64,000 nucleotides of DNA. Origin: Bolinopsis microptera. Its lineage: Eukaryota; Ctenophora; Tentaculata; Lobata; Bolinopsidae. Of the stretch, positions 1 to 64,000 are shown piece after piece. The notes below the pieces were generated by a model. The model saw only the letters and a program-made list of their open reading frames with translations. It made no database searches and was not told the origin of the DNA. Location of the stretch: assembly GCF_026151205.1 (NCBI RefSeq), contig NC_087077.1:15970983-16034982 (forward strand), written 5' to 3'. The position numbers and the translations under genes were made by a program. Each line of letters starts with the position of its first letter. Within the stretch, counting starts at the first letter, position 1.

Positions 1-239
1 ACTGCATAACTATTATAAATTAAGCACCCTACAATTTTAAAGATTAAACAAATTGTGAGAAGAAGGGGTAGATTGGGTTGATTGGGGAAGATGTTAATTA
101 TTGATTTTCGGGTCGTTATCAACATTCTGGAACGTGCAAAAATGCCTCAGGCTTCCTTTAAATATTACAATCTAAATTTCTTTCCTGTAGCTGCTTGAAT
201 TTATTTTAGATTTGACTGTTGTGAATGGGTCATGGAAAA

Positions 240-320
240 GTTACCTTGGGACCCCAGGCTATTATGTTCATTAACAAATAAAGATTTGGCGGAATGACAG
301 GCTGAGCGCAGCCCAGTAAT
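240..320 (+). repeat. Dispersed repeat A, left-end copy
   Basis: This stretch shares the blocks GGCGGAATGACAGGCTGAGC and GCCCAGTAA, and a preceding 'ctattatgttca', with 61740-61821 (same orientation) and with 60848-60926 and 60936-61012 (opposite orientation). It has no coding capacity. It is part of a composite GC-rich repeat family found at both ends of the window. Confidence 0.75.
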
Positions 321-632
321 GGAAAAGGAGTTCTCTCAAGAACATTGCTGTTTTTTTTCCTAAATAGACTCATAAAAGTAAATAAATAAATATACAAGCC
401 TCCCTAGTAAAACTTTAAAACCACTGGTTCACACTTCAAAATTGAAATACCTACGTGGCATGTCATGGACCTTTTTTCGATGTTTTATGTTAATGTTCAG
501 TGCAATAAGAAAGAGAGACAAAATTAAAGTAAAACAAAATTAAAGTAAAACAAAATTTGTTGACAAATTCTTTTATGGGAGTTATAGTTATGGCTTAAAG
601 CTGTTTTAGTCACGTGACAGGCTAATAAAACC

Positions 633-1402
633 GTTGTAGGTTTACAACCTACCAGGACGCGCGCCGAGTTGGAACAGATATTTTACGAGTATCACCCGAT
701 AAATAAAACCAAAATCACGTGATAATTTTTCGGCCGCGGCGAGCGAATTCAGTAAGAGCTCAAAAACTGTGAAATTTCTCGCTAACGGTTTGTATTCTTT
801 GCATGGATGAATTAGTACTCTGTCGTTGTAGCCGGATGCGTTTTGTGCTAGATCGGCGAGATGCGCTTACTGTGGCCGCGCGAGCTGCCATGAATTGACA
901 TCGTCAATTACTCTGTCGGCATAATAATACTATCTTACTATATATAAGCGAGACGATATATATATATATATATATCTATATATATATATTATTATATATA
1001 TTTATCTGTGCCATTTTATGACATCCACGCATCAAATTTAACGCGAATTTCTGCAAAAACCGTAAAAAGATATACAACTGAAACTTTTTGACTGGGTCAA
1101 ATGCTTTAATGCCTCCTAAATCAGCATGAAAAAATAAAAACTTGGCCAGAAAATAGGAGTTTTAGATGCCCAAAAATTTGGTACCCCACGTGGGTGTCAA
1201 ACACGCGATTAAATACAAAATAGGTAATAATTTGTTTTAGGTTCTTGAGTCTTCTTGACACCATTTTAGGGAGTTCGACGGGGTTCCTGCTAGTACATTA
1301 ACGGTGATACTCGTAAAATATCTCTGATCCCTATATATATTATTCAGGACCATCGACGAGTCCAACTCGGCGCGCGTCCTGGTAGGTTGTAAACCTACAA
1401 CT
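633..1402. mobile_element. Inverted-repeat element of the GC-rich repeat family
   Basis: The left end (633-673) carries a block of about 35 bases that includes ACCAGGACGCGCGCCGAGTT. Its reverse complement lies at 1352-1402. A second, nested inverted pair follows: TATTTTACGAGTATCACC near 680-697 and its reverse complement near 1302-1322. This is the layout of a non-autonomous DNA element or foldback of about 770 bases. No transposase is encoded and no convincing target duplication was found. The same terminal blocks recur singly at 60465-60510, 61400-61430, 61855-62035 and 62280-62500. Confidence 0.65.
956..1005. repeat. TA-rich microsatellite
   Basis: Near-pure alternating TA of about 50 bases, with a few TC and TTA interruptions, inside the inverted-repeat element. 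Confidence 0.9.
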
Positions 1403-2027
1403 ATACATGAAACTTCAAACTTAAGACTTGTATTACTAAATTTCGCGAAATGTATTTTTGATTGTTTTATGCACACGGAGCAAATATTTCAAATTCAATC
1501 AATGTAAAATAAAAAAACAAATTTTAGGAAAACAAATTTAAATTTTGGTTATTTATTAATAACAATCAAAATTATCATTCCATAAAAAAATAAAAGCCGG
1601 CGTTATTTGACTGCCTCAGTAAGGTGAATAATAAAAAATAACGAGTTATCAGCGTTTTATAGTATATACAATACGGAGCCAGGTCAAGCATATTTTACAC
1701 AAAATTTAATTTTGAGAACATTTTATGTTTTGAATTGTTACATGTTACCATTTGCCGCTTCAACACGCAAATTAATATTTTTGCTACACAGCCATTCGAA
1801 AAAAATTTTTCATGCTCTGCTTTGCAAAGAAAAAATAAATTCAAAGTTTGTTTCTAGAACTCGCCAATGGCCAATGCATTGTAGCGCGATGCGTTACTGG
1901 TCCGCGCCGCGCACCTAATTATGCTTCTCGCAACCAACCTCGCTTGTATCACGTTGTGTCACCCACGGTCGTTTCACTGTATCGTTCTAACGGATACAGG
2001 GGGAGCCGCGCACTCCGTGCGCGGCGG

Positions 2028-2085
2028 GTCATACAACGTATGACAATACAACGTATGACAATACAACGTATGACAATACAATTAA
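2028..2085. repeat. 15-bp tandem repeat within a GC-rich repeat
   Basis: Three to four copies of a unit containing ATACAACGTATGACA. The same ATACAACGTATG block occurs at about 61196-61208 within the right-end repeat cluster, next to a related TATCACGT(T/C)GTG block. This ties the two window ends to one repeat family. Confidence 0.7.
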
Positions 2086-3139
2086 ATACAACGTCTAATA
2101 TTCTTTTACCAATTACACGACACTTATATAACTCTGAAAAGCTGAATATATTACAACCTGAACGTGATTTTCCTTAACTTTTTAAAATTTTCAAAAATTA
2201 TTAAGTTGCTTTTTTTATTATTTTTTAATTTAAATTTTTTAAATGAGGGTTGGCCTGGTTGGCCCAAGAGAGGATAGATTATGAAAATGCTTTGTCTACC
2301 TCGGGGGTATGGCAGTCCGGTGGTAGGATGCCGGTGAATCAAGATGTGTAATAAATAAAATCAAAAAGTATAGGGCACTCGTTTGAAATGATTTGTCTTT
2401 GCTGCAACAATATGATCCTGCATCAGTCAGGGTCGGTACCTACATCCAGCATACACAGGATTCTATCAAGAAACATTGGCAGGTAAGAAAAAAGGACCGC
2501 CAGTGTTGCACTTTTGTATCTGACCATTTAAACACTGTGGGTCTTAGAAAATGTATACACTGTAATACAAATATTGAGAGTCTCTTTGTTGAAACCACAG
2601 ATAGCGCAGCTGCAATATTGTTCATGGAGTCATCTCCGACCCTAAATGGCTGCTTTGATAGCTTTTGTGAAACCTTGAATTACTTGCAAAGCAGCTAAAT
2701 GGGAAAAACTGTCAATTTGTTGGGTGCCTTTAACTCAACATATTAATTTATCTACCAGTTCCCAGCTCTCTTTGAGGAGACTTTATTCAGAAATGGCTTT
2801 TTACCCGACTATCTCCATTGCAACCATTTTCGTCAAAACTGTAAAAGTTCCTGCATCGATAACATTTTAACAAAATAAAAATTGAGGAATTAGTTTATCA
2901 GGTGTTATTGAAGAACGCTTGGTTGAGCATGCCCTATATTAACCTTCACTTCAGTAGAGACCCTCCGCAAGACGAGGCCTCAGAAACATGTCCGCTATTA
3001 TGATTACTCAAGTTCCAAATTAAAGCTTTGTATCTGAACTTGAGGTGAGGGTAAACCATCTCACGCCTTCACACAAAAATTTGTTGAGTTCACGGCATGT
3101 TTTGACCAGGACACTTGAAAACCTGCTAACTGGAGGTAC

Positions 3140-3530
3140 CAAAAGTGACAAAAAGAACTCCCAAACTTAACCCATGGATTACAGAAGTATCATCCAGTCT
3201 GTAGAAAGAAAGCCTGAACTGGTAAGGAGTGGTCTGACACGTTACTAATAAGAACCCTGGTGTAATTTCTTGCTCTACAAGTATTAGTGATTATCGTGGA
3301 TGCTCAAAGCTATCATTAAAGCTGCTCAACCTTTGGCATTAATGTAACGAAATCGTATACAACTGTGGAAAAACAGCAAGAAAACCGGCCATATTATTAA
3401 CGAACTCAGGGGCCAAAAGAAGAGGCAAACCAAGCCCCATTATCATTGATACCAAAGATGAGTTGATAGAAGCGCAATTGCTAATGATTCAATGCTTGTT
3501 TTGTCTCTATTGCACAACGCAGCATGGAGC
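3140..3530 (+). pseudogene. Decayed non-LTR reverse transcriptase fragment
   Basis: Conceptual translation across several frames gives KLNPWIT (about 3160-3185) followed, after a gap, by KKTGHIINELRGQKKRQTKP (about 3375-3435). These match the inter-domain segment between endonuclease and reverse transcriptase of jockey/CR1-type LINEs, where a PWIT-like motif precedes a conserved KTW-IIN-LRG-K block. The frames are interrupted by stops and indels, so this is an old relic. Basis: motif resemblance only. Confidence 0.5.
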
Positions 3531-3599
3531 ACTGCACTCAGCCTGCTGCAATAAATGGGGACGCTGAAACCACTTATTTCATCTACAAGCAGATTATCA

Positions 3600-3925
3600 T
3601 TCCAGGCATTGCTAAAGTGATTTCTAGCTTTATGGAAACCTTTTTTTATCAAACTACCCCGGTCCAGCATTTCAGTGTTAACTTTTACAAGCCATTCGGC
3701 GTGAAGTGGTTTTATCTTAAACAACTTAACCCTTATCATACTGGGGGTGGGTTGATTCCCTTAACATCACGTGGAGCTTTCCTAGCACTGTTTCATTACC
3801 TCCCCCGAGTAATATGAACTATAGCAACGTCGGACAATGTCCTTGGCAACACGATTTACTGTAATATCTAGAGGCTGGAACAAGTTTGTCATGTTGGCGG
3901 GGACTAGTTCATGAACTATGTTGTT
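3600..3925 (-). pseudogene. Decayed pogo/Tigger-type DDE transposase fragment
   Basis: Two minus-strand frames together show the conserved end of DDE_1-family transposases: LVPANMTNLFQPLDITVN (about 3870-3917), then a D-region and CYSSYYSGEV, then after a frame change KIKPLHAEWLV (about 3685-3718). In the family the P-N-T--QP-D block precedes the last catalytic acidic residue, and the LHA-W segment is a typical C-terminal element. Only about 100 residues remain and the frame is broken. It lies convergent with the LINE relic just upstream. Confidence 0.65.
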
Positions 3926-5477
3926 GAGTGCCATAATTTCGTTGACTTTTTTCCGCCAAGTGACCCTTGAAAACATCATATAATAGTAGTGGTAGTAGTA
4001 GAGTTTTCTGTGCCTCCGGCAGACCAAGGAGAACCTTTCCGTCGTTAACTTACGGCACAATAAAGTTCTCAAAGTTGTCATATTCTGGACAGAAAGTTCG
4101 AAATGGAAAAATTTCAACGGACTTTAACTTGGACGGACATTAATTGAACGGACTTTATTTGAACGGACATTAAGATGAACGCTAGGGCCTCCAGCGTTCA
4201 AGTAATTTCCGTCCAAATAAGGTCCGAAAAGGTATACTTATATACTGATAGGCCCGCTTCCATGCAGCGTTTGACTTGTTTTGGATAAGAGATATCATCT
4301 AATACCGGCTTTTAAGATCTCTCGAGACTCCCTCTTGATCCCTCTTGATATTTTCAATAGATGCCCGTAATCTAGCATCACCCTTCACCCAGGCTATGAC
4401 GTCCACAAGATTAAATCCATCCACATTCCACAGAGGACAAGAACTGCTTTCTCTTCGGTCCGTGGAGGGGTCCTGGTTTATCCCTTCTAACTATTTATGC
4501 TCTTTACTGTATCTTATTGTATCCCACATTGTTATATTTCATATCAGTATTCGGCTCAGTAGTCTTTAGTCCGGGCTTTGCCACGGCTTTTTAGCTTAGG
4601 TAGGTCAGACCTAAACATATATAAACGTGTAAGAGAGCTCATTCCCTCAAAGAATCAGGTGTTGTGTTTCCTCAGCGTTACCGCCACTTTTTTAGGGGCA
4701 TACCTTAACAACAATATTGTTCCTACATTATTAGTGTTTTGACGTAGAAGAAAGCTCACTTCTTAATCTTTCCTCGTTTCCTCAGCGTCATTTTCTGAGG
4801 GTCCCTCAGAGGGACATACTTAAACAACAATACTGTTACTACATCATTAATGTTTAAATTGCAAATTTCGGTAGGTTGAACATCCTTTGATAGATCTGTC
4901 AACAAATTCAAAATATAAAGAGACAGATCTTCACTATTTAACCATATAAGGTTAGAACAATTCTTGGAGTTGACCTGTTTGATAAATTTGATATCCTAAC
5001 AAAGGTCTTCGTCCCACACCACGACTTTTTAATCAAATCAATTTGATGAAGTCACAGGGAAATGTCAGTTCATAACCTCAGTAATAAATGTGAGAGAAGG
5101 AACTATCTTTCCTTTTGGAATCACCATATGAGGGTGAGACTTGAGATTATGATCTGAAACATATCATTATATCATATTGCCTACCACGAAGCTGTATGAA
5201 ATTGACAGTGAAGGATTCTGTTTAGTTGACAATAAATTAGCCATTCTCAAATTCTAAAAATTGTTTATCAATTTTATGAGTTTCATAAAGACTTCCCAGT
5301 TCCCATGCTTTCTGAGAAAGATGCATCTTCAGCACTGTACAATTTATGTGTACATTACTTTGTAACTTCAAAACCCAGTCCCTCCCATCAAAATAAAACG
5401 CACAAATTATTCTTCATATAACAGCAAATAAGCAAATACAACAAAGCAAATACCAACCGGCAAAGCTACACACAAAA

Positions 5478-7532
5478 TCAACACAAACATTGACAAGCTA
5501 ATGCAGGAAGACTCCTTTCACAACACAGTAAACCCAACAGTAGCCCGATAGGATCCTGGATAAACCGGAGATCAATACTATCTGGCGGAATGTTATACCG
5601 TACAAACACTCCCCCACAGAGAGAGTGTTTGTAGATTATCCTACCGAGCACTGCTGAGTAGAATGGGCTGTCAAATTCGACATAACAACGTTCTTCCCCA
5701 CGGACAATCGCTTGCAATATTTATTCTACAATTCTAAAATTTATTCTACATAAATCCGACTAATGAGGTTCAGTTTGATTAACCATGTATTAGTCAGCAT
5801 CTGTAATCATTGTCATAAGTTGTAAAGACCCGATTTCAGATTGTCTGGTCTGATGGAGTGACAGATCAGTGGGCCTAGTTTAATAATTGACAGATTAACT
5901 TACCCTTATTCGGAATATTCATCAGAATTACATAAAATGAAATCTTTTATCATAATATTTCATAATATCAAATATTTGCAGAATTACGTAAAATGTAATT
6001 TTGTATCATAATATTTCATAATACTTCGTTTTTGCATTTACCGAAATTTTGCACAAATCTTTTGCACAAATCTTTTAATAACACTGGCTGTGAAGCAAAC
6101 CACTCACAGAGTATTGTTAAATTTAACACCGTAACAAAAAAGAAACATCAAACAATCAAAACATGGAAGCCGTGTGGGGCTCACTTTCGCGAGAGCGTTT
6201 CCCGGAAGCATTGTTTTCGACAACGTAACGTTTTAAGGGGTGCAGGGGGTTCACATTCGATTGCTCGAAATGTAGGCACTTGGTAAGCATAGCTACAGCT
6301 AGTAAGTCATATCCAGGGTCCAGGGGAACTTCTTTGGGGGAACTTGGGCCATTACTACAACTTGATTTGGAGTTGGAGTCAGTGTCAATGGGGATCTTTC
6401 TCGAGATTGTGTCTAGTCCTTTTCTGTAGCAGTCCAGCAGGGGTTTAGTTAGGGAGAGGACAAGTTTCTGCGCTCTAGTCGGGGCCTTGCGACACTTGTG
6501 GAGTTTCTTACTCTTTACTCGGATGTACTTCTTTTCTTTTTTGGGGTAGACGAAGCGATATGTCACTGGTTTCTTCTTTATGTCCACAGTGCTGGGCAAA
6601 GTGGGAGGGGGCAGGATAGGACTGGGAAGGATTGGATGTGCCGCCATTTGATGTGCCGCCAGAGGGTGTGCTGCCAGAGGGTGTGCCGCCAGAGTTGTAT
6701 GGGGATTAGCCGCCATGGCGTGATGAGCTGCCGTCAGAGGTATGGTTGCCATAGCAGCTGCTGCCGTCAAAGGAATGGTTGCCATAGCAGCTGCCGTCAG
6801 AGGAATGGTTGCCATAGCAGCTGCTGTCAGTGGGATTGTAGCCATAGCGTGAGCCGGTCTTGGTTTCTGTATCAGGTATTCTCCAGCTCTTGTTTTGGGC
6901 GGAGCTAATCCAGATAATCTAGGTGGAGCTATGTCACAGTCAGGGATCACCCGTGGTAAGATGTCCGGGGCGACGGTGCTGAAGTTAGTAGCTCGGGGGT
7001 ACCCGAAGGTGCGGGGTTGACTGTACGGTCTGGATCCAGCCATGGTCATTGCCGGGGGGTTGTAGTTGTAGTCCATATTGTAAGCAGCACTCCACGTAAT
7101 CTTGCTCTCCAGGGGACGTTTAGGAGGTCTAATGAAGGGGGCAGCAACTTCTTTGTGTTGAAGGATTGGTAGAAGGGGATTGCAGGTGGTGGGGTAGAGC
7201 CCGCTGTAGAGACCTGAGTGCCAGCTATCTACTGGGTTGCAGCAGGGGATACAGCATGGTATGACTGGTAGTGGTAGTGGTGTGTAAGGTAGAGGAGGGT
7301 AGGGTATGAAGGAGGGTTCTGTCAGGGCCAGTGGAGGGTACATGTTCCTCGTAGTAGACATGATGCAGTCTCCTGAGATAAGTCCTTCCAAGATGGCATC
7401 ACTCACGAAGCGCTTCTCGAAGGGTGCAGACTTAACGGGGAGGCTCCCTACGAACTCCTCAAGGTTGAAGTTCTCCTTTCCGTCTCCGGTATTTGGGGGT
7501 AAAGTGTCCATGAAGCTGTTGGGCCTGAACAT
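5478..7532 (-). CDS. Unrecognised proline-rich basic protein, two coding exons
   Basis: I do not recognise this protein. The main exon is 6185-7540 and the ATG chosen is 7530-7532, because the acceptor (ctttctttcag, at 7541-7550) lies just upstream and makes the longer open frame intronic. A donor (GAAA|gtgagc) at 6184 and an acceptor (attgcaag|CG) at 5711 are phase-compatible, so a terminal exon 5478-5710 is proposed, giving about 526 residues. If unspliced, the frame stops at 6156. Visible features: a Pro/Tyr/Leu-rich N-terminal half, four AMATIPLTAA-type repeats followed by AAHPL repeats, a Lys/Arg-rich patch (KKEKKYIRVKSKK) suggesting nuclear or nucleic-acid association, and a hydrophobic segment DLLAVAMLTKCL. 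The proposed last exon encodes a non-repetitive, compact-looking segment. A regulatory or nuclear role is a guess. Confidence 0.5.
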
Positions 7533-7725
7533 TGCGATTTCTGAAAGAAAGTTTTCGTTACCTACCACGAAGTTTTATAGTATTTTAAATATCGAAATCT
7601 GTTACCTACCACGAAGCAAGGATTTTTTTGATTTGATTTTAAATAATTCTTTAAAATTTGAACAATATGCACTTATAGAAATAATAATGATTGCATAATA
7701 TATTAATATATTCAATAATATTTAC

Positions 7726-7800
7726 CTTGAAAAGAGAGTTGTCTGTTCAAAAATGTGCTGCAGGCGATTTGCGTGCGGGTATCTTTATCGTATAATCAGC
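7726..7800 (-). other. Probable 5' non-coding exon of the proline-rich protein gene
   Basis: On the minus strand, CAAG|gtaaatatt forms a donor at 7725-7726. The next good acceptor is at 7541, just 8 bases before the ATG of the proline-rich protein. The upstream limit of the exon is not defined by the sequence. The intron contains two copies of GTTACCTACCACGAAG (7556-7571 and 7602-7617). Confidence 0.4.
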
Positions 7801-10127
7801 GACTAAAGGTGAAATCAATAAAATTAGTATTACATTTATTTTTTCTGTATTACTATTATTAAAATGTTTAGTCAAAAAATTGTATGATCACACAATAATT
7901 GCAAATTAGAAAAATTAATCATTAGGGTACGTTCACATAGTACGTCAGGCCATTTCATACCGCCTTCGTCGACGTAATATGTTAACCTATCCTAACATAA
8001 AATGCTTCTGTTCAGAAAATGTTTCTGCTCAGAAAATGACTCTGTTCAGAAAATGACTCACCATTTAAGTATCTGAAATGTTCACCTCAGGGAATCCTTG
8101 ATTCCGAAGAAACTGTTGATTTGAGCACATTGAACAGCATACAAATATTTAGCTCAAGATGAAAACCAAAACGGTTCGTCAAAAAAATTGCTCGACACAG
8201 AAAATAATTTGCCAAAGAAAATTGCTCAACATAAAATTGCTCAACACAAAAATCATTTGATGAAAATCAAAATAATATTCGACACAGATGTTGTTCGCCA
8301 CAGATAGAAATGTGTCAGCACATGGAAATGTCCACACATAGAATCATGCCCGCAGAATCACATGTAACGCAGAATCACATGTAAGGTGGACTACATCTAG
8401 TCACTAAAATAGTCACTAGTCATTACTAGTCACTAGTCACTAGTCATCACTAGGACTATGGTCTCAAGATTTCCTTGGACCTCATAGAAATCTCATCACC
8501 ACAGAAAATTGTGTTCAGCACAAATTGCAAATATTTTCCACCACAGAAAATTGCTCACCCGTAGAATCGTGTAAAATGTTTTGTATAGTTTCAAATATTC
8601 GTTGGGCAGCATGTGGCTCGGATTTCAAATTATCCAATTTGAAACAGCAGAACTCTTGTTTAGTTTACACAGATGGGGTCGAACTGGAGATAGCAAGGTT
8701 CCTCAACTTGAAGAGTTGTGATCCTAATTCAGAGTTATTGATTTTAAAGCAAGTTAACGAAACGAACGGAATTAGAACTTTAATCGATACTGATAGTCTA
8801 AGAGCATTACCAGACTAATATTACCAGACTAATATTACCAGACTAATATTTTTTGAAAACCGAAATATTTATTAAACTAGTTTAGATAAAATTGAATCAT
8901 AAAATCAACATCCATTTGCATTTTTTCCTGATTAATTTTTTAAATGACCCTAAAAGACATATTTCGTAATTTTTCCAACATAGATCAAAGCATTTCAAAA
9001 AATTTTGAAAATTGGTTTTTAAATACGGTAAAGAAATTATTTATAACAAAAATAGTGAAATATAATTTAAGCTAATTTTAAAACACATTTCAAAACTTGC
9101 TGAATTTTGTGCTCTAATGTCTAATGCCTATGAAATGGTATCTGTAATATGGACAGATATTTTGATTAAAATGAAATAATTTCATTTCCCCGCTTTTTAA
9201 ACGGTATTGGAACTATATCTGTTTAACATGGAAAAATTTATTTAAACTTGGCACTGGAACACGCAAACACTAAAAATATTAAACCTAATTTAATTAGATA
9301 AAGTTTAAAGAGCTAGCTGCCACTGCCAGTTGCCACACAGTGGAACTCTTGACCACTCGTGAACAACAAAGTTTCAAGAGGGCATAAATAATAATAATGA
9401 CTTTCAGTTCCGAGCCTCTATAAGTACTAGAATCATGTCCCGCGCCGCCACGCGTCAACATGGTTATAATCATTGAGCTGGCAGGTTGGAGATATAACGC
9501 TGATTCGTGTTGCTATGGTTACTGTAATTCAGCATGGGTGGCATAGCAAAACGTCAAGCGAGCTTGTAATTGTCGTTCGACACGGGATCAACCAGGTCTT
9601 TAATTTTTAAGAGTTTATGAACTTTGATGCGTTACAGGGTCGCGCCAGCGATTGATTTGAGTAACTAGGCAACCGATTTTACCGGGTCTTTAAAATTTTA
9701 AGAATTTATTAAATTTTGATGCGTTGCAGGGTAGCGCTGGTGATTGATTGCAGTTACTATAAGCAAAATTTTTAACCTGGCTTGGTTGACGTTGGATGAC
9801 GCGAGAATCCTACTCCCCTACAATTAGCAAAGTCTGCTTACTAGTTTTATAGTTGGAGCTAACCCGGCGGTCTGGCTAAAATAGTATCATGCTTTTATAT
9901 TTCTCGGACTTTGTCATCATCCTAGCTGATGGCGTTATCAGTTACTAATATGATTCCCGAACGCTTCTTAGGCCCCAGCTGAGTATTTATCGTATCGGGC
10001 ATATTTGCTTTCACTTTCAGGTCCACTCGTTCAGGTCACTGCGCAAATCTTTTTATTCTTGCAGCTATTATATTATTGCAATTTTCCAGTCTGCTTATAA
10101 ATGCTTTAACTTACCTTATTAATTTTA
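7801..10127. other. Intergenic stretch with low-complexity repeats
   Basis: No gene was identified. It holds degenerate short repeats: TTCAGAAAATG units at 8010-8060, TTGCTCA(A/C)CACA-type units at 8180-8280, TAGTCACTAG units at 8397-8455, and three copies of ACCAGACTAATATT at 8811-8850. A 97-codon open frame (8525-8818) follows a possible acceptor but shows no known motif. Related blocks recur at about 9590-9740 (TTTAAGA(G/A)TTTAT(G/T)AA followed by TTTGATGCGTT). Confidence 0.5.
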
Positions 10128-13100
10128 AGAGTAAAGATACAGTTAAACTGCGAAGGTACAACACCAAACCAACCTTACTCTATCTCCCAAAAACAACCTT
10201 CTCCTGGTCAGCCATGTCCCTCATCCTGCACTTGACCCCCGCAGAGGTCACAAGCCCATCGGAGCACAAATGAGCGAGAAACGGGGAAGCCTTAGCTACC
10301 GGGCTAAGGACTGCATCACTAGCAGCGAAATACGGATATACCCTCCCTTTTACATGCGTTCAACCGGCACCCGAACCACACGCTGTTTCTTAGACATAAC
10401 TTCCCACTTACATCAGTGTCTTCTCGCATCAACTGGCATCGGCAAGTGGCGACACTGTGTAGACTCAACCCTGAGCTTGATCAGAATCTTCAGTCACAAA
10501 CCTGACACCGTTTCGGGGCTTTCATTGCGATACGGTTTCCTGTCAGGTGCCCCAGCAGTCTCTCTTGGACCACCATCTGATCTGACAATCACCCGAGGAT
10601 ACCTGCTAGAGCTCGCGATTTACGACGAGTTAGCTTATGGCACCTCTGGCTGTTAGGTGAAGTCATAAAGCTCAAACAGCTCTCATCTCCCACTCTCTTT
10701 TCCTAGACAGCAGATAAATCCATCATGAACAATGGGCTGCATCCTTCCCACAATCTCTGACCAACTTCTTGAGGGCTCTCCCAGTCAGACCAATCTTCCT
10801 TGATGCACACTCCAAACTTGCTGCGACCACACCTCTAGCACCAACCTCAACAGCAAAGCTGAAACATGACCACCCATTAGCTTGTATTTCCGCTTGTAGA
10901 CTGTTATACCGATCAAGCTTCAGCTCATGGGATGCAGCTATTCTCTCTTCCGATGGTACTGTAAGCTCCCACCAGATTACTCTCTTGGAAGCTTTCGAGA
11001 AAAGAACCAAATCTGGTCTTAATCTGGTCGTTGCTATATCCGACGGGAATTTCAGCTGCTCATCCAGGTCTGCTAATACTATCCAATCAGTGGCCCCACT
11101 CAGAATCCCAAACTCACTGACTTTCGACCTCTTCACCTCCTTAAACCTCCCTCCTGCTGGAACAAACTCAATGGCTTTCCGAGTGACACAAGAGCTCTTC
11201 CTCTTGTTGACTCTCCGCTCACAATGGAATTTCACTTGGTCTGCTATTTGTTTAAGCACCTTATCGTGGCGCCATCGGTATCTCCCTTGACTTAGTGCCA
11301 CAGGACAACCAGCCAGAATATGCGGCACAGTTCCCAACTTGTCACCACACAGCTTGCACATCCCATCCTCATCCTCGCTCCACTTGGATGCTAAAGCTGG
11401 TGTAACAAGCGTGCCATACACAGCACTAAGCAGAAAACCGATTAATGAGTCCCCATACTTGAAGAGCGTGTGCCAGCTCATGTCAGTCCTTGTCACCAGC
11501 TCTCTCCAATTACCCCACCTGGACTGCATCTCCAACGTACCCAACTGCACCTCTCTTTCCTTCCTGATGTTCTCTTTAACCCTATCCAACACCTCCCTCT
11601 GCTGCTCCTTTTCTGACATCTTCTCCCAGGGCTTCTTCCAATCACCGAAACCAATTCCCGCTCTACTAAGAGGTTGCACCATACCTCGCACTGACTCACA
11701 CACCAAGTCTCTTTCAGCTTCGTGAAGCTGAGCATCTGCCTTCCAAACTCTCCCAGACCGCACCTGGGGTTGCACCGCTCTGATCAAAGCATCCTGAGAT
11801 GTTTGATATGACTGCAAGAGACGGCACTTTTCTACTTTCCAAGTGTCGGTTAGGCTGTCGATGGGGAGAGCAACACTGGATGAATGACTAAACAGGCAAG
11901 AGCTACTAAGCGTGTGTCCCACTCCTAGCCATTTTCTGAGATGACTGTTAGTTGTTTGCTCCCAGCGAGAAACAGTGCTGATCGGGATATCATAAATGGC
12001 AAGTGGCCACTTCATCTTTGGAAGGACCATATACTGATACCCCCAACATTTCTGCAGGCCGGTGAGGGAGCTAAGATCGAGTCTACTGAGGTATGTAACA
12101 AGATCCTCGTGTGTTTTCTCGATTATAGCTTTGTCCTTTCCTTCTGCCCGAATCCACCTCCCTAGAAACTTGATTGGTTTCTCAGATACATTCGGGATCA
12201 CCTCCCCGCTAAGCTGCAACCTCGCCTGACTACCTTCTGAACTCTCTACAACCCACTCCACTGTCACTCCCTTCTGGTAGACTAGTGCCCTAGACTTAGA
12301 CGACTTAAGCTTGAACCTTGACCACACAACGAACTCCTGATAAACATCAAGCAGGGTTTGCATATCTACCATTTTAGCCGTGGTAAGGCAGCTATCATCC
12401 ATAAACAGCTTAAGGGGTGGTATAGCTGTTCCATCCTTAATGTACTCGACACTCCTGGGTACCTTCATCTTCAAGTACTCGTCAGAAAGGTTCATGCATA
12501 GCACAAACAAGATCACCGAGATGACACAGCCCATAAATATTCCTATCTCGAACTGCTGCCACTCTGATGTCACTGTTTTAGAGGAGAATCTTCCGTAAAC
12601 CTCCGAGAAGTATTTGATTACGATGTTGATAACTTTCTCGGGGATATGATAGAAGCGGAGTGCTTTCACAATAAGTAAATGTGGAACAGCCCCGTAAGCA
12701 TTCGCCAAGTCTAACCAGACAACACTCAGATCCTTTCTCTTAACTCTAGCATCTTTGAGCACCTCCCACATAGCTCCAAAGTGCTCTGTACATCCGTGTA
12801 CACCAGGAACTCCACCCTTCTGCACAGAGAGATCCACATACCCGTTAGCGACAACAAAGTTGGTTAATCTTTTCGCCAACACAGCGAGGTATATCTTCCC
12901 CTGAATGTTTCCTAGCGATATAGGCCGTCCTGTGCTGGGTCCAAAATCTCCATCCGCCTTAGGAATGTAGATCCCTTCAAAGTACCTACAGTTGTCTGGG
13001 TACTCCTCAGCCTTGTAGCCTCCTCTCAGCACATGCCACAAGTTCTGAGATATTCCTGGACACCTCTTGTACACCGTATACGGGATGCCGTTGTTACCAG

Positions 13101-14318
13101 GTGAACTCTTACCTCTGGCTTTCTTAACAACCTCTTCGAACTCCTTCTTGGTTATATTCCTGCTGTCAAACCCCACAGTTGGGCTAGGAGCTGCCTCAGG
13201 TAACCCATTCAGAACGCCAAGAGGAACTGCCCGACTGGCATCACTATACGTATTAGACAGGTGGTTGTCTAACTCCTCCTTACTACACTTTAACTCTCCC
13301 ACAGGGCTTGGTTCAAGAATACCTTTAATAGCCTTGAAAGGATCTCGAGTAAACCCACCTCTCTGTCTCCTCACTTCTCTCTGCTTCTTCCTCCTTGCCT
13401 CTGCTCTTCTCAACTTACACAGCTTCTCTGCCAGGCCTCTAAGCAAAGCATTGAAACCATCCTTTACAGACTGGGAACAAGCTTTCCTGGCTTTCCTCCT
13501 CAGCACTCTCCTCTCAATGACCAACTTATCAATCTCCTCCTGTCTCCTGTTGGCAAACCTGAGACCTTTACCTGACTCTGCACCATCAATCACGAGCCCA
13601 AACCATTTCACACCATCATCATACACCGTGTCGCAATGGCTCACCATCTTCTCCTGGAATGGCTTCCCCTTCTGCTCCTGTCTCACTCTCTTACTAACAC
13701 TCACATCAAACTCTACCCACCTCTCATCCTTTGCGGCCGGCCACTTCACCTTGGGCTTCTTAGGGGCAGGTGGGTCAATAGAAGAACTCTTTGAAAGAAG
13801 GGCCTGGATATCCCTGGCACTGTGGTTATCGTCCTGGCCAGGTACCTCCACCGAACTTACAGATGCAACATCTAACGGTTGCTCCCCTTCCCAAGAGCAC
13901 TTCATCCTTCCTCGATGAATGTTCCTACCCCTTTCCGTTGTAAAGCGTCGACCACACACGCAGCTAAACTCCTCTGCTACATCAGAATCAGGGGTCGAGA
14001 GTTCTCGACTGTTTGTATAAGTCCTTTTCTGATTCGTGGCAGGACGTGGTGGGTGTCCACAAAGCCTTTATTTTTCACCCGGGCAACTCGTCCCTAAATA
14101 GGGACTCCCGGAACCTTAGAGAGGCAGGAGGCGCAGGACCGATGTGGACTGAGGTCTCCGCTCGTTAAAACCCCATCACACCTCTCTATTGCAGTAACCG
14201 CTGCAGGCACGGATCTCAACCCAACCCAGAAGCCAATTCCAAGCGTAGCATCTGTTCAAATCAGGTGGGCCTTACCCCACGGTAGCTGGCCAATCCCAGC
14301 AGTATCATAAAGTAGCAT
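10128..14318 (-). mobile_element. RLE-type non-LTR retrotransposon, near full length
   Basis: The element lies on the minus strand, with its 5' end near 14318 and its 3' end at 10128. The right limit is set where the second copy begins (14319, same AGAGTAAAG terminus as 10128). It has a leader of about 350 bases, one long open frame and a 3' untranslated region of about 595 bases. The single-ORF layout, N-terminal zinc finger, central reverse transcriptase and C-terminal restriction-like endonuclease place it with the R2/R4/NeSL/HERO group of LINEs, many of which integrate site-specifically. It probably inserts at one preferred sequence, but no repeated host target can be recognised here. Confidence 0.85.
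10723..13959 (-). CDS. Retrotransposon polyprotein: zinc finger, reverse transcriptase, restriction-like endonuclease
   Basis: The listed 1078-codon frame begins at a GTG. The open frame continues upstream without an ATG to a TAA near 14060, as in some R2-like elements where initiation is unconventional. Upstream residues complete a CCHC finger (C-V-C-G...H...C at residues 1-21). The reverse transcriptase has LDLANAYGAV at 416-425 and the catalytic FMDD at 519-522. A second C-C-H-C knuckle (C868, C871, H880, C885) precedes the endonuclease with R981-P-D983, E998 in WWELTVP and K1014, the PD-(D/E)xK core of RLE LINEs. The protein nicks the target and copies its RNA at the nick (target-primed reverse transcription). 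No internal stop is present, so it may be active. Frame ends before a non-coding tail shared with the neighbouring copy. Confidence 0.85.
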   Translation of the reverse strand: MCGRRFTTERGRNIHRGRMKCSWEGEQPLDVASVSSVEVPGQDDNHSARDIQALLSKSSSIDPPAPKKPKVKWPAAKDERWVEFDVSVSKRVRQEQKGKPFQEKMVSHCDTVYDDGVKWFGLVIDGAESGKGLRFANRRQEEIDKLVIERRVLRRKARKACSQSVKDGFNALLRGLAEKLCKLRRAEARRKKQREVRRQRGGFTRDPFKAIKGILEPSPVGELKCSKEELDNHLSNTYSDASRAVPLGVLNGLPEAAPSPTVGFDSRNITKKEFEEVVKKARGKSSPGNNGIPYTVYKRCPGISQNLWHVLRGGYKAEEYPDNCRYFEGIYIPKADGDFGPSTGRPISLGNIQGKIYLAVLAKRLTNFVVANGYVDLSVQKGGVPGVHGCTEHFGAMWEVLKDARVKRKDLSVVWLDLANAYGAVPHLLIVKALRFYHIPEKVINIVIKYFSEVYGRFSSKTVTSEWQQFEIGIFMGCVISVILFVLCMNLSDEYLKMKVPRSVEYIKDGTAIPPLKLFMDDSCLTTAKMVDMQTLLDVYQEFVVWSRFKLKSSKSRALVYQKGVTVEWVVESSEGSQARLQLSGEVIPNVSEKPIKFLGRWIRAEGKDKAIIEKTHEDLVTYLSRLDLSSLTGLQKCWGYQYMVLPKMKWPLAIYDIPISTVSRWEQTTNSHLRKWLGVGHTLSSSCLFSHSSSVALPIDSLTDTWKVEKCRLLQSYQTSQDALIRAVQPQVRSGRVWKADAQLHEAERDLVCESVRGMVQPLSRAGIGFGDWKKPWEKMSEKEQQREVLDRVKENIRKEREVQLGTLEMQSRWGNWRELVTRTDMSWHTLFKYGDSLIGFLLSAVYGTLVTPALASKWSEDEDGMCKLCGDKLGTVPHILAGCPVALSQGRYRWRHDKVLKQIADQVKFHCERRVNKRKSSCVTRKAIEFVPAGGRFKEVKRSKVSEFGILSGATDWIVLADLDEQLKFPSDIATTRLRPDLVLFSKASKRVIWWELTVPSEERIAASHELKLDRYNSLQAEIQANGWSCFSFAVEVGARGVVAASLECASRKIGLTGRALKKLVRDCGKDAAHCS

Positions 14319-15060
14319 AGAGTAAAGATACAGTTAAACTGCGAAGGTACAACACCAAACCAACCTTACTCTATCTCCCAAAAACAACCTTCTCCTGGTC
14401 AGCCATGTCCCTCATCCTGCACTTGACCCCCGCAGAGGTCACAAGCCCATCGGAGCACAAATGAGCGAGAAACGGGGAAGCCTTAGCTACCGGGCTAAGG
14501 ACTGCATCACTAGCAGCGAAATACGGATATACCCTCCCTTTTACATGCGTTCAACCGGCACCCGAACCACACGCTGTTTCTTAGACATAACTTCCCACTT
14601 ACATCAGTGTCTTCTCGCATCAACTGGCATCGGCAAGTGGCGACACTGTGTAGACTCAACCCTGAGCTTGATCAGAATCTTCAGTCACAAACCTGACACC
14701 GATTCGGGGCTTTCATTGCGATACGGTTTCCTGTCAGGTGCCCCAGCAGTCTCTCTTGGACCACCATCTGATCTGACAATCACCCGAGGATACCTGCTAG
14801 AGCTCGCGATTTACGACGAGTTAGCTTATGGCACCTCTGGCTGTTAGGTGAAGTCATAAAGCTCAAACAGCTCTCATCTCCCACTCTCTTTTCCTAGACA
14901 GCAGATAAATCCATCTTGAACAATGGGCTGCATCCTTCCCACAATCTCTGACCAACTTCTTGAGGGCTCTCCCAGTCAGACCAATCTTCCTTGATGCACA
15001 CTCCAAACTTGCTGCGACCACACCTCTAGCACCAACCTCAACAGCAAAGCTGAAACATGA
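14319..15060 (-). mobile_element. 5'-truncated second copy of the RLE retrotransposon
   Basis: These 742 bases repeat 10128-10869 at an offset of 4191, with only about two mismatches seen (for example GTTTCGG versus GATTCGG, and ATCATGAAC versus ATCTTGAAC). The copy holds the 3' untranslated region and the last roughly 48 codons of the ORF, then stops abruptly at 15060 beside unrelated AT-rich DNA. Its 3' end abuts the 5' end of the full-length copy, so the two form a head-to-tail tandem. The near identity indicates recent activity or duplication. Confidence 0.85.
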
Positions 15061-15489
15061 TAATACGACATGAACATGATAATACGATGCTTACGTCGAA
15101 TCCCGCGAATATTTTATTTGCAGTCGATTTAGCTAGTATTAGCAAAAGTTCATTTTTTAAAACATTTTAATATTCGATAGCTGCATCAAAAGTAAAGTCG
15201 AATATAGTTTAAGAGTTAAAGTAACCGCAGAGCAGTACAAGCTTCTAGCAACAAAAATGTATCATATAACGTTATTCAAAACAAAAAAGAAAATAAATGA
15301 ACATCTTAAATATATATAACATCTTAAAGGTAGCCTAAATAAAAAGAAATACAGATACATGAACTAAAACAATTTTTTCCATCCTACTCTATCAGAGGCT
15401 AATATTCTTTAACAAAGGATTTAAACTGTATACGGTTAATATCCAAGAAAGTAGAAGTCCATACTATTTTTTTAGATATTAATACATTT

Positions 15490-15610
15490 TTTCAAACGCA
15501 CGTAATTTTCTTCAAAACGTACGTAATTTTTTCAAAATCTAAGTAATTTTTTTTAAATCTAAGTAATTTTTTCAAAATCTAAGTAATTTTTCTAAAATCT
15601 AAGTAACTTT
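15490..15610. repeat. 18-20 bp tandem repeat
   Basis: About six imperfect copies of a unit close to AAAATCTAAGTAATTTTTTC. The first two copies read ACG(C/T)ACGTAATTTT instead, suggesting the array drifted from one end. Confidence 0.75.
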
Positions 15611-16219
15611 CTTCAACGACCATAAAAATACAGGACTCCTATTCAGTGGTATATTCGAAAACGTTAGCTGCGATTCTGTTTTTGGGTAGACTGATTTCTC
15701 TCGTGAACAAGAAGGAAAGTTTTGGGCCGAGAAGGCAAGTTTTATTTAACTATAGCTCGACTACTGGATTTTGCCAGTGATTATGGTTGTGCATTTCAAC
15801 ATGTGACTGTGTTCCGTCACATTAGGCTTCATTTCAGGATTTTTTTGTAATTTAGTTTTGTCTGGCATAAAATTGAAATTTTTGTTTAACTGACATTTTT
15901 GTTTAATAAAATTGAATTTGTGATCCACATTGGTTACCAATACCTTGGTCATGGTGATGCTACACTTACAGCTCTGTCCAATTTACAATTACATTGTGCA
16001 TGATGGCTCTTATCTCACAATTTCTCCAATATTTAGGTAATTTAGGTATTATTTAGATAATATTCATGTTATCATATGTATAACTTCATGGCTGAAATAA
16101 AATTTGCATTCTTGAATCTTATGGGCTCAAAGGGATTTGCTGTTCTTTTAATTTTAAATATGGTTTTATAATTATAAATATTATACTCTTCATAAATTCG
16201 ATATCACCCAGCTGGGTTT

Positions 16220-16389
16220 GGATATTATTATTATTAACCAATAACCATCATCTGGTCTCATCAAATACCAATATCAGTACCGTTATGCAAGCTTGAACGA
16301 TCTAGATCGTACTTAAGCTTGTATAACGATACTGATATTGGTATTTGATGAGACCAGATGATGGTTGTTGGTGAATAATAATAATATCC
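16220..16389. repeat. Near-perfect 170-bp palindrome
   Basis: The two arms of about 80 bases are reverse complements with few mismatches. The left arm contains ATCATCTGGTCTCATCAAAT and the right arm its complement ATTTGATGAGACCAGATGAT. The centre is the self-complementary CGATCTAGATCG with almost no loop. A transcript would fold into a long hairpin. It could be a foldback element, the head-to-head remnant of a transposon, or a hairpin-RNA locus. No terminal duplication was evident. Confidence 0.85.
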
Positions 16390-16566
16390 CTTTATTATTA
16401 TACGATTGACTATTGTAACAAGTTTTATAGATTGTAGATGGCTCGAGCAGATTGCGCGAAAGAAGAAAACAATTTTACCCTGACCATATGTTGGAAATTA
16501 TACGTATGGTAATTCGGAATCATCGTCCATAAATTTGTTGATTTAAGTAGATTACACCAATCGGGG

Positions 16567-16984
16567 CTAAGATGAGAAGTACGAATGAGTCGGACTTTTC
16601 AATTTACTCGTATCGTACGTACTTTTTAATTCTACTGAAAAGTTCTCCTTCTAGAAATCGATGGAAGAGTTCTAAATCGCAAGTTACGGACTTATATTGA
16701 GCGTTTTCAAAACAGCTTTTAAACAATAAGTAAATTGTCTGGTAATTTTGTAGAATTTTTGTTTTACCTAAGAATTGTGTAATGTCCAATGTGTGTTTAA
16801 TTTGTTCGCGAACGGCATATTTTCTTTAACATCGGCAAATAATTACATTTTACAACAGCCCCGATGATAATAATTAAAAACAAAAAAATTCTATCTTAAT
16901 CGTACGTTGTATGAGTCGGACTTTTCAAAGTTGCGTACAAGTACGTACTTTTCCCCCTAAACGAGTCCGTACTTCTCATCTTAG
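16567..16984. mobile_element. 418-bp MITE with 8-bp target-site duplication
   Basis: The terminal inverted repeat is CTAAGATGAGAAGTACG at 16567-16583, matched by CGTACTTCTCATCTTAG at the right end (one base differs near the inner limit). The element is flanked by AATCGGGG on both sides (16559-16566 and 16985-16992). The motif ATGAGTCGGACTTTTCAA occurs near both ends. An 8-bp duplication is typical of hAT-superfamily elements, though the termini do not show the usual CAGGG start. No coding capacity. Confidence 0.85.
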
Positions 16985-19900
16985 AATCGGGGGCTCTTCT
17001 GTAAGAATCTCACCATGTAATCAATATAGCTCTTTAACCCTGCTTATTTATATACTTTAGCTACATTAAGTATATGTCAAAGAACACAATTAATTAATAG
17101 TCAAGTACGTTCCCACTGGTATGGTGATCCCCTGTCTCAGTATCTCTTTCAACTGTCAACTTATAGTTTGTGACAGTTGAGAAGTGAGACCATAAATGGC
17201 TCCGTCTTTCAAGATCCGATCTTGGAAAAGTGGGTTACATGACAGATGACACATTTATATTAATAGCTATTTGCTTCGAAAGAGAACAAATAAAAAGTTA
17301 TGATTTAATACACTCATTTTATATCACCACGTAGATTGTGGTCAATATTCGAGACCTTTTTCACACATTTGGATTTTTCACTGTTAATATTGTGGGCGCT
17401 ATTTGGTTGTTTTTGCAAAATTCATAACCGCGTCCGTGCTAATTTTAATCAGTAAGATAATAAGAAGATAATACATTATCAAAGGGGTTGATATTGAGAG
17501 CGACACTAGTGGAGGATTGAATTCAAGCTAGGCCCAACTGGATATATATAATATTAATGTATAACGTTTGAAACGGGGGAAGGACTATAAGTATAAAAGA
17601 TCATAATGCTACTCGCTTTTGATTCAAACTAGTTAAGAATGACACGTCACTCCTAAGTCCTAAAGCAAGTAAGTTAAGCAGTGAAACGCAGTGCACTCTT
17701 TTAACTAGATTGACGATAACTTGACATCGTGTGGACTGTGGATGATGACAAACACAAAATCACAAAAAACTTTTAGATAGAAAGGGATCCGCCCAGTTAT
17801 TGGTCATTTTTATTTTCAGTGCACAGCCGACTTAAATTTATTTTGGATATTTGTGTTTTAGAAAATGTAATAAATGCCATGAGTTGGCACAGAATTTGTT
17901 TCCCTGTCCAGAAATGTAATATTTGAGTATTTGGGCCGGAGTGTGCTTTTTGTGGAGACATAAACAAACACGCCACTTTTAATTTTATTTCGGTGTGTTG
18001 ATATATTTACAACCCGTTATAAATAAAAACTAACAACACGGATTTCTCAACTGTAAATTTAATTTGTCGGGCCCTTCATGACTACTCATCGAGAAAGTTT
18101 AAGATTTCCCCTGCACGAAGCGTTGCTATTCAAATTCGTGTTTATTGGTCAAAAACGGCCGGAAAAAATTGTGTGAAAACTTGAAAATTGGATTGGTTTA
18201 ACTTTACGATATTTGTAATTATGCTCTATATGGTACATCTGTGATTTAATTTGCATGATTAAAATGTAATACAGCCACATGCCATGAGCTAAGTTTACAG
18301 AAGCAATTGATTTTTAAAACGATTGAAAATTGAATATAGCTTCTTTCAGTTTCTACTTTTCTAGCAGGACTTATAACTTTACTTTTACCAGTACGCTGGG
18401 ATTTCCACCAAACAGAAGCACCCTAAATTGTGGTCCGGGTCCGGTATGCACACGTGATCCACAAATATTCTATCAAGATCTCATTATACGTGAGCTGAGA
18501 GTCCTGCCTGACAGCATCCATTAAGGCACCACCTTTGACTATCGAACCTTAAATTTAGCACACAACATTTTGTTTCGTATACATTTTTCATTTCACATGC
18601 ACATTGCACATCCGTCATATTAATTTCTAAATTATTTAATTTATTGATTTAGATTATCTTCTAACTTTCTAATATTGATACTAATAATTAGAAAGCACAC
18701 AGTTTTGCGTCGCTTTCAGTAAAAAATACTCTGAAAAATCTACTCAAAGTGAACCAACATCGAACGGACCTCCCGCTACGTTGTTCTCAGACTAGACAAT
18801 CAGATAAAAGGGAATCCAGAAAATGTTGTTTATTAACTTGTTTAGATTCACGTGGAGGGACTTAAATTGATTTCGACAAATCCGACTTACGCTCGGTGGC
18901 GTATCAGTCACAGTACCGTGATCGTAGTAAGCTTGGGTCAAAAGTAAAGTTATCTTGATTCTACATAATATTCAATCGTTAAAGACGGAGGTTTCATTTT
19001 TCAAATAAGGGCGTGAAATGTTTTTTACTTCTTCCACTACGGTGGACAGGTTTGGTGTGTTCGCCGTTAAGGCCTCTGAGACTTCGTCTAAAAACCAATT
19101 TTAGCAGCTGTTGTATATCAGAATAACATCAGTCTCACCATTGTTCTTCTCCAAGAGAAAATTGTATGAACAATATCCGAAGTCATATTCATAGGATGAT
19201 TTGTTGGCGACAAGCCAAGAAAGTAGACACTATATGACACAAAACCGGTCTGATTTATCTGTTAAAGTGTTAATACCGTAGAAAGCACAAACATTCCATT
19301 TGCATCAATGATCTGCCACATTCTTTCATGAATCTTAATGAAGGGCTCCTATTTACGTTACTGGTATGTATAAACTTACAAGAGGCTGATGTGATACAAC
19401 ATTGAGCTGCTTATCGAATTACACACATTTGCACGGAATGATGTTGAACCAGTATAGATTATATTGTGTTCCTACTCTTAATTGTGTTTGAGTTTCTACG
19501 ATTTTTGTTGTTTCCTTCTTAACAAATATATTTCAAGGGTAGTCATTTGTATTATCTATCTACTCTTGTTTTTTTGTTGTTGTTGTTATTGTTGTTTATA
19601 ATACCGTCCCGAATCTCGTAACTTCAAGGGTTGTGTGTAAATTTACGTTGTAAGTCCTAAGAAGAGAAGCACGTACGGTACGTGCCTTTAAAAATGACTG
19701 TACCTTTGAAACTGAGCCATAAAGTACATAAGTCACAATTTAGCAAAATTTCGAAAATCGCGGCGAGTTAAACATTTTCTGCTGTTCTGAAATGTTAACT
19801 CTGATTCAAAATTATTTAACTGGCATGACACTGACAGTCTAAAGTATTTGTTCAATCACGATATTATGAAATAAGCTCTATCAACTATTAGCTTTATGCA

Positions 19901-20433
19901 GCATAAGTTCGTCACTTAAACATTAAACGTTAAAATGTTTCCCAATTTTGTACCGCATTTTTGTACCGCAGGAGGAAGGGTGCAAAAGTATAAATTCGCT
20001 CATTTAAAACTGGCTGCATTAGAGTAAATGTAATTCTGAGCACCTATCACGTAATACGTATCCAATAGTAATACTTAATAGGCTCCACTGCCATGTTTTA
20101 ATCTTATTTTTATAAGGGTGGTCATTTTTGTTATCTACCTAGTACCTTCTCTTAACGTGTATGATATCATAAATAATAATTATAAATTACTTGTTTATTG
20201 TGGAGTTATTGTGAATATGGTAGATGTGATGGTGGTCACATGGTAGATGTGATGGTAGAACTAGATGTGATGGTGGTCATAGTGTTGCCACTATAAAGCT
20301 ATAAATAGTGGTAACATCAAAATTATATCACAATCAGGTAAATATTAAATCTTTAAATGTAACACTAACAGATAATCCCGTCCTTTATTAGATTGAAGGC
20401 AGAAAAATCGGGAACCGCTGCAGCTCTGCAGAG

Positions 20434-21978
20434 ATGACAGTGAAGCTCGAGTTCAACAATGATTTCACGTACTTCCTGGAAAAGGATAAATTTAATGATT
20501 CAGTTCAGATTGTAACGGAATCTGAAATCATTAAATGTAGTGCAGTGTTATTAGCCCAACATAGTTCTGTGCTCAGAGAGTATATAAAAGAGGACAATGA
20601 ATTATTCCTTACAGACAACAAACACGTCAGAGAATGTTTGACCATTCTTTATGGTGGTTCAATCAGTCTGACTGAGGAAAACTTCCAAGATATTCTCAAG
20701 TTCATGGTAGCTTTTGATATTCCTGGAGCTCGAAAGCAGGTCTTGGATTGGATGTCCGAAAATAGATGGAATTTGGACAATGCAGGCTTGTTGATCAATG
20801 GTTCTATGGTCGCCATCAAGGCAATTGAAGGCAAGTGGAGGTGCTCAAAAGAAGAGATTTACAAACCGTGTAGGTTGATCTTCGGACAACACCTACCCAA
20901 AATAATCGTACCAGATAGCACTGATGAAAGGTATAAGAACCTTGACAGTGCCATAAACGATGTTATCTCAGGAGTTGTAGACAAGAAGGAACTACTCACT
21001 ATACTGCTTCACCAAGATCTTATCCCGGATTATATTCCGTGGGTCAATATGCTTCTAGACCAGTCCAACTACAAACTTTTATTGGATTCTTTTGAAAAAC
21101 CCGAAATTTCAAATGCAATGTCCCTATGTTCTCGGACTAAATTTGAAGAACTTTTTGAGAAAATGGAAGATTTTGACAACATAACACTGAAGGAATACAA
21201 GCATTTAAACAGATATAAGATGAAAATTAATGAAAAAATAACCGTGCTACAGTCATTAAGATTCATGAAAGAATGTGGCAGTCTTTACTCGTGCTGGAAG
21301 ATTCTTGATGCAGATGGAATGTTTGTGCTTTCTACGGCATTTACAGATAAATCAGACCAGTTTTGTGTCATAGAGTGTCTCCTGTCTTGGCTTGCAAGCA
21401 ATAAATCATCGTATGACATGGATATTGTCCAAAAAATTCTCTCAAAAGCTATCCATCATTGGTCAGGACACCCGCCGGAGAACATGAACGTTCAAGCATA
21501 CACGGTCTATGTAAAGAATGCTATGGATATGCTGCAAATTCTTCCAACCCAATATAACGCAATCAGTAAGATCATGAAAGATCGATCAAATTGCCATGTA
21601 TTGAGCTTGCAGACCCAAAGCTTCCGCGGCGAAGATATTTCATTCAATTTATCGGTACAAGATCTAATGTCAGGGGCTAAGTTCACTGTTAGTGTTACTC
21701 TGTATCAGGATAGAACCCCAAAAGTTAGCTGTGATCAATCCTTCGGAAACCATAACTACCATCTTTACGTCTATGCTTGTAAAAATGAAAGCTCACAAAC
21801 AACTTATAACAATGGCACTATTACTAAAACTAGACTGCCTCTTTACTGTGATCCAGACAGCGCTTACAAAACACTCAAACTTTTCCCGGTAGCATACTGT
21901 TCAAGTCTTGTACGTCACGCTCAATATCATCAAGGCCAGGACAATATAACTTTCTCAGTTATCTGGGTTAGTGTCTAA
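20434..21978 (+). CDS. BTB-domain protein, single coding exon
   Basis: 514 residues. Residues about 20-110 read as a BTB/POZ fold: a D-V--V start (NDSVQIV), the K-HA-L-like segment (IKCSAVLLAQHSSVLREYI), L--LYGG, and AFDIPGARKQVLDWM at the end. After it comes a mainly helical, BACK-like region, then a C-terminal beta-rich segment with aromatic and cysteine residues that I do not recognise. BTB domains dimerise and often act as adaptors for cullin-3 ubiquitin ligases, so an adaptor role is likely but unproven; no kelch repeats or zinc fingers were seen. An acceptor (cctttattag|ATTG) at 20391 lies 43 bases before the ATG, implying a spliced 5' leader. The next gene on the same strand starts more than 6 kb downstream. 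Confidence 0.8.
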   Translation: MTVKLEFNNDFTYFLEKDKFNDSVQIVTESEIIKCSAVLLAQHSSVLREYIKEDNELFLTDNKHVRECLTILYGGSISLTEENFQDILKFMVAFDIPGARKQVLDWMSENRWNLDNAGLLINGSMVAIKAIEGKWRCSKEEIYKPCRLIFGQHLPKIIVPDSTDERYKNLDSAINDVISGVVDKKELLTILLHQDLIPDYIPWVNMLLDQSNYKLLLDSFEKPEISNAMSLCSRTKFEELFEKMEDFDNITLKEYKHLNRYKMKINEKITVLQSLRFMKECGSLYSCWKILDADGMFVLSTAFTDKSDQFCVIECLLSWLASNKSSYDMDIVQKILSKAIHHWSGHPPENMNVQAYTVYVKNAMDMLQILPTQYNAISKIMKDRSNCHVLSLQTQSFRGEDISFNLSVQDLMSGAKFTVSVTLYQDRTPKVSCDQSFGNHNYHLYVYACKNESSQTTYNNGTITKTRLPLYCDPDSAYKTLKLFPVAYCSSLVRHAQYHQGQDNITFSVIWVSV

Positions 21979-22442
21979 GATTATTATTATAGTACTACTA
22001 CTATATAAACTTGGTTAATACGTTTCTCTGTATCTGTTTTTCTTTGTTTTGGTTTTGAAGAGTAAAGGTTATAAGTAATGTGAGGCTAATAGTAATTTGG
22101 TTGGTGTAATATCCGGATCGAAAAGTTGTTTATAAGTCGCATTTAATTGTGATGATTCTGATCAAACATTTTTTATCATTACGTTTTTGCGACAAGTGAA
22201 ATTGCTCTTTTTCAGGAATATTCCCATTAAAAGGGCATTTTTATTTTTTACTAAGCGCAAAAACGGAATGACCAAAAATTTTAAATCAGTGCTTTGGCTG
22301 GTTTTATTGTTGTGAAACCTGATCTCAAAGTATGTGTAAGAATATTTCATTTTAACAAATATTTTAGTCTATACAGGCCATTTTATGTTCTAGCCTGACA
22401 TATTTTAGTAGGTAATAGAGTTTTAAAGTTTATACTTCTATA

Positions 22443-24103
22443 CGGGTAAACCGCCCCTAAAACGTCACCTGTTTTTTGAGCCCAGATTGCCGAGTTAGGG
22501 CTAAATTTACAAGGTTCTGAAGTGTCTAGGAATAATATTTAAACCTGTTTCTAGCCTGCCAGGAAGATTTGGAAATTTGAAAATAAAATCAGGTACAATT
22601 TTTTTGACGTTGAAATGGAGTCACTTTTAAAACACCACCCCTAAAATGTCAACTCTATATGTGTGATAATTACAAAATGTACAGGAGGCCTGATTTATCT
22701 TTTGTCACTAGTACTATTTGTTTTGTCTTATTAAAACATTAAGCTACTTGAAAACATTCACTCACTAAAGGAAGTACCTCAAAACAGTAATCACCCCCTA
22801 AAATGTCACGTGCACCACCCCTAAAACGTCAGCTAAAACAGGTTGTGTAGCACTCAGAATGTTGCTCAATTATTAATTTTAACCACTTCTGGAACAAATA
22901 TAACCTATTTCTGAGAGGTGTCGACCAGAATTTCTCTCTCTGTTGAAAAAAAAAATGGTGGAATTTAGTCAATTTACTTTTTGTGACATTTTGGGGACTT
23001 TTTTTTGAATACCCAGAACTTACGGCAAAACATTAACTCAGTCAACAAAATTTACACCTGTAGTTAGATTATCTAGTTATAAACTAACTATTGGCACAAA
23101 AGAAATGGATTCAATGTGATTTTAACCTTGTGCAAATTGCATGTTTTAATTGCATTTTTTGGGATTTTTAACATCATCCTGCATTTTGGCAATTTTAGTG
23201 ACCTGTAGTTAACTAAGCCAACCCAGTAATCGATCTGACCTTCTCTATAGACTAGATTTGACTGCTTTTAGCAAAATTGAATGTCAAAAACTACGGTTTT
23301 TGGTACTTACTAGTTTATGGTAAACCTATGATATGCCCCCTAAAATGTCATTTTTTTCTCCCCTAAAATGTCATTTTTTCTCCCCTAAAATGTCAAATTT
23401 GTATTTTGTTCGCATGGTGTGCGATAATAGCTCTTGTTTTGGCACTTGTTAATTATTAACATCAACTAAATTAACGAAATGTGAGTATGCATTGCATCTT
23501 AGGAAAAGCCTGAGTAATTTGATCAGGTTAAAATGACATTTTAGGGGGGATAATTAGACATTTTAGGGGATGTTTATTGCAATTAATAAAATAAAACTAA
23601 TTCCTTGAGCTGCCAAAGCTTTCCAATATTACCATTAGATGCTAAATATGATGTTTAATAGGCTGGTACCTCCATTTTATGGTGCTTGTAGTCTCAAAGC
23701 CAGAATCTGATAAAATGACATTTTAGGGGGCGGCCAGTTGACATTTTAGGGGAGGGTAGTAATATTGAGTAATGTATAACTTTCCATATCTCCAGTCATA
23801 TGTACAAAGTTGCTAAAATATGTAAATATCACTATCCTAGACCAAAACTGAGTTAATATTAATGAATTCCAGATTTATAAAATTGTGCGCTTTTTTTCAA
23901 AAGTAAAAAATTCGTACAAAGTGAAAATAATGGCCTTATGGCATCATTTAGATTCAATTTCAGGATGTGGCAGGGTCTGAATGATATTTTTGTATGTTTA
24001 GGAGTTACAAATGATTAGGTAAGATACTTTCTAAGAAGATGGGATCTATTCAATCAAGAGTGGCGTTTTAGGGGTGGCTGACATTTTAGGGGCGGTTTAC
24101 CCG
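22443..24103. mobile_element. Non-autonomous DNA transposon with mirrored subterminal repeats
   Basis: The ends are inverted repeats: CGGGTAAACCGCCCCTAAAA at the left, and TTTTAGGGGCGGTTTACCCG at the right. Both are flanked by TA, consistent with a TA target duplication. Inside, the 14-mer CCCCTAAAA(T/C)GTCA occurs seven times in the left 900 bases (about 22454, 22638, 22795, 22818, 23337, 23362, 23383). Its reverse complement occurs six times in the right part (about 23535, 23557, 23714, 23739, 24064, 24080). One divergent inverted copy lies near 22984. No open frame is present, so it must be mobilised in trans, with the 14-mer as a likely transposase-binding site. A TA target suggests Tc1/mariner or ISL2EU-like affinity. 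Confidence 0.8.
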
Positions 24104-24149
24104 TATTCATTTCGATGCCTGTTTTGCTTAACATTTGTATTTCCTTTGA

Positions 24150-24440
24150 ATAAATCTGCTTGTCTACTGGCCCTGACGTTGCGAGTTCGAATCCCAGTTG
24201 GGCCAAAATTTCAAAATTGATGGGCAGCCGTCACTCACCAAACCATGGTGTGAATGGTTGTGGCTTTCATTAGAGCTGCGAAAATAACACGAGGCGAGTG
24301 CATATGCCTGGGGCTGCATCCCGCATATGTTGCAGGGAAATCTGTACCGAAAGGACCGTGGCCACACCGCAAAAGAAAAGGAGATCGGCCCCTCGATCCT
24401 AGCTTGCTAAGTTCGCCATTGTTGTTGTTGTTTATAAATT
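24150..24440 (+). mobile_element. SINE-like element with tRNA-type B box and (GTT)n tail
   Basis: GCGAGTTCGAATCCCAG (about 24180-24196) matches a tRNA T-arm/B-box. The body continues for about 220 bases and ends with repeated GTT at 24420-24433. No A box or acceptor-stem pair fits upstream, so this is not a functional tRNA gene but probably a 5'-truncated tRNA-derived SINE mobilised by a LINE. It lies directly after the DNA transposon. Confidence 0.6.
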
Positions 24441-25469
24441 TTAGCTAGGACGTGACAGTACAGTAGATAGAAAACAGTGTAATGTGACTGGGTCGGGCTA
24501 TTCCCAACTGTCATATTGAGAGAGATTAGACTGATCAGAGAGATATAGAGAGAGAGGTAGAGAGGGTTGTTTGGGAAATGTGACGTCATTGAAGGGCGGA
24601 TCAAAGAGAAAAGTAGCTCATTCGGAACCCTATCTTACAAAGAGAGCTCCTCAAATCGTTATTAATAATTATATTATAATTGATTAGTCTTTGAGCTAAG
24701 AGACATCTAAGAGTCTATCATGATTTTACATGATAGAATTAACAATTTAACAAGACTCAAAATTTGGATGCTGGGATTCTTCCTAGAGGGCCCTTGCCAG
24801 TTTTATTCTACGTGAAGAGGAATTTTGGACGTTGATAAAAGAGATCAGTTAAAAATTCAAAAAATCGCTTGATCCCAAAAACCCTAACAGTAACTGGTTA
24901 GGCCCTATCTCAGGAACTAAAAGAGTTGTTCAGTTTTTTGCGAACTGTTCTTAAATCGTATCGTTAAAAACGTTTTTCCACCAAGAGGAACATTGGGGAA
25001 CTTGGTCCTTTCAAGTTATTTAAAAATGTTGGATTTATAGTTATTAGTTATTCTGCTGTTTTATTCAGTTCAATAAAAATTCATTAATTAAATTCCAGAC
25101 ATAATGCTGTGTCGAAGAAAATTTACATACTCATAAATCATGTACATCATCAAAATTAACTATAACAGTGACTATAACGTTTTATGAAAATTCTCACAGT
25201 TTCGCAACTGCGAGCAGTAAAAAGTGGTAAAACTGTAACCCAAGAAATGAAACGTCTTCGGTTTTATCGACGCAGGGATCTTTTCACTTCTATTTCTAAA
25301 GTCTTAATCTGGTTGACTGTTCTGCACCTCTAACACTAAGGGAACTTTACTTCCAATCTTCCCTCCCTCTGAACCCTAACGAGGTGCCGTTCAAAACGTT
25401 CTCTCAAATCTCACCCTCAAATCTGATCTCCTGAGAGACCCTGAAACAGTCCCCTCAGTACCTCCCAGC
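24441..25469. other. Intergenic stretch, no gene seen
   Basis: About 1 kb of AT-rich sequence with GAGAGA/TAGAGAG runs near 24530-24565. No open frame with recognisable motifs was seen. Confidence 0.5.
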
Positions 25470-25631
25470 CTATCTGTCTAGGTTCTCATACTGTTCCAGT
25501 TCGTCTCGAATGTTCTCCAAGAAGTGGTTTATCTCTGCTACTCTGTGTCGGTTCCTCTGCACCTCTCCCTCGCTAATTCGGGCGTTGTAGCTCTCTTTGC
25601 TGTTCCCTACCCGGGTCACTATATCATCCTC
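25470..25631 (-). CDS. Putative terminal exon of an unrecognised minus-strand gene
   Basis: On the minus strand a good acceptor (ccccttcag|GAG) is followed by 53 codons and a TAG. The translation is charged and helical (EDDIVTRVGNSKESYNARIS, then an Arg/Glu-rich stretch ending ENIRDELEQYENLDR) and could be the end of a coiled coil. The local base composition is less AT-rich than its neighbourhood, as expected for coding DNA. No upstream exon could be placed: a donor at about 25929 (GACTTC|gtgagt) has an incompatible phase. Treat as a candidate. Confidence 0.4.
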   Translation of the reverse strand, partial: EDDIVTRVGNSKESYNARISEGEVQRNRHRVAEINHFLENIRDELEQYENLDR

Positions 25632-27500
25632 CTGAAGGGGCGAGGCATTAGATTGTGATCACAATTTTAGTTAACGTTGTCGCTGGTTTATCATACGCTA
25701 GCAGGCAAGTAGATAGAATATCATATAAGATATATTTCCATTAAATCATAAAATGAAATTTGTCACCCTGAACATATATGCTTGTCCGGTCCAAACATTG
25801 AACCCGCGCAAATCATAGGGATGGTTTAGTTTGGTTGTTGGAATTATAATAAACTGTTAAAAGTTGTTATCTCTATTTCGAAGGAATTTTCAGCATCCTT
25901 TGTTATTTCCAGTGGCTAGATCAAAGACACTCACGAAGTCTGCTCCATGATATCCACATTGAGTTACCACCATAGCCTTGGTTTTTGATGTTGTGGAAAG
26001 GGTGGTCTTTCAAGACTAGCTCACTCATTTTGTTCCTTTTATCTGTTGTACATCTGGACAGTCAGTACAGGGTGAAGTGAAATTTGAGCCCTCGCCATAC
26101 AAATACACAGTGGGAATCAAATTTCTGCTTTTGGAAGCGGTGTAGAAATTCATTCAATATGTTGTCGGATAGAATAGCTTAGAAAACCAAGGTTCAGTTG
26201 CCTTGTTGTTTTGGGCGGAAACTTGTGCTTTGTGGCGCTCACTTTAGGTGCTCTGTATACCCTTCCAGCTGGTATGGCTGTTTTATGGTCGATTGCAAAG
26301 CTGTTCACTGTAAATGTTTCATCACTGATTTACTGAAGCTGGACCATCCTTTTATTGATAGGTGGTGGAGTTTTTTTCTGCTCATGGTTATTTTATGATT
26401 TTTAGATCCTCATAGTGAAGTGTTCTGGAAGTATCGAACGATTTCCACAATAAGAAAAATGAAATACATCTTTACCTTTCCAGTTAGTGCGCTGAGTGCC
26501 TGATTTCAATTGGTCATCAATAAGGTGTTTCAGTGGATCTCTTTAGTTCGGGATTTATTCAGTTAAGGATGTGCTTCACTGAGTTCACTTGGTTGGATAT
26601 GTTGAGTGGCAACCACACCAGTATCATATCTGCGTTAGTTAGTCTTACAATTGAAACATGCACCCAAAGGCTGCTTTTATGTCTTTTACCAGCCCGCTTC
26701 CAATTTTTCTTTGATACTTCTTATTATTGATCCAGACAGTTCAGAATAGTGGATCGTGAATCGATGAGAACTTCAATTAGCTTACAATGACATGTTGTCT
26801 AATACACTGTTGCGTGTTTGTATTACTTGCATATTTGTAGCCACCGCCAAGTATCTTTCTGTTAATTTCCTTGCCGTGCCATATTTAGGCATTATCTCTA
26901 CAGAGGTACCAGAACTCTTCCACCTACGGCAATAAGTGATTTGGACCTTAACCTGATCAACACTCCTAAACCCTAAAAGGTCATGGAGTGCTTGTTGGAT
27001 GGGGCCTAAACTGCTTTTTGTTTTGATGTGAATTTGTTATATATTATTCTAAGGGTTTTATTTTTTATCTCAGTTTTTAAAATTTATACCATTTTTAAAG
27101 AATTTTTATATAGGGTCATTGCTATATTATATGTATATTGTTTGAATAAGCCTGTATATTTAATTGCGAATGGAATGCATGTTTTATAACAAAGGGGTTT
27201 TATGAATGCGGCTCAGATTTATATTGTTACCGTTTTGTTTACTTAACCAATAATAAGGGGCCATAATTGTTTCAATTATGTAACTGTATAGAATTATTAT
27301 TATTATTACTTAACCAATTGGTTTGTGTATTGGTAAGAGTGTCTAACCTTATGGTTGGACAATGACCATTACTGAAATTATCTGTATATATTGCTTGGAT
27401 GACCTTTTCTCTTCAGTAAAATGGTTTTGAATTTTGTGTAATTGACATTCCACAAATTCATAATTAGAAGATGTGCCTTTGTCTTCTTGAGAAGGACTGT
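25632..27500. other. Stretch with decayed repeats
   Basis: No gene found. The segment 27046-27150 resembles 62862-62965 (shared AATTTTTATATA and TGTATATTGTTTGAA blocks), so both are probably 3' tails of one repeat family. Open frames at 26198-26398, 26533-26730 and 27349-27531 (minus) carry no recognisable motif. Confidence 0.45.
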
Positions 27501-27504
27501 CCCA

Positions 27505-28050
27505 GGACATTTCACCTAAGAATTTGTCCAAGAAAGTTCATTTTCTACCAGTTAGATTTAGAATAGATTTTAAGATTGCCCTACTTGCCTACAAGTGTTT
27601 AAATAATATAGCTCCTCCTTACTTAAAAGAGTTGATATCTCCTAGGCAGCAAAGTTTTAAAAATGTACGTCTTGATAATGATTATTTTTACCTTAGTTTT
27701 CCGCCCTCTCCTAACTATGTAAACACAGAGAAAGCTTTTAGTCACTGTGCAGTTAAAGTATTTAATTCCTTGCCATACGACATAAGATCAGCTGAGTCAG
27801 TTACATCTTTCAAGACCAAACTTAAAACATACTTCTTTTCTCTAGCATTTGATTGATTTTGCATTTACATAGGTAAAATGAACTTGTCATGTCTAATTTT
27901 CAATTAAACTAAGCTCAGTTAATGTAAGAGCCGCTTTAGAAAGCACTGGAGTTTATCTCCAGGATTAAATTATATCGAGTTATATGATTTAGCTATAAGG
28001 CGGTTTATAAATGTTGTATTTATTATTTATTATTATTTATTAATATTACA
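27505..28050 (+). pseudogene. 5'-truncated LINE 3' end
   Basis: 27524-27856 encodes the conserved extreme C-terminus of a CR1/RTE-type reverse transcriptase protein: HFLPVRFRIDFKIALLAYKC, APPYLKELI, then FNSLPYDIRSAESVTSFKT and LKTYFF. In the family this LPV--RI-FKI-LL-YK---APPYL...FK--LKT-LF tail follows the reverse transcriptase. Everything upstream is missing, the usual result of 5' truncation during target-primed integration. The 3' region ends in TTTATTATTTATTATTATTT repeats at 28018-28042. The fragment lies just upstream of the first dystrophin-family exon found. Confidence 0.8.
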
Positions 28051-28154
28051 TAAATAACTGTTTAACTTGCAAGTGTTTCCAATATTTTATCACACTTTTG
28101 TTTTCGTTGTAGATACTAGAATCTGTTTAGTCATGTATTTCTATTCATACGCAG

Positions 28155-31100
28155 GATATGGTATTCATAACCGACCCTTTGCAACATATGCTGGGGAGTT
28201 TAGCGGACTTCAACTACATTCCCTATGGGGTGTACAGGATTGCTATGAAACTTAGATACATTCAGAAGAAAACTAGACGTGAGTTTAAAGGCAAAACATC
28301 TGAAATCGAAAATTTACCATGTTTTTGGTTATTAATTTCTCAAAATTCATTTTTGAATGACACAACATGATGGATGACCTAGAGGGAATAGAAACTATCA
28401 ATTTAAGAGATTTTATCCCTATTTCAGTGTGTCATGTAACTACAGATATGTGGAAGACAGTGGTAGAAGAACACTGTCTTGAGAACCCTAACTTAGTATT
28501 GCAACCAGCTGAGATTAGCTCTGTTGTTACGTCCCTTCTCCAGGCTGTTGCACAGGTCACTATCAGCTTTATGACCCTTTTAGTTCTGAATTATAAATCA
28601 CAAAATTAAAAAATATTGTAAGAATTAGTCATGATAGTACACAAATTATGATAGTACGCAAAATACACAATCATTTTGGGGGCAATGATATAATTTTCTA
28701 TGAGTTGCTCCAAAATCCAGACATTTTTCATCATTACAATACAATGTCATTCATTACTGATATATCCTAATAACAAATAAGATGATAGTGTATATTATTA
28801 TTAGGAGGTGGGAGACGAGGTAATGATAAACGAGGATGAGTGTGCTAGATTGATGTTATCTTGGTTTTCCATCCTCTACCCTCAATCTGCCCTCACAGCT
28901 CTTCAACTGAATATTCCTGTTATCCTTTTGTGTAACTCTGAAACTATTGCCAAACATCACCGTTAGTTAAATCTTTGACAATAGTTCCTATCATGTTTTA
29001 ATTGTGTTTTTAGCACTTTTGAAAAAGTCTATTAATATCATATCAGCAACATAGCATTAAGTATAAAAATTATAATTTTAGTATACAAATTAAACAGCCA
29101 ACAGATAATCTTGTGATAGTTTTTTAAGGCTACTACAGTTCATAACCTGCATGATGAGTATTTATCTTAGTACAATGTGGTACTTTACATGAAGTTGATA
29201 TTGCATGTTACACTAGTATAAACAGCTCACACCACTAAGCCTCTTACTCGTCTAAGATTTTCACTAAATATAGTTCTAACTATTAAGTAGAGTATAAAGT
29301 AACGTGACACCTATCGTATACGTAAAGTTGAGACAAGCTCGTGATTTGTTAGTGTCCAAGTACATGTTAGATGCCCTTCATGATGTTTAGCGCGAGCTCT
29401 GCTTGTTTACTGGATAAAATGCTGCTTGGGAAAAAGAGTTGTGATTATTTATTCTGAATGTTTAAATAGTTTGTTTTTCTGTGGAGAAGCTAAAACCACA
29501 GTTACTAAACAAAGAGCTTATGAGTAGAAGATGTGTTGTAAGTTAAACTGCTTTTTAAATGTGGAGTAAAGCAAGTGAGATCATGTTTCAGTATGATAAA
29601 CGTCATTAGGCCAGCCCCTCCTATATTTAATACTCGTGACAAAGGTTTAAAATTCATGCAAAATGAACACTGCATGCCATAGATATCTCACATTAAACTA
29701 AAACAAACATGTGAGAAAATCATTTCTCTGTGTTTTCGGAATCTGAAATGAGATCAGACAATACGACTTTATGGGGGAGGGAGAGAGCGTTCCAAAAACA
29801 TGTGTTTAAGTAAAATACCTATTATCCTAGTGAGTAGTAGACCTATTAGTATTGGTAGTATTATATTTATATAATATGTCTGATGGGGAGGCGGATTATC
29901 GTTGTGTAGTTCTGTGAATGTACCATTAACACACGATGTTTTCAATACACTAATCAACGAACAAGCTCGACTCCCAAGGGTGAAATCGGTGTGAAACAAT
30001 ATCACTGTAAAATGGGTGAGATTAGTTGATGCTATCTAACCCCCTATCTCCTCCGCAGTACTATTCGAGATGACGAGGATGTCAGGGTACGAGCTAACAC
30101 ACAAGCAGCTCTCTCACATGTTACATCTCTCTTCTTATCTCATCTTGTCATGTGGCGAGAACACTTCACTAGGTATGTAGATACATTCTCTACATTCTTC
30201 GAATATCTTCCATGTTTGGTATGATTCATTTTACATTTTCTTGTAAAGTTCTTTACAAATTTAATAAAGGTTGTTTTTAATCATGGAGACTAGATTGCTA
30301 GCTGGGACCTTTATATTCTTGACACGTGACAGCAATCAACTTATCAGTGCAGCCTGAAAAGCAACAGAAAATAAAAGTCGCGAAAAATTGCGTTGTCCAG
30401 CTCCATCTCCCCAATAACTCACTAACTCAGATTTCATTGCCAAGTCCTATTTTGACGAGTATTCGTGACTGAACTTGTAAGCATTATAGAAGAGTTTAAA
30501 ACTCATAATTATTGTTAAAACAGTATTGCCACCAGGCATATTGTCGCGGTCCACTGACGTTCTGTGTGTTTTGTCGGTGAAATCTATTACAAGATTTGAG
30601 AAGACAAAAATAAATATTACACTATATTTACATAACAGCGAAGTTACAATCCATTTTAACACAGTATGGCAGACCGAATTAACATTACGTATTTGAAGAA
30701 ACTGAAGATTTGAGTTAGTTTAATGGATTGAGCTGAAAATAACGCACACTTTTACGAAATTAATGGTTATTCAGATTACCTCATCCCCATCTATAATTAC
30801 TTCTGTTACCTTTCTGTTTTACTTCTGTTCACCAGGTTCCAGTGGTAGTCAGACTGTAGCACAGAGCTGCTTCTACTTCAACAACATGCCCCTACACCGC
30901 GGTGTTACACTACAACAGTATGAGAGGTGGATACTATCAGAACCGGAGTATTTAGCCTGGGTTCCTACTCTATACAGACTCAACATATCTCAGCACAGTG
31001 AGTTAGAATAGTAGCGGTACTCAGTGAGTTAGAGTAGTAGTGTTAGTAGCAGTGGTACTCAGTGAGTGGTAGACCCGAATATCAGTTGTAGCTGTGGGGT

Positions 31101-32636
31101 AGGGAATGACCTGGGGGAGACCATGCAATTTACCTTAATTAATTATAATAAGCTGATTGATTAAAAAACTCCTTCAAAGGTCTGTATATTAAATACCAGG
31201 TTAAATCGTGGCCCTAAAATAACTTTATTTGATGGTTCTTCCAGATTAATTTCCAGGAATAATAAATTACGACTATAAATCTGGCTGCTTGTCTCGTGGG
31301 ATTATGAGAGTAGCTCCAAATATTGGAATGTTTGATCTTGATCCAACATTTTGAGAATTGAAACCCAATAACTATAACTGTCGGTTAGCCTCTAATGCAT
31401 GATAATAGTTAGAGACAATTTGCTAAAATGCCTTATTCTTGCGGATTCTTGTAATAGAATGTTGCATGTTCAAATATTATGCCAATTTGATGATTTTCTG
31501 GAAGATAAAATAATTTCAACAATTTGATTTTGATCAACTCCAACTGAGTAAGAGTTATTCAGTTAGTTAGTTACCATTGAATAAGTCATGTGCATCATCA
31601 TAACAACAATCCCTTGCTACATTCATCCCATCTCCCAATAACTTAATACTTAAATAATCTTATAAATAACCTGGCAACACAATTACCATGGTGCCTAAAT
31701 ATATTACCAGTTGGTTCTTTATTGAACAGGGCACATCTTAATTAATTGAAATAACATTACCATGAATCAGCTAACTGTAGCTAGCTCCTTTATAAAGATT
31801 GAGACTGCTCCTTTATAAAGATTGGGGCTGCACCTGTAAATGAACTAATCCAGCACACTGGATATAATAAGCCACATACCATAAGCAGTTACAGACCGGA
31901 TAACTCCGTGTCATATTGCACTTTATTTCTGGTATTATTCTATTCTGAGTAATATTTCTTACGACGTTTAAAACGGAATTGAAGCTCTTTCAATAGATCT
32001 CACATTGTCAGAACTAAAATTGAGTCGAAACAAATCACCTAGCTGCTATGTGACAAATAACCCTCTAGCCACAATGTGACTGATTACAGAACTAATCTGT
32101 CAGAACGTTATGAGATATTAAAGTAAGCTAATCTGTACAATAAATCTTCTAAGTAATAAGTTCTTTGTACACTCGCATTAATCAGTGAGGATCACAAACC
32201 CGTAGATTCACAATTCACATTTACCCTGCTTCTAGCACCACCAGTAATCAGTAGTGTGATCACACTTATTAATTGCAATTGTTTGTTGTAACCCTTGTTC
32301 AGCTAGAGATGGAGAAAGGGACCCTTTACTTTTATTCAAGATTGCAATTCGGGTTTCAAAACACGTACGATGTAACGGTGGGAGGGTATAGTAGTGGTGG
32401 CTTGCACTGGAATTTCTTTGTTAATAGAACCCGTCCCTAATCTCGCATCGGGAAATAATCCAACTCAATTCTGAGTGTAAATACGGGTAGTACCTACAAG
32501 AGTATTTATTTATTGGGAACTGATTGGTTTACTGTTTTCAGTGAAGCACGAGGCTAAGTGTGGAGCGTGTAAATGCTACCCTATACTGGGGCTAAGATAC
32601 CGCTGCTTAAAGTGCGTCAACCTAGACCTCTGTCAG
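28155..32636 (+). CDS. Dystrophin/dystrobrevin-family protein, N-terminal part (EF-hand regions and first half of ZZ)
   Basis: Six exons with exactly compatible phases: 28155-28278, 28428-28555, 28805-28961, 30059-30172, 30836-30997 and 32542-32636, together 260 codons. The order matches dystrophin, DRP and dystrobrevin. First comes LADFN....[14 protein letters not shown] (dystrophin AYRTAMKLRRLQK region). Two helical EF-hand-like modules follow, then AQSCFYFNN...[19 protein letters not shown], and finally the first half of a ZZ zinc finger ([23 protein letters not shown]). In animals these proteins bind dystroglycan and syntrophin and link the actin cytoskeleton to the membrane complex. Translation could begin at the ATG at 28158, after a good acceptor, giving a dystrobrevin- or dystrotelin-like short form. 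The residues before LADFN loosely resemble the end of a WW domain, so upstream exons remain possible. Sequence is strongly diverged but the collinear match is long. Confidence 0.85.
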
Positions 32637-35040
32637 GTTAGCTGTGTTTATTTTGTAATTACTTTAGTTATTTAATTGATAATACTCAAATAATATTTTT
32701 TAAACTCAAAGTTGTGTTATTCCCCACTCCAGGTTTGGACATTTTGTTCCTAATTTACCATTTGAATTGCTCACATCATATCCCTCATTGTGTCACGCTC
32801 GCAAAGATAACAGATAATCCGTTTGTCAAGTTCTGAGTATCATATTTCATGGGAATTTTCAGTTTCCATGGCAACCATCACCCTGCTGAAAATAAAGACT
32901 TATCTTAATTCGAATTTTATTGAACAAATTTGATGCTTATTAAAACTATTGAGTAAGAGTACTCTAAAAAACGTTTTCCTGATTACGTAGCCTTAGCCAA
33001 ATAGGTAAGTAGTGAGAGGTGAGTAATTATCGCTGCAGTAAACACCCAGAACCTATCGATCTAAAGGCCCGGTACATTGTTGGCAGGTATATAATTGCCG
33101 GTCACCATTTCCGGTAAGTAAAGTTGAATCATTGCTTTACTGGTTGTAAAGTTAGACACACTGTTCTGTTCTATTGAAGGCTCGCAACCGAGCTGGAGCA
33201 AATGTAATGTTAACGCCAGGGTGAATGGTGCTTGATGTTAACATCACACGTGATGTGTATTTTAGATACAATGCAGGGGGCAATAGTTACACCTGAAGAA
33301 GGTTGCTTGTTTAGGAGACATCGCACATTCAATTGCATGTTAACGGTCCTTGTGAGATTGTATTAAGGATGTCATGCACATTATCTCAAAAGTGGGAGGA
33401 TAATGATAATCCCACTTGTATTACATAGCCCCTGTATGCTGTACGTCATTGTGGTCTGTAAGTTATAATACCGTCATGTCCTAGATAATACTGATACATA
33501 CTCTAGTTCTATGATGGGGGTCTGGCCATCATTAATTACGGTTGCCATGGCGACTATTACGGTTGCCATGCCGACTAGGAGGTTACACGTTCCTCACAAA
33601 ACTAGGTCGTTATCTTTGTTCAGCTTGCTCTCTCTCTTCCAGCGTGCCAACTACCTGTCTAAGTGCTTGTCACGTGTTATCTCATGTGGAATGTCACGTC
33701 TTCTGATATTATGTTTTTGTATCCCAAATATTTTGGATATGGTACATTTTCCTGCCATATCCGACGATGTTTCGTAAAAAAGAGCTACAATTTGGGACAA
33801 GAAGCGCCCCCCTCTGATGGCGCATAGCGGAGTGTGCGGGGTACGACACTACACTGGAGGTCACGTGTTATGGTTAGCAGGACCATTTCAGTGGTGATAT
33901 TCCCAACTTTATAACAAATTTCTCTCCTTGTGTAAATTTGTATTGATCCCGTTTGATGCGACATCAAACGACATCAAACGTTTGATGTCGCATCAAACGG
34001 GATCAATACCAATTTACACAAGAATACATTGCAACCATGCGACTCATATAATAATAAACCATATTCCAATCCGGATTTCACAAATTTCTCTCCCCTAGAC
34101 TCTAAAGTCGTAGTGAATGATGGATTGGTATACACTGAACAATACACTGCATTTTGGAAGAATGCCAGCGATTTTTTACACGTGAAGAATCTTAACACTT
34201 ACTGAGGTCTAACTGTTGAGTTCTGAAAGTAGTGTCTAAATTCTCAATATCTGCGCTGTAGACTTCATTGCAAAAATATAATTTTCTGGATTGGATCAGA
34301 GAATTAAATTTACTGTTACTTCAATAAAATTTAAATTGTAAAAATAATCGTTTAAGATTTCAGTTTATAATACTAGAACATTGCTAAAAATCGATAGATT
34401 TCAACTCCATTTGTGAACAAAGGTTCACTTTTTAGTCCCTTAAAAAAAGTATTTTAGCTGTTGCTGGGGAGATATCGTTAAGTTTACAATATAATAAAAT
34501 ACAGTTAAAGATCATAAAAACTGTTCCGAAACTTGTCAGTCGGTCTGATCAATCCTTTGAACTTTTAAACAAAATCAGAAGCCATAGTCTGTAGCATAAA
34601 ATGTATTACTAATAATGTATCATAAATAACTTAGAGAATATTATTATAGACTAAAATTATTCATTTAATTCAATTGTAAACATATTTAAGGTCAATCCTC
34701 TCCCTCCAACTTGTTAGAACATTCCTTTTACATCTTACATTTACCTCAATATTTTCAAAAGGAATGAGAATTCTGCCGGGGTTAACTGACTGGTTAATAA
34801 TTATTTGTAGAGCCAACAATACCTGGCAGTGTGACGGTATGACAGGTGAGAAATAGTCGTTATTACCAGTAGTTACAATATCAAGTAGCTACAATATATT
34901 CTCATGACAGAACAGTGAGTCAGTAGTTCACTGTCAAGATATCAGCTGAACTCGTTAGAGCGGATATATCACGTACATCCTGCTGGAACACTGTTATTAA
35001 CCGTTTCTATCATCATTTCACGTTGCTTGAACTATATAAT
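32637..35040. other. Beginning of the large dystrophin-family intron
   Basis: The second half of the ZZ finger should follow 32636 in phase 0, but no exon with the expected C/H pattern was found here. A 96-bp palindrome is at 33927-34022. The segment 34380-34490 resembles 46650-46790 (shared GTTGC(T/C)GGGGA(G/A)AT and TCAAGTTTA/TTAAGTTTA blocks), a dispersed old repeat. Confidence 0.5.
33927..34022. repeat. 96-bp palindrome
   Basis: Arms of 44 bases (33927-33970 and 33979-34022) are reverse complements with one mismatch. Each contains ATTGATCCCGTTTGATGCGA or its complement. The 8-base loop is part of a repeated ACATCAAACG unit. It lies inside an intron of the dystrophin-family gene. Confidence 0.85.
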
Positions 35041-36740
35041 ATGAAAGTAGTTTACTTTATTCTACCCTGGGTCATTATCACCGTTTTGTCCTCCAGCACC
35101 CATTCTTCAGGTGAAAAATGAGACTATTTTACGATACTATCTCCAAATAGCCTAGTCTGGATACGAATCTAACAGGACGTTTTCTACTCTATTAAAGGAA
35201 CTGGTGACTACTCACTTATTCCACTTGAAGCTTCCTCTTATCCTGTATATTTACCCTACACTAAGTTTCAGAGAACACACTAAAAGACACTACTATTACT
35301 ACAACACTAAAAGACACGTTCTCTATCTGGAGCGAAGACAGAGTCCCCGCCAACTCAGGAGCTCTACTGATGTCACGTGACCCTCTAACCCAGCCTCTAA
35401 ACGTGTGTAGAAGGAGCTCTAGTGGCAGCTACAAACCCAACACACAGTCTGCAGAGTGTATCTGTAGGGGACTAGGTTACCACAAGCTGGCCCTGGTTAC
35501 TAACCTGAAGTCTAAACTCCTGTACCAGTTCACGGAGAACTACAGTGGTGTGGTGGGAGGAGTGGAGGTGAGGTGTAGTCAGGTGGAGGGTCACGTGGTA
35601 TACAATGTTACACGTGACCTGTCCGCTGTGTGTTCAAGTACCTACTATTACACCTATCTCTCCTGCTCGTGTAATGCAGAGTATGTGGTCACTCCTACAG
35701 GATGCAGGAGATCACATCAGACTACTCTACCTCCTTCTGTGGTTACCACGGTTACTACTCCTCATCCAGCTCCTGTGGTTGGTAGTAGTACTGCACCTCC
35801 AGCTCCTGTGGTTGGAAGTAGTACTGCACCTCCAGCTCCTGTGGTTGGAAGTAGTACTGCACCTCCAGCTCCTGTGGTTGGAAGTAGTACTGCACCTCCA
35901 GCTCCTGTGGTTGGTAGTAGTACTGCACCTCCTGCTCCTGTGGTTGGAAGTAGTACTGCACCTCCTGCTCCTGTGGTTGGAAGTAGTACTGCACCTCCAG
36001 CTCCTGTGGTTGGTAGTAGTACTGCACCTCCTGCTCCTGTGGTTGGAAGTAGTACTGCACCTCCTGCTCCTGTGGTTACTACTGCACCTCCTGCTCCTGT
36101 GGTTGGTAGTAGTACTGCACCTCCAGCTCCTGTGGTTACTACTGCACCTCCAACTCCTGTGGTTGGTAGTAGTACTGCACCTCCATCTCCATTGTCTCCT
36201 GATGAACTAGATGAGCCCACTGAAAGTTCTGATCTAACAGAGGACAATACTGCAGCTACTGATCAGACTAATAGTGAAGTAGACTGTTCACATTGTGGAG
36301 GAGCTGATGAGGACTGTGGACAAGGAACTGTGAGTAGTGAGGATTGGGGAGGAGAACTAAGTGATAAGGATTGTGAGGGAGCTACAAAAGGAACTGCGAG
36401 TAGTGAGGATTGGGGAGGAGAACTAAGTGATAAGGATTGTGAGGGAGCCACAAAAGGATCAGACGATAAAACAAGTCACCAGAAAACAGGTTGTAAAGAA
36501 GCACTTGAACAGCTAACTATAATCCTGTACACAGTATCTAGTGTGGGTAGTGTTAGTGTTATTCTAGTTGTAGTTTGTACAGTGTACTGGTGTAGGAGGA
36601 GAGAGTCTGGTGCTACAGATAACATAGAGTCTGGTGCACTGAGAGGGGGTGGAGGGGGTCCTGGTGCTGGTGGTCTGGAGATGTCTGACAAACCAGGCTT
36701 TCAGAGAGTGTCCACGTGTGATCATAGTTGGGAAATGTGA
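35041..36740 (+). CDS. SRCR-like, mucin-type single-pass membrane protein
   Basis: Two exons: 35041-35110 encodes a signal peptide (MKVVYFILPWVIITVLSSS) and 35272-36740 the rest, joined in phase 1 across tcttcag|gtgaa and gtttcag|AG; together 512 residues. After the signal comes a cysteine-rich ectodomain with SRCR-like features (CICRGLGY, VVGGVEVRCSQVEGH, AVCSS, LSCSC). Next are about a dozen repeats of PAPVVGSSTAP, a Ser/Thr/Pro-rich mucin-like stalk likely to be O-glycosylated. Then come an acidic region with a duplicated 22-residue unit (TASSEDWGGELSDKDCEGAT), a membrane helix (VSSVGSVSVILVVVCTVYW) and a short Gly-rich cytoplasmic tail. SRCR proteins are typically surface receptors or adhesion proteins. 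The SRCR call is a pattern resemblance, with spacing differing from the classical domain. It lies in the large intron of the dystrophin-family gene, same strand. Confidence 0.7.
35765..36185. repeat. 33-bp coding minisatellite of the mucin-like stalk
   Basis: About twelve copies of a 33-base unit containing CCAGCTCCTGTGGTTGG and AGTAGTACTGCACCT; a few copies are shortened and end in ACTACTGCACCT instead. Units differ at only a few fixed positions (CCAGCT/CCTGCT, GGTAGT/GGAAGT), so the array is young and probably length-variable. Its composition leaves several other frames open on both strands; those are artefacts. Confidence 0.9.
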
Positions 36741-37315
36741 GATATTAAACGTCACGTGATCTGCAATATGACACGTGACTTGTGAGATATTACACGTGTT
36801 CTGGATTAGGAAACTGAAAAACTCGTGTAGGTAACTTAAAGGGCAAGAGTTTACCCATTTTGAACTTGTGCTAGAATAGACAATCAGCATTTGGCCGATT
36901 TGTTGGCTTTGTATAAAATTTAGTGTGTTTTGGTTATATTATATTAAATCATACTTGTATGTTTGGATGATCAGACGTGTATATCATTGGATAGTTGCCT
37001 ATGCTTAAATCATATATATCATATTATGATAAACATGTTATAGATATTACTTATACAAATTAACATATCATGACGTTTCAGAATTCAGACGGTAGTTTGT
37101 AATCTGTTTACTGTAAAGTCACTGTATAAACTTACAAACCTAGAAGTGACCGAATCCGTTAATCGGTATTACGGTAATTGCGGTAAAAGCACTGTGCTTA
37201 CGGTATTACCGTTAATCGGTATTACGTACATGTAATACACTATTAAGTTATGATGTAAAACCATAGCTTGTATTAATTGATATTTGGAGTAGTGGAGAGT
37301 AAACATGTGGTTTGT

Positions 37316-37552
37316 GGTTTTTGGGCACTCCTTACCTCCCTCCCTTCCTTGCTTGTGTGGGCACTCATTACCTCCCTCCCTTCCTTGCTTGTGTGGGCAC
37401 TCCTTACCTCCCTCCCTTCCTTGCTTGTGTGGGCACTCCTTACCATCCTCTATTCCTTGCTTGTGTGGGCACTCCTTACCTCCCTCCCTTCCTTGCTTGT
37501 GTGGGCACTCCTTACCTCCCTCTCTTCCTTGCTTGTGTGGGCACTCTTCTTC
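37316..37552. repeat. 36-bp minisatellite
   Basis: Six and a half copies of a unit made of GGGCACTCCTTACCTCCCTC and CCTTCCTTGCTTGTGT. 36 is a multiple of three, so all frames stay open, but no gene structure is associated. Confidence 0.9.
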
Positions 37553-37555
37553 CAC

Positions 37556-38433
37556 CCCATTCTTTGCTTTTATTTACTCTAAACATTGCACAAAGTCCCA
37601 GAAAATTTCTTCTCATGCACTCTAAAGTTCTAAACCATATCGTGGTAGGACTCCTCTTGTTGAGGAGTGTTGTTATAATCCACAATGTACATTCCTGCTA
37701 AAATTTGTTCTCGTGGCTAAACCTTATCTCTCAATTTCACAAGCAAATTAATGGTCAATTATTGGTCTTGTTCCCTCTGTGACTATTAATTATTTAAGTA
37801 TTTAATTACTAATTAATTATTAGTATTATAGATTACAGTGAATCATAAAAATCGAGCTACTATAATTAGATTACGAACTAATGGAAGTCCTCAGTTTTAA
37901 TTAAATCGTTTGCTTTCGTTTGTTTAAACTTCTCCGACATATTCTATTTAAATTCAATTTGAGTAACAAACACTCGAATTAAAGAATAACTGTGTTTCTA
38001 GAAAAGTTTAAAATTTTTACAAAATATAAAATAATCACCTCAAACAAACTGTCTTCAATCGTCCAGTTAGAAAATTGTCTTTGTTATCAGTTAAAAAATC
38101 CAAAATTTAAACCAGTAATGTTTCAGCCTCACATCTATTTCGCAAATTAAATTTCGCAGAAAGAAAAGAAAAGAGAATCTTTGAATGTGCGTCAAAAAAT
38201 AAAAAAGTAATATTTGAAATCCAATGCAATGAGTTAAAATTATTCACGTCGCTAAAATGAGGACAAAGAAATAAAACACTATACTAAAAGAAATCTATAT
38301 TTTTACGATTGATTAAGTCAGATTAATTAAGATATGTCATCTTCAAGTTTGAGTAAAACCAGTTTTATACACAGACGACACTGTTCCAACTCCTAACCTA
38401 TCTCAACTCTCAATTAAAATGTGACCACCAAAC
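37556..38433. other. AT-rich stretch, nothing recognised
   Basis: No open frame or repeat of note was seen between the two minisatellites. Confidence 0.5.
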
Positions 38434-38720
38434 ATGCTAACTAAGCTTACTAAGGTTACTAAGCTTACTAAGGTTACTAAGCTAACTAAGCTTACTAAGG
38501 TTACTAAGCTAATTAAGCTAACTAAGCTAATTAAGCTAACTAAGCTTACTAAGCTTACTAAGCTAACTAAGCTTACTAAGCTAACTAAGCTTACTAAGCT
38601 AACTAAGCTTACTAAGCTAACTAAGCTTACTAAGCTAAATAAGCTAACTAAGCTTACTAAGCTAACTAAGCTTACTAAGCTAACTAAGCTTACTAAGCTA
38701 AATAAGCTTACTAAGCTGAC
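38434..38720. repeat. TAAGCT-type short tandem array
   Basis: About 290 bases built from CTAACTAAG, CTTACTAAG and GTTACTAAG nine-base units. Because the unit is a multiple of three, the translation reads as an LTK repeat. There is no evidence that it is a gene. Confidence 0.9.
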
Positions 38721-38925
38721 TCAACTCTCATGTAATATGTGACCACCAAACAAGCGTATCTCCACATAAACCCAACAGTTTTCCTCATTGGTTTCTGTAG
38801 AAAGAAGATAAGGCAGGTAGATATACCCTGTATAATGTCAGGGCAGTGGTAGGAGTACATGAAGTTGGTGGGGGAACCAAGGTAGTTCCTCATTTTTATC
38901 CATACTTCCGGGTAGCAGCCTGTGG

Positions 38926-38997
38926 TTTAAAAGTGGTTAAAAGTGGTTAAAAGTGGTTAAAAGTGGTTAAAAGTGGTTAAAAGTGGTTAAAAGTGGA
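38926..38997. repeat. 10-bp tandem repeat (AAAAGTGGTT)
   Basis: Seven near-perfect copies of AAAAGTGGTT just downstream of the minus-strand receptor gene's stop codon. Confidence 0.9.
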
Positions 38998-39124
38998 TTT
39001 TGCTGACGTAGGAAATCTTGAGAACTCTCTCCGGGATGATTTCTGGGACGACCATTTCCCGTTGGCATCGCTTAAATTCGAATTATTTCCGACAGAGAAT
39101 TAAATTTAGACATATTTGACTGTC

Positions 39125-40078
39125 CTACCTGGATAGAGGACATAATATAATATAAGGTAACAGGTGATGTCCATATAAGGTAACACTACCTGGGGAGAGG
39201 GATAGTTTCATGGCTAGTACGTAGTGAAGGGTAAAGTTAACATCAAACATCAGATCTGAGAGGAAGAGGAGAGAGAGGAGTAGTGCGGCTGATTTTATGT
39301 GAGGGTAGATCATCTTACGAGTGCTGTTGGGGGTACTTTGGCTGGGGGACAGTGTGTTGTCAGACATAATGGCGGAAGGACGGTATTTTAGTACCATCTT
39401 TATCAGGTAGAGGACAGATATGAAGGATACTATCACCCCAACAAAATGTATAAGTTGTAAAGCAACAAGAAAAACAAAGCCATATCTGTTCAACGAATCC
39501 TCCAATTGTTTATCACCACTGAAATGCGCGTCCTTAACCTTCAACTGATAGTAGTACCCGATACCACCATAGCCTACAGCAGCAGCCCAAATACCCACAC
39601 ATAAGATTGTGATCCTCCTCGAATTAAGCACGTTTCTGGAAAGCTGGACCACTCGGTAAGGAATAACCACGTACATAAGCCGGATAATGTAGATAGGGAG
39701 GACAAAGCTGACTCTTACCACACGGAACACATCCTCCACTCCATTTGCTACGTAGGTGTAGAGGTTTGTTCCGTTGTAGAAATTCTGTCCGGATATTTTA
39801 AGAGGAGCTTTGCCGCTTTCGAAGAGAAAGAAAGTGTTAGCACTCATCATGAGGTGAGCAATGCAGATGTTAGCACAGAAAGTTGATGACAAGGGCGTGG
39901 TCCCCAGCCACTTAGACCTGATGTAGATGGTGATTAACAGTGAAATGTTAATGACAGCCCCTAGAAAAGAGAAGATGTGGTCTGCAACTGGGAGGATCTT
40001 ATTCGGAAAAGTGTTGTTAGTGTTGTAGTGAAGTTCTGATCTGTTCCGGCAGTTCCAGTTATCTAGAGGTTCCAGCAT
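39125..40078 (-). CDS. Rhodopsin-like seven-helix receptor, possibly short at TM7
   Basis: 317 residues. Hydrophobic segments lie at about 31-53 (TM1), 64-86 (TM2), 110-140 (TM3), 156-178 (TM4), 199-230 (TM5) and 262-292 (TM6). The N-terminus and first extracellular loop have N-glycosylation sites (NRS, NNT, NGT). TM3 runs into IIRLMYVVIPYR, at the place of the DRY motif, and the loop between TM5 and TM6 is Ser/Thr-rich and basic. This is the layout of a class A GPCR, but the ligand cannot be guessed. The C-terminus ends (LYGHHLLPYIILCPLSR) before a normal NPxxY-bearing TM7. A small intron from ...CTCCCCAG|gtagtg to ctatccag|GTAGG would instead add only RTVKYV. The 3' end may therefore be decayed or completed by an exon I missed. 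The gene lies antisense in the large dystrophin-family intron. Confidence 0.65.
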   Translation of the reverse strand: MLEPLDNWNCRNRSELHYNTNNTFPNKILPVADHIFSFLGAVINISLLITIYIRSKWLGTTPLSSTFCANICIAHLMMSANTFFLFESGKAPLKISGQNFYNGTNLYTYVANGVEDVFRVVRVSFVLPIYIIRLMYVVIPYRVVQLSRNVLNSRRITILCVGIWAAAVGYGGIGYYYQLKVKDAHFSGDKQLEDSLNRYGFVFLVALQLIHFVGVIVSFISVLYLIKMVLKYRPSAIMSDNTLSPSQSTPNSTRKMIYPHIKSAALLLSLLFLSDLMFDVNFTLHYVLAMKLSLSPGSVTLYGHHLLPYIILCPLSR

Positions 40079-40549
40079 CTTCTTGGTGACGTGGATTTAG
40101 TGAAAATTTATCAGTTTTAATATGAAACGTAACTACTACTTATAAGAAAGACTAGCTTGAAAATGAGTACTGCAGTATAACAGTCGATGTATACATAAAG
40201 GAATGTGGTAGGAAAATGATTTATAGAGATGGAACCCGTAAAACAATATTTTCCCTAACAAATAAAGATTACTACTCAAATAAAGAATTCAGAACAAAAT
40301 ACTAGTTCAGACCATCTTTCGATATAATACGCCAATAGATCACAACAATTAGACTACACGCTAACATTCTAATGATCTCGAGTAATTTAATCTATAAAAA
40401 CGTATCCCTAAGTTCACAAAATATATCTGCAAGAATGTCTAGACTCTAAAATCACTGACGATTTCCAACTTGGTTATCTGCTAACACATCACTGCACAGT
40501 ACTCAATTGGGAACTATATTTTGATAAATATTGCTAAACTTACCTTATT

Positions 40550-40790
40550 GAAGAAACGTTTACAACTAAATTCCAACCATCCCGCCAGGAATGTTTTCTG
40601 AAAGGGGAGGTGTATAAAAACCACGACGAAACTCACCCCTTGAAGGAGTACATCAGACAGGTAACTTATCCGTGAATAAGGGGAGGGGGATGTGGGGGAG
40701 GGGGGGGACTCTTTGTTGAGTCGGTTCTTACTTTCTATCGTTCTGGCCGTTGTGCAAGAGGCAAAATTCAAGTGAGGCAGGTTTTTCTTT
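40550..40790 (-). other. Possible 5' non-coding exon of the receptor gene
   Basis: On the minus strand CTTCAATAAG|gtaagt gives a strong donor at about 40546. A usable acceptor (cgtcaccaag|AAG) lies 3 bases before the receptor ATG at 40078. The upstream limit is unknown. Confidence 0.35.
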
Positions 40791-40799
40791 AAACTGATG

Positions 40800-41698
40800 A
40801 CCCATCGTAAAGTTCGGAGATATTTAAATTAATGGTTGGGACGTAGGGGTATAACTGACTTCAAGAGAAGCTAAAGCCTGAAATAGGATATTAATATGGT
40901 CCCCCTAAATCCTCAGGAGAGTTCCAAAAACAAACATTCCTATCGTCCCTTGTCCACAGGGAGGTTAGATTTGCCAACTTCTACTATCAGATACTTTTTA
41001 AACACGTTGCTAGGCAACGTTTAGGTTAACACGTTGATACAATCCAATTAGGCAACATATAGGTGCGGTTAAATGTTTCTACTAAACGTAGCCATTGGTA
41101 CAATCCTCGTCAGTTGTAGCATACCAAGAAACATTCCGATCAGAACGACCACCTTTATCTTTTAGTGCTATTTAACCTTTCAGCGAACCACCCTTACTAC
41201 CCGTTATCAGTGCGTGATGTCCATAATTGACATTTTAGGGGATGTTGACAGTTCCAAATAAATTCTTTCCATTCATCTCTATAATCTACATATTTGTTTA
41301 AATGCTCAAAATTTAAATATTATTTTACTTTTGTTGCGAATTCCTTTCTTTTAAAAGAGATTGTTTAGACAAGGTTAGCTGTGAAGAGTTTGTGTCAATG
41401 TTTCGTTGTTGGTAGCTGCTTTTCTATAGAATATAACACTTCTTGTATCGTTAAACTGTTATTTTTAACAGTTCATAAATAACTTTGTAGATAACATTAT
41501 AAATAACTTTATGAAAAACTTCATGAATAACTTTATAAATAACTTTATAAATAACTTTATGAAAAACTTCATGAATAACTAACATTGTCGTTAACATACT
41601 AACCTTGAAAAAATGTTAGTAAGTAAGTAAATATGCTCTACTGCGATAGTATGATTATTCATTATAAAATTATTCACAAGTTTACCTCGGTAGATAAA
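40800..41698. other. Intergenic spacer between the receptor and coiled-coil genes
   Basis: No gene was seen. It contains a single TTGACATTTTAGGGGATG at 41227-41244, identical in core to the subterminal motif of the 22.4-24.1 kb DNA element, and repeats of AATAACTTTATAAATAACTT and GAAAAACTTCATG at 41470-41583. Confidence 0.5.
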
Positions 41699-44600
41699 AT
41701 GTACTCCTCCCCTGCAACTCAACCTCGTTCCTCCTACGGTCCACTCCGCAAACGTTCCTCCTACGGTCCACTCCGCAAACATTCCTCCTACGGTCCACTC
41801 CGCAAACATTCCTCCTACGGTCCACTCCGCAAACCTTCCAACATGTCCCACATTTACAGAGTGAGAAACTATGGCTACGGTATAACCAACACCAGAGCAG
41901 CCATGCCCACTGCAACCTACCCCCGGTACCAGACAGTGGTGTTTGTAGAGCGGGGACAAGTCACGTGTCCTACCAAGGAAACTGCTGTTAAAGAGGTCAC
42001 CACTGCTACGAACAACAGGAGGTTGATGAGGTGGGATCCTACCAGGTGGGACCCTACTAGGTGGGACCCTATTAGACTCTCTCGTTACCAGGAGGAGGAG
42101 GGTGGTGTCTATAGTTACAGTTACTTGTACGGTGAAATACACTATGGAACACACGATACAATAAAGCATGGATCGAATGGTGGAATAAATGGTGAAATGA
42201 ATGGTGGAATGAACAATTACTTAAACTGTGAAGTAAACGTTGGAACGAGCCGTGGAATGAACGGGAAGAACTCGCGTGAAATAAAGATAGTCAGCTACCC
42301 AAGAGCAAAGCCCGTTATTGCTTATTGGAATATGGGCCCCGTTTATGCTCAGAAGTTCACATATTGTTGTGATTTTGATGAGTCCGCCCTGGTGAACAGA
42401 AAAAAGTTTAAATTCTCGGGTGACAATGAACTAGACGAATACGAGAAGAATAAACAAGAAAGATTAAGATTGACTGAAAAGAGAGACGAGAAAGAGGCAG
42501 CAGAGAGGGAGAAACGTCGTCTGGAACGTCTGGAACGGGAGACGCTGGAAAAGGAGACAGTAGCCCTCGAGCAGAGAGAATGGGAAAGACTGGAACAGCA
42601 ACGTTTAGATAAGCTCCGGGTGACTAGGGACGAAAAAGCGAGGTTAAGGATGGAGAAACTGAGGAGGCAACAGGAAGAACAGGAGAGAGAAAATATCAGA
42701 AGACATGCTGAGCGAGAAGCAGCTGCTAGGCAGCGCGAGGAGCAGGAACTTGCAGAGACGTTACGGTTACAAAGGGAGAGGGAGGAGCGAGAGAGGCTGG
42801 CTAGGGAGAATAAGGGGAACAATGAGAGAGAGCGAAAAGAAAAGGAGGCTCAAAGAGAGGCAGAGAAACAGGCAAGAATAAAAGAAAAGAAAGAAAAGGA
42901 GGAGCAAAAGGAGAGGGAGAGAAGAGAAAGAGAGGAGACAGAAAGACTGAGGAGAGAACAACAAGAGGAAGAAAGGTTGAAGAAGGAGAAAGAAGAAGCG
43001 GATCGTAGAGCAGTAGAAAACGCAGAGAGATTATCTCGAGAAGAGGCAGAAAGACTGGCTAAAATAGAAGCCAAGAAAGAAAAGGAGGAACAGGAGGAGA
43101 GGGAGAGAAGAGAAGGAGAGGAGACAGAAAGACTGGAAAGGGAGAAAGAGGAGAGGGAGAGAAAAAGACAAGAGATGGAGAGATTGAAGAAGGAAAAAGA
43201 GGATGAGAGGGAGAGAGAAACAAGAGCTTGCAGAAAGGGATCGATTAAAGAACGAGAAAGAAGAAGCAGAGCGCAGAGCAAAAGAAAACGCAGAGAGGTT
43301 AGCTAAAGAAGGTACAGAAAGGTTAGCTAGAGAGGATGAGGAAAAGAGGATGAGGTCTGAAGAGGAGACAGAAGAAATAGAGAGACTGGCTATAGAAAAG
43401 GCTGAAGCAGACCGTATTGCAGCAGAACAAGCCGAACGGTACAGGATTGAGGCGGAACTCAGGGCTAAAGATGAGGCTGAAAGGCTTGCGAAGGAGAACG
43501 CAGAAAGAGAACTAGAAGCGAGAGAAAAAACTGAAAGGGAAGCTAGGGAGACGAAAGAGAAAGCTGAACGAGAAGCGAGGGATAATGCTAAACGAGAAGC
43601 TAGTGAAAAGGCAGAAATAGAAGCAAAAGAAAAAGCAGAAAGAGAAGCACGAGAAAAGACAGAAGGTGAAGCTAGAGAACAAGCTGAGAGTGATGCAAAG
43701 GAGAAGGAAGCACTGGTACGTCTTGAGAAAGCTAAAAAAGAAAGCGATAGTAATAGAATTGAGGCAGAATATAAGGCTAATAAGGAAGCTGAAATGCTTG
43801 CTCAGGAGAACACAGAAAGTAAAGCGAAAGAGAAGGATGAAAGAGAAGCGAAAGAGAAAGCTGAAAGAGAAGTGAGACAAAAAGCTGAGAGAGAAGCTAA
43901 GGAGGCAAAAGAGAAAGCTGAAAGAGAAGCGGATAATAAAGCTGAAAGAGAAGCTAAAATAGCGAAAGAGAATGCTGAAAGAGAAGCAAGAGAAAAAGCT
44001 GAAAGAGAAGCCAAGGAGGCGGGAGAGAAGGCAGAAAGAGAAGCGAAAGAGGAAGCTGAAAGAAAAGCGAGAGAAAAAGCTGAGAGAGAAGCTAAGGAGG
44101 TGAAAGAGAAAGCTGAAAGAGAAACTAAAGAGAAAGCTGAAAGAGAAGCAAGAGAAAAGGCTGAAAGGGAAGCTAAGGTAGCGAAAGATAATGCTGAAAG
44201 AGAAGCAAGAAAAAAGGCTGAAAAAGAATCTAAGATAGCGAAAGATAATGCTGAAAGAGAAGCAAGAAAAAAGGCTGAAAGAGAAAACAAGGAGGCGAAC
44301 GAGAAGGCAGAAAGAGAATCGAAAGAGAAGGTTGAAAGAGAAGCACGAGAAAAGGCTGAAAGGGAAGCTAAGGTAGCGAAAGAGAATGCTGGAAGAGATG
44401 CGAAAAGGAAGTTTGAAAGAGAAGCAAGAGAAAAGGCTGAAAGAGAAGCTAAGGAGGCGAAAGAAAATGCTCGAAGAGAAGCGAAAGAGAAGGCAGAAAG
44501 AGAAACGAAAGAAAAAGCAGAAAAAGAAGCACTAGTGAAGGCAGAACGTGAGGCAAAGCGGAGAGAATCACTGGAACGAGAAAGAGCAGAACGAGAAAGA

Positions 44601-45023
44601 AAGATGAGGGAACGTCTGGAGAAAGCAGAAAAACGGGAAGAGGAGGAGAAGCAGAAGGAAATAAATATCGGTAAGGTGAAATGGGGCTTGCCAGAGAAAG
44701 ATAGAGAATATGGCACGGCGGGGAAGTTGGAAATCCCTGAATTTGGTGAGTCAGAACACGAGAGTCAACAGAGAAATGTGGGCAAATTAAAAGTTCCCGC
44801 CAATTTAGAGAAGAAAAAACCACCACCTTTCAAGAGAACACTTTCTCAGGTAGGAAAATTAAAAATCCCCAACTTAGAGAAAGGTCTAGAAGATAGACCT
44901 AAAGTAAAACCCCAGTTCAAAAGAAGGCTGTCACAAGTGGGCACGTTTGATGTGGAGGCCAACAACGCAGTCGCACAAGCGCCTCTTACCAGACGTTTGT
45001 CCTGGAAGAAAAAGGAGATATAA
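41699..45023 (+). CDS. Giant charged coiled-coil / single-alpha-helix protein, one frameshift
   Basis: The likely start is the ATG at 41699 (MYSSPATQ). The N-terminus has four RSSYGPLRK repeats and three RWDPTR repeats. From about 42430 the protein is almost purely E/K/R/A/Q heptads (EREEQERE, then AEREAKEKAERE units), the composition of a stable single alpha helix or long coiled coil. The reading frame changes within the GA-rich stretch 43203-43245: the frame from 41699 stops at 43306, while the heptads continue in the frame ending at 45023. No GT-AG intron explains it, so it is an indel in a GA run or an assembly error. The tail has GKL(K/E)(I/V)P motifs and three basophilic kinase-like sites (KRTLSQ, KRRLSQ, TRRLSW). 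A cytoskeletal, ciliary or junctional scaffold role is a guess. It lies within the large dystrophin-family intron. Confidence 0.65.
41731..41838. repeat. 27-bp coding repeat (RSSYGPLRK)
   Basis: Four near-identical copies of a 27-base unit containing TCCTCCTACGGTCCACTCCG at the start of the coiled-coil gene, differing only at the codon for the ninth residue (R, H, H, P). Confidence 0.9.
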
Positions 45024-45140
45024 GGAGTGAGACTCTACCAGCTACCTATATTTACTAGACACTTCTGTACCCCGCCTCCCTCTCTTCAGACCTCCTCCTC
45101 TTTCTATAAAGCGTCGAGTGTTCTGTAGGGCAGGACCATT

Positions 45141-45380
45141 ACTGAGTGCTACTGAGTGCTACTGAGTGCTACTGAGTGCTACTGAGTGCTACTGAGTGCT
45201 ACTGAGTGCTACTGAGTGCTACTGGGTGCTACTGAGTGCTACTGAGTGCTACTGGGTGCTACTGGGTGCTGCTGGGTGCTACTGAGTGCTACTGGGTGCT
45301 ACTGAGTGCTACTGGGTGCTACTGGGTGCTACTGAGTGCTACTGAGTGCTACTGAGTGCTACTGGGTGCTACTGGGTGCT
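45141..45380. repeat. 10-bp satellite (ACTGAGTGCT), 24 units
   Basis: Exactly 24 ten-base units, with A/G variation at the fifth base (ACTGAGTGCT and ACTGGGTGCT) and one GCTGGGTGCT unit. It starts about 120 bases after the coiled-coil stop codon, so it probably lies in that gene's 3' untranslated region. Variant units cluster to the right, suggesting expansion from the left. Confidence 0.95.
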
Positions 45381-47319
45381 GCATGCAAGCTGGGAATGTG
45401 TCCAGAATTGCAGGTTCTCTTTTCTGTAGACAAAAACGCACGACCTTTAACTGTTTGATTTAAACATAAATACTGGAGAAACTTTTAACAAACAATCAAA
45501 CAATAGAACAATGTTATGCCAGCACTTACAGTGTTTTATGAACTTTATCTTGGATATCTTGATGACAATACGATATTAGATACTAGAAACCCGCCGCTAG
45601 TCGAAAGCTTTGTTCGAGGAAATTTTAAGCATCAGTTATGTTTTAATTTCTCTTCATCATATAGCCCCAAAACAATACTTTTTACCGCATCAAAAAATTT
45701 CAATCACAACCAAAGTTATAAATATATATAGGTATTTATCGGTCATCGCTAGTCAATGGTCAAACAATCCAACAAATATGCTTTAGTTCCCGAACCCTGC
45801 TTCACTGAAAATATATGAATTACACATTTGAATCATTTCGGTAAATGTCAGGTCCCTCATCGTCTCATTTGATAGATCTGTTCAAATTGAAGTTTTTACG
45901 TATGAAAGAATTGTGATAAATAAAAAAGGAAATTTGTGCTGAATGAAATTGGTAAAATGACATAATCTATCAAATGACTTTAGATCCTAAATCAAATAGG
46001 TTAATAAATGGATATTTACGTAGGTTGACAAAACGTTAATTCAAAATTATTATCATTATATGAAATTATTATATGAAAATTGATTGCTATGAAAATAAGT
46101 AATAGCTAGTTATGAAGACAATCCTTGAACACGGGATTCTTTGCAATATTGCCCCGACTTGACAGCACCAAGATATCCTTAGGATCGTGTGTTCTTGACA
46201 AAGCTTTGTTCGAGGAAATTTTAAAAATCAGTTATGTTTTAATTTCTCTTCATCATATAGCTCTGTTATACTGTAGACATAATGGAATTTATCTAACAAT
46301 GGCGACAGCGTTGTTAGTATTCGGATTCCCAAAACGATACTTTTTACCGCATCAAAAAATACCAATCACAACCAAAGTTATGAATATAAGTCATAGCGTG
46401 AGCGTAAATGTGAGCTAGTTTTGAAATTATGACGTAGCATACAGCATAACAACGCGCGTAGTTAAGATGTTTTTGCTCGCGCACGTGCATTTTAACGTTG
46501 CTACGCAACAGCGCAGTAAACCTTTGCTAAAATAACGACATTATTCTAACGGTTATTTTACCTCACTTCCGACGTTAATTATAAAAAATCTAAAGCCTAA
46601 ATCAAAATTCTAAGAATGCTATAGCCTATTCCTATCCTTTTTCTACAACCCTGCTAAAAATGGCGAGGTTTCAACTCCTTTTGCGAGCTGGGTTTGATTT
46701 CACCAGAGGGTCATTTTGAGGTCGATTTTCGGTGTTTTTTCTTCTATGTCCCCGTTGCCGGGGAAATTTCGTCAAGTTTAAATTATAGTATAGATATGTT
46801 GAGCTTGAAGGGTGTGTAAATATTGATCTGAAGTATTGTAATCGTTACATTTTATTATTAGTATTCGTGTTTTATCAGGTGAATCAGAGTTTTCCTCATC
46901 CCCTTCATAATATGACTGCAACAGAGAGGCATTTTCTCCTCCCCAAACAAATCACACTATTGCCATGCTATTGCCCTGTTACTGACTACGGTCAGACTAG
47001 TAGTAATAGTATTAGTAGTAGTAACAGCTGTTAAAGTAGAAGTGTCCTCGTGACTTGCCTCAAATACTGAACTACTTCCCTTTTTTGTGACTGAATACAC
47101 AATTAAAGAACTAGTCGTTTCTAAATTAAAAAACAAAATTGTAAAAGCCAGAAGTGGGAAAAAAGTGGGCACAAGTAGAACTAGCCGTTAGGGGTGCACT
47201 TTTGAGCTTTTACAGCCCCTTAAGGTGTACTTTTAGGACTTCAGTCTTCTTTCATATGATCCCGAATCCCGATATATTATATTAAATAGTAACCCATTCT
47301 AACAGTTATTTCACCGCAG
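45381..47319. other. End of the large intron, with a diverged repeat pair
   Basis: Two copies of an old repeat lie at about 45600-45730 and 46200-46395. They share AAGCTTTGTTCGAGGAAATT, CAGTTATGTTTTAATTTCTC and ACTTTTTACCGCATCAAAAA, with an extra 55 or so bases in the second. An open frame at 46869-47032 behind a possible acceptor shows no similarity to the missing ZZ exon. No gene was found. Confidence 0.5.
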
Positions 47320-50300
47320 GGCACCAAATCAGAGAGTATTAAAGACTTGACCGCATTGGTAAAAACATACTTCAGACCCAAATCCAGCAAACCTTCCACA
47401 AGGTTAGTGTCTTATGAGCTCCTAGAGCTAGTTTTTAATAGCTCAAGTCAGAATAAGCTACAATATAGAATAATGCTGGTGCCTGGTAATATCTCAATCT
47501 CGACAAATTACAAGATCAGGGAAAGATTCACATTCGCCAAAAAAACTGAGAATATCTGAATATACCCTAAGTATCTGCATCCTTTGCTCCTCTGAGAGAT
47601 CCAGGCGGAGTCTAGCTCAAAAGCACGCGCCAAATTATTATTACTGACTAGTGTGCGCAACCACATGTGCGCGGCTTAAAATAATTGAATCGAAATGACA
47701 TTGTATATAAATTATTGCCGGTAGTGGATTTCTTTCGATCAAAAGCTGGTAGCTCCTAATTAATTATTCATGAGGTCAATTCTAACACCGCACAAGTTAT
47801 CTGTAAATCTGAAATACCGGAAGATATGAAGCAGAACCCATTCGTGCAGAGCTGACACGACATATGACAACATTGCAATCTAATTTTGATCCGATGTTAT
47901 AGCGACTTAAACCGAAGTAAAATAAGTGATAAGCATCTAAATAAAAAAGAGTAGAATATGATTATTAACAGTTTATACAAGTTAAAATGTCCATACATTT
48001 CAGGGTACCCTCAGAAGGCAGACCTAAATCTACCGTGTCTCAGGTGAGATGCAGTTAGTTTATCATTAAATATAACAATGAGAGTGTGGTGTTACCTTAT
48101 ATAGGAATACATTTGGTCAGTTAGTTGAATAATTGGTCACTGGGCAAAAATTCCATCAAATCGGTCAAATTTCTGTTCAGAAATTTTCATATTTGAAAAT
48201 GGGACAGACTTTGTAAAATCAGAATTTTCGTTTTGTAAAGCTTTCTGTAGTAAGCTTCCTCCGACCGGAATCAAACTTCCAGCACCTCAATTGTGTCGTA
48301 TGGCATCTATAGTTGAGTGGCTAATTGGTTTCTGGAGAAGAATTCGGTCAAAACTGCTAAATTTCGGCCTGGCCAATTTCGTCTTCAAAAACTGAAAATG
48401 GGACAAGAAATGGGAGAATATGATTTTTCCATTTTGTGGGGTATTTTGACTTGGAGTACCTCAATTTGGTCTCATACCATCCTCAGTTAGCTGAATAATT
48501 GGTCACTGGGCAAAAATTCCATCAAATCGGTCAAATTTCTGTTCAGAAATTTTCATATTTGAAAATGGGACAGACTTTGTAAAATCAGAATTTTCGTTTT
48601 GTAAAGCTTTCTGTAGTAAGCTTCCTCCGACCGGAATCAAACTTCCAGCACCTCAATTGTGTCGTATGGCATCTATAGTTGAGTGGCTAATTGGTTTCTG
48701 GAGAAGAATTCGGTCAAAACTGCTAAATTTCGGCCTGGCAAATTTCGTCTTCAAAAACTGAAAATGGGACAAGAAATGGGAGAATATGATTTTTCCATTT
48801 TGTGGGGTATTTTGACTTGGAGTACCTCAATTTGGTCTCATACCATCCTCAGTTAGCTGAATAATTGGTCACTGGGCAAAAATTCCATCAAATCGGTCAA
48901 ATTTCTGTTCAGAAATTTTCATATTTGAAAATGGGACAGACTTTGTAAAATCAGAATTTTCGTTTTGTAAAGCTTTCTGTAGTAAGCTTCCTCCGACCGG
49001 AATCAAACTTCCAGCACCTCAATTGTGTCGTATGGCATCTATAGTTGAGTGGCTAATTGGTTTCTGGAGAATAATTCGGTCAAAACTGCTAAATTTCGGC
49101 CTGGCCAATTTCGGCTTCAAAAACTGAAAATGGGACAAGAAATGGGAGAATATGATTTTTCCATTTTGTGGGGTATTTTGACTTGGAGTACCTCAATTTG
49201 GTCTCATACCATCCTCAGTTAGCTGACTAATTGGTCACTGGGCAAAAATTCCATCAAATCGGTCAAATTTCTGTTCAGAAATTTTCATATTTGAAAATGG
49301 GACAGACTTTGTAAAATCAGAATTTTCGTTTTGTAAAGCTTTCTGTAGTAAGCTTCCTCCGACCGGAATCAAACTTCCAGCACCTCAATTGTGTCGTATG
49401 GCATCTATAGTTGAGTGGCTAATTGGTTTCTGGAGAAGAATTCGGTCAAAACTGCTAAATTTCGGCCTGGCCAATTTCGTCTTCAAAAACTGAAAATGGG
49501 ACAAGAAATGGGAGAATATGATTTTTCCATTTTGTGGGGTATTTTGACTTGGAGTACCTCAATTTGGTCTCATACCATCCTCAGTTAGCTGAATAATTGG
49601 TCACTGGGCAAAAATTCCATCAAATCGGTCAAATTTCTGTTCAGAAATTTTCATATTTGAAAATGGGACAGACTTTGTAAAATCAGAATTTTCGTTTTGT
49701 AAAGCTTTCTGTAGTAAGCTTCCTCCGACCGGAATCAAACTTCCAGCACCTCAATTGTGTCGTATGGCATCTATAGTTGAGTGGCTAATTGGTTTCTGGA
49801 GAAGAATTCGGTCAAAACTGCTAAATTTCGGCCTGGCCAATTTCGTCTTCAAAAACTGAAAATGGGACAAGAAATGGGAGAATATGATTTTTCCATTTTG
49901 TGGGGTATTTTGACTTGGAGTACCTCAATTTGGTCTCATACCATCCTCAGTTAGCTGACTAATTGGTCACTGGGCAAAAATTCCATCACATCGGTCAAAT
50001 TTCTGTTCTTTTTATTAAATACTTTTCAAATTTTACAGAGTACAGCAATAGATGAATATAAAATAGAATCGTTCAAAATATCGCCCCCATCTGTAAAATA
50101 TGATGGGCACCCAAACACGGTAAACACATAGTGAACTATGTCCGCAGTAACTTGGACCCATTACATCGAATTAATCTAAATCCAAAAATTTATGAAAAAC
50201 TATTTAAGAACAAACAAATCCATGGTGAATAACTGTGGATATAGAGTCAAAATTGGTATTTCAATACGTCAAATTCCAGATACATTAGATACAGGTCTGA

Positions 50301-53300
50301 AATGGTCATTAATGTGTGAGAAGGTGTGCGGGTGAAGTGTGATATGATGTTGAAAGTATAGGAAGGTAGATACAAAATTAATAAAACAAAAATAATAATA
50401 ATATGGGGAGCAAAGAGACTAGGCTAGACTGTTGTTTCACTATCCAATAAACATTTCCATAGATGCTTAGTGACCTCAGCTTTGAAAAGACTAGTAGACA
50501 CAATCTGTCTTACCTGTAAAGGGAGTCCATTCCACAGTATATGGGTTCTGTAGAAAAATGATTTTGCCAGTGGGCTATTTGAGGTACATGTGGTGTGTGA
50601 ATTCTGACTTAACTTAGGTAAAATTGATGACACAATAGACAGACTGTCGAGGTGGCAACGTCTTAGTCGAGAAGTGCCCTGATATAAAGAGAGATAGTGA
50701 GGCAGCGATACAGGAATTAAATTGTTAAGAACTTTGTGGAAAAAAATAAGATCATTCAAGTCAAACTTTTGAGACAAAGGGAGAATGTCGACAAGCTTGC
50801 ACTTTTTGACATATTGCTCAGGTGGATAACTGCGGCCCTCTTCATACAGAATCCATTTAATAGCTCTCTTTTGGAGACTTTCTAATTTATCACTAAGTGA
50901 TTTATTACAAGGGCGCCAGATTATGGAACAATTTTCGAATTGGCTACGAACCAGGGAGAGGTAAAGCGCCCGGCGACGTTTCTGATCAATGACAATATGG
51001 CCATCTCTTCTGACCATACCAAGTTGTTGGCAGGCCTTAGTATAAATTCTGTCGCACTGACTATTCCAACTTAGCTTAGGAGTAACATCGACTCCAAGAT
51101 CTTTTTCTAACTCTACATACACAAGAGGAGAGCCATCAAGATTATATGCGAATGGAGGAGATAAAGATGGTTTTCCTGAAACAATAAGCACTTTACATTT
51201 TGCTGGATGAAATCGCATTTTGTTTCTTAGTGCCCAGTCAGAGAGATAGTCTATATCCATTTGTAAATTAGTATTATCAGAAGATGAATGTATTTTACGC
51301 CAGATTTTTGTATCATCGGCATACAAAACAATATCAGTATTATCCGAAAGGCCAAGAGGAATATCATTGATAAACAATACAAAAAGTAAGGGACCAAGAA
51401 TAGAGCCCTGGGGGACACCAGAATTAACTGAGAGGGTAGATGACATCTCATTACCAATAACCACTCTTTGGTAACGGCCTTGAAGGTAATTGGTAAGAAA
51501 TTTGAGAAGTGTACCATCAATGTTATATAAGGTCTTTAGCTTATGAAGAAGGATATCATGATTTACAGAATCAAATGCCTTAGCAAAATCAAAATACACA
51601 ACATGATTGATAATGTTTTCGTTAAGAGACAATGCCAGGCTATCACAAAAGTCAACCATATTGGTTGTGCATGACTTGTGCTCTAGAAAACCATGCTGCC
51701 TGGGATCAAGAAGGGTACTTGTCAAAGAAAGCAGTTTACGTTTAACAATGCGCTCAAAAACTTTCATGACTAAACAAGTAAGGGATATTGGTCTATAGTT
51801 TTCAACCTCACTTTTCTTACCTTTCTTAAATATTGGGACAACATTTGCAAGTTTCCATTCTTGTGGAATGTAGCCGCTGTTGTAAGATCCACGAAAAATG
51901 CATGTTAGAGGGTAAGCTAAACCTACGGAACAATTTTTGAGAATTTTACCGTGTATGCCATCTGGTCCCTGGGCTTTATTTGAATTAATATTTGAAAGAA
52001 GCTTACGAACATCCCGATGATCGAAGTCAATATCAAAATCAACATCATTGACATAGGAGATGTCAGTGTCATAAAGTGAAGGATCCGAAAACTGGTTATA
52101 AAAGAAAGAATTGAAAAGTTCAGCTTGAGCTTTGGGTTTGAACCGAAGCTGTCCAGAATAACTAACACAATTAGGAATACGGCAGGAGTTAGATTTATAC
52201 TTAACATGTGACCAAAACTTCTTAGTTATAAGCGCTGGATCATCACTATTGAAAAGATTGTCTCTTATTTTGGCTGATGAAAGCCTCTTAAAATCTTTAC
52301 GGCTAGTAACAAACTTTAACTCATCAGAAATAGAACCAGAAATTTTAAATTTAGCTCTGAGTCTATCTTTTTTACGGCATGAAGAAAAAAGTTCACTGTC
52401 GAACCACGGGGGTTGAAACTCTGATTTAATAGTTACTTTAGGAATATGTATATCAACTAAATTCATAATGCAGTCTTTAACTAACTTCCAAGACGAATCA
52501 GGATCTAGGCATTCTAGGACTTGCCAATTAATCGAGCATAATTCACGATTAATCATGTCCCAGTTTGCTTTCTTATAATTATAGATTTTACGTTTAGGAG
52601 TTTTCTTGCGGGAAAAGGAGCTTTTAATTGAAAAAGTGACAGGAAAATGATCAGATTTGCACACGGAATGAGGATCACAGACATTCAAGTTATCAATTGT
52701 GTTATCATAATTACTGAGAAGAATGTCTAATGTATTACCACTTTTATGGGTGGGTGATGTGATCAACTGGGAGAGAGAAAGATCACTGAAAGAATCTATG
52801 AAGGATTGCTCAATAGGTACGGTACTGGATGAAGATAGCCAGTCTGTATGGGGGAGATTAAAATCACCAATAACATAGATTTTAGGGGGATTCTTTTTGG
52901 AAACTAGCTTGCGAATATAACTAACTATGACATCATGATTAGGTAACCCAAGAGTTCCTACTCTATAACAAGTACAGATTACAATACTCTCTTTGTTAGG
53001 AAAAGCAATTTTAACGGCAAGCATTTCTGCACCTAGGCTAACTGGTAGTCGGGTTGTAGTGACATCGAGATCAGACCGAACAGCCAAAAGAACACCACCT
53101 CCATTTTCCCTAAACTTTTTAGGGTTATTAGGATCTTGAGGATGAGTCTTTCTCGTGCGGTCATTGCGGAAGATTTCATATTGAGAAGAAGGAAAGATTT
53201 CGTTGCTAGAAATAGATTTTTTGAGCCAAGTCTCATTTAGGGCAATTATGTCAGGCTGCTCTATGTTAGCAAAGGATTGAAGTTCGGAAATCTTATTACC

Positions 53301-56300
53301 ATCAAGAAGGGGATGGGAGGAGCTTAGGTTACTGAAAGGAATAAGACCTTGGACATTTTGGTAGAGTACAGATAGGGAGTTGGGACCTGGATTAAGCATA
53401 GAAGGATTAACAAGAGTTATCAAAAGAAAGTTAAGAGAGAAAACCCAAAGAATGAATAAAGATACTAGACGCCTGAGGCGGCTGGAATACTTGACTCTAT
53501 TCATCTTACCAGGGAGAAGAACATTTCTTATAAACCATGAGGAGATAATTACAAAGAAAAGTTTGATGTGGGAGCAAGCAAGAAATGGTATAAGATAACG
53601 TGGGCTGTCAAGGAGTAGAGAGGAATGAATATTAGAATCTAGGGGGAATACGGTGTTCATGGACCTAGTTGTGGAGAGAAGAATTGGGAGAAGGTAAGTC
53701 ATGATGAGAGAATAGAAGAGAAACATATGATTATGAGAATTGTGGTTGATGTGTGGAGTGTATGGGGACTTGAATGTGTAAATTTTGTTAGGTATAAACG
53801 TGTTGATATGTATATGTGCATTTCTTGACTGTGTACGAGGCCTTTTGCATGCAAAAAGACCTATTCTAAGTCTAAACGATTCATTGTCTAACATATGGGA
53901 AAATGGGCAGTGACCGAATGTACCTGAAATAGGAGGCATAAAATTGAGAAAAAGATTAAATCAGAGATTTGTTTGAGTTTTAATTTTAGGCGCAACGTCT
54001 TAATCAAATATTAAATGAAAGAAAAGATCAAAGATTTAAATTCCCAGAAAATTATTTACAACCCTGTCAAAACTGTGTTCGTTTACAACAAACTTAAGCC
54101 AAGTGGACAATAAACCTACTCCTCTCATGTTGAGATGAAGCCAATCATGGTATAGAAGTTCATTACAGGATCTAAAGTCTCGAGTTAAAAAGTCTGAGAA
54201 ACAGTCTAAGAACACGCAATTATTATTTAGGCATAAGTCTTTAAGTAGATTATTAAAATCTAGAACATTCTTTGCTATGTAGGAATATAAACACTTAATA
54301 GGAAGACAACATTGGATAATTATAATTGCAGCGGGAAATAACTGCTTAGTGGTGTCAATTAAGTCATTAAGATACTTCCTAAGGAACTGAACCCCATACT
54401 TAGAATGTTTTATGTCATTTGTACCAACACTCAATATAATCTTTTCAATATCGTCAGCTTCTGCAGCTGCATGAGTTTTATGAAAATGCTGAATATTTTC
54501 AGTGATATCTCTAATTTTTGCACCACTTTGGGACACATTGATTACTTTCCTTCCCCGGAATCCCAACTTATTTGTCCGTACAAGTTTTGTCATTGACGTA
54601 CCAAACAGGACAGTGGTTTTTCTGCTCTTCGGTTTTCTTGGAGCATTTCGGTAGTAAAGGGTTGGTGTTGAGGTGGTGGTGGGCGGCATAGGAATTGTAG
54701 TGAGGACATTCTGCTCCCTGACTACATTTGTATCTGTCTTCGGTATCTGGCAGCGAAAAGATAAGCTATACCGAGTCTCCTTAGCTGATCTCTCTGCACG
54801 AACCTTGTGAAGACAATATTCCTGACACCCCGGTTTCATAATATACAAACTACAGTCCTTTGGGGTGATATGGCATTTACTGTTACATCGCTTATCCCCA
54901 TTTTCTGGAATTATGTCGAGGGTCCTCTCAGCTCCAAATGAAACTACATAAATACCTTGCGACTGGTCAAGAGACACCTCGTCGTCGTTGTGGTACCTAG
55001 TTGCACAAGCACCAGACTTGTACATGCTTGCTAGGCATGAGTTTAGCTTGCAGCCAAACTTGGAGTTGATATCATGCATAAGCTCTGATATCCCAGGATA
55101 ATTTAAAATATCGATTGGCTCCTTAGTCGTGGTGTGTCCATTTGAGGAAGACCATACATATTCTTCTCCAGTGGAAGTGAGCCACTTTGTGGCAGTTTTC
55201 ACAGCAGTTTGCTTGGCCATAAGTGTTTCAAGTTCAGACATCAACGTGCCATGTTGAACACTCTTGTTTTGAACAAAATCTGAATGCAACTCCAAGAAGT
55301 CCTCGCATTTAACAGAATCCCTCTTAAGTTTCATGACATTCTCAACACTGGCCTTAAGAGCTTTCAGCTCTTTTAATGAAAACGAGTTTAAAACATTGGT
55401 AACAGAATTCAGATCCATAGTGAAGGAAAGAGGGAGGAGAAGATGGCGGTGAGGGAGGAGAAAATGGCGAAGTCAATACTGTAGCCCAGGAAGTAGATGC
55501 GTTGCTTAGGATACAAACGGTCACGTCATAGTCTCTTCTATCGCTTTGACATTGGGACCTAATAAATGTATTTAATTGTAGTTGTGAAAATAGTTTAAAA
55601 CTGAAATTCAGAAATTTTCATATTTGAAAATGGGACAGACTTTGTAAAATCAGAATTTTCGTTTTGTAAAGCTTTCTGAAGTAAGCTTCCTCCGACCGGA
55701 ATCAAACTTCCAGCACCTCAATTGTGTCTTTTAGCATCTAAAGTTGAGTGGCTAATTGGTTTCAGGAGAGGAATTCGGTCAAAACTGCTAAATTTCGGCC
55801 TGGCCAATTTCGTTTCAAAAACTGAAAATGGGACAAGAAATGGGAGAATATGATTTTTCCATTTTGTGGGGTATTTTGACTTGGAGTACCTCAATTTGGT
55901 CTCATACCATCCTCAGTTAGCTGAATAATTGGTCACTGGGCAAAAATTCATCAAATCGGTCAAATTTCTGTTCACAAATTTTCATAGGCTCCTCAATCGA
56001 AATGTCACCCTCGTTGCTACATATGTCTTATCATCGAGAACCTTCACACTTATACAGATTTACACACCACTCTGACAACTACATTCAGTACGAATCAGCG
56101 GGAGACTACGAGACCATCACAACAGAGGACTGGTTTGCACGGAAAGGGAGACTCCCTCTCCAGACTCCCCTGCAGTACACATCCTGCCCTGCTCTTCAGG
56201 TTACTGATGAGAAACACATGCTGCTCCTTCAGCAACAAAACAACAACCTAGCCGCGCAGGTGGACAGGTTAGAATCTGGTTTATTTTACCTTATGTGGGC

Positions 56301-58032
56301 ATCACATGTTACCTTATTTTCGGAGTCAATCTTTCAAATGTATTCGATCCATCTAAATGGCAGTTTTGAAAACAGTTCATCATTAATGACACTTTGTGGT
56401 GTCAATATTTGTGAAGATATCAATCTTGGTAGTGTACAATAAACAATTACGACAACGATCAATTTGATATTGAATCTAGAAAAAGAATTAAGTTGTCGGT
56501 AAGATGTTTGATTATTGAAGATTGTATTGGTGATCCCATTAGTAAAGCTGGGTGGTTTAGTAACCTTATTTTATAATTACGGAATTATAAGGCCTTATTG
56601 TCGAGAGAGGTGTCAAATCACACTTTAATCGTATATCCTTCATATCTCCTTATTCTAGTGAATTGGTATAGTGACTTTTCTGATGTGTGTTGCAAATATT
56701 GCAGTAATTTACCTGGATCCCGGCCCCATCTCTTTCAATACGTCTTTGTCACAATTTAAACCTTTCATTAAATTGTTAATGCTCCATGTTATCTTAGGAC
56801 TTCAGTTTCTATTTTATAATCAAAGTTGTGTCAATAATCGCATTTTCTAACGCCTCCTATTATCTAGGTTGAGAAAGGAGGTAGCGATGAACTCTCCGCC
56901 CCCTTACCATACCCAATCAGAAGTTATGAGCTTAGCACAGGTACTGTACACTGTACCTTTATATTGTGTGATATCTTTTCAAACAAAACTAATTCTTCTC
57001 GTTACCTCTGAGTTAAATGTGAATTAGAGCTTTATCAATGTTCACAATAGTTGAAACGACCCCAACTCTACGCCTCTAAAACACAATTCCGTTCTCCACC
57101 TTATATGGAAGTATTACCATGGTTACATAACCTTATGTGGTGATATATAACTCCCCTGCAGTCGTCCTACTACGAAGCTATACCAGAACCCGACAATAGA
57201 AGCCACTCTCCTGGCAAGTTGCCAACTTACCCCACCAGACCCCTCTCTCCTCTCCAGACAATAGCTGAGATAGCAGACTCTTTCACTACTGACCTAGGAC
57301 TCTACTCAGGTTATTAGTTTAAATAAGCGTTAGTTTCTAAATATTTTCACGACTTCAATTAAATACATTTATAGATTTATTGAGGTGATACTCCCCCGTG
57401 GCCGTGGTTCTCCGTAAAAAGCCGAATCTAGTCAAGTATATTCTCATAACTCTGAACGTGAAAACAAACATTGATCTCCACATTAAGTTAACTCCCCACC
57501 CCTCCAGCCGACTGATTATTTGTTATCAGGTGATGACAGAGAGAGACATCCTGTTATCAGTGGGGCAGGTAATATTGGGTTCGCTATGGACTCATTTCTC
57601 ACTGAGATGTTCCACAAAACTCGTAAGTATTTGTTGTAAAACACTTACTATGACAATCCAGACCATAGTAAAGTAGTCAGTTTGTAGTTACTCTTTCAAT
57701 ATACTTATTGCTAATTAATTAATTAACTAATTTACCAATTAACTAATCGAATAATTAGCTAATTGACTAATTAACTAATTGACTAATTAACTAATTGAAT
57801 AATTAACTAATTGATTAATTCCTATTTGTTTTCTAACGTGTGAACAGCTTTCTTTTTAGCACCGCCCAAACCGAAGAGAACGAGTCCTAACCGGTCAAAA
57901 GGTGAGTTTCTCACAAAATACTAGTGATAATAAATTAATAAGTATAACAACTTTTATCTCAACCGAATACTTATATTAGTCCAACTTTCACACATTTATT
58001 TTTATTGCTGCGAAGGTGTGGTTAACAAAGGC

Positions 58033-58070
<38 letters not shown>

Positions 58071-59887
58071 TTAACAAATACCAAACTACAAGCGACTACA
58101 ATAGAGTGTTATAAAGAGTGCGAATTTCCGAATATTTGATATTTATAAAGCTGTAACCAGAGTCTCCTCATGTTACATGAGTGGGTAACCACGGTAACCT
58201 CCCATTTAGTTGAGGGTTCTGGAAACAGAGTTTTGTTTTTTTCGGGAACTTTTAATTAGCTTAATCTTGATTTCAGCGTCCTCCTGTACCCCTCCTTCAA
58301 GCAGGAACAGTACTCCTTCTCACAGTGGCATAGACATACAGCTCGCATTCGACCCTCACGTTAGCTCCTTTATTTTACCTTGAAAATGTTCAGTTCTTTA
58401 CTTTACTTGTTACTAATGACAATTATGTTTGTAAAACAAATCAAAACTATTGATTGTTCTTCTGCAGAACAAGACCCAACCGGCATACTTGGTACATCCT
58501 ACCCAGCAGCCAAGAGGAGAAAACAATGGACCACTATATCAGAAAATATACTCCTCAACACCTAAACTTCCCAAAAGACAAGTAATGGATATTTCTTTCA
58601 CCTGTTCTAGCGTTAGGAGCGACCAATCTGGAAGTCTGGACGGAGTCCAGCAGAACGGGGACTCAAGAAGTCTAGAAAACGGAGGAGGCGTAAGAAACTG
58701 TGGAAGAGGCGAAGAAAACGATATAAGGGGAATTGACAACGGTGGAAGAGGCGTTCATAAAAAACAACTTAAAAGACTGTCTCCTGGCAACAACCTCTCC
58801 AGCTCTGATCTCGACACATCCGTGTAAGTGTAATCTTTCAGTTTCAAAACTTCTTATATATATTGAAACTATTCTTTTTTTTCAAAACTCTTACCATTTG
58901 AAGGTGACCATTCTAACAACAAAATCTGTAGGCAGGGCAGAAGGAGGAACTGCGACACAAACGGACAGACGGACAGACATAGTCTGGCAGACAGCTCAAT
59001 AACCCGGAGTATCAGAAAAGTGTACCAGCCTCCCCCACTTCTTCTCAGAGCTGTGGACAGTGTGGTGGATGTCAGTGGAAGAGGCGCAGCTAGGGATGCT
59101 GAGTCCTGTGGAAGAGGCGCAGCTAGGGATGCTGAGTCCTGTGGAAGAGGCGCTGAGAGAGACTCGGAATCTTGCCAAAGTAGTAGGCTGAGGAACTTCA
59201 ACGGAAGAAGTGCACAGAGGAACAGAATATCTCGGAATTATCGAGGTGGGAAATATATAATTATTGTTAATATGATTGATCACTGATAATTTAATATTAA
59301 TACTATTATATTTTCAATTAGATATTGCTGGTCGATCTATGATCTATTACAAATTTGTGCTTAACTTTCGTGGGCACCATCCCACCTATTAGTGGTTAAT
59401 AAGGTGTGTTCAACTTCATTACTATAAGTAAGTTCATCTCCAACAAAAATATCGTTTGCACTTCGTAACAGATAACACTATCGTGTTATCTGTAAGGTGA
59501 TATATCGTATACAAATTGTGTTTTTCATTTTATGTTCCTATTTAAAAAAAGATACTATCGCAAAATAATAATTTAATACAATACGGGATGTGCTCCGGCC
59601 CTATTAGTATTGCTAATGAAATGAGGATTATGAATTTCCATTCCAACATTGAAATAAATCGTCAGGCCACAGAACACAGAAGGCTGTATCAATTCAATAT
59701 CCCTACAATGTTCTAATTTAATATTTATGTACATTATTTATTCATTTTGTTGTGTGCAATGAGTTACATTGAACATCTTTCAGGTTCAATGGATCTCAGC
59801 ATATACGCAGACAATTCAGATACCGGAGGAAGCTGTGCTCTCTACAATTCATCCAGCAGAATATTATCTTCAAAATATGTTGTTTAG
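47320..59887 (+). CDS. Dystrophin/dystrobrevin-family protein, C-terminal part (post-ZZ, coiled coil, novel tail)
   Basis: Exons: 47320-47402, 48004-48043, 56089-56267, 56868-56940, 57162-57309, 57530-57568, 57860-57901, 58277-58359, 58468-58823, 58932-59245 and 59784-59887. All have GT-AG borders and matching phases, giving about 486 residues ending ...SSKYVV. The first exon (SESIKDLTALVKTYFRPKSS) aligns with the segment just after ZZ in dystrophin (EDVRDFAKVLKNKF). The third and fourth give a leucine-zipper-like helix (EKHMLLLQQQNNNLAAQVDR, then LRKEV), placed like the dystrophin/dystrobrevin coiled coil that pairs these proteins and lies near the syntrophin-binding site. The rest is Ser/Pro/Arg-rich with no known counterpart. 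It has three GRGA(A/E)RD(A/S)ESC repeats and a C-terminal Y-V-V that could be a class II PDZ ligand. For the third exon the acceptor at 56088 fits the phase; one at 55987 does not. Confidence 0.7.
48110..50010. repeat. 366-bp satellite array
   Basis: The motif TTGGTCACTGGGCAAAAATT recurs at 48133, 48499, 48865, 49231, 49597 and 49963, each exactly 366 bases apart. Five complete monomers differ by only a handful of bases (for example GAATAATTGG versus GACTAATTGG). There is no open frame. The array lies in an intron of the dystrophin-family gene and is interrupted on the right by the CR1/L2-type retrotransposon. Confidence 0.95.
50424..53939 (-). CDS. Retrotransposon ORF2: APE endonuclease and reverse transcriptase
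   Basis: 1171 codons from the first ATG; M146 (at 53504) is another possible start. Residues about 155-176 form a hydrophobic leader (RRLVSLFILWVFSLNFLLIT), followed by the degenerate 2A-like VNPSMLNPGP at 177-186. The endonuclease, about 190-435, shows YQNVQGL, LNETWL at 234-239, GGGVLLAVR, YVIGDFNLPHTDW at 355-367, LDILLSN and SDHFPV at 429-434. The reverse transcriptase has ANVVPIFKKG, NYRPISL, FDFAKAFDSVNHD at 783-795, GVPQGSILGP at 841-850 and the catalytic YADD at 873-876. The C-terminal tail resembles other CR1-type proteins (RRALYLSLVRSQFENCSIIW, then a LPLSQKFDLNDLIFFHK segment). All catalytic motifs look intact. It would nick genomic DNA and copy element RNA at the nick. Confidence 0.92.
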   Translation of the reverse strand: MPPISGTFGHCPFSHMLDNESFRLRIGLFACKRPRTQSRNAHIHINTFIPNKIYTFKSPYTPHINHNSHNHMFLFYSLIMTYLLPILLSTTRSMNTVFPLDSNIHSSLLLDSPRYLIPFLACSHIKLFFVIISSWFIRNVLLPGKMNRVKYSSRLRRLVSLFILWVFSLNFLLITLVNPSMLNPGPNSLSVLYQNVQGLIPFSNLSSSHPLLDGNKISELQSFANIEQPDIIALNETWLKKSISSNEIFPSSQYEIFRNDRTRKTHPQDPNNPKKFRENGGGVLLAVRSDLDVTTTRLPVSLGAEMLAVKIAFPNKESIVICTCYRVGTLGLPNHDVIVSYIRKLVSKKNPPKIYVIGDFNLPHTDWLSSSSTVPIEQSFIDSFSDLSLSQLITSPTHKSGNTLDILLSNYDNTIDNLNVCDPHSVCKSDHFPVTFSIKSSFSRKKTPKRKIYNYKKANWDMINRELCSINWQVLECLDPDSSWKLVKDCIMNLVDIHIPKVTIKSEFQPPWFDSELFSSCRKKDRLRAKFKISGSISDELKFVTSRKDFKRLSSAKIRDNLFNSDDPALITKKFWSHVKYKSNSCRIPNCVSYSGQLRFKPKAQAELFNSFFYNQFSDPSLYDTDISYVNDVDFDIDFDHRDVRKLLSNINSNKAQGPDGIHGKILKNCSVGLAYPLTCIFRGSYNSGYIPQEWKLANVVPIFKKGKKSEVENYRPISLTCLVMKVFERIVKRKLLSLTSTLLDPRQHGFLEHKSCTTNMVDFCDSLALSLNENIINHVVYFDFAKAFDSVNHDILLHKLKTLYNIDGTLLKFLTNYLQGRYQRVVIGNEMSSTLSVNSGVPQGSILGPLLFVLFINDIPLGLSDNTDIVLYADDTKIWRKIHSSSDNTNLQMDIDYLSDWALRNKMRFHPAKCKVLIVSGKPSLSPPFAYNLDGSPLVYVELEKDLGVDVTPKLSWNSQCDRIYTKACQQLGMVRRDGHIVIDQKRRRALYLSLVRSQFENCSIIWRPCNKSLSDKLESLQKRAIKWILYEEGRSYPPEQYVKKCKLVDILPLSQKFDLNDLIFFHKVLNNLIPVSLPHYLSLYQGTSRLRRCHLDSLSIVSSILPKLSQNSHTTCTSNSPLAKSFFYRTHILWNGLPLQVRQIVSTSLFKAEVTKHLWKCLLDSETTV
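54036..55418 (-). CDS. Retrotransposon ORF1: AlkB-like 2OG-Fe(II) dioxygenase fused to SGNH hydrolase
   Basis: 460 residues starting MDLNSVTN. Residues 5-75 are helical and may form a coiled coil. Residues about 105-225 match AlkB-family dioxygenases: C-ASMYKSG, the iron ligands H143-N-D145 in YHNDDE, VVSFGAERTLDI, LYIMKPGCQEYCLH with distal iron ligand H204, and RYSLSFR with R216 and R222 placed like the 2-oxoglutarate-binding arginines of AlkB. A Pro/Thr linker follows. Residues about 265-440 are an SGNH hydrolase: FGTS with S275, VGTND with N334, and DWLHLN with D425 and H428. Esterase domains in ORF1 are known for CR1/L2 LINEs. AlkB enzymes remove methyl groups from nucleic-acid bases, so repair or demethylation of element RNA or cDNA is a reasonable hypothesis. 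No RRM or zinc knuckle was seen. Domain identification rests on motif reading alone. Confidence 0.88.
   Translation of the reverse strand: MDLNSVTNVLNSFSLKELKALKASVENVMKLKRDSVKCEDFLELHSDFVQNKSVQHGTLMSELETLMAKQTAVKTATKWLTSTGEEYVWSSSNGHTTTKEPIDILNYPGISELMHDINSKFGCKLNSCLASMYKSGACATRYHNDDEVSLDQSQGIYVVSFGAERTLDIIPENGDKRCNSKCHITPKDCSLYIMKPGCQEYCLHKVRAERSAKETRYSLSFRCQIPKTDTNVVREQNVLTTIPMPPTTTSTPTLYYRNAPRKPKSRKTTVLFGTSMTKLVRTNKLGFRGRKVINVSQSGAKIRDITENIQHFHKTHAAAEADDIEKIILSVGTNDIKHSKYGVQFLRKYLNDLIDTTKQLFPAAIIIIQCCLPIKCLYSYIAKNVLDFNNLLKDLCLNNNCVFLDCFSDFLTRDFRSCNELLYHDWLHLNMRGVGLLSTWLKFVVNEHSFDRVVNNFLGI
54099..54626 (-). other. SGNH-hydrolase (esterase) domain of ORF1
   Basis: Spans residues 265-440. 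Block I is VLFGTSMTKL (nucleophile S275), a Gly is present in VSQSGA (block II position), block III is VGTND (N334) and block V is DWLHLN (D425, H428). This is the ordered set of the family, so catalysis is plausible. The natural substrate of LINE esterases is not known to me. Confidence 0.8.
54744..55106 (-). other. AlkB-like dioxygenase domain of ORF1
   Basis: Spans residues 105-225. The HxD...H iron triad (H143, D145, H204) and the R-Y-S-L-S-F-R end (R216, R222) are all present at AlkB-like spacing (about 59 residues from D145 to the distal histidine). The SFGAER element between them is typical of the double-stranded beta-helix core. A nucleotide-recognition lid is not obvious upstream, so substrate choice cannot be read. 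Confidence 0.82.
55607..55987. repeat. Edge monomer of the 366-bp satellite, right of the retrotransposon
   Basis: It continues the satellite where the retrotransposon interrupted it, through one monomer (marker TTGGTCACTG at 55929) and about 20 bases of the next, ending at TTTTCATAG. It is clearly more diverged than the five left monomers (for example CTGAAGTAAGC, TCTTTTAGCATCTAAAG and a missing base in CGTTTCAAAA), as expected for an array edge. Its last bases form a splice-acceptor-like sequence next to a dystrophin-family exon. Confidence 0.9.
57712..57822. repeat. AATTAACT-type low-complexity repeat
   Basis: Degenerate eight-base units (CTAATTAA, CTAATTGA) in an intron of the dystrophin-family gene. 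Confidence 0.85.
58034..58070. repeat. 37-base poly-C run
   Basis: An uninterrupted run of C in an intron. Runs like this are prone to sequencing or assembly length error, and could also form i-motif/G-quadruplex structures. Confidence 0.95.
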
Positions 59888-60229
59888 GAAATTCCACATT
59901 TTATATTTCTAGATATTTCTAGATCGAAGGCATTCAAATTAATTAAGGCGCACACTATAGTCTATATCTCCACAGAAAGCACATCAAATTTTGAATTTGA
60001 TAGTATAAAATAGTTATATATAACTTGCTTAATAATAATTATAAGTTGACGTGTGCACTGTGCCGACCAAAATTGAACGGGGAATCGTTTAAGCTCCCTT
60101 TCTAGGCACCTCGACAAAAGTTACTGACGCTATATATTAGATATTGTGCTTGGATATAGTTATACAGTAGCGTAACGTTTTTGAGTTTGTCATTCTCTTT
60201 CAAAAGTATTCAAGTGATTTGACGATTTG
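59888..60229. other. 3' flank of the dystrophin-family gene
   Basis: Probably the 3' untranslated region at first. No consensus AATAAA could be assigned confidently. Confidence 0.4.
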
Positions 60230-62520
60230 TTTACCTAGCTTGCTAGTCTACAGCTCGCTCTTCTGTTCATGTTAATTGACGATGTCAATTCATCGCAGCT
60301 CAGCGAGGCACAGTTAGCGAGGCACAAGTAGCGCATCTCGCCGATCTAGTTGTGAGAAGCCTCATTGAGTGCGCTGCGCAGCACAGTAACGCATCGCGCT
60401 ACTTAAGTTCATGAAGCTTAAAAAGAGCGCCACGCACAGGGACTACTACAAGTACAAGTTTAACGGGTGATACTCGTAAAATGTCTGTTCCATATATTGG
60501 ACGGCCGTCGACGAGTCCAACAATATAAACGGCACCGCGCCAATTGTTTATGGTTTACAATTACAACTTAATTAGATTTAGAGATTGCTGCATCCTCAAG
60601 GATTTTAATTATGCTTTACATTTTTGAAGTAAGATGATACTTATATAACTGAATTGCGATTTGATTTTGAACTCTTGTCATTTGTAAATATGTAGCCTAG
60701 CTTAACTGTGAACAGATTTACAATTCCATTTCCAAGTTAGTAGAAATTAAATGGTTTTTATTTTGCCTGGGCCTGAAGATACAATTACAAAATTAAATTC
60801 AATCCATCCCTTTAAGAGCCGACGTTCTAATATTATGTACTCACTTTACCGGGCCGCGCTCAGCCTGTCATTCCGCCTAATCTCTATTATGTTTATGAAC
60901 ATGATAGCCCGAGGTCCCCAGGTAAGTACTCACTTTGAGCTCAGCCTGTCATTTCGTAGAATCTCTATGATTATGAACATAAATATAATATCCTGAGGTT
61001 TCCAGGTAAGGTACTGTCTGCGGTTTGCATTTAAAGTTGAATTATTAACTGGTAATATTCGTACAAACAACAAAATTTCGCGTGCGTCTTGAAAAATTAG
61101 TTACATGTAACCTTTGCATTAACCAAAGCTTGTATCACGTCGTGACCCCAATTGTCGGGGACCCCCATTACCTGGGACCTTAGGCGGCGGCTATCATACA
61201 ACGTATGAAAAAGCAGAGCCCTCTCGCTTGCAGTAGCGATAGGGGGTGTGCATGTGCTGCACGATAAAATAAACTTGCTCGGATTTAATTCAAAATTTTT
61301 GTACCATATCGTTTTCTACAGATTGAGAATTTTCCCAGTACCAAATTTGTCATACCTTTTTGAAATGATCAGTAAGTTTCGCCTACCTTACTCGGGAATA
61401 TTATAGCGGGTTGATTTTTTACGAGTATCACCCGTAAAGTTGATTTTTGACTGGGAAAATTAATGACCGGGAAAAATATGGCGGAATGTTCCAAAACCCA
61501 CCAAGCATCAAAATGTATTACTATTAGTTTACCTTACTCGGGAACATTATAGCGGGTTAATTTATGACTGGGAAAATTAATGACCGGGAAAAATATGGCG
61601 GAATTTTCCAAAACCCACCACTTTATCCCAGTCATAATATTTCCGAGTACTATAAGGTGCCATATTTGATGGTACGCGGCTTTTGGAGGTATGGTAGGTA
61701 CTTTAAAAGTCGCGTATAGTACATAGTAATTTGACGAAATTTACCTGGGGACCTCAGGCTATCATGTTCAAAAACAAATAGAGATTCGGCGGAATGACAG
61801 GCTGAGCGCGGCCCAGTAAGACGAAATTCGTTGATTTTTATTGCATAATTTTGTAGGTTTATAACCTACCAGGACGCGCGCCGAGTTGGACTCTTCAACG
61901 GTCTTGCTCTAACCAGAGCCCTCTCGCTTGCAGTAGCGCGCAACCGCCGAAGTACGCATACGTATACACATGGCTATGTGAATCAACGGTCCAATATTGA
62001 ATATATGGAACAGATATTTTACGAGTATCACCCGTTAAATCTCAAGTTCTTAAACATGAATCATAATGAAAATTTGCCAGAACCTTTCAATAATTAATAA
62101 TACTTAACTACTGCAAACCTTATTTAGTTGGGAGAGATTGGCCTTGATTAAAAGGTCTAAAATGACAAAATAGGTATAAATTCGTTGATAGCTCAAATTA
62201 TGACCATGATCGAAATTGCTCAAACTAATTTAGGTTTAGTAAAACATAAATTGTAAATCTTTACGTAAGCTGACGTGACCTTGTAGATTTATAACAGCTA
62301 CCAGGACGCGCGCCGAGTTGGACTCGTCGACAATATATAGAACAGATATTTTACTTGACGGATGTTACTCGTCTAAATTTCTTCGAAGTAGCGCGCGCCG
62401 CTTTCTTCTCGAAATGGCCCAACGGCAAGTGTTACGAAGTAGCGCGCGCCGGGCCAGATCATTAACAATGGTCAACTATTTTACGAGAATCACCCGTTAA
62501 ACGTGACCAAATTTCAACAA
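60230..62520. repeat. Right-end cluster of the GC-rich repeat family
   Basis: It holds repeat A copies at 60848-60926 (-), 60936-61012 (-) and 61740-61821 (+), and blocks with ACCAGGACGCGCGCCGAGTT at about 61868-61887 and 62302-62321. ATTTTACGAGTATCACCCG-type blocks occur near 60468-60483 (reverse), 61415-61435, 62010-62032 and 62473-62495. AATTGACGATGTCAATT at 60273-60289 is inverted relative to 890-906. The GACTGGGAAAATTAATGACC motif occurs twice (about 61450 and 61568), each followed by GGGAAAAATATGGCGGAAT. No transposase is encoded. Confidence 0.7.
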
Positions 62521-63346
62521 AATTTGTATATGTAAAATTGACATGGGCTGAGCACCGTCCAGTCATATGCGCGGTGTTCATATTTTTATTAAGCTTTTGT
62601 ACAGCAATTAGAAGAGAAACGGAAAAAATCTTAAAACTAGCAAGCTATGCACAGTTAATGTAATATATTTTTTAATGCCATGCTAGTAGTTTACAGTTTA
62701 TTATTTTATGCATGCATCAAACACTACACTTAATCGAAAGCTGGGACGGTAGAAGCCATGTACATTGTATAGTACCTTTGGAGGACTCTGACGCGCCGCG
62801 CAAACTAGCATTCTTGCTTCGCATCGTCGATCGTTTCTCTGCTTGGCTATTTTTACTACTTAAAGGGTTTTTATAAATAATAAAATTTAATCAGATTTTT
62901 ATCGAATTTTTATATATGATAGGATCATTGTTATGTGTATATTGTTTGAATTTTATCAACAAAAAAAATGTACATTGTACATGTTATGTGAAGCAGTCCT
63001 CAACAAAATTTTGGTGACGGATTCCTCGAATAAGTAGGTACAGTTTGCCATCTGCAAAGCAACAACTCTCAAATATAAAACAAGGCGGTGGTATAAGACC
63101 CAACGTATGGGTACTGACTTTTGGCCCCCCCTCTATATATATAAAAAATGTATTGTTTATTGAATTTTAAATTATGAATTTAAGTTTATATTTCATGCAA
63201 AATGACTGATGTTCGAATGACCAAAATATTGCATATTATTCGCTCAAATCACAAATATCAAAAATAATATGGCTCAATTGTATTATTCATCAAAATAGGA
63301 AACAAAAATGTTGGTGTAAATGTTGGTGTTTATTATATTATGTTAA
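62521..63346. other. Stretch with a LINE-tail-like segment
   Basis: 62862-62965 resembles 27046-27150 (AATTTTTATATA, TGTATATTGTTTGAA), probably a 3' tail of one repeat family. No gene was seen between the repeat cluster and the terminal exon at 63347. Confidence 0.45.
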
Positions 63347-64000
63347 CTACCAGTCTATAGGACACCATCCAGCGATTTTGAAATGGTCTGGGACTTTATT
63401 CCATGTACGCGTAGCATTTACGCCTTCGGTGATGTGATTTGGGAACGGTTCTTCTTGATACACGACGTCCTGAAACAAAGCATAAAAAATACAGTGACGT
63501 ACTAGCATCAGCGGCTACAATTGACAATATAGCCTCCAGGCCCAGGTAAATAAGATGCTATCAACCTAAAAATTGAAAAAGTGTGTTTTTAGAGCAAAAC
63601 GCGCAGTTATGCTAGCATTCAAGCGACGATTTGGCGCCCCCTAAGATGGCGCCCCCCACACATTGGGGTCAGCGGCGCGGGCCCTTTGTTACACCACTGA
63701 ACCACCTTTGGAAATATCTTCTAGAGGGTCTAAATATAACTAACTGCCCATCTAAAACATTTCTAAACACCAAACCAGGCTTCACCATTAATGCTCAATG
63801 AAACAAGACTATTTTCCAGAAAAACATCAAAAGTGAAGCTTAAAGTTGAACTCACCTTTCTAAACTGGTATATGTTTTCCTTGTCTTCTCCAACCACTTT
63901 AAATGTCATGGCAGCATTAAATGCTTTTGGAGGCGATCGTCCAAATAATTTGTTCATATCAGTTAGTTTTTTTATACCAGCTAACAATGGCTCCCCATCT
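63347..64000 (-). CDS. Last two exons of an unrecognised gene, cut by the window edge
   Basis: Minus-strand exon 63856-64000 (at least 48 codons, continues beyond the window) ends at TTTAGAAAG|gtgagt. The terminal exon 63347-63469 starts after tttgtttcag|GAC and ends with TAG; both borders are phase 0. The joined translation contains MNKLFGRSPPKAFNAAMTFK, KENIYQFRK, then DVVYQEEPFPNHITEGVNAT and FKIAGWCPIDW at the C-terminus. The composition is that of a normal globular protein, and the matching phases and strong splice sites support a real gene, but I do not recognise the family. Confidence 0.6.

Follow-up and report, generated by a model that had tools for sequence, protein, structure and literature searches.

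The window, by which we mean the whole 64-kb stretch of DNA that was analysed, carries a 5598 bp LINE element on its minus strand. The element interrupts an array of 366-bp satellite units (48117–50008 and 55607–55986): satellite matches stop at 50008 and restart at 55607, and the unit on the element's 5′ side is 96–97% identical to other units. On comparison with an uninterrupted neighbouring unit, GAA is present at both element junctions, which could represent a 3-bp target-site duplication or microhomology. The element comprises:

50009–55606, minus strand: whole LINE element
55419–55606, minus strand: 5′ UTR, defined by side-by-side comparison of the upstream sequences of 25 copies (L001–L025)
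54036–55418, minus strand: ORF1, 460 aa, an uninterrupted frame consisting of an N-terminal part, AlkB domain, linker and SGNH hydrolase
54741–55283, minus strand: AlkB 2OG-Fe(II) dioxygenase domain, ORF1 residues 46–226 (phmmer, PHROG, structure model and Foldseek)
54624–54740, minus strand: linker, ORF1 residues 227–265, changing at a roughly neutral rate among copies
54084–54623, minus strand: SGNH hydrolase domain, ORF1 residues 266–445 (PF13472 and the ZfL2-1 esterase 4c1b)
50424–53939, minus strand: ORF2, 1171 aa from the first ATG, EEP (APE-like) endonuclease and reverse transcriptase (Pfam)
50009–50423, minus strand: 3′ UTR, with one AATAAA close to the 3′ end (read from the sequence)

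ORF2 starts 96 bases past the ORF1 stop and matches the Pfam models PF14529 (9e-13), PF03372 (3.6e-7) and PF00078 (1.2e-28). With EEP and RVT_1 domains in ORF2, dispersed copies and differing 5′ flanks, the element is a non-LTR retrotransposon (LINE); its one link to the CR1/L2 clades is the match of the ORF1 esterase to ZfL2-1. Across the 25 copies the 5′ UTR differs little except at its 5′ tip, which is variable, and some copies (for example L011) lack part of the 5′ sequence. The tip ahead of this common 5′ UTR comes in two kinds: the window copy, L014 and L019 share one, and most other L001–L025 copies that are not truncated have the second. The family is recently active.

Elsewhere in the window, a second reverse transcriptase ORF (10723–13959, minus strand, 1078 aa, RVT_1 E 2e-16) is around 20% identical to the RT of the element over 306 columns. 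At 41633–45023 on the plus strand, frames of 557 and 606 aa overlap; both are very rich in Glu/Lys/Arg repeats and have no Pfam match. A 456-aa frame at 35370–36740 (plus strand) has Pro/Val/Ser/Thr tandem repeats and a hydrophobic stretch near its C-terminus; by eye it resembles a mucin-like membrane protein. Also by eye, a 317-aa frame at 39125–40078 (minus strand), with several hydrophobic stretches and no Pfam match, looks receptor-like.

ORF1 was of interest as it had been predicted, from the sequence, to join an AlkB-like dioxygenase to an SGNH hydrolase. The reading frame lies exactly where it had been placed (54036–55418, minus strand, 460 aa), and the predicted catalytic residues H143, D145, H204, R216, R222, S275, N334, D425 and H428 were all found at those positions. 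In a phmmer search of PDB chains, human ALKBH3 was the top match to the dioxygenase region (E 3.4e-9, ORF1 residues 107–226), followed more weakly by ALKBH2, and the PHROG family “alkylated DNA repair” matched residues 46–223 with an E-value of 1.8e-16. H143, D145 and H204 correspond to the AlkB metal ligands, and R216 and R222 to the RxxxxxR 2OG motif. A profile built from seven ORF1 sequences detected both ALKBH3 (3.6e-14) and the ZfL2-1 esterase 4c1b (2.5e-11). The window ORF1 escaped PF13532, the AlkB model of Pfam; the sole Pfam dioxygenase model to report it was PF03171, under its cut-off (E 0.0042). An NCBIfam search gave no match. We attribute the PF13532 miss to divergence, because the model passes its cut-off in all four of the diverged ORF1s scanned (4.3e-16, 4.4e-17, 4.6e-15 and 1.8e-13; see below); it is likewise above cut-off in 6/6 other transposon frames scanned.

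A structure model of ORF1 residues 45–230 was generated with an alignment (A4) of 15 AlkB sequences, one bacterial and 14 from viral contigs, the latter taken from 14 of 16 viral AlkB loci. The model has a mean pLDDT of 89.4 and a pTM of 0.87, and the alignment-free, single-sequence model a mean pLDDT of 33.5. Since the helper sequences are cellular and viral AlkBs, the model leans towards the AlkB fold, and it confirms the fit rather than providing independent proof. The best Foldseek matches in the PDB were ALKBH3 bound to ssDNA (8.1e-12) and ALKBH2 (1.0e-11), with E. coli AlkB and ALKBH6 (both ~1e-7) and ALKBH5 (8e-7) lower down; viral matches comprised giant-virus AlkBs and AlkB domains inside plant RNA virus polyproteins. 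The proposed AlkB assignment is thus significant in the phmmer, PHROG and Foldseek searches alike. Where ALKBH3 has NxY and RVNLTFR, the window ORF1 has SxY and RYSLSFR, differences which suggest that the substrate range may differ.

The SGNH hydrolase domain matches PF13472 (E 4.3e-12), the solved ZfL2-1 LINE esterase 4c1b (E 1.9e-4; phmmer, PDB chains) and bacterial SGNH hydrolases. Its characteristic residues are S275, G299, N334, D425 and H428. In an alignment of seven ORF1s from this and related families, S275, G299, N334 and H428 are invariant, in keeping with the original prediction for three of them; the fourth predicted residue, D425, varies across the wider family, being replaced by K, N and G in the relatives L031, L032 and L033, respectively. 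In sum, ORF1 joins an SGNH esterase to an AlkB domain of the ALKBH2/3 type that retains its iron and 2-oxoglutarate residues. If active, the AlkB domain is predicted to carry out 2OG/Fe(II)-dependent dealkylation.

A search of the 264.65-Mb genome with ORF1 gave at least 94 matches (92 of 889 candidates scored), and with ORF2 at least 40 (39 of 6913 candidates scored). At least 25 of the ORF1s (L001–L025) are complete, uninterrupted 460-aa frames that are 95–100% identical to the window ORF1; all are distinct in sequence and have different 5′ flanks. The nine predicted catalytic residues of the two domains are unchanged in 25/25 of these intact copies, while G299 is kept in 24/25.

These 25 copies were used to examine selection, a sample that leans to conserved copies, as it takes only the intact 460-aa frames among the 94 ORF1 matches. 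Distinct nonsynonymous and synonymous changes numbered 19 and 18 in AlkB, 25 and 33 in the SGNH domain and 20 and 6 in the linker, giving per-site ratios of 0.28, 0.21 and 1.1, with the linker serving as an internal control. Against neutral sites, binomial p values were 1.9e-4 for AlkB, 3.7e-9 for SGNH and 1.0 for the linker; AlkB compared with the linker alone gave a Fisher p of 0.064. One pair runs against constraint: the window copy and L020 differ by seven nonsynonymous changes and one synonymous change in AlkB. Between related pairs of more diverged elements, AlkB dN/dS was 0.18 (L031–L032), 0.12 (L047–L049) and 0.047 (L048–L053). The AlkB domain is not evolving neutrally, within the family or between families, and is under purifying selection.

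The genome contains several diverged relatives of the element. Four of these (L031–L034) have intact ORF1s 27–29% identical to the window ORF1, each upstream of an ORF2 of the EEP–RT type that is 46–51% identical to that of the window; in two copies of the L033 type (L037 and L045), ORF2 is split in two frames. Equivalents of H143, D145, H204, R216 and R222 are invariant in 7/7 aligned ORF1s, two pairs of which are near-identical, and in 16/16 aligned AlkB sequences (13 transposon, two host and one bacterial). They are fixed in families whose AlkB domains are 17–36% identical to that of the window, and the HxD...H ligands are retained in the diverged families aligned as well as in the intact copies.

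More distant elements carry the same domain. L047 and L049 have longer ORF1s (646- and 611-residue frames) with AlkB, an SGNH match under the Pfam cut-off and the start of an EEP ORF2 downstream. The L047 AlkB is closest to ALKBH3 by sequence (2.3e-9), and its endonuclease is only 25% identical to that of the window element over the matched part, which indicates a distinct LINE group. L052 resembles these two over ORF1, the part covered. In L048 and L053, both cut at the locus end, AlkB lies towards the N-terminus and is followed by a long region in which only the SGNH serine could be aligned; Pfam found no SGNH domain in the fetched part. L071, from a further multicopy SGNH family (frame 521), was sampled as a possible SGNH-type ORF1 lacking AlkB. 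It proved to have an AlkB domain preceding the SGNH start (BLASTP 2e-15; hhalign 99.8%), although the piece gave no Pfam match, PF13532 included. Profile searches, structure, conservation and selection all agree with the predicted fusion of AlkB and SGNH domains in ORF1 of an endonuclease–RT LINE.

Across the genome, PF13532 gave at least 151 matches (150 of 587 candidates scored), many of which share repeated scores and frame lengths. Eight were read in letters: six are transposon-type and two are host genes, namely ALKBH2 (L050, 5.3e-55) and ALKBH3 (L051, 3e-40). Over the AlkB columns, the window domain is 25% identical to host ALKBH3 and 21% to host ALKBH2, and in a tree with weak deep nodes the window family does not nest with either. 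Neither this identity nor the lack of nesting in that tree supports the idea that the host ALKBH3 gene was captured recently. Searches of viral contigs with ORF1, ORF2 or profile A1 yielded no relatives outside the genome; neither did a search of other genome contigs with ORF1, and profile A1 retrieved one bacterial AlkB from these, a 193-aa frame (L046).

AlkB is also found in Helitrons. We hand-picked 10 AlkB loci from the 151 for an adjoining Helitron or SGNH match, and in six of the 10 AlkB shares its reading frame with Helitron_like_N (PF14214), with the same open-frame length for both domains (2225–3388 codons; the AlkB of L054 lies in a 3366-codon frame). At a seventh locus, AlkB and Helitron_like_N are in different frames, 4.5 kb apart. 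Five of the seven Helitron loci also have an SGNH match in the reading frame of AlkB, 1.25–1.5 kb to its N-terminal side. In one of the five a stop must lie between or near the two domains, because the open-frame length differs; for the other two Helitron loci, SGNH was absent among the matches listed (150 of 424 SGNH candidates in the genome were scored). The remaining three AlkB loci have SGNH on the N-terminal side, in another frame in one case, and no Helitron domain among the matches listed. Most of the 43 Helitron_like_N matches have no AlkB among the matches listed. The L054 AlkB is closest to ALKBH3 by sequence (5.1e-11) and groups with that of the LINE L034 (support 94/92, 42% identity) in a tree with weak deep nodes, and an exchange of AlkB between LINEs and Helitrons is possible.

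Judged from the positions of the profile matches, Helitron frames have SGNH followed by AlkB, the reverse of the order in the LINE ORF1. Such a reversal between LINEs and Helitrons, which are unrelated classes, would mean that the pair as such is selected for. AlkB and SGNH might then form a co-operating two-enzyme cassette that transposons assembled more than once. It would be a general transposon-encoded means of cleaning or unmarking element nucleic acid in its single-stranded state, in which the esterase either localises the complex or removes a second chemical mark by hydrolysis. We regard this as possible but speculative.

For the LINE, the view we favour, tentatively but ahead of the others, is that ORF1 supplies two enzymes in a single protein, presumably as part of the element RNP. 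Its AlkB domain would oxidatively strip m1A, m3C and similar methyl lesions of the Watson–Crick face from the element's nucleic acid while this is single-stranded. Lesions of the m1A/m3C type hinder reverse transcription. ALKBH3 and ALKBH2 are of the m1A/m3C repair type, and their being nearer to the window domain than the m6A eraser ALKBH5 favours such RT-blocking lesions over m6A. Helitrons pass through single-stranded DNA and need no RNA intermediate, and the presence in them of the same pair is a better fit for single-strand repair than for an RNA-only role. Cleared in this way, the template RNA and perhaps also first-strand cDNA would stay readable by the RT during target-primed reverse transcription, and AlkB could both bind and clean the element RNA. 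According to the available part of one report, AlkB, which removes m1A and m3C from DNA and RNA, is employed to make tRNA easier to sequence (PMC7968990). Following the proposal made for ZfL2-1, the esterase would position the RNP at membranes or release it there; the available part of PMC3905857 describes RepBase esterase ORF1 proteins without a recognised RNA-binding domain and favours membrane targeting for the esterase.

Counter-silencing, the role proposed for AlkB in orchid Ty3/Gypsy elements, is conceivable here but not likely; AlkB would remove m6A or another regulatory mark of the host from the element RNA and so lift host surveillance. ALKBH5 is among the structural matches, but Helitrons carry AlkB too, although they have no need for an RNA intermediate. 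m6A demethylase activity is reported for an AlkB encoded by an orchid Ty3/Gypsy element; that domain, however, is described as ALKBH5-like in the available text (PMC9289625), whereas ALKBH3 and ALKBH2 are nearer here by around five orders of E-value. We consider it unlikely that the domain acts in protection of element DNA, repairing 3mC or oxidising bases methylated by host DNA methyltransferases or chemically, on cDNA, integrating ssDNA or chromosomal copies. The ALKBH2/ALKBH3-type fold, with DNA-bound structures as best matches, and the occurrence of AlkB in Helitrons, which are DNA elements, would suit such a role, as would the co-evolution of DNMTs with ALKBH2. ALKB2 is also treated as part of the DNA methylation machinery in the available part of PMC8857917. 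Against this, the LINE AlkB sits in the ORF1 protein, the presumed RNA packager. A very unlikely reading is that AlkB is mainly a nucleic-acid-binding module, with catalysis secondary; it could replace the RNA-binding part missing from esterase-type ORF1 proteins, yet binding alone would not require five catalytic residues to stay fixed at 17–36% AlkB identity. A chance match, misassembly or host AlkB gene adjoining a LINE, for which the PF13532 miss might be cited, can be dismissed on the copy evidence: 25 intact copies have different 5′ flanks, further families also encode both domains in a single ORF ahead of EEP–RT, and the host ALKBH2 and ALKBH3 genes sit elsewhere in the genome.

If the AlkB domain is active, the element would encode its own nucleic-acid demethylase within a LINE ORF1 protein, a class with poorly understood roles. 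It is not a one-off, with at least 151 AlkB profile matches in a single 265-Mb genome, and Helitrons, with the same AlkB–SGNH pair, serve as a natural replicate. One can now test whether transposition is limited by alkyl or methyl marks on the RNA or ssDNA of transposons and whether transposons counter these enzymatically, and such domains would yield ready-made enzymes for copying modified RNA. None of the open-access titles, abstracts and passages covered describes AlkB in LINE or Helitron proteins, and the nearest case is the orchid Gypsy element; an earlier annotation under a bland name is possible. The available parts of krill, tubeworm and cnidarian genome papers, considered as possible descriptions of AlkB in transposons, concern host ALKB2/ALKBH2 only.

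Among known systems, ZfL2-1 and other LINEs with type IV esterase ORF1s (CR1/L2 clades) likewise have an SGNH esterase ORF1 upstream of an EEP–RT ORF2. As described in the available parts of PMC3905857 and PMC4120745, neither of which mentions AlkB, type IV ORF1s combine the esterase with a coiled coil or a zinc-finger/leucine-zipper, and the AlkB domain of the window ORF1 falls outside this published type. The orchid Ty3/Gypsy element also encodes an AlkB dioxygenase, for which RNA binding and m6A demethylation are reported, but it is an LTR element with a separate ALKBH5-like ORF in the text available (PMC9289625); the window element is a LINE whose AlkB is ALKBH2/3-like and fused to the esterase in ORF1, and with its EEP–RT ORF2 and ALKBH3/2 as nearest relatives it does not belong to the orchid AlkB-Gypsy type. 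The AlkB domains of plant RNA viruses, which are among the structural matches, likewise occur in proteins of mobile RNA replicons; those proteins are listed as replicases, helicases or polyproteins, in contrast to a LINE ORF1 with SGNH. ALKBH3 and ALKBH2 remain the nearest solved structures and sequences to the window AlkB, and share its five catalytic residues. For the esterase, GDSL ORF3s of bdelloid LTR and Penelope-like elements show that an esterase ORF is common to unrelated retroelement classes (PMC5408684, in the available text of which AlkB or oxygenase is mentioned 0 times). In fish, an SGNH hydrolase gene (texim) is similarly tied to a Helitron, described without AlkB in the available part of PMC4021074, whereas here SGNH, AlkB and Helitron_like_N occur together in one open frame at several loci.
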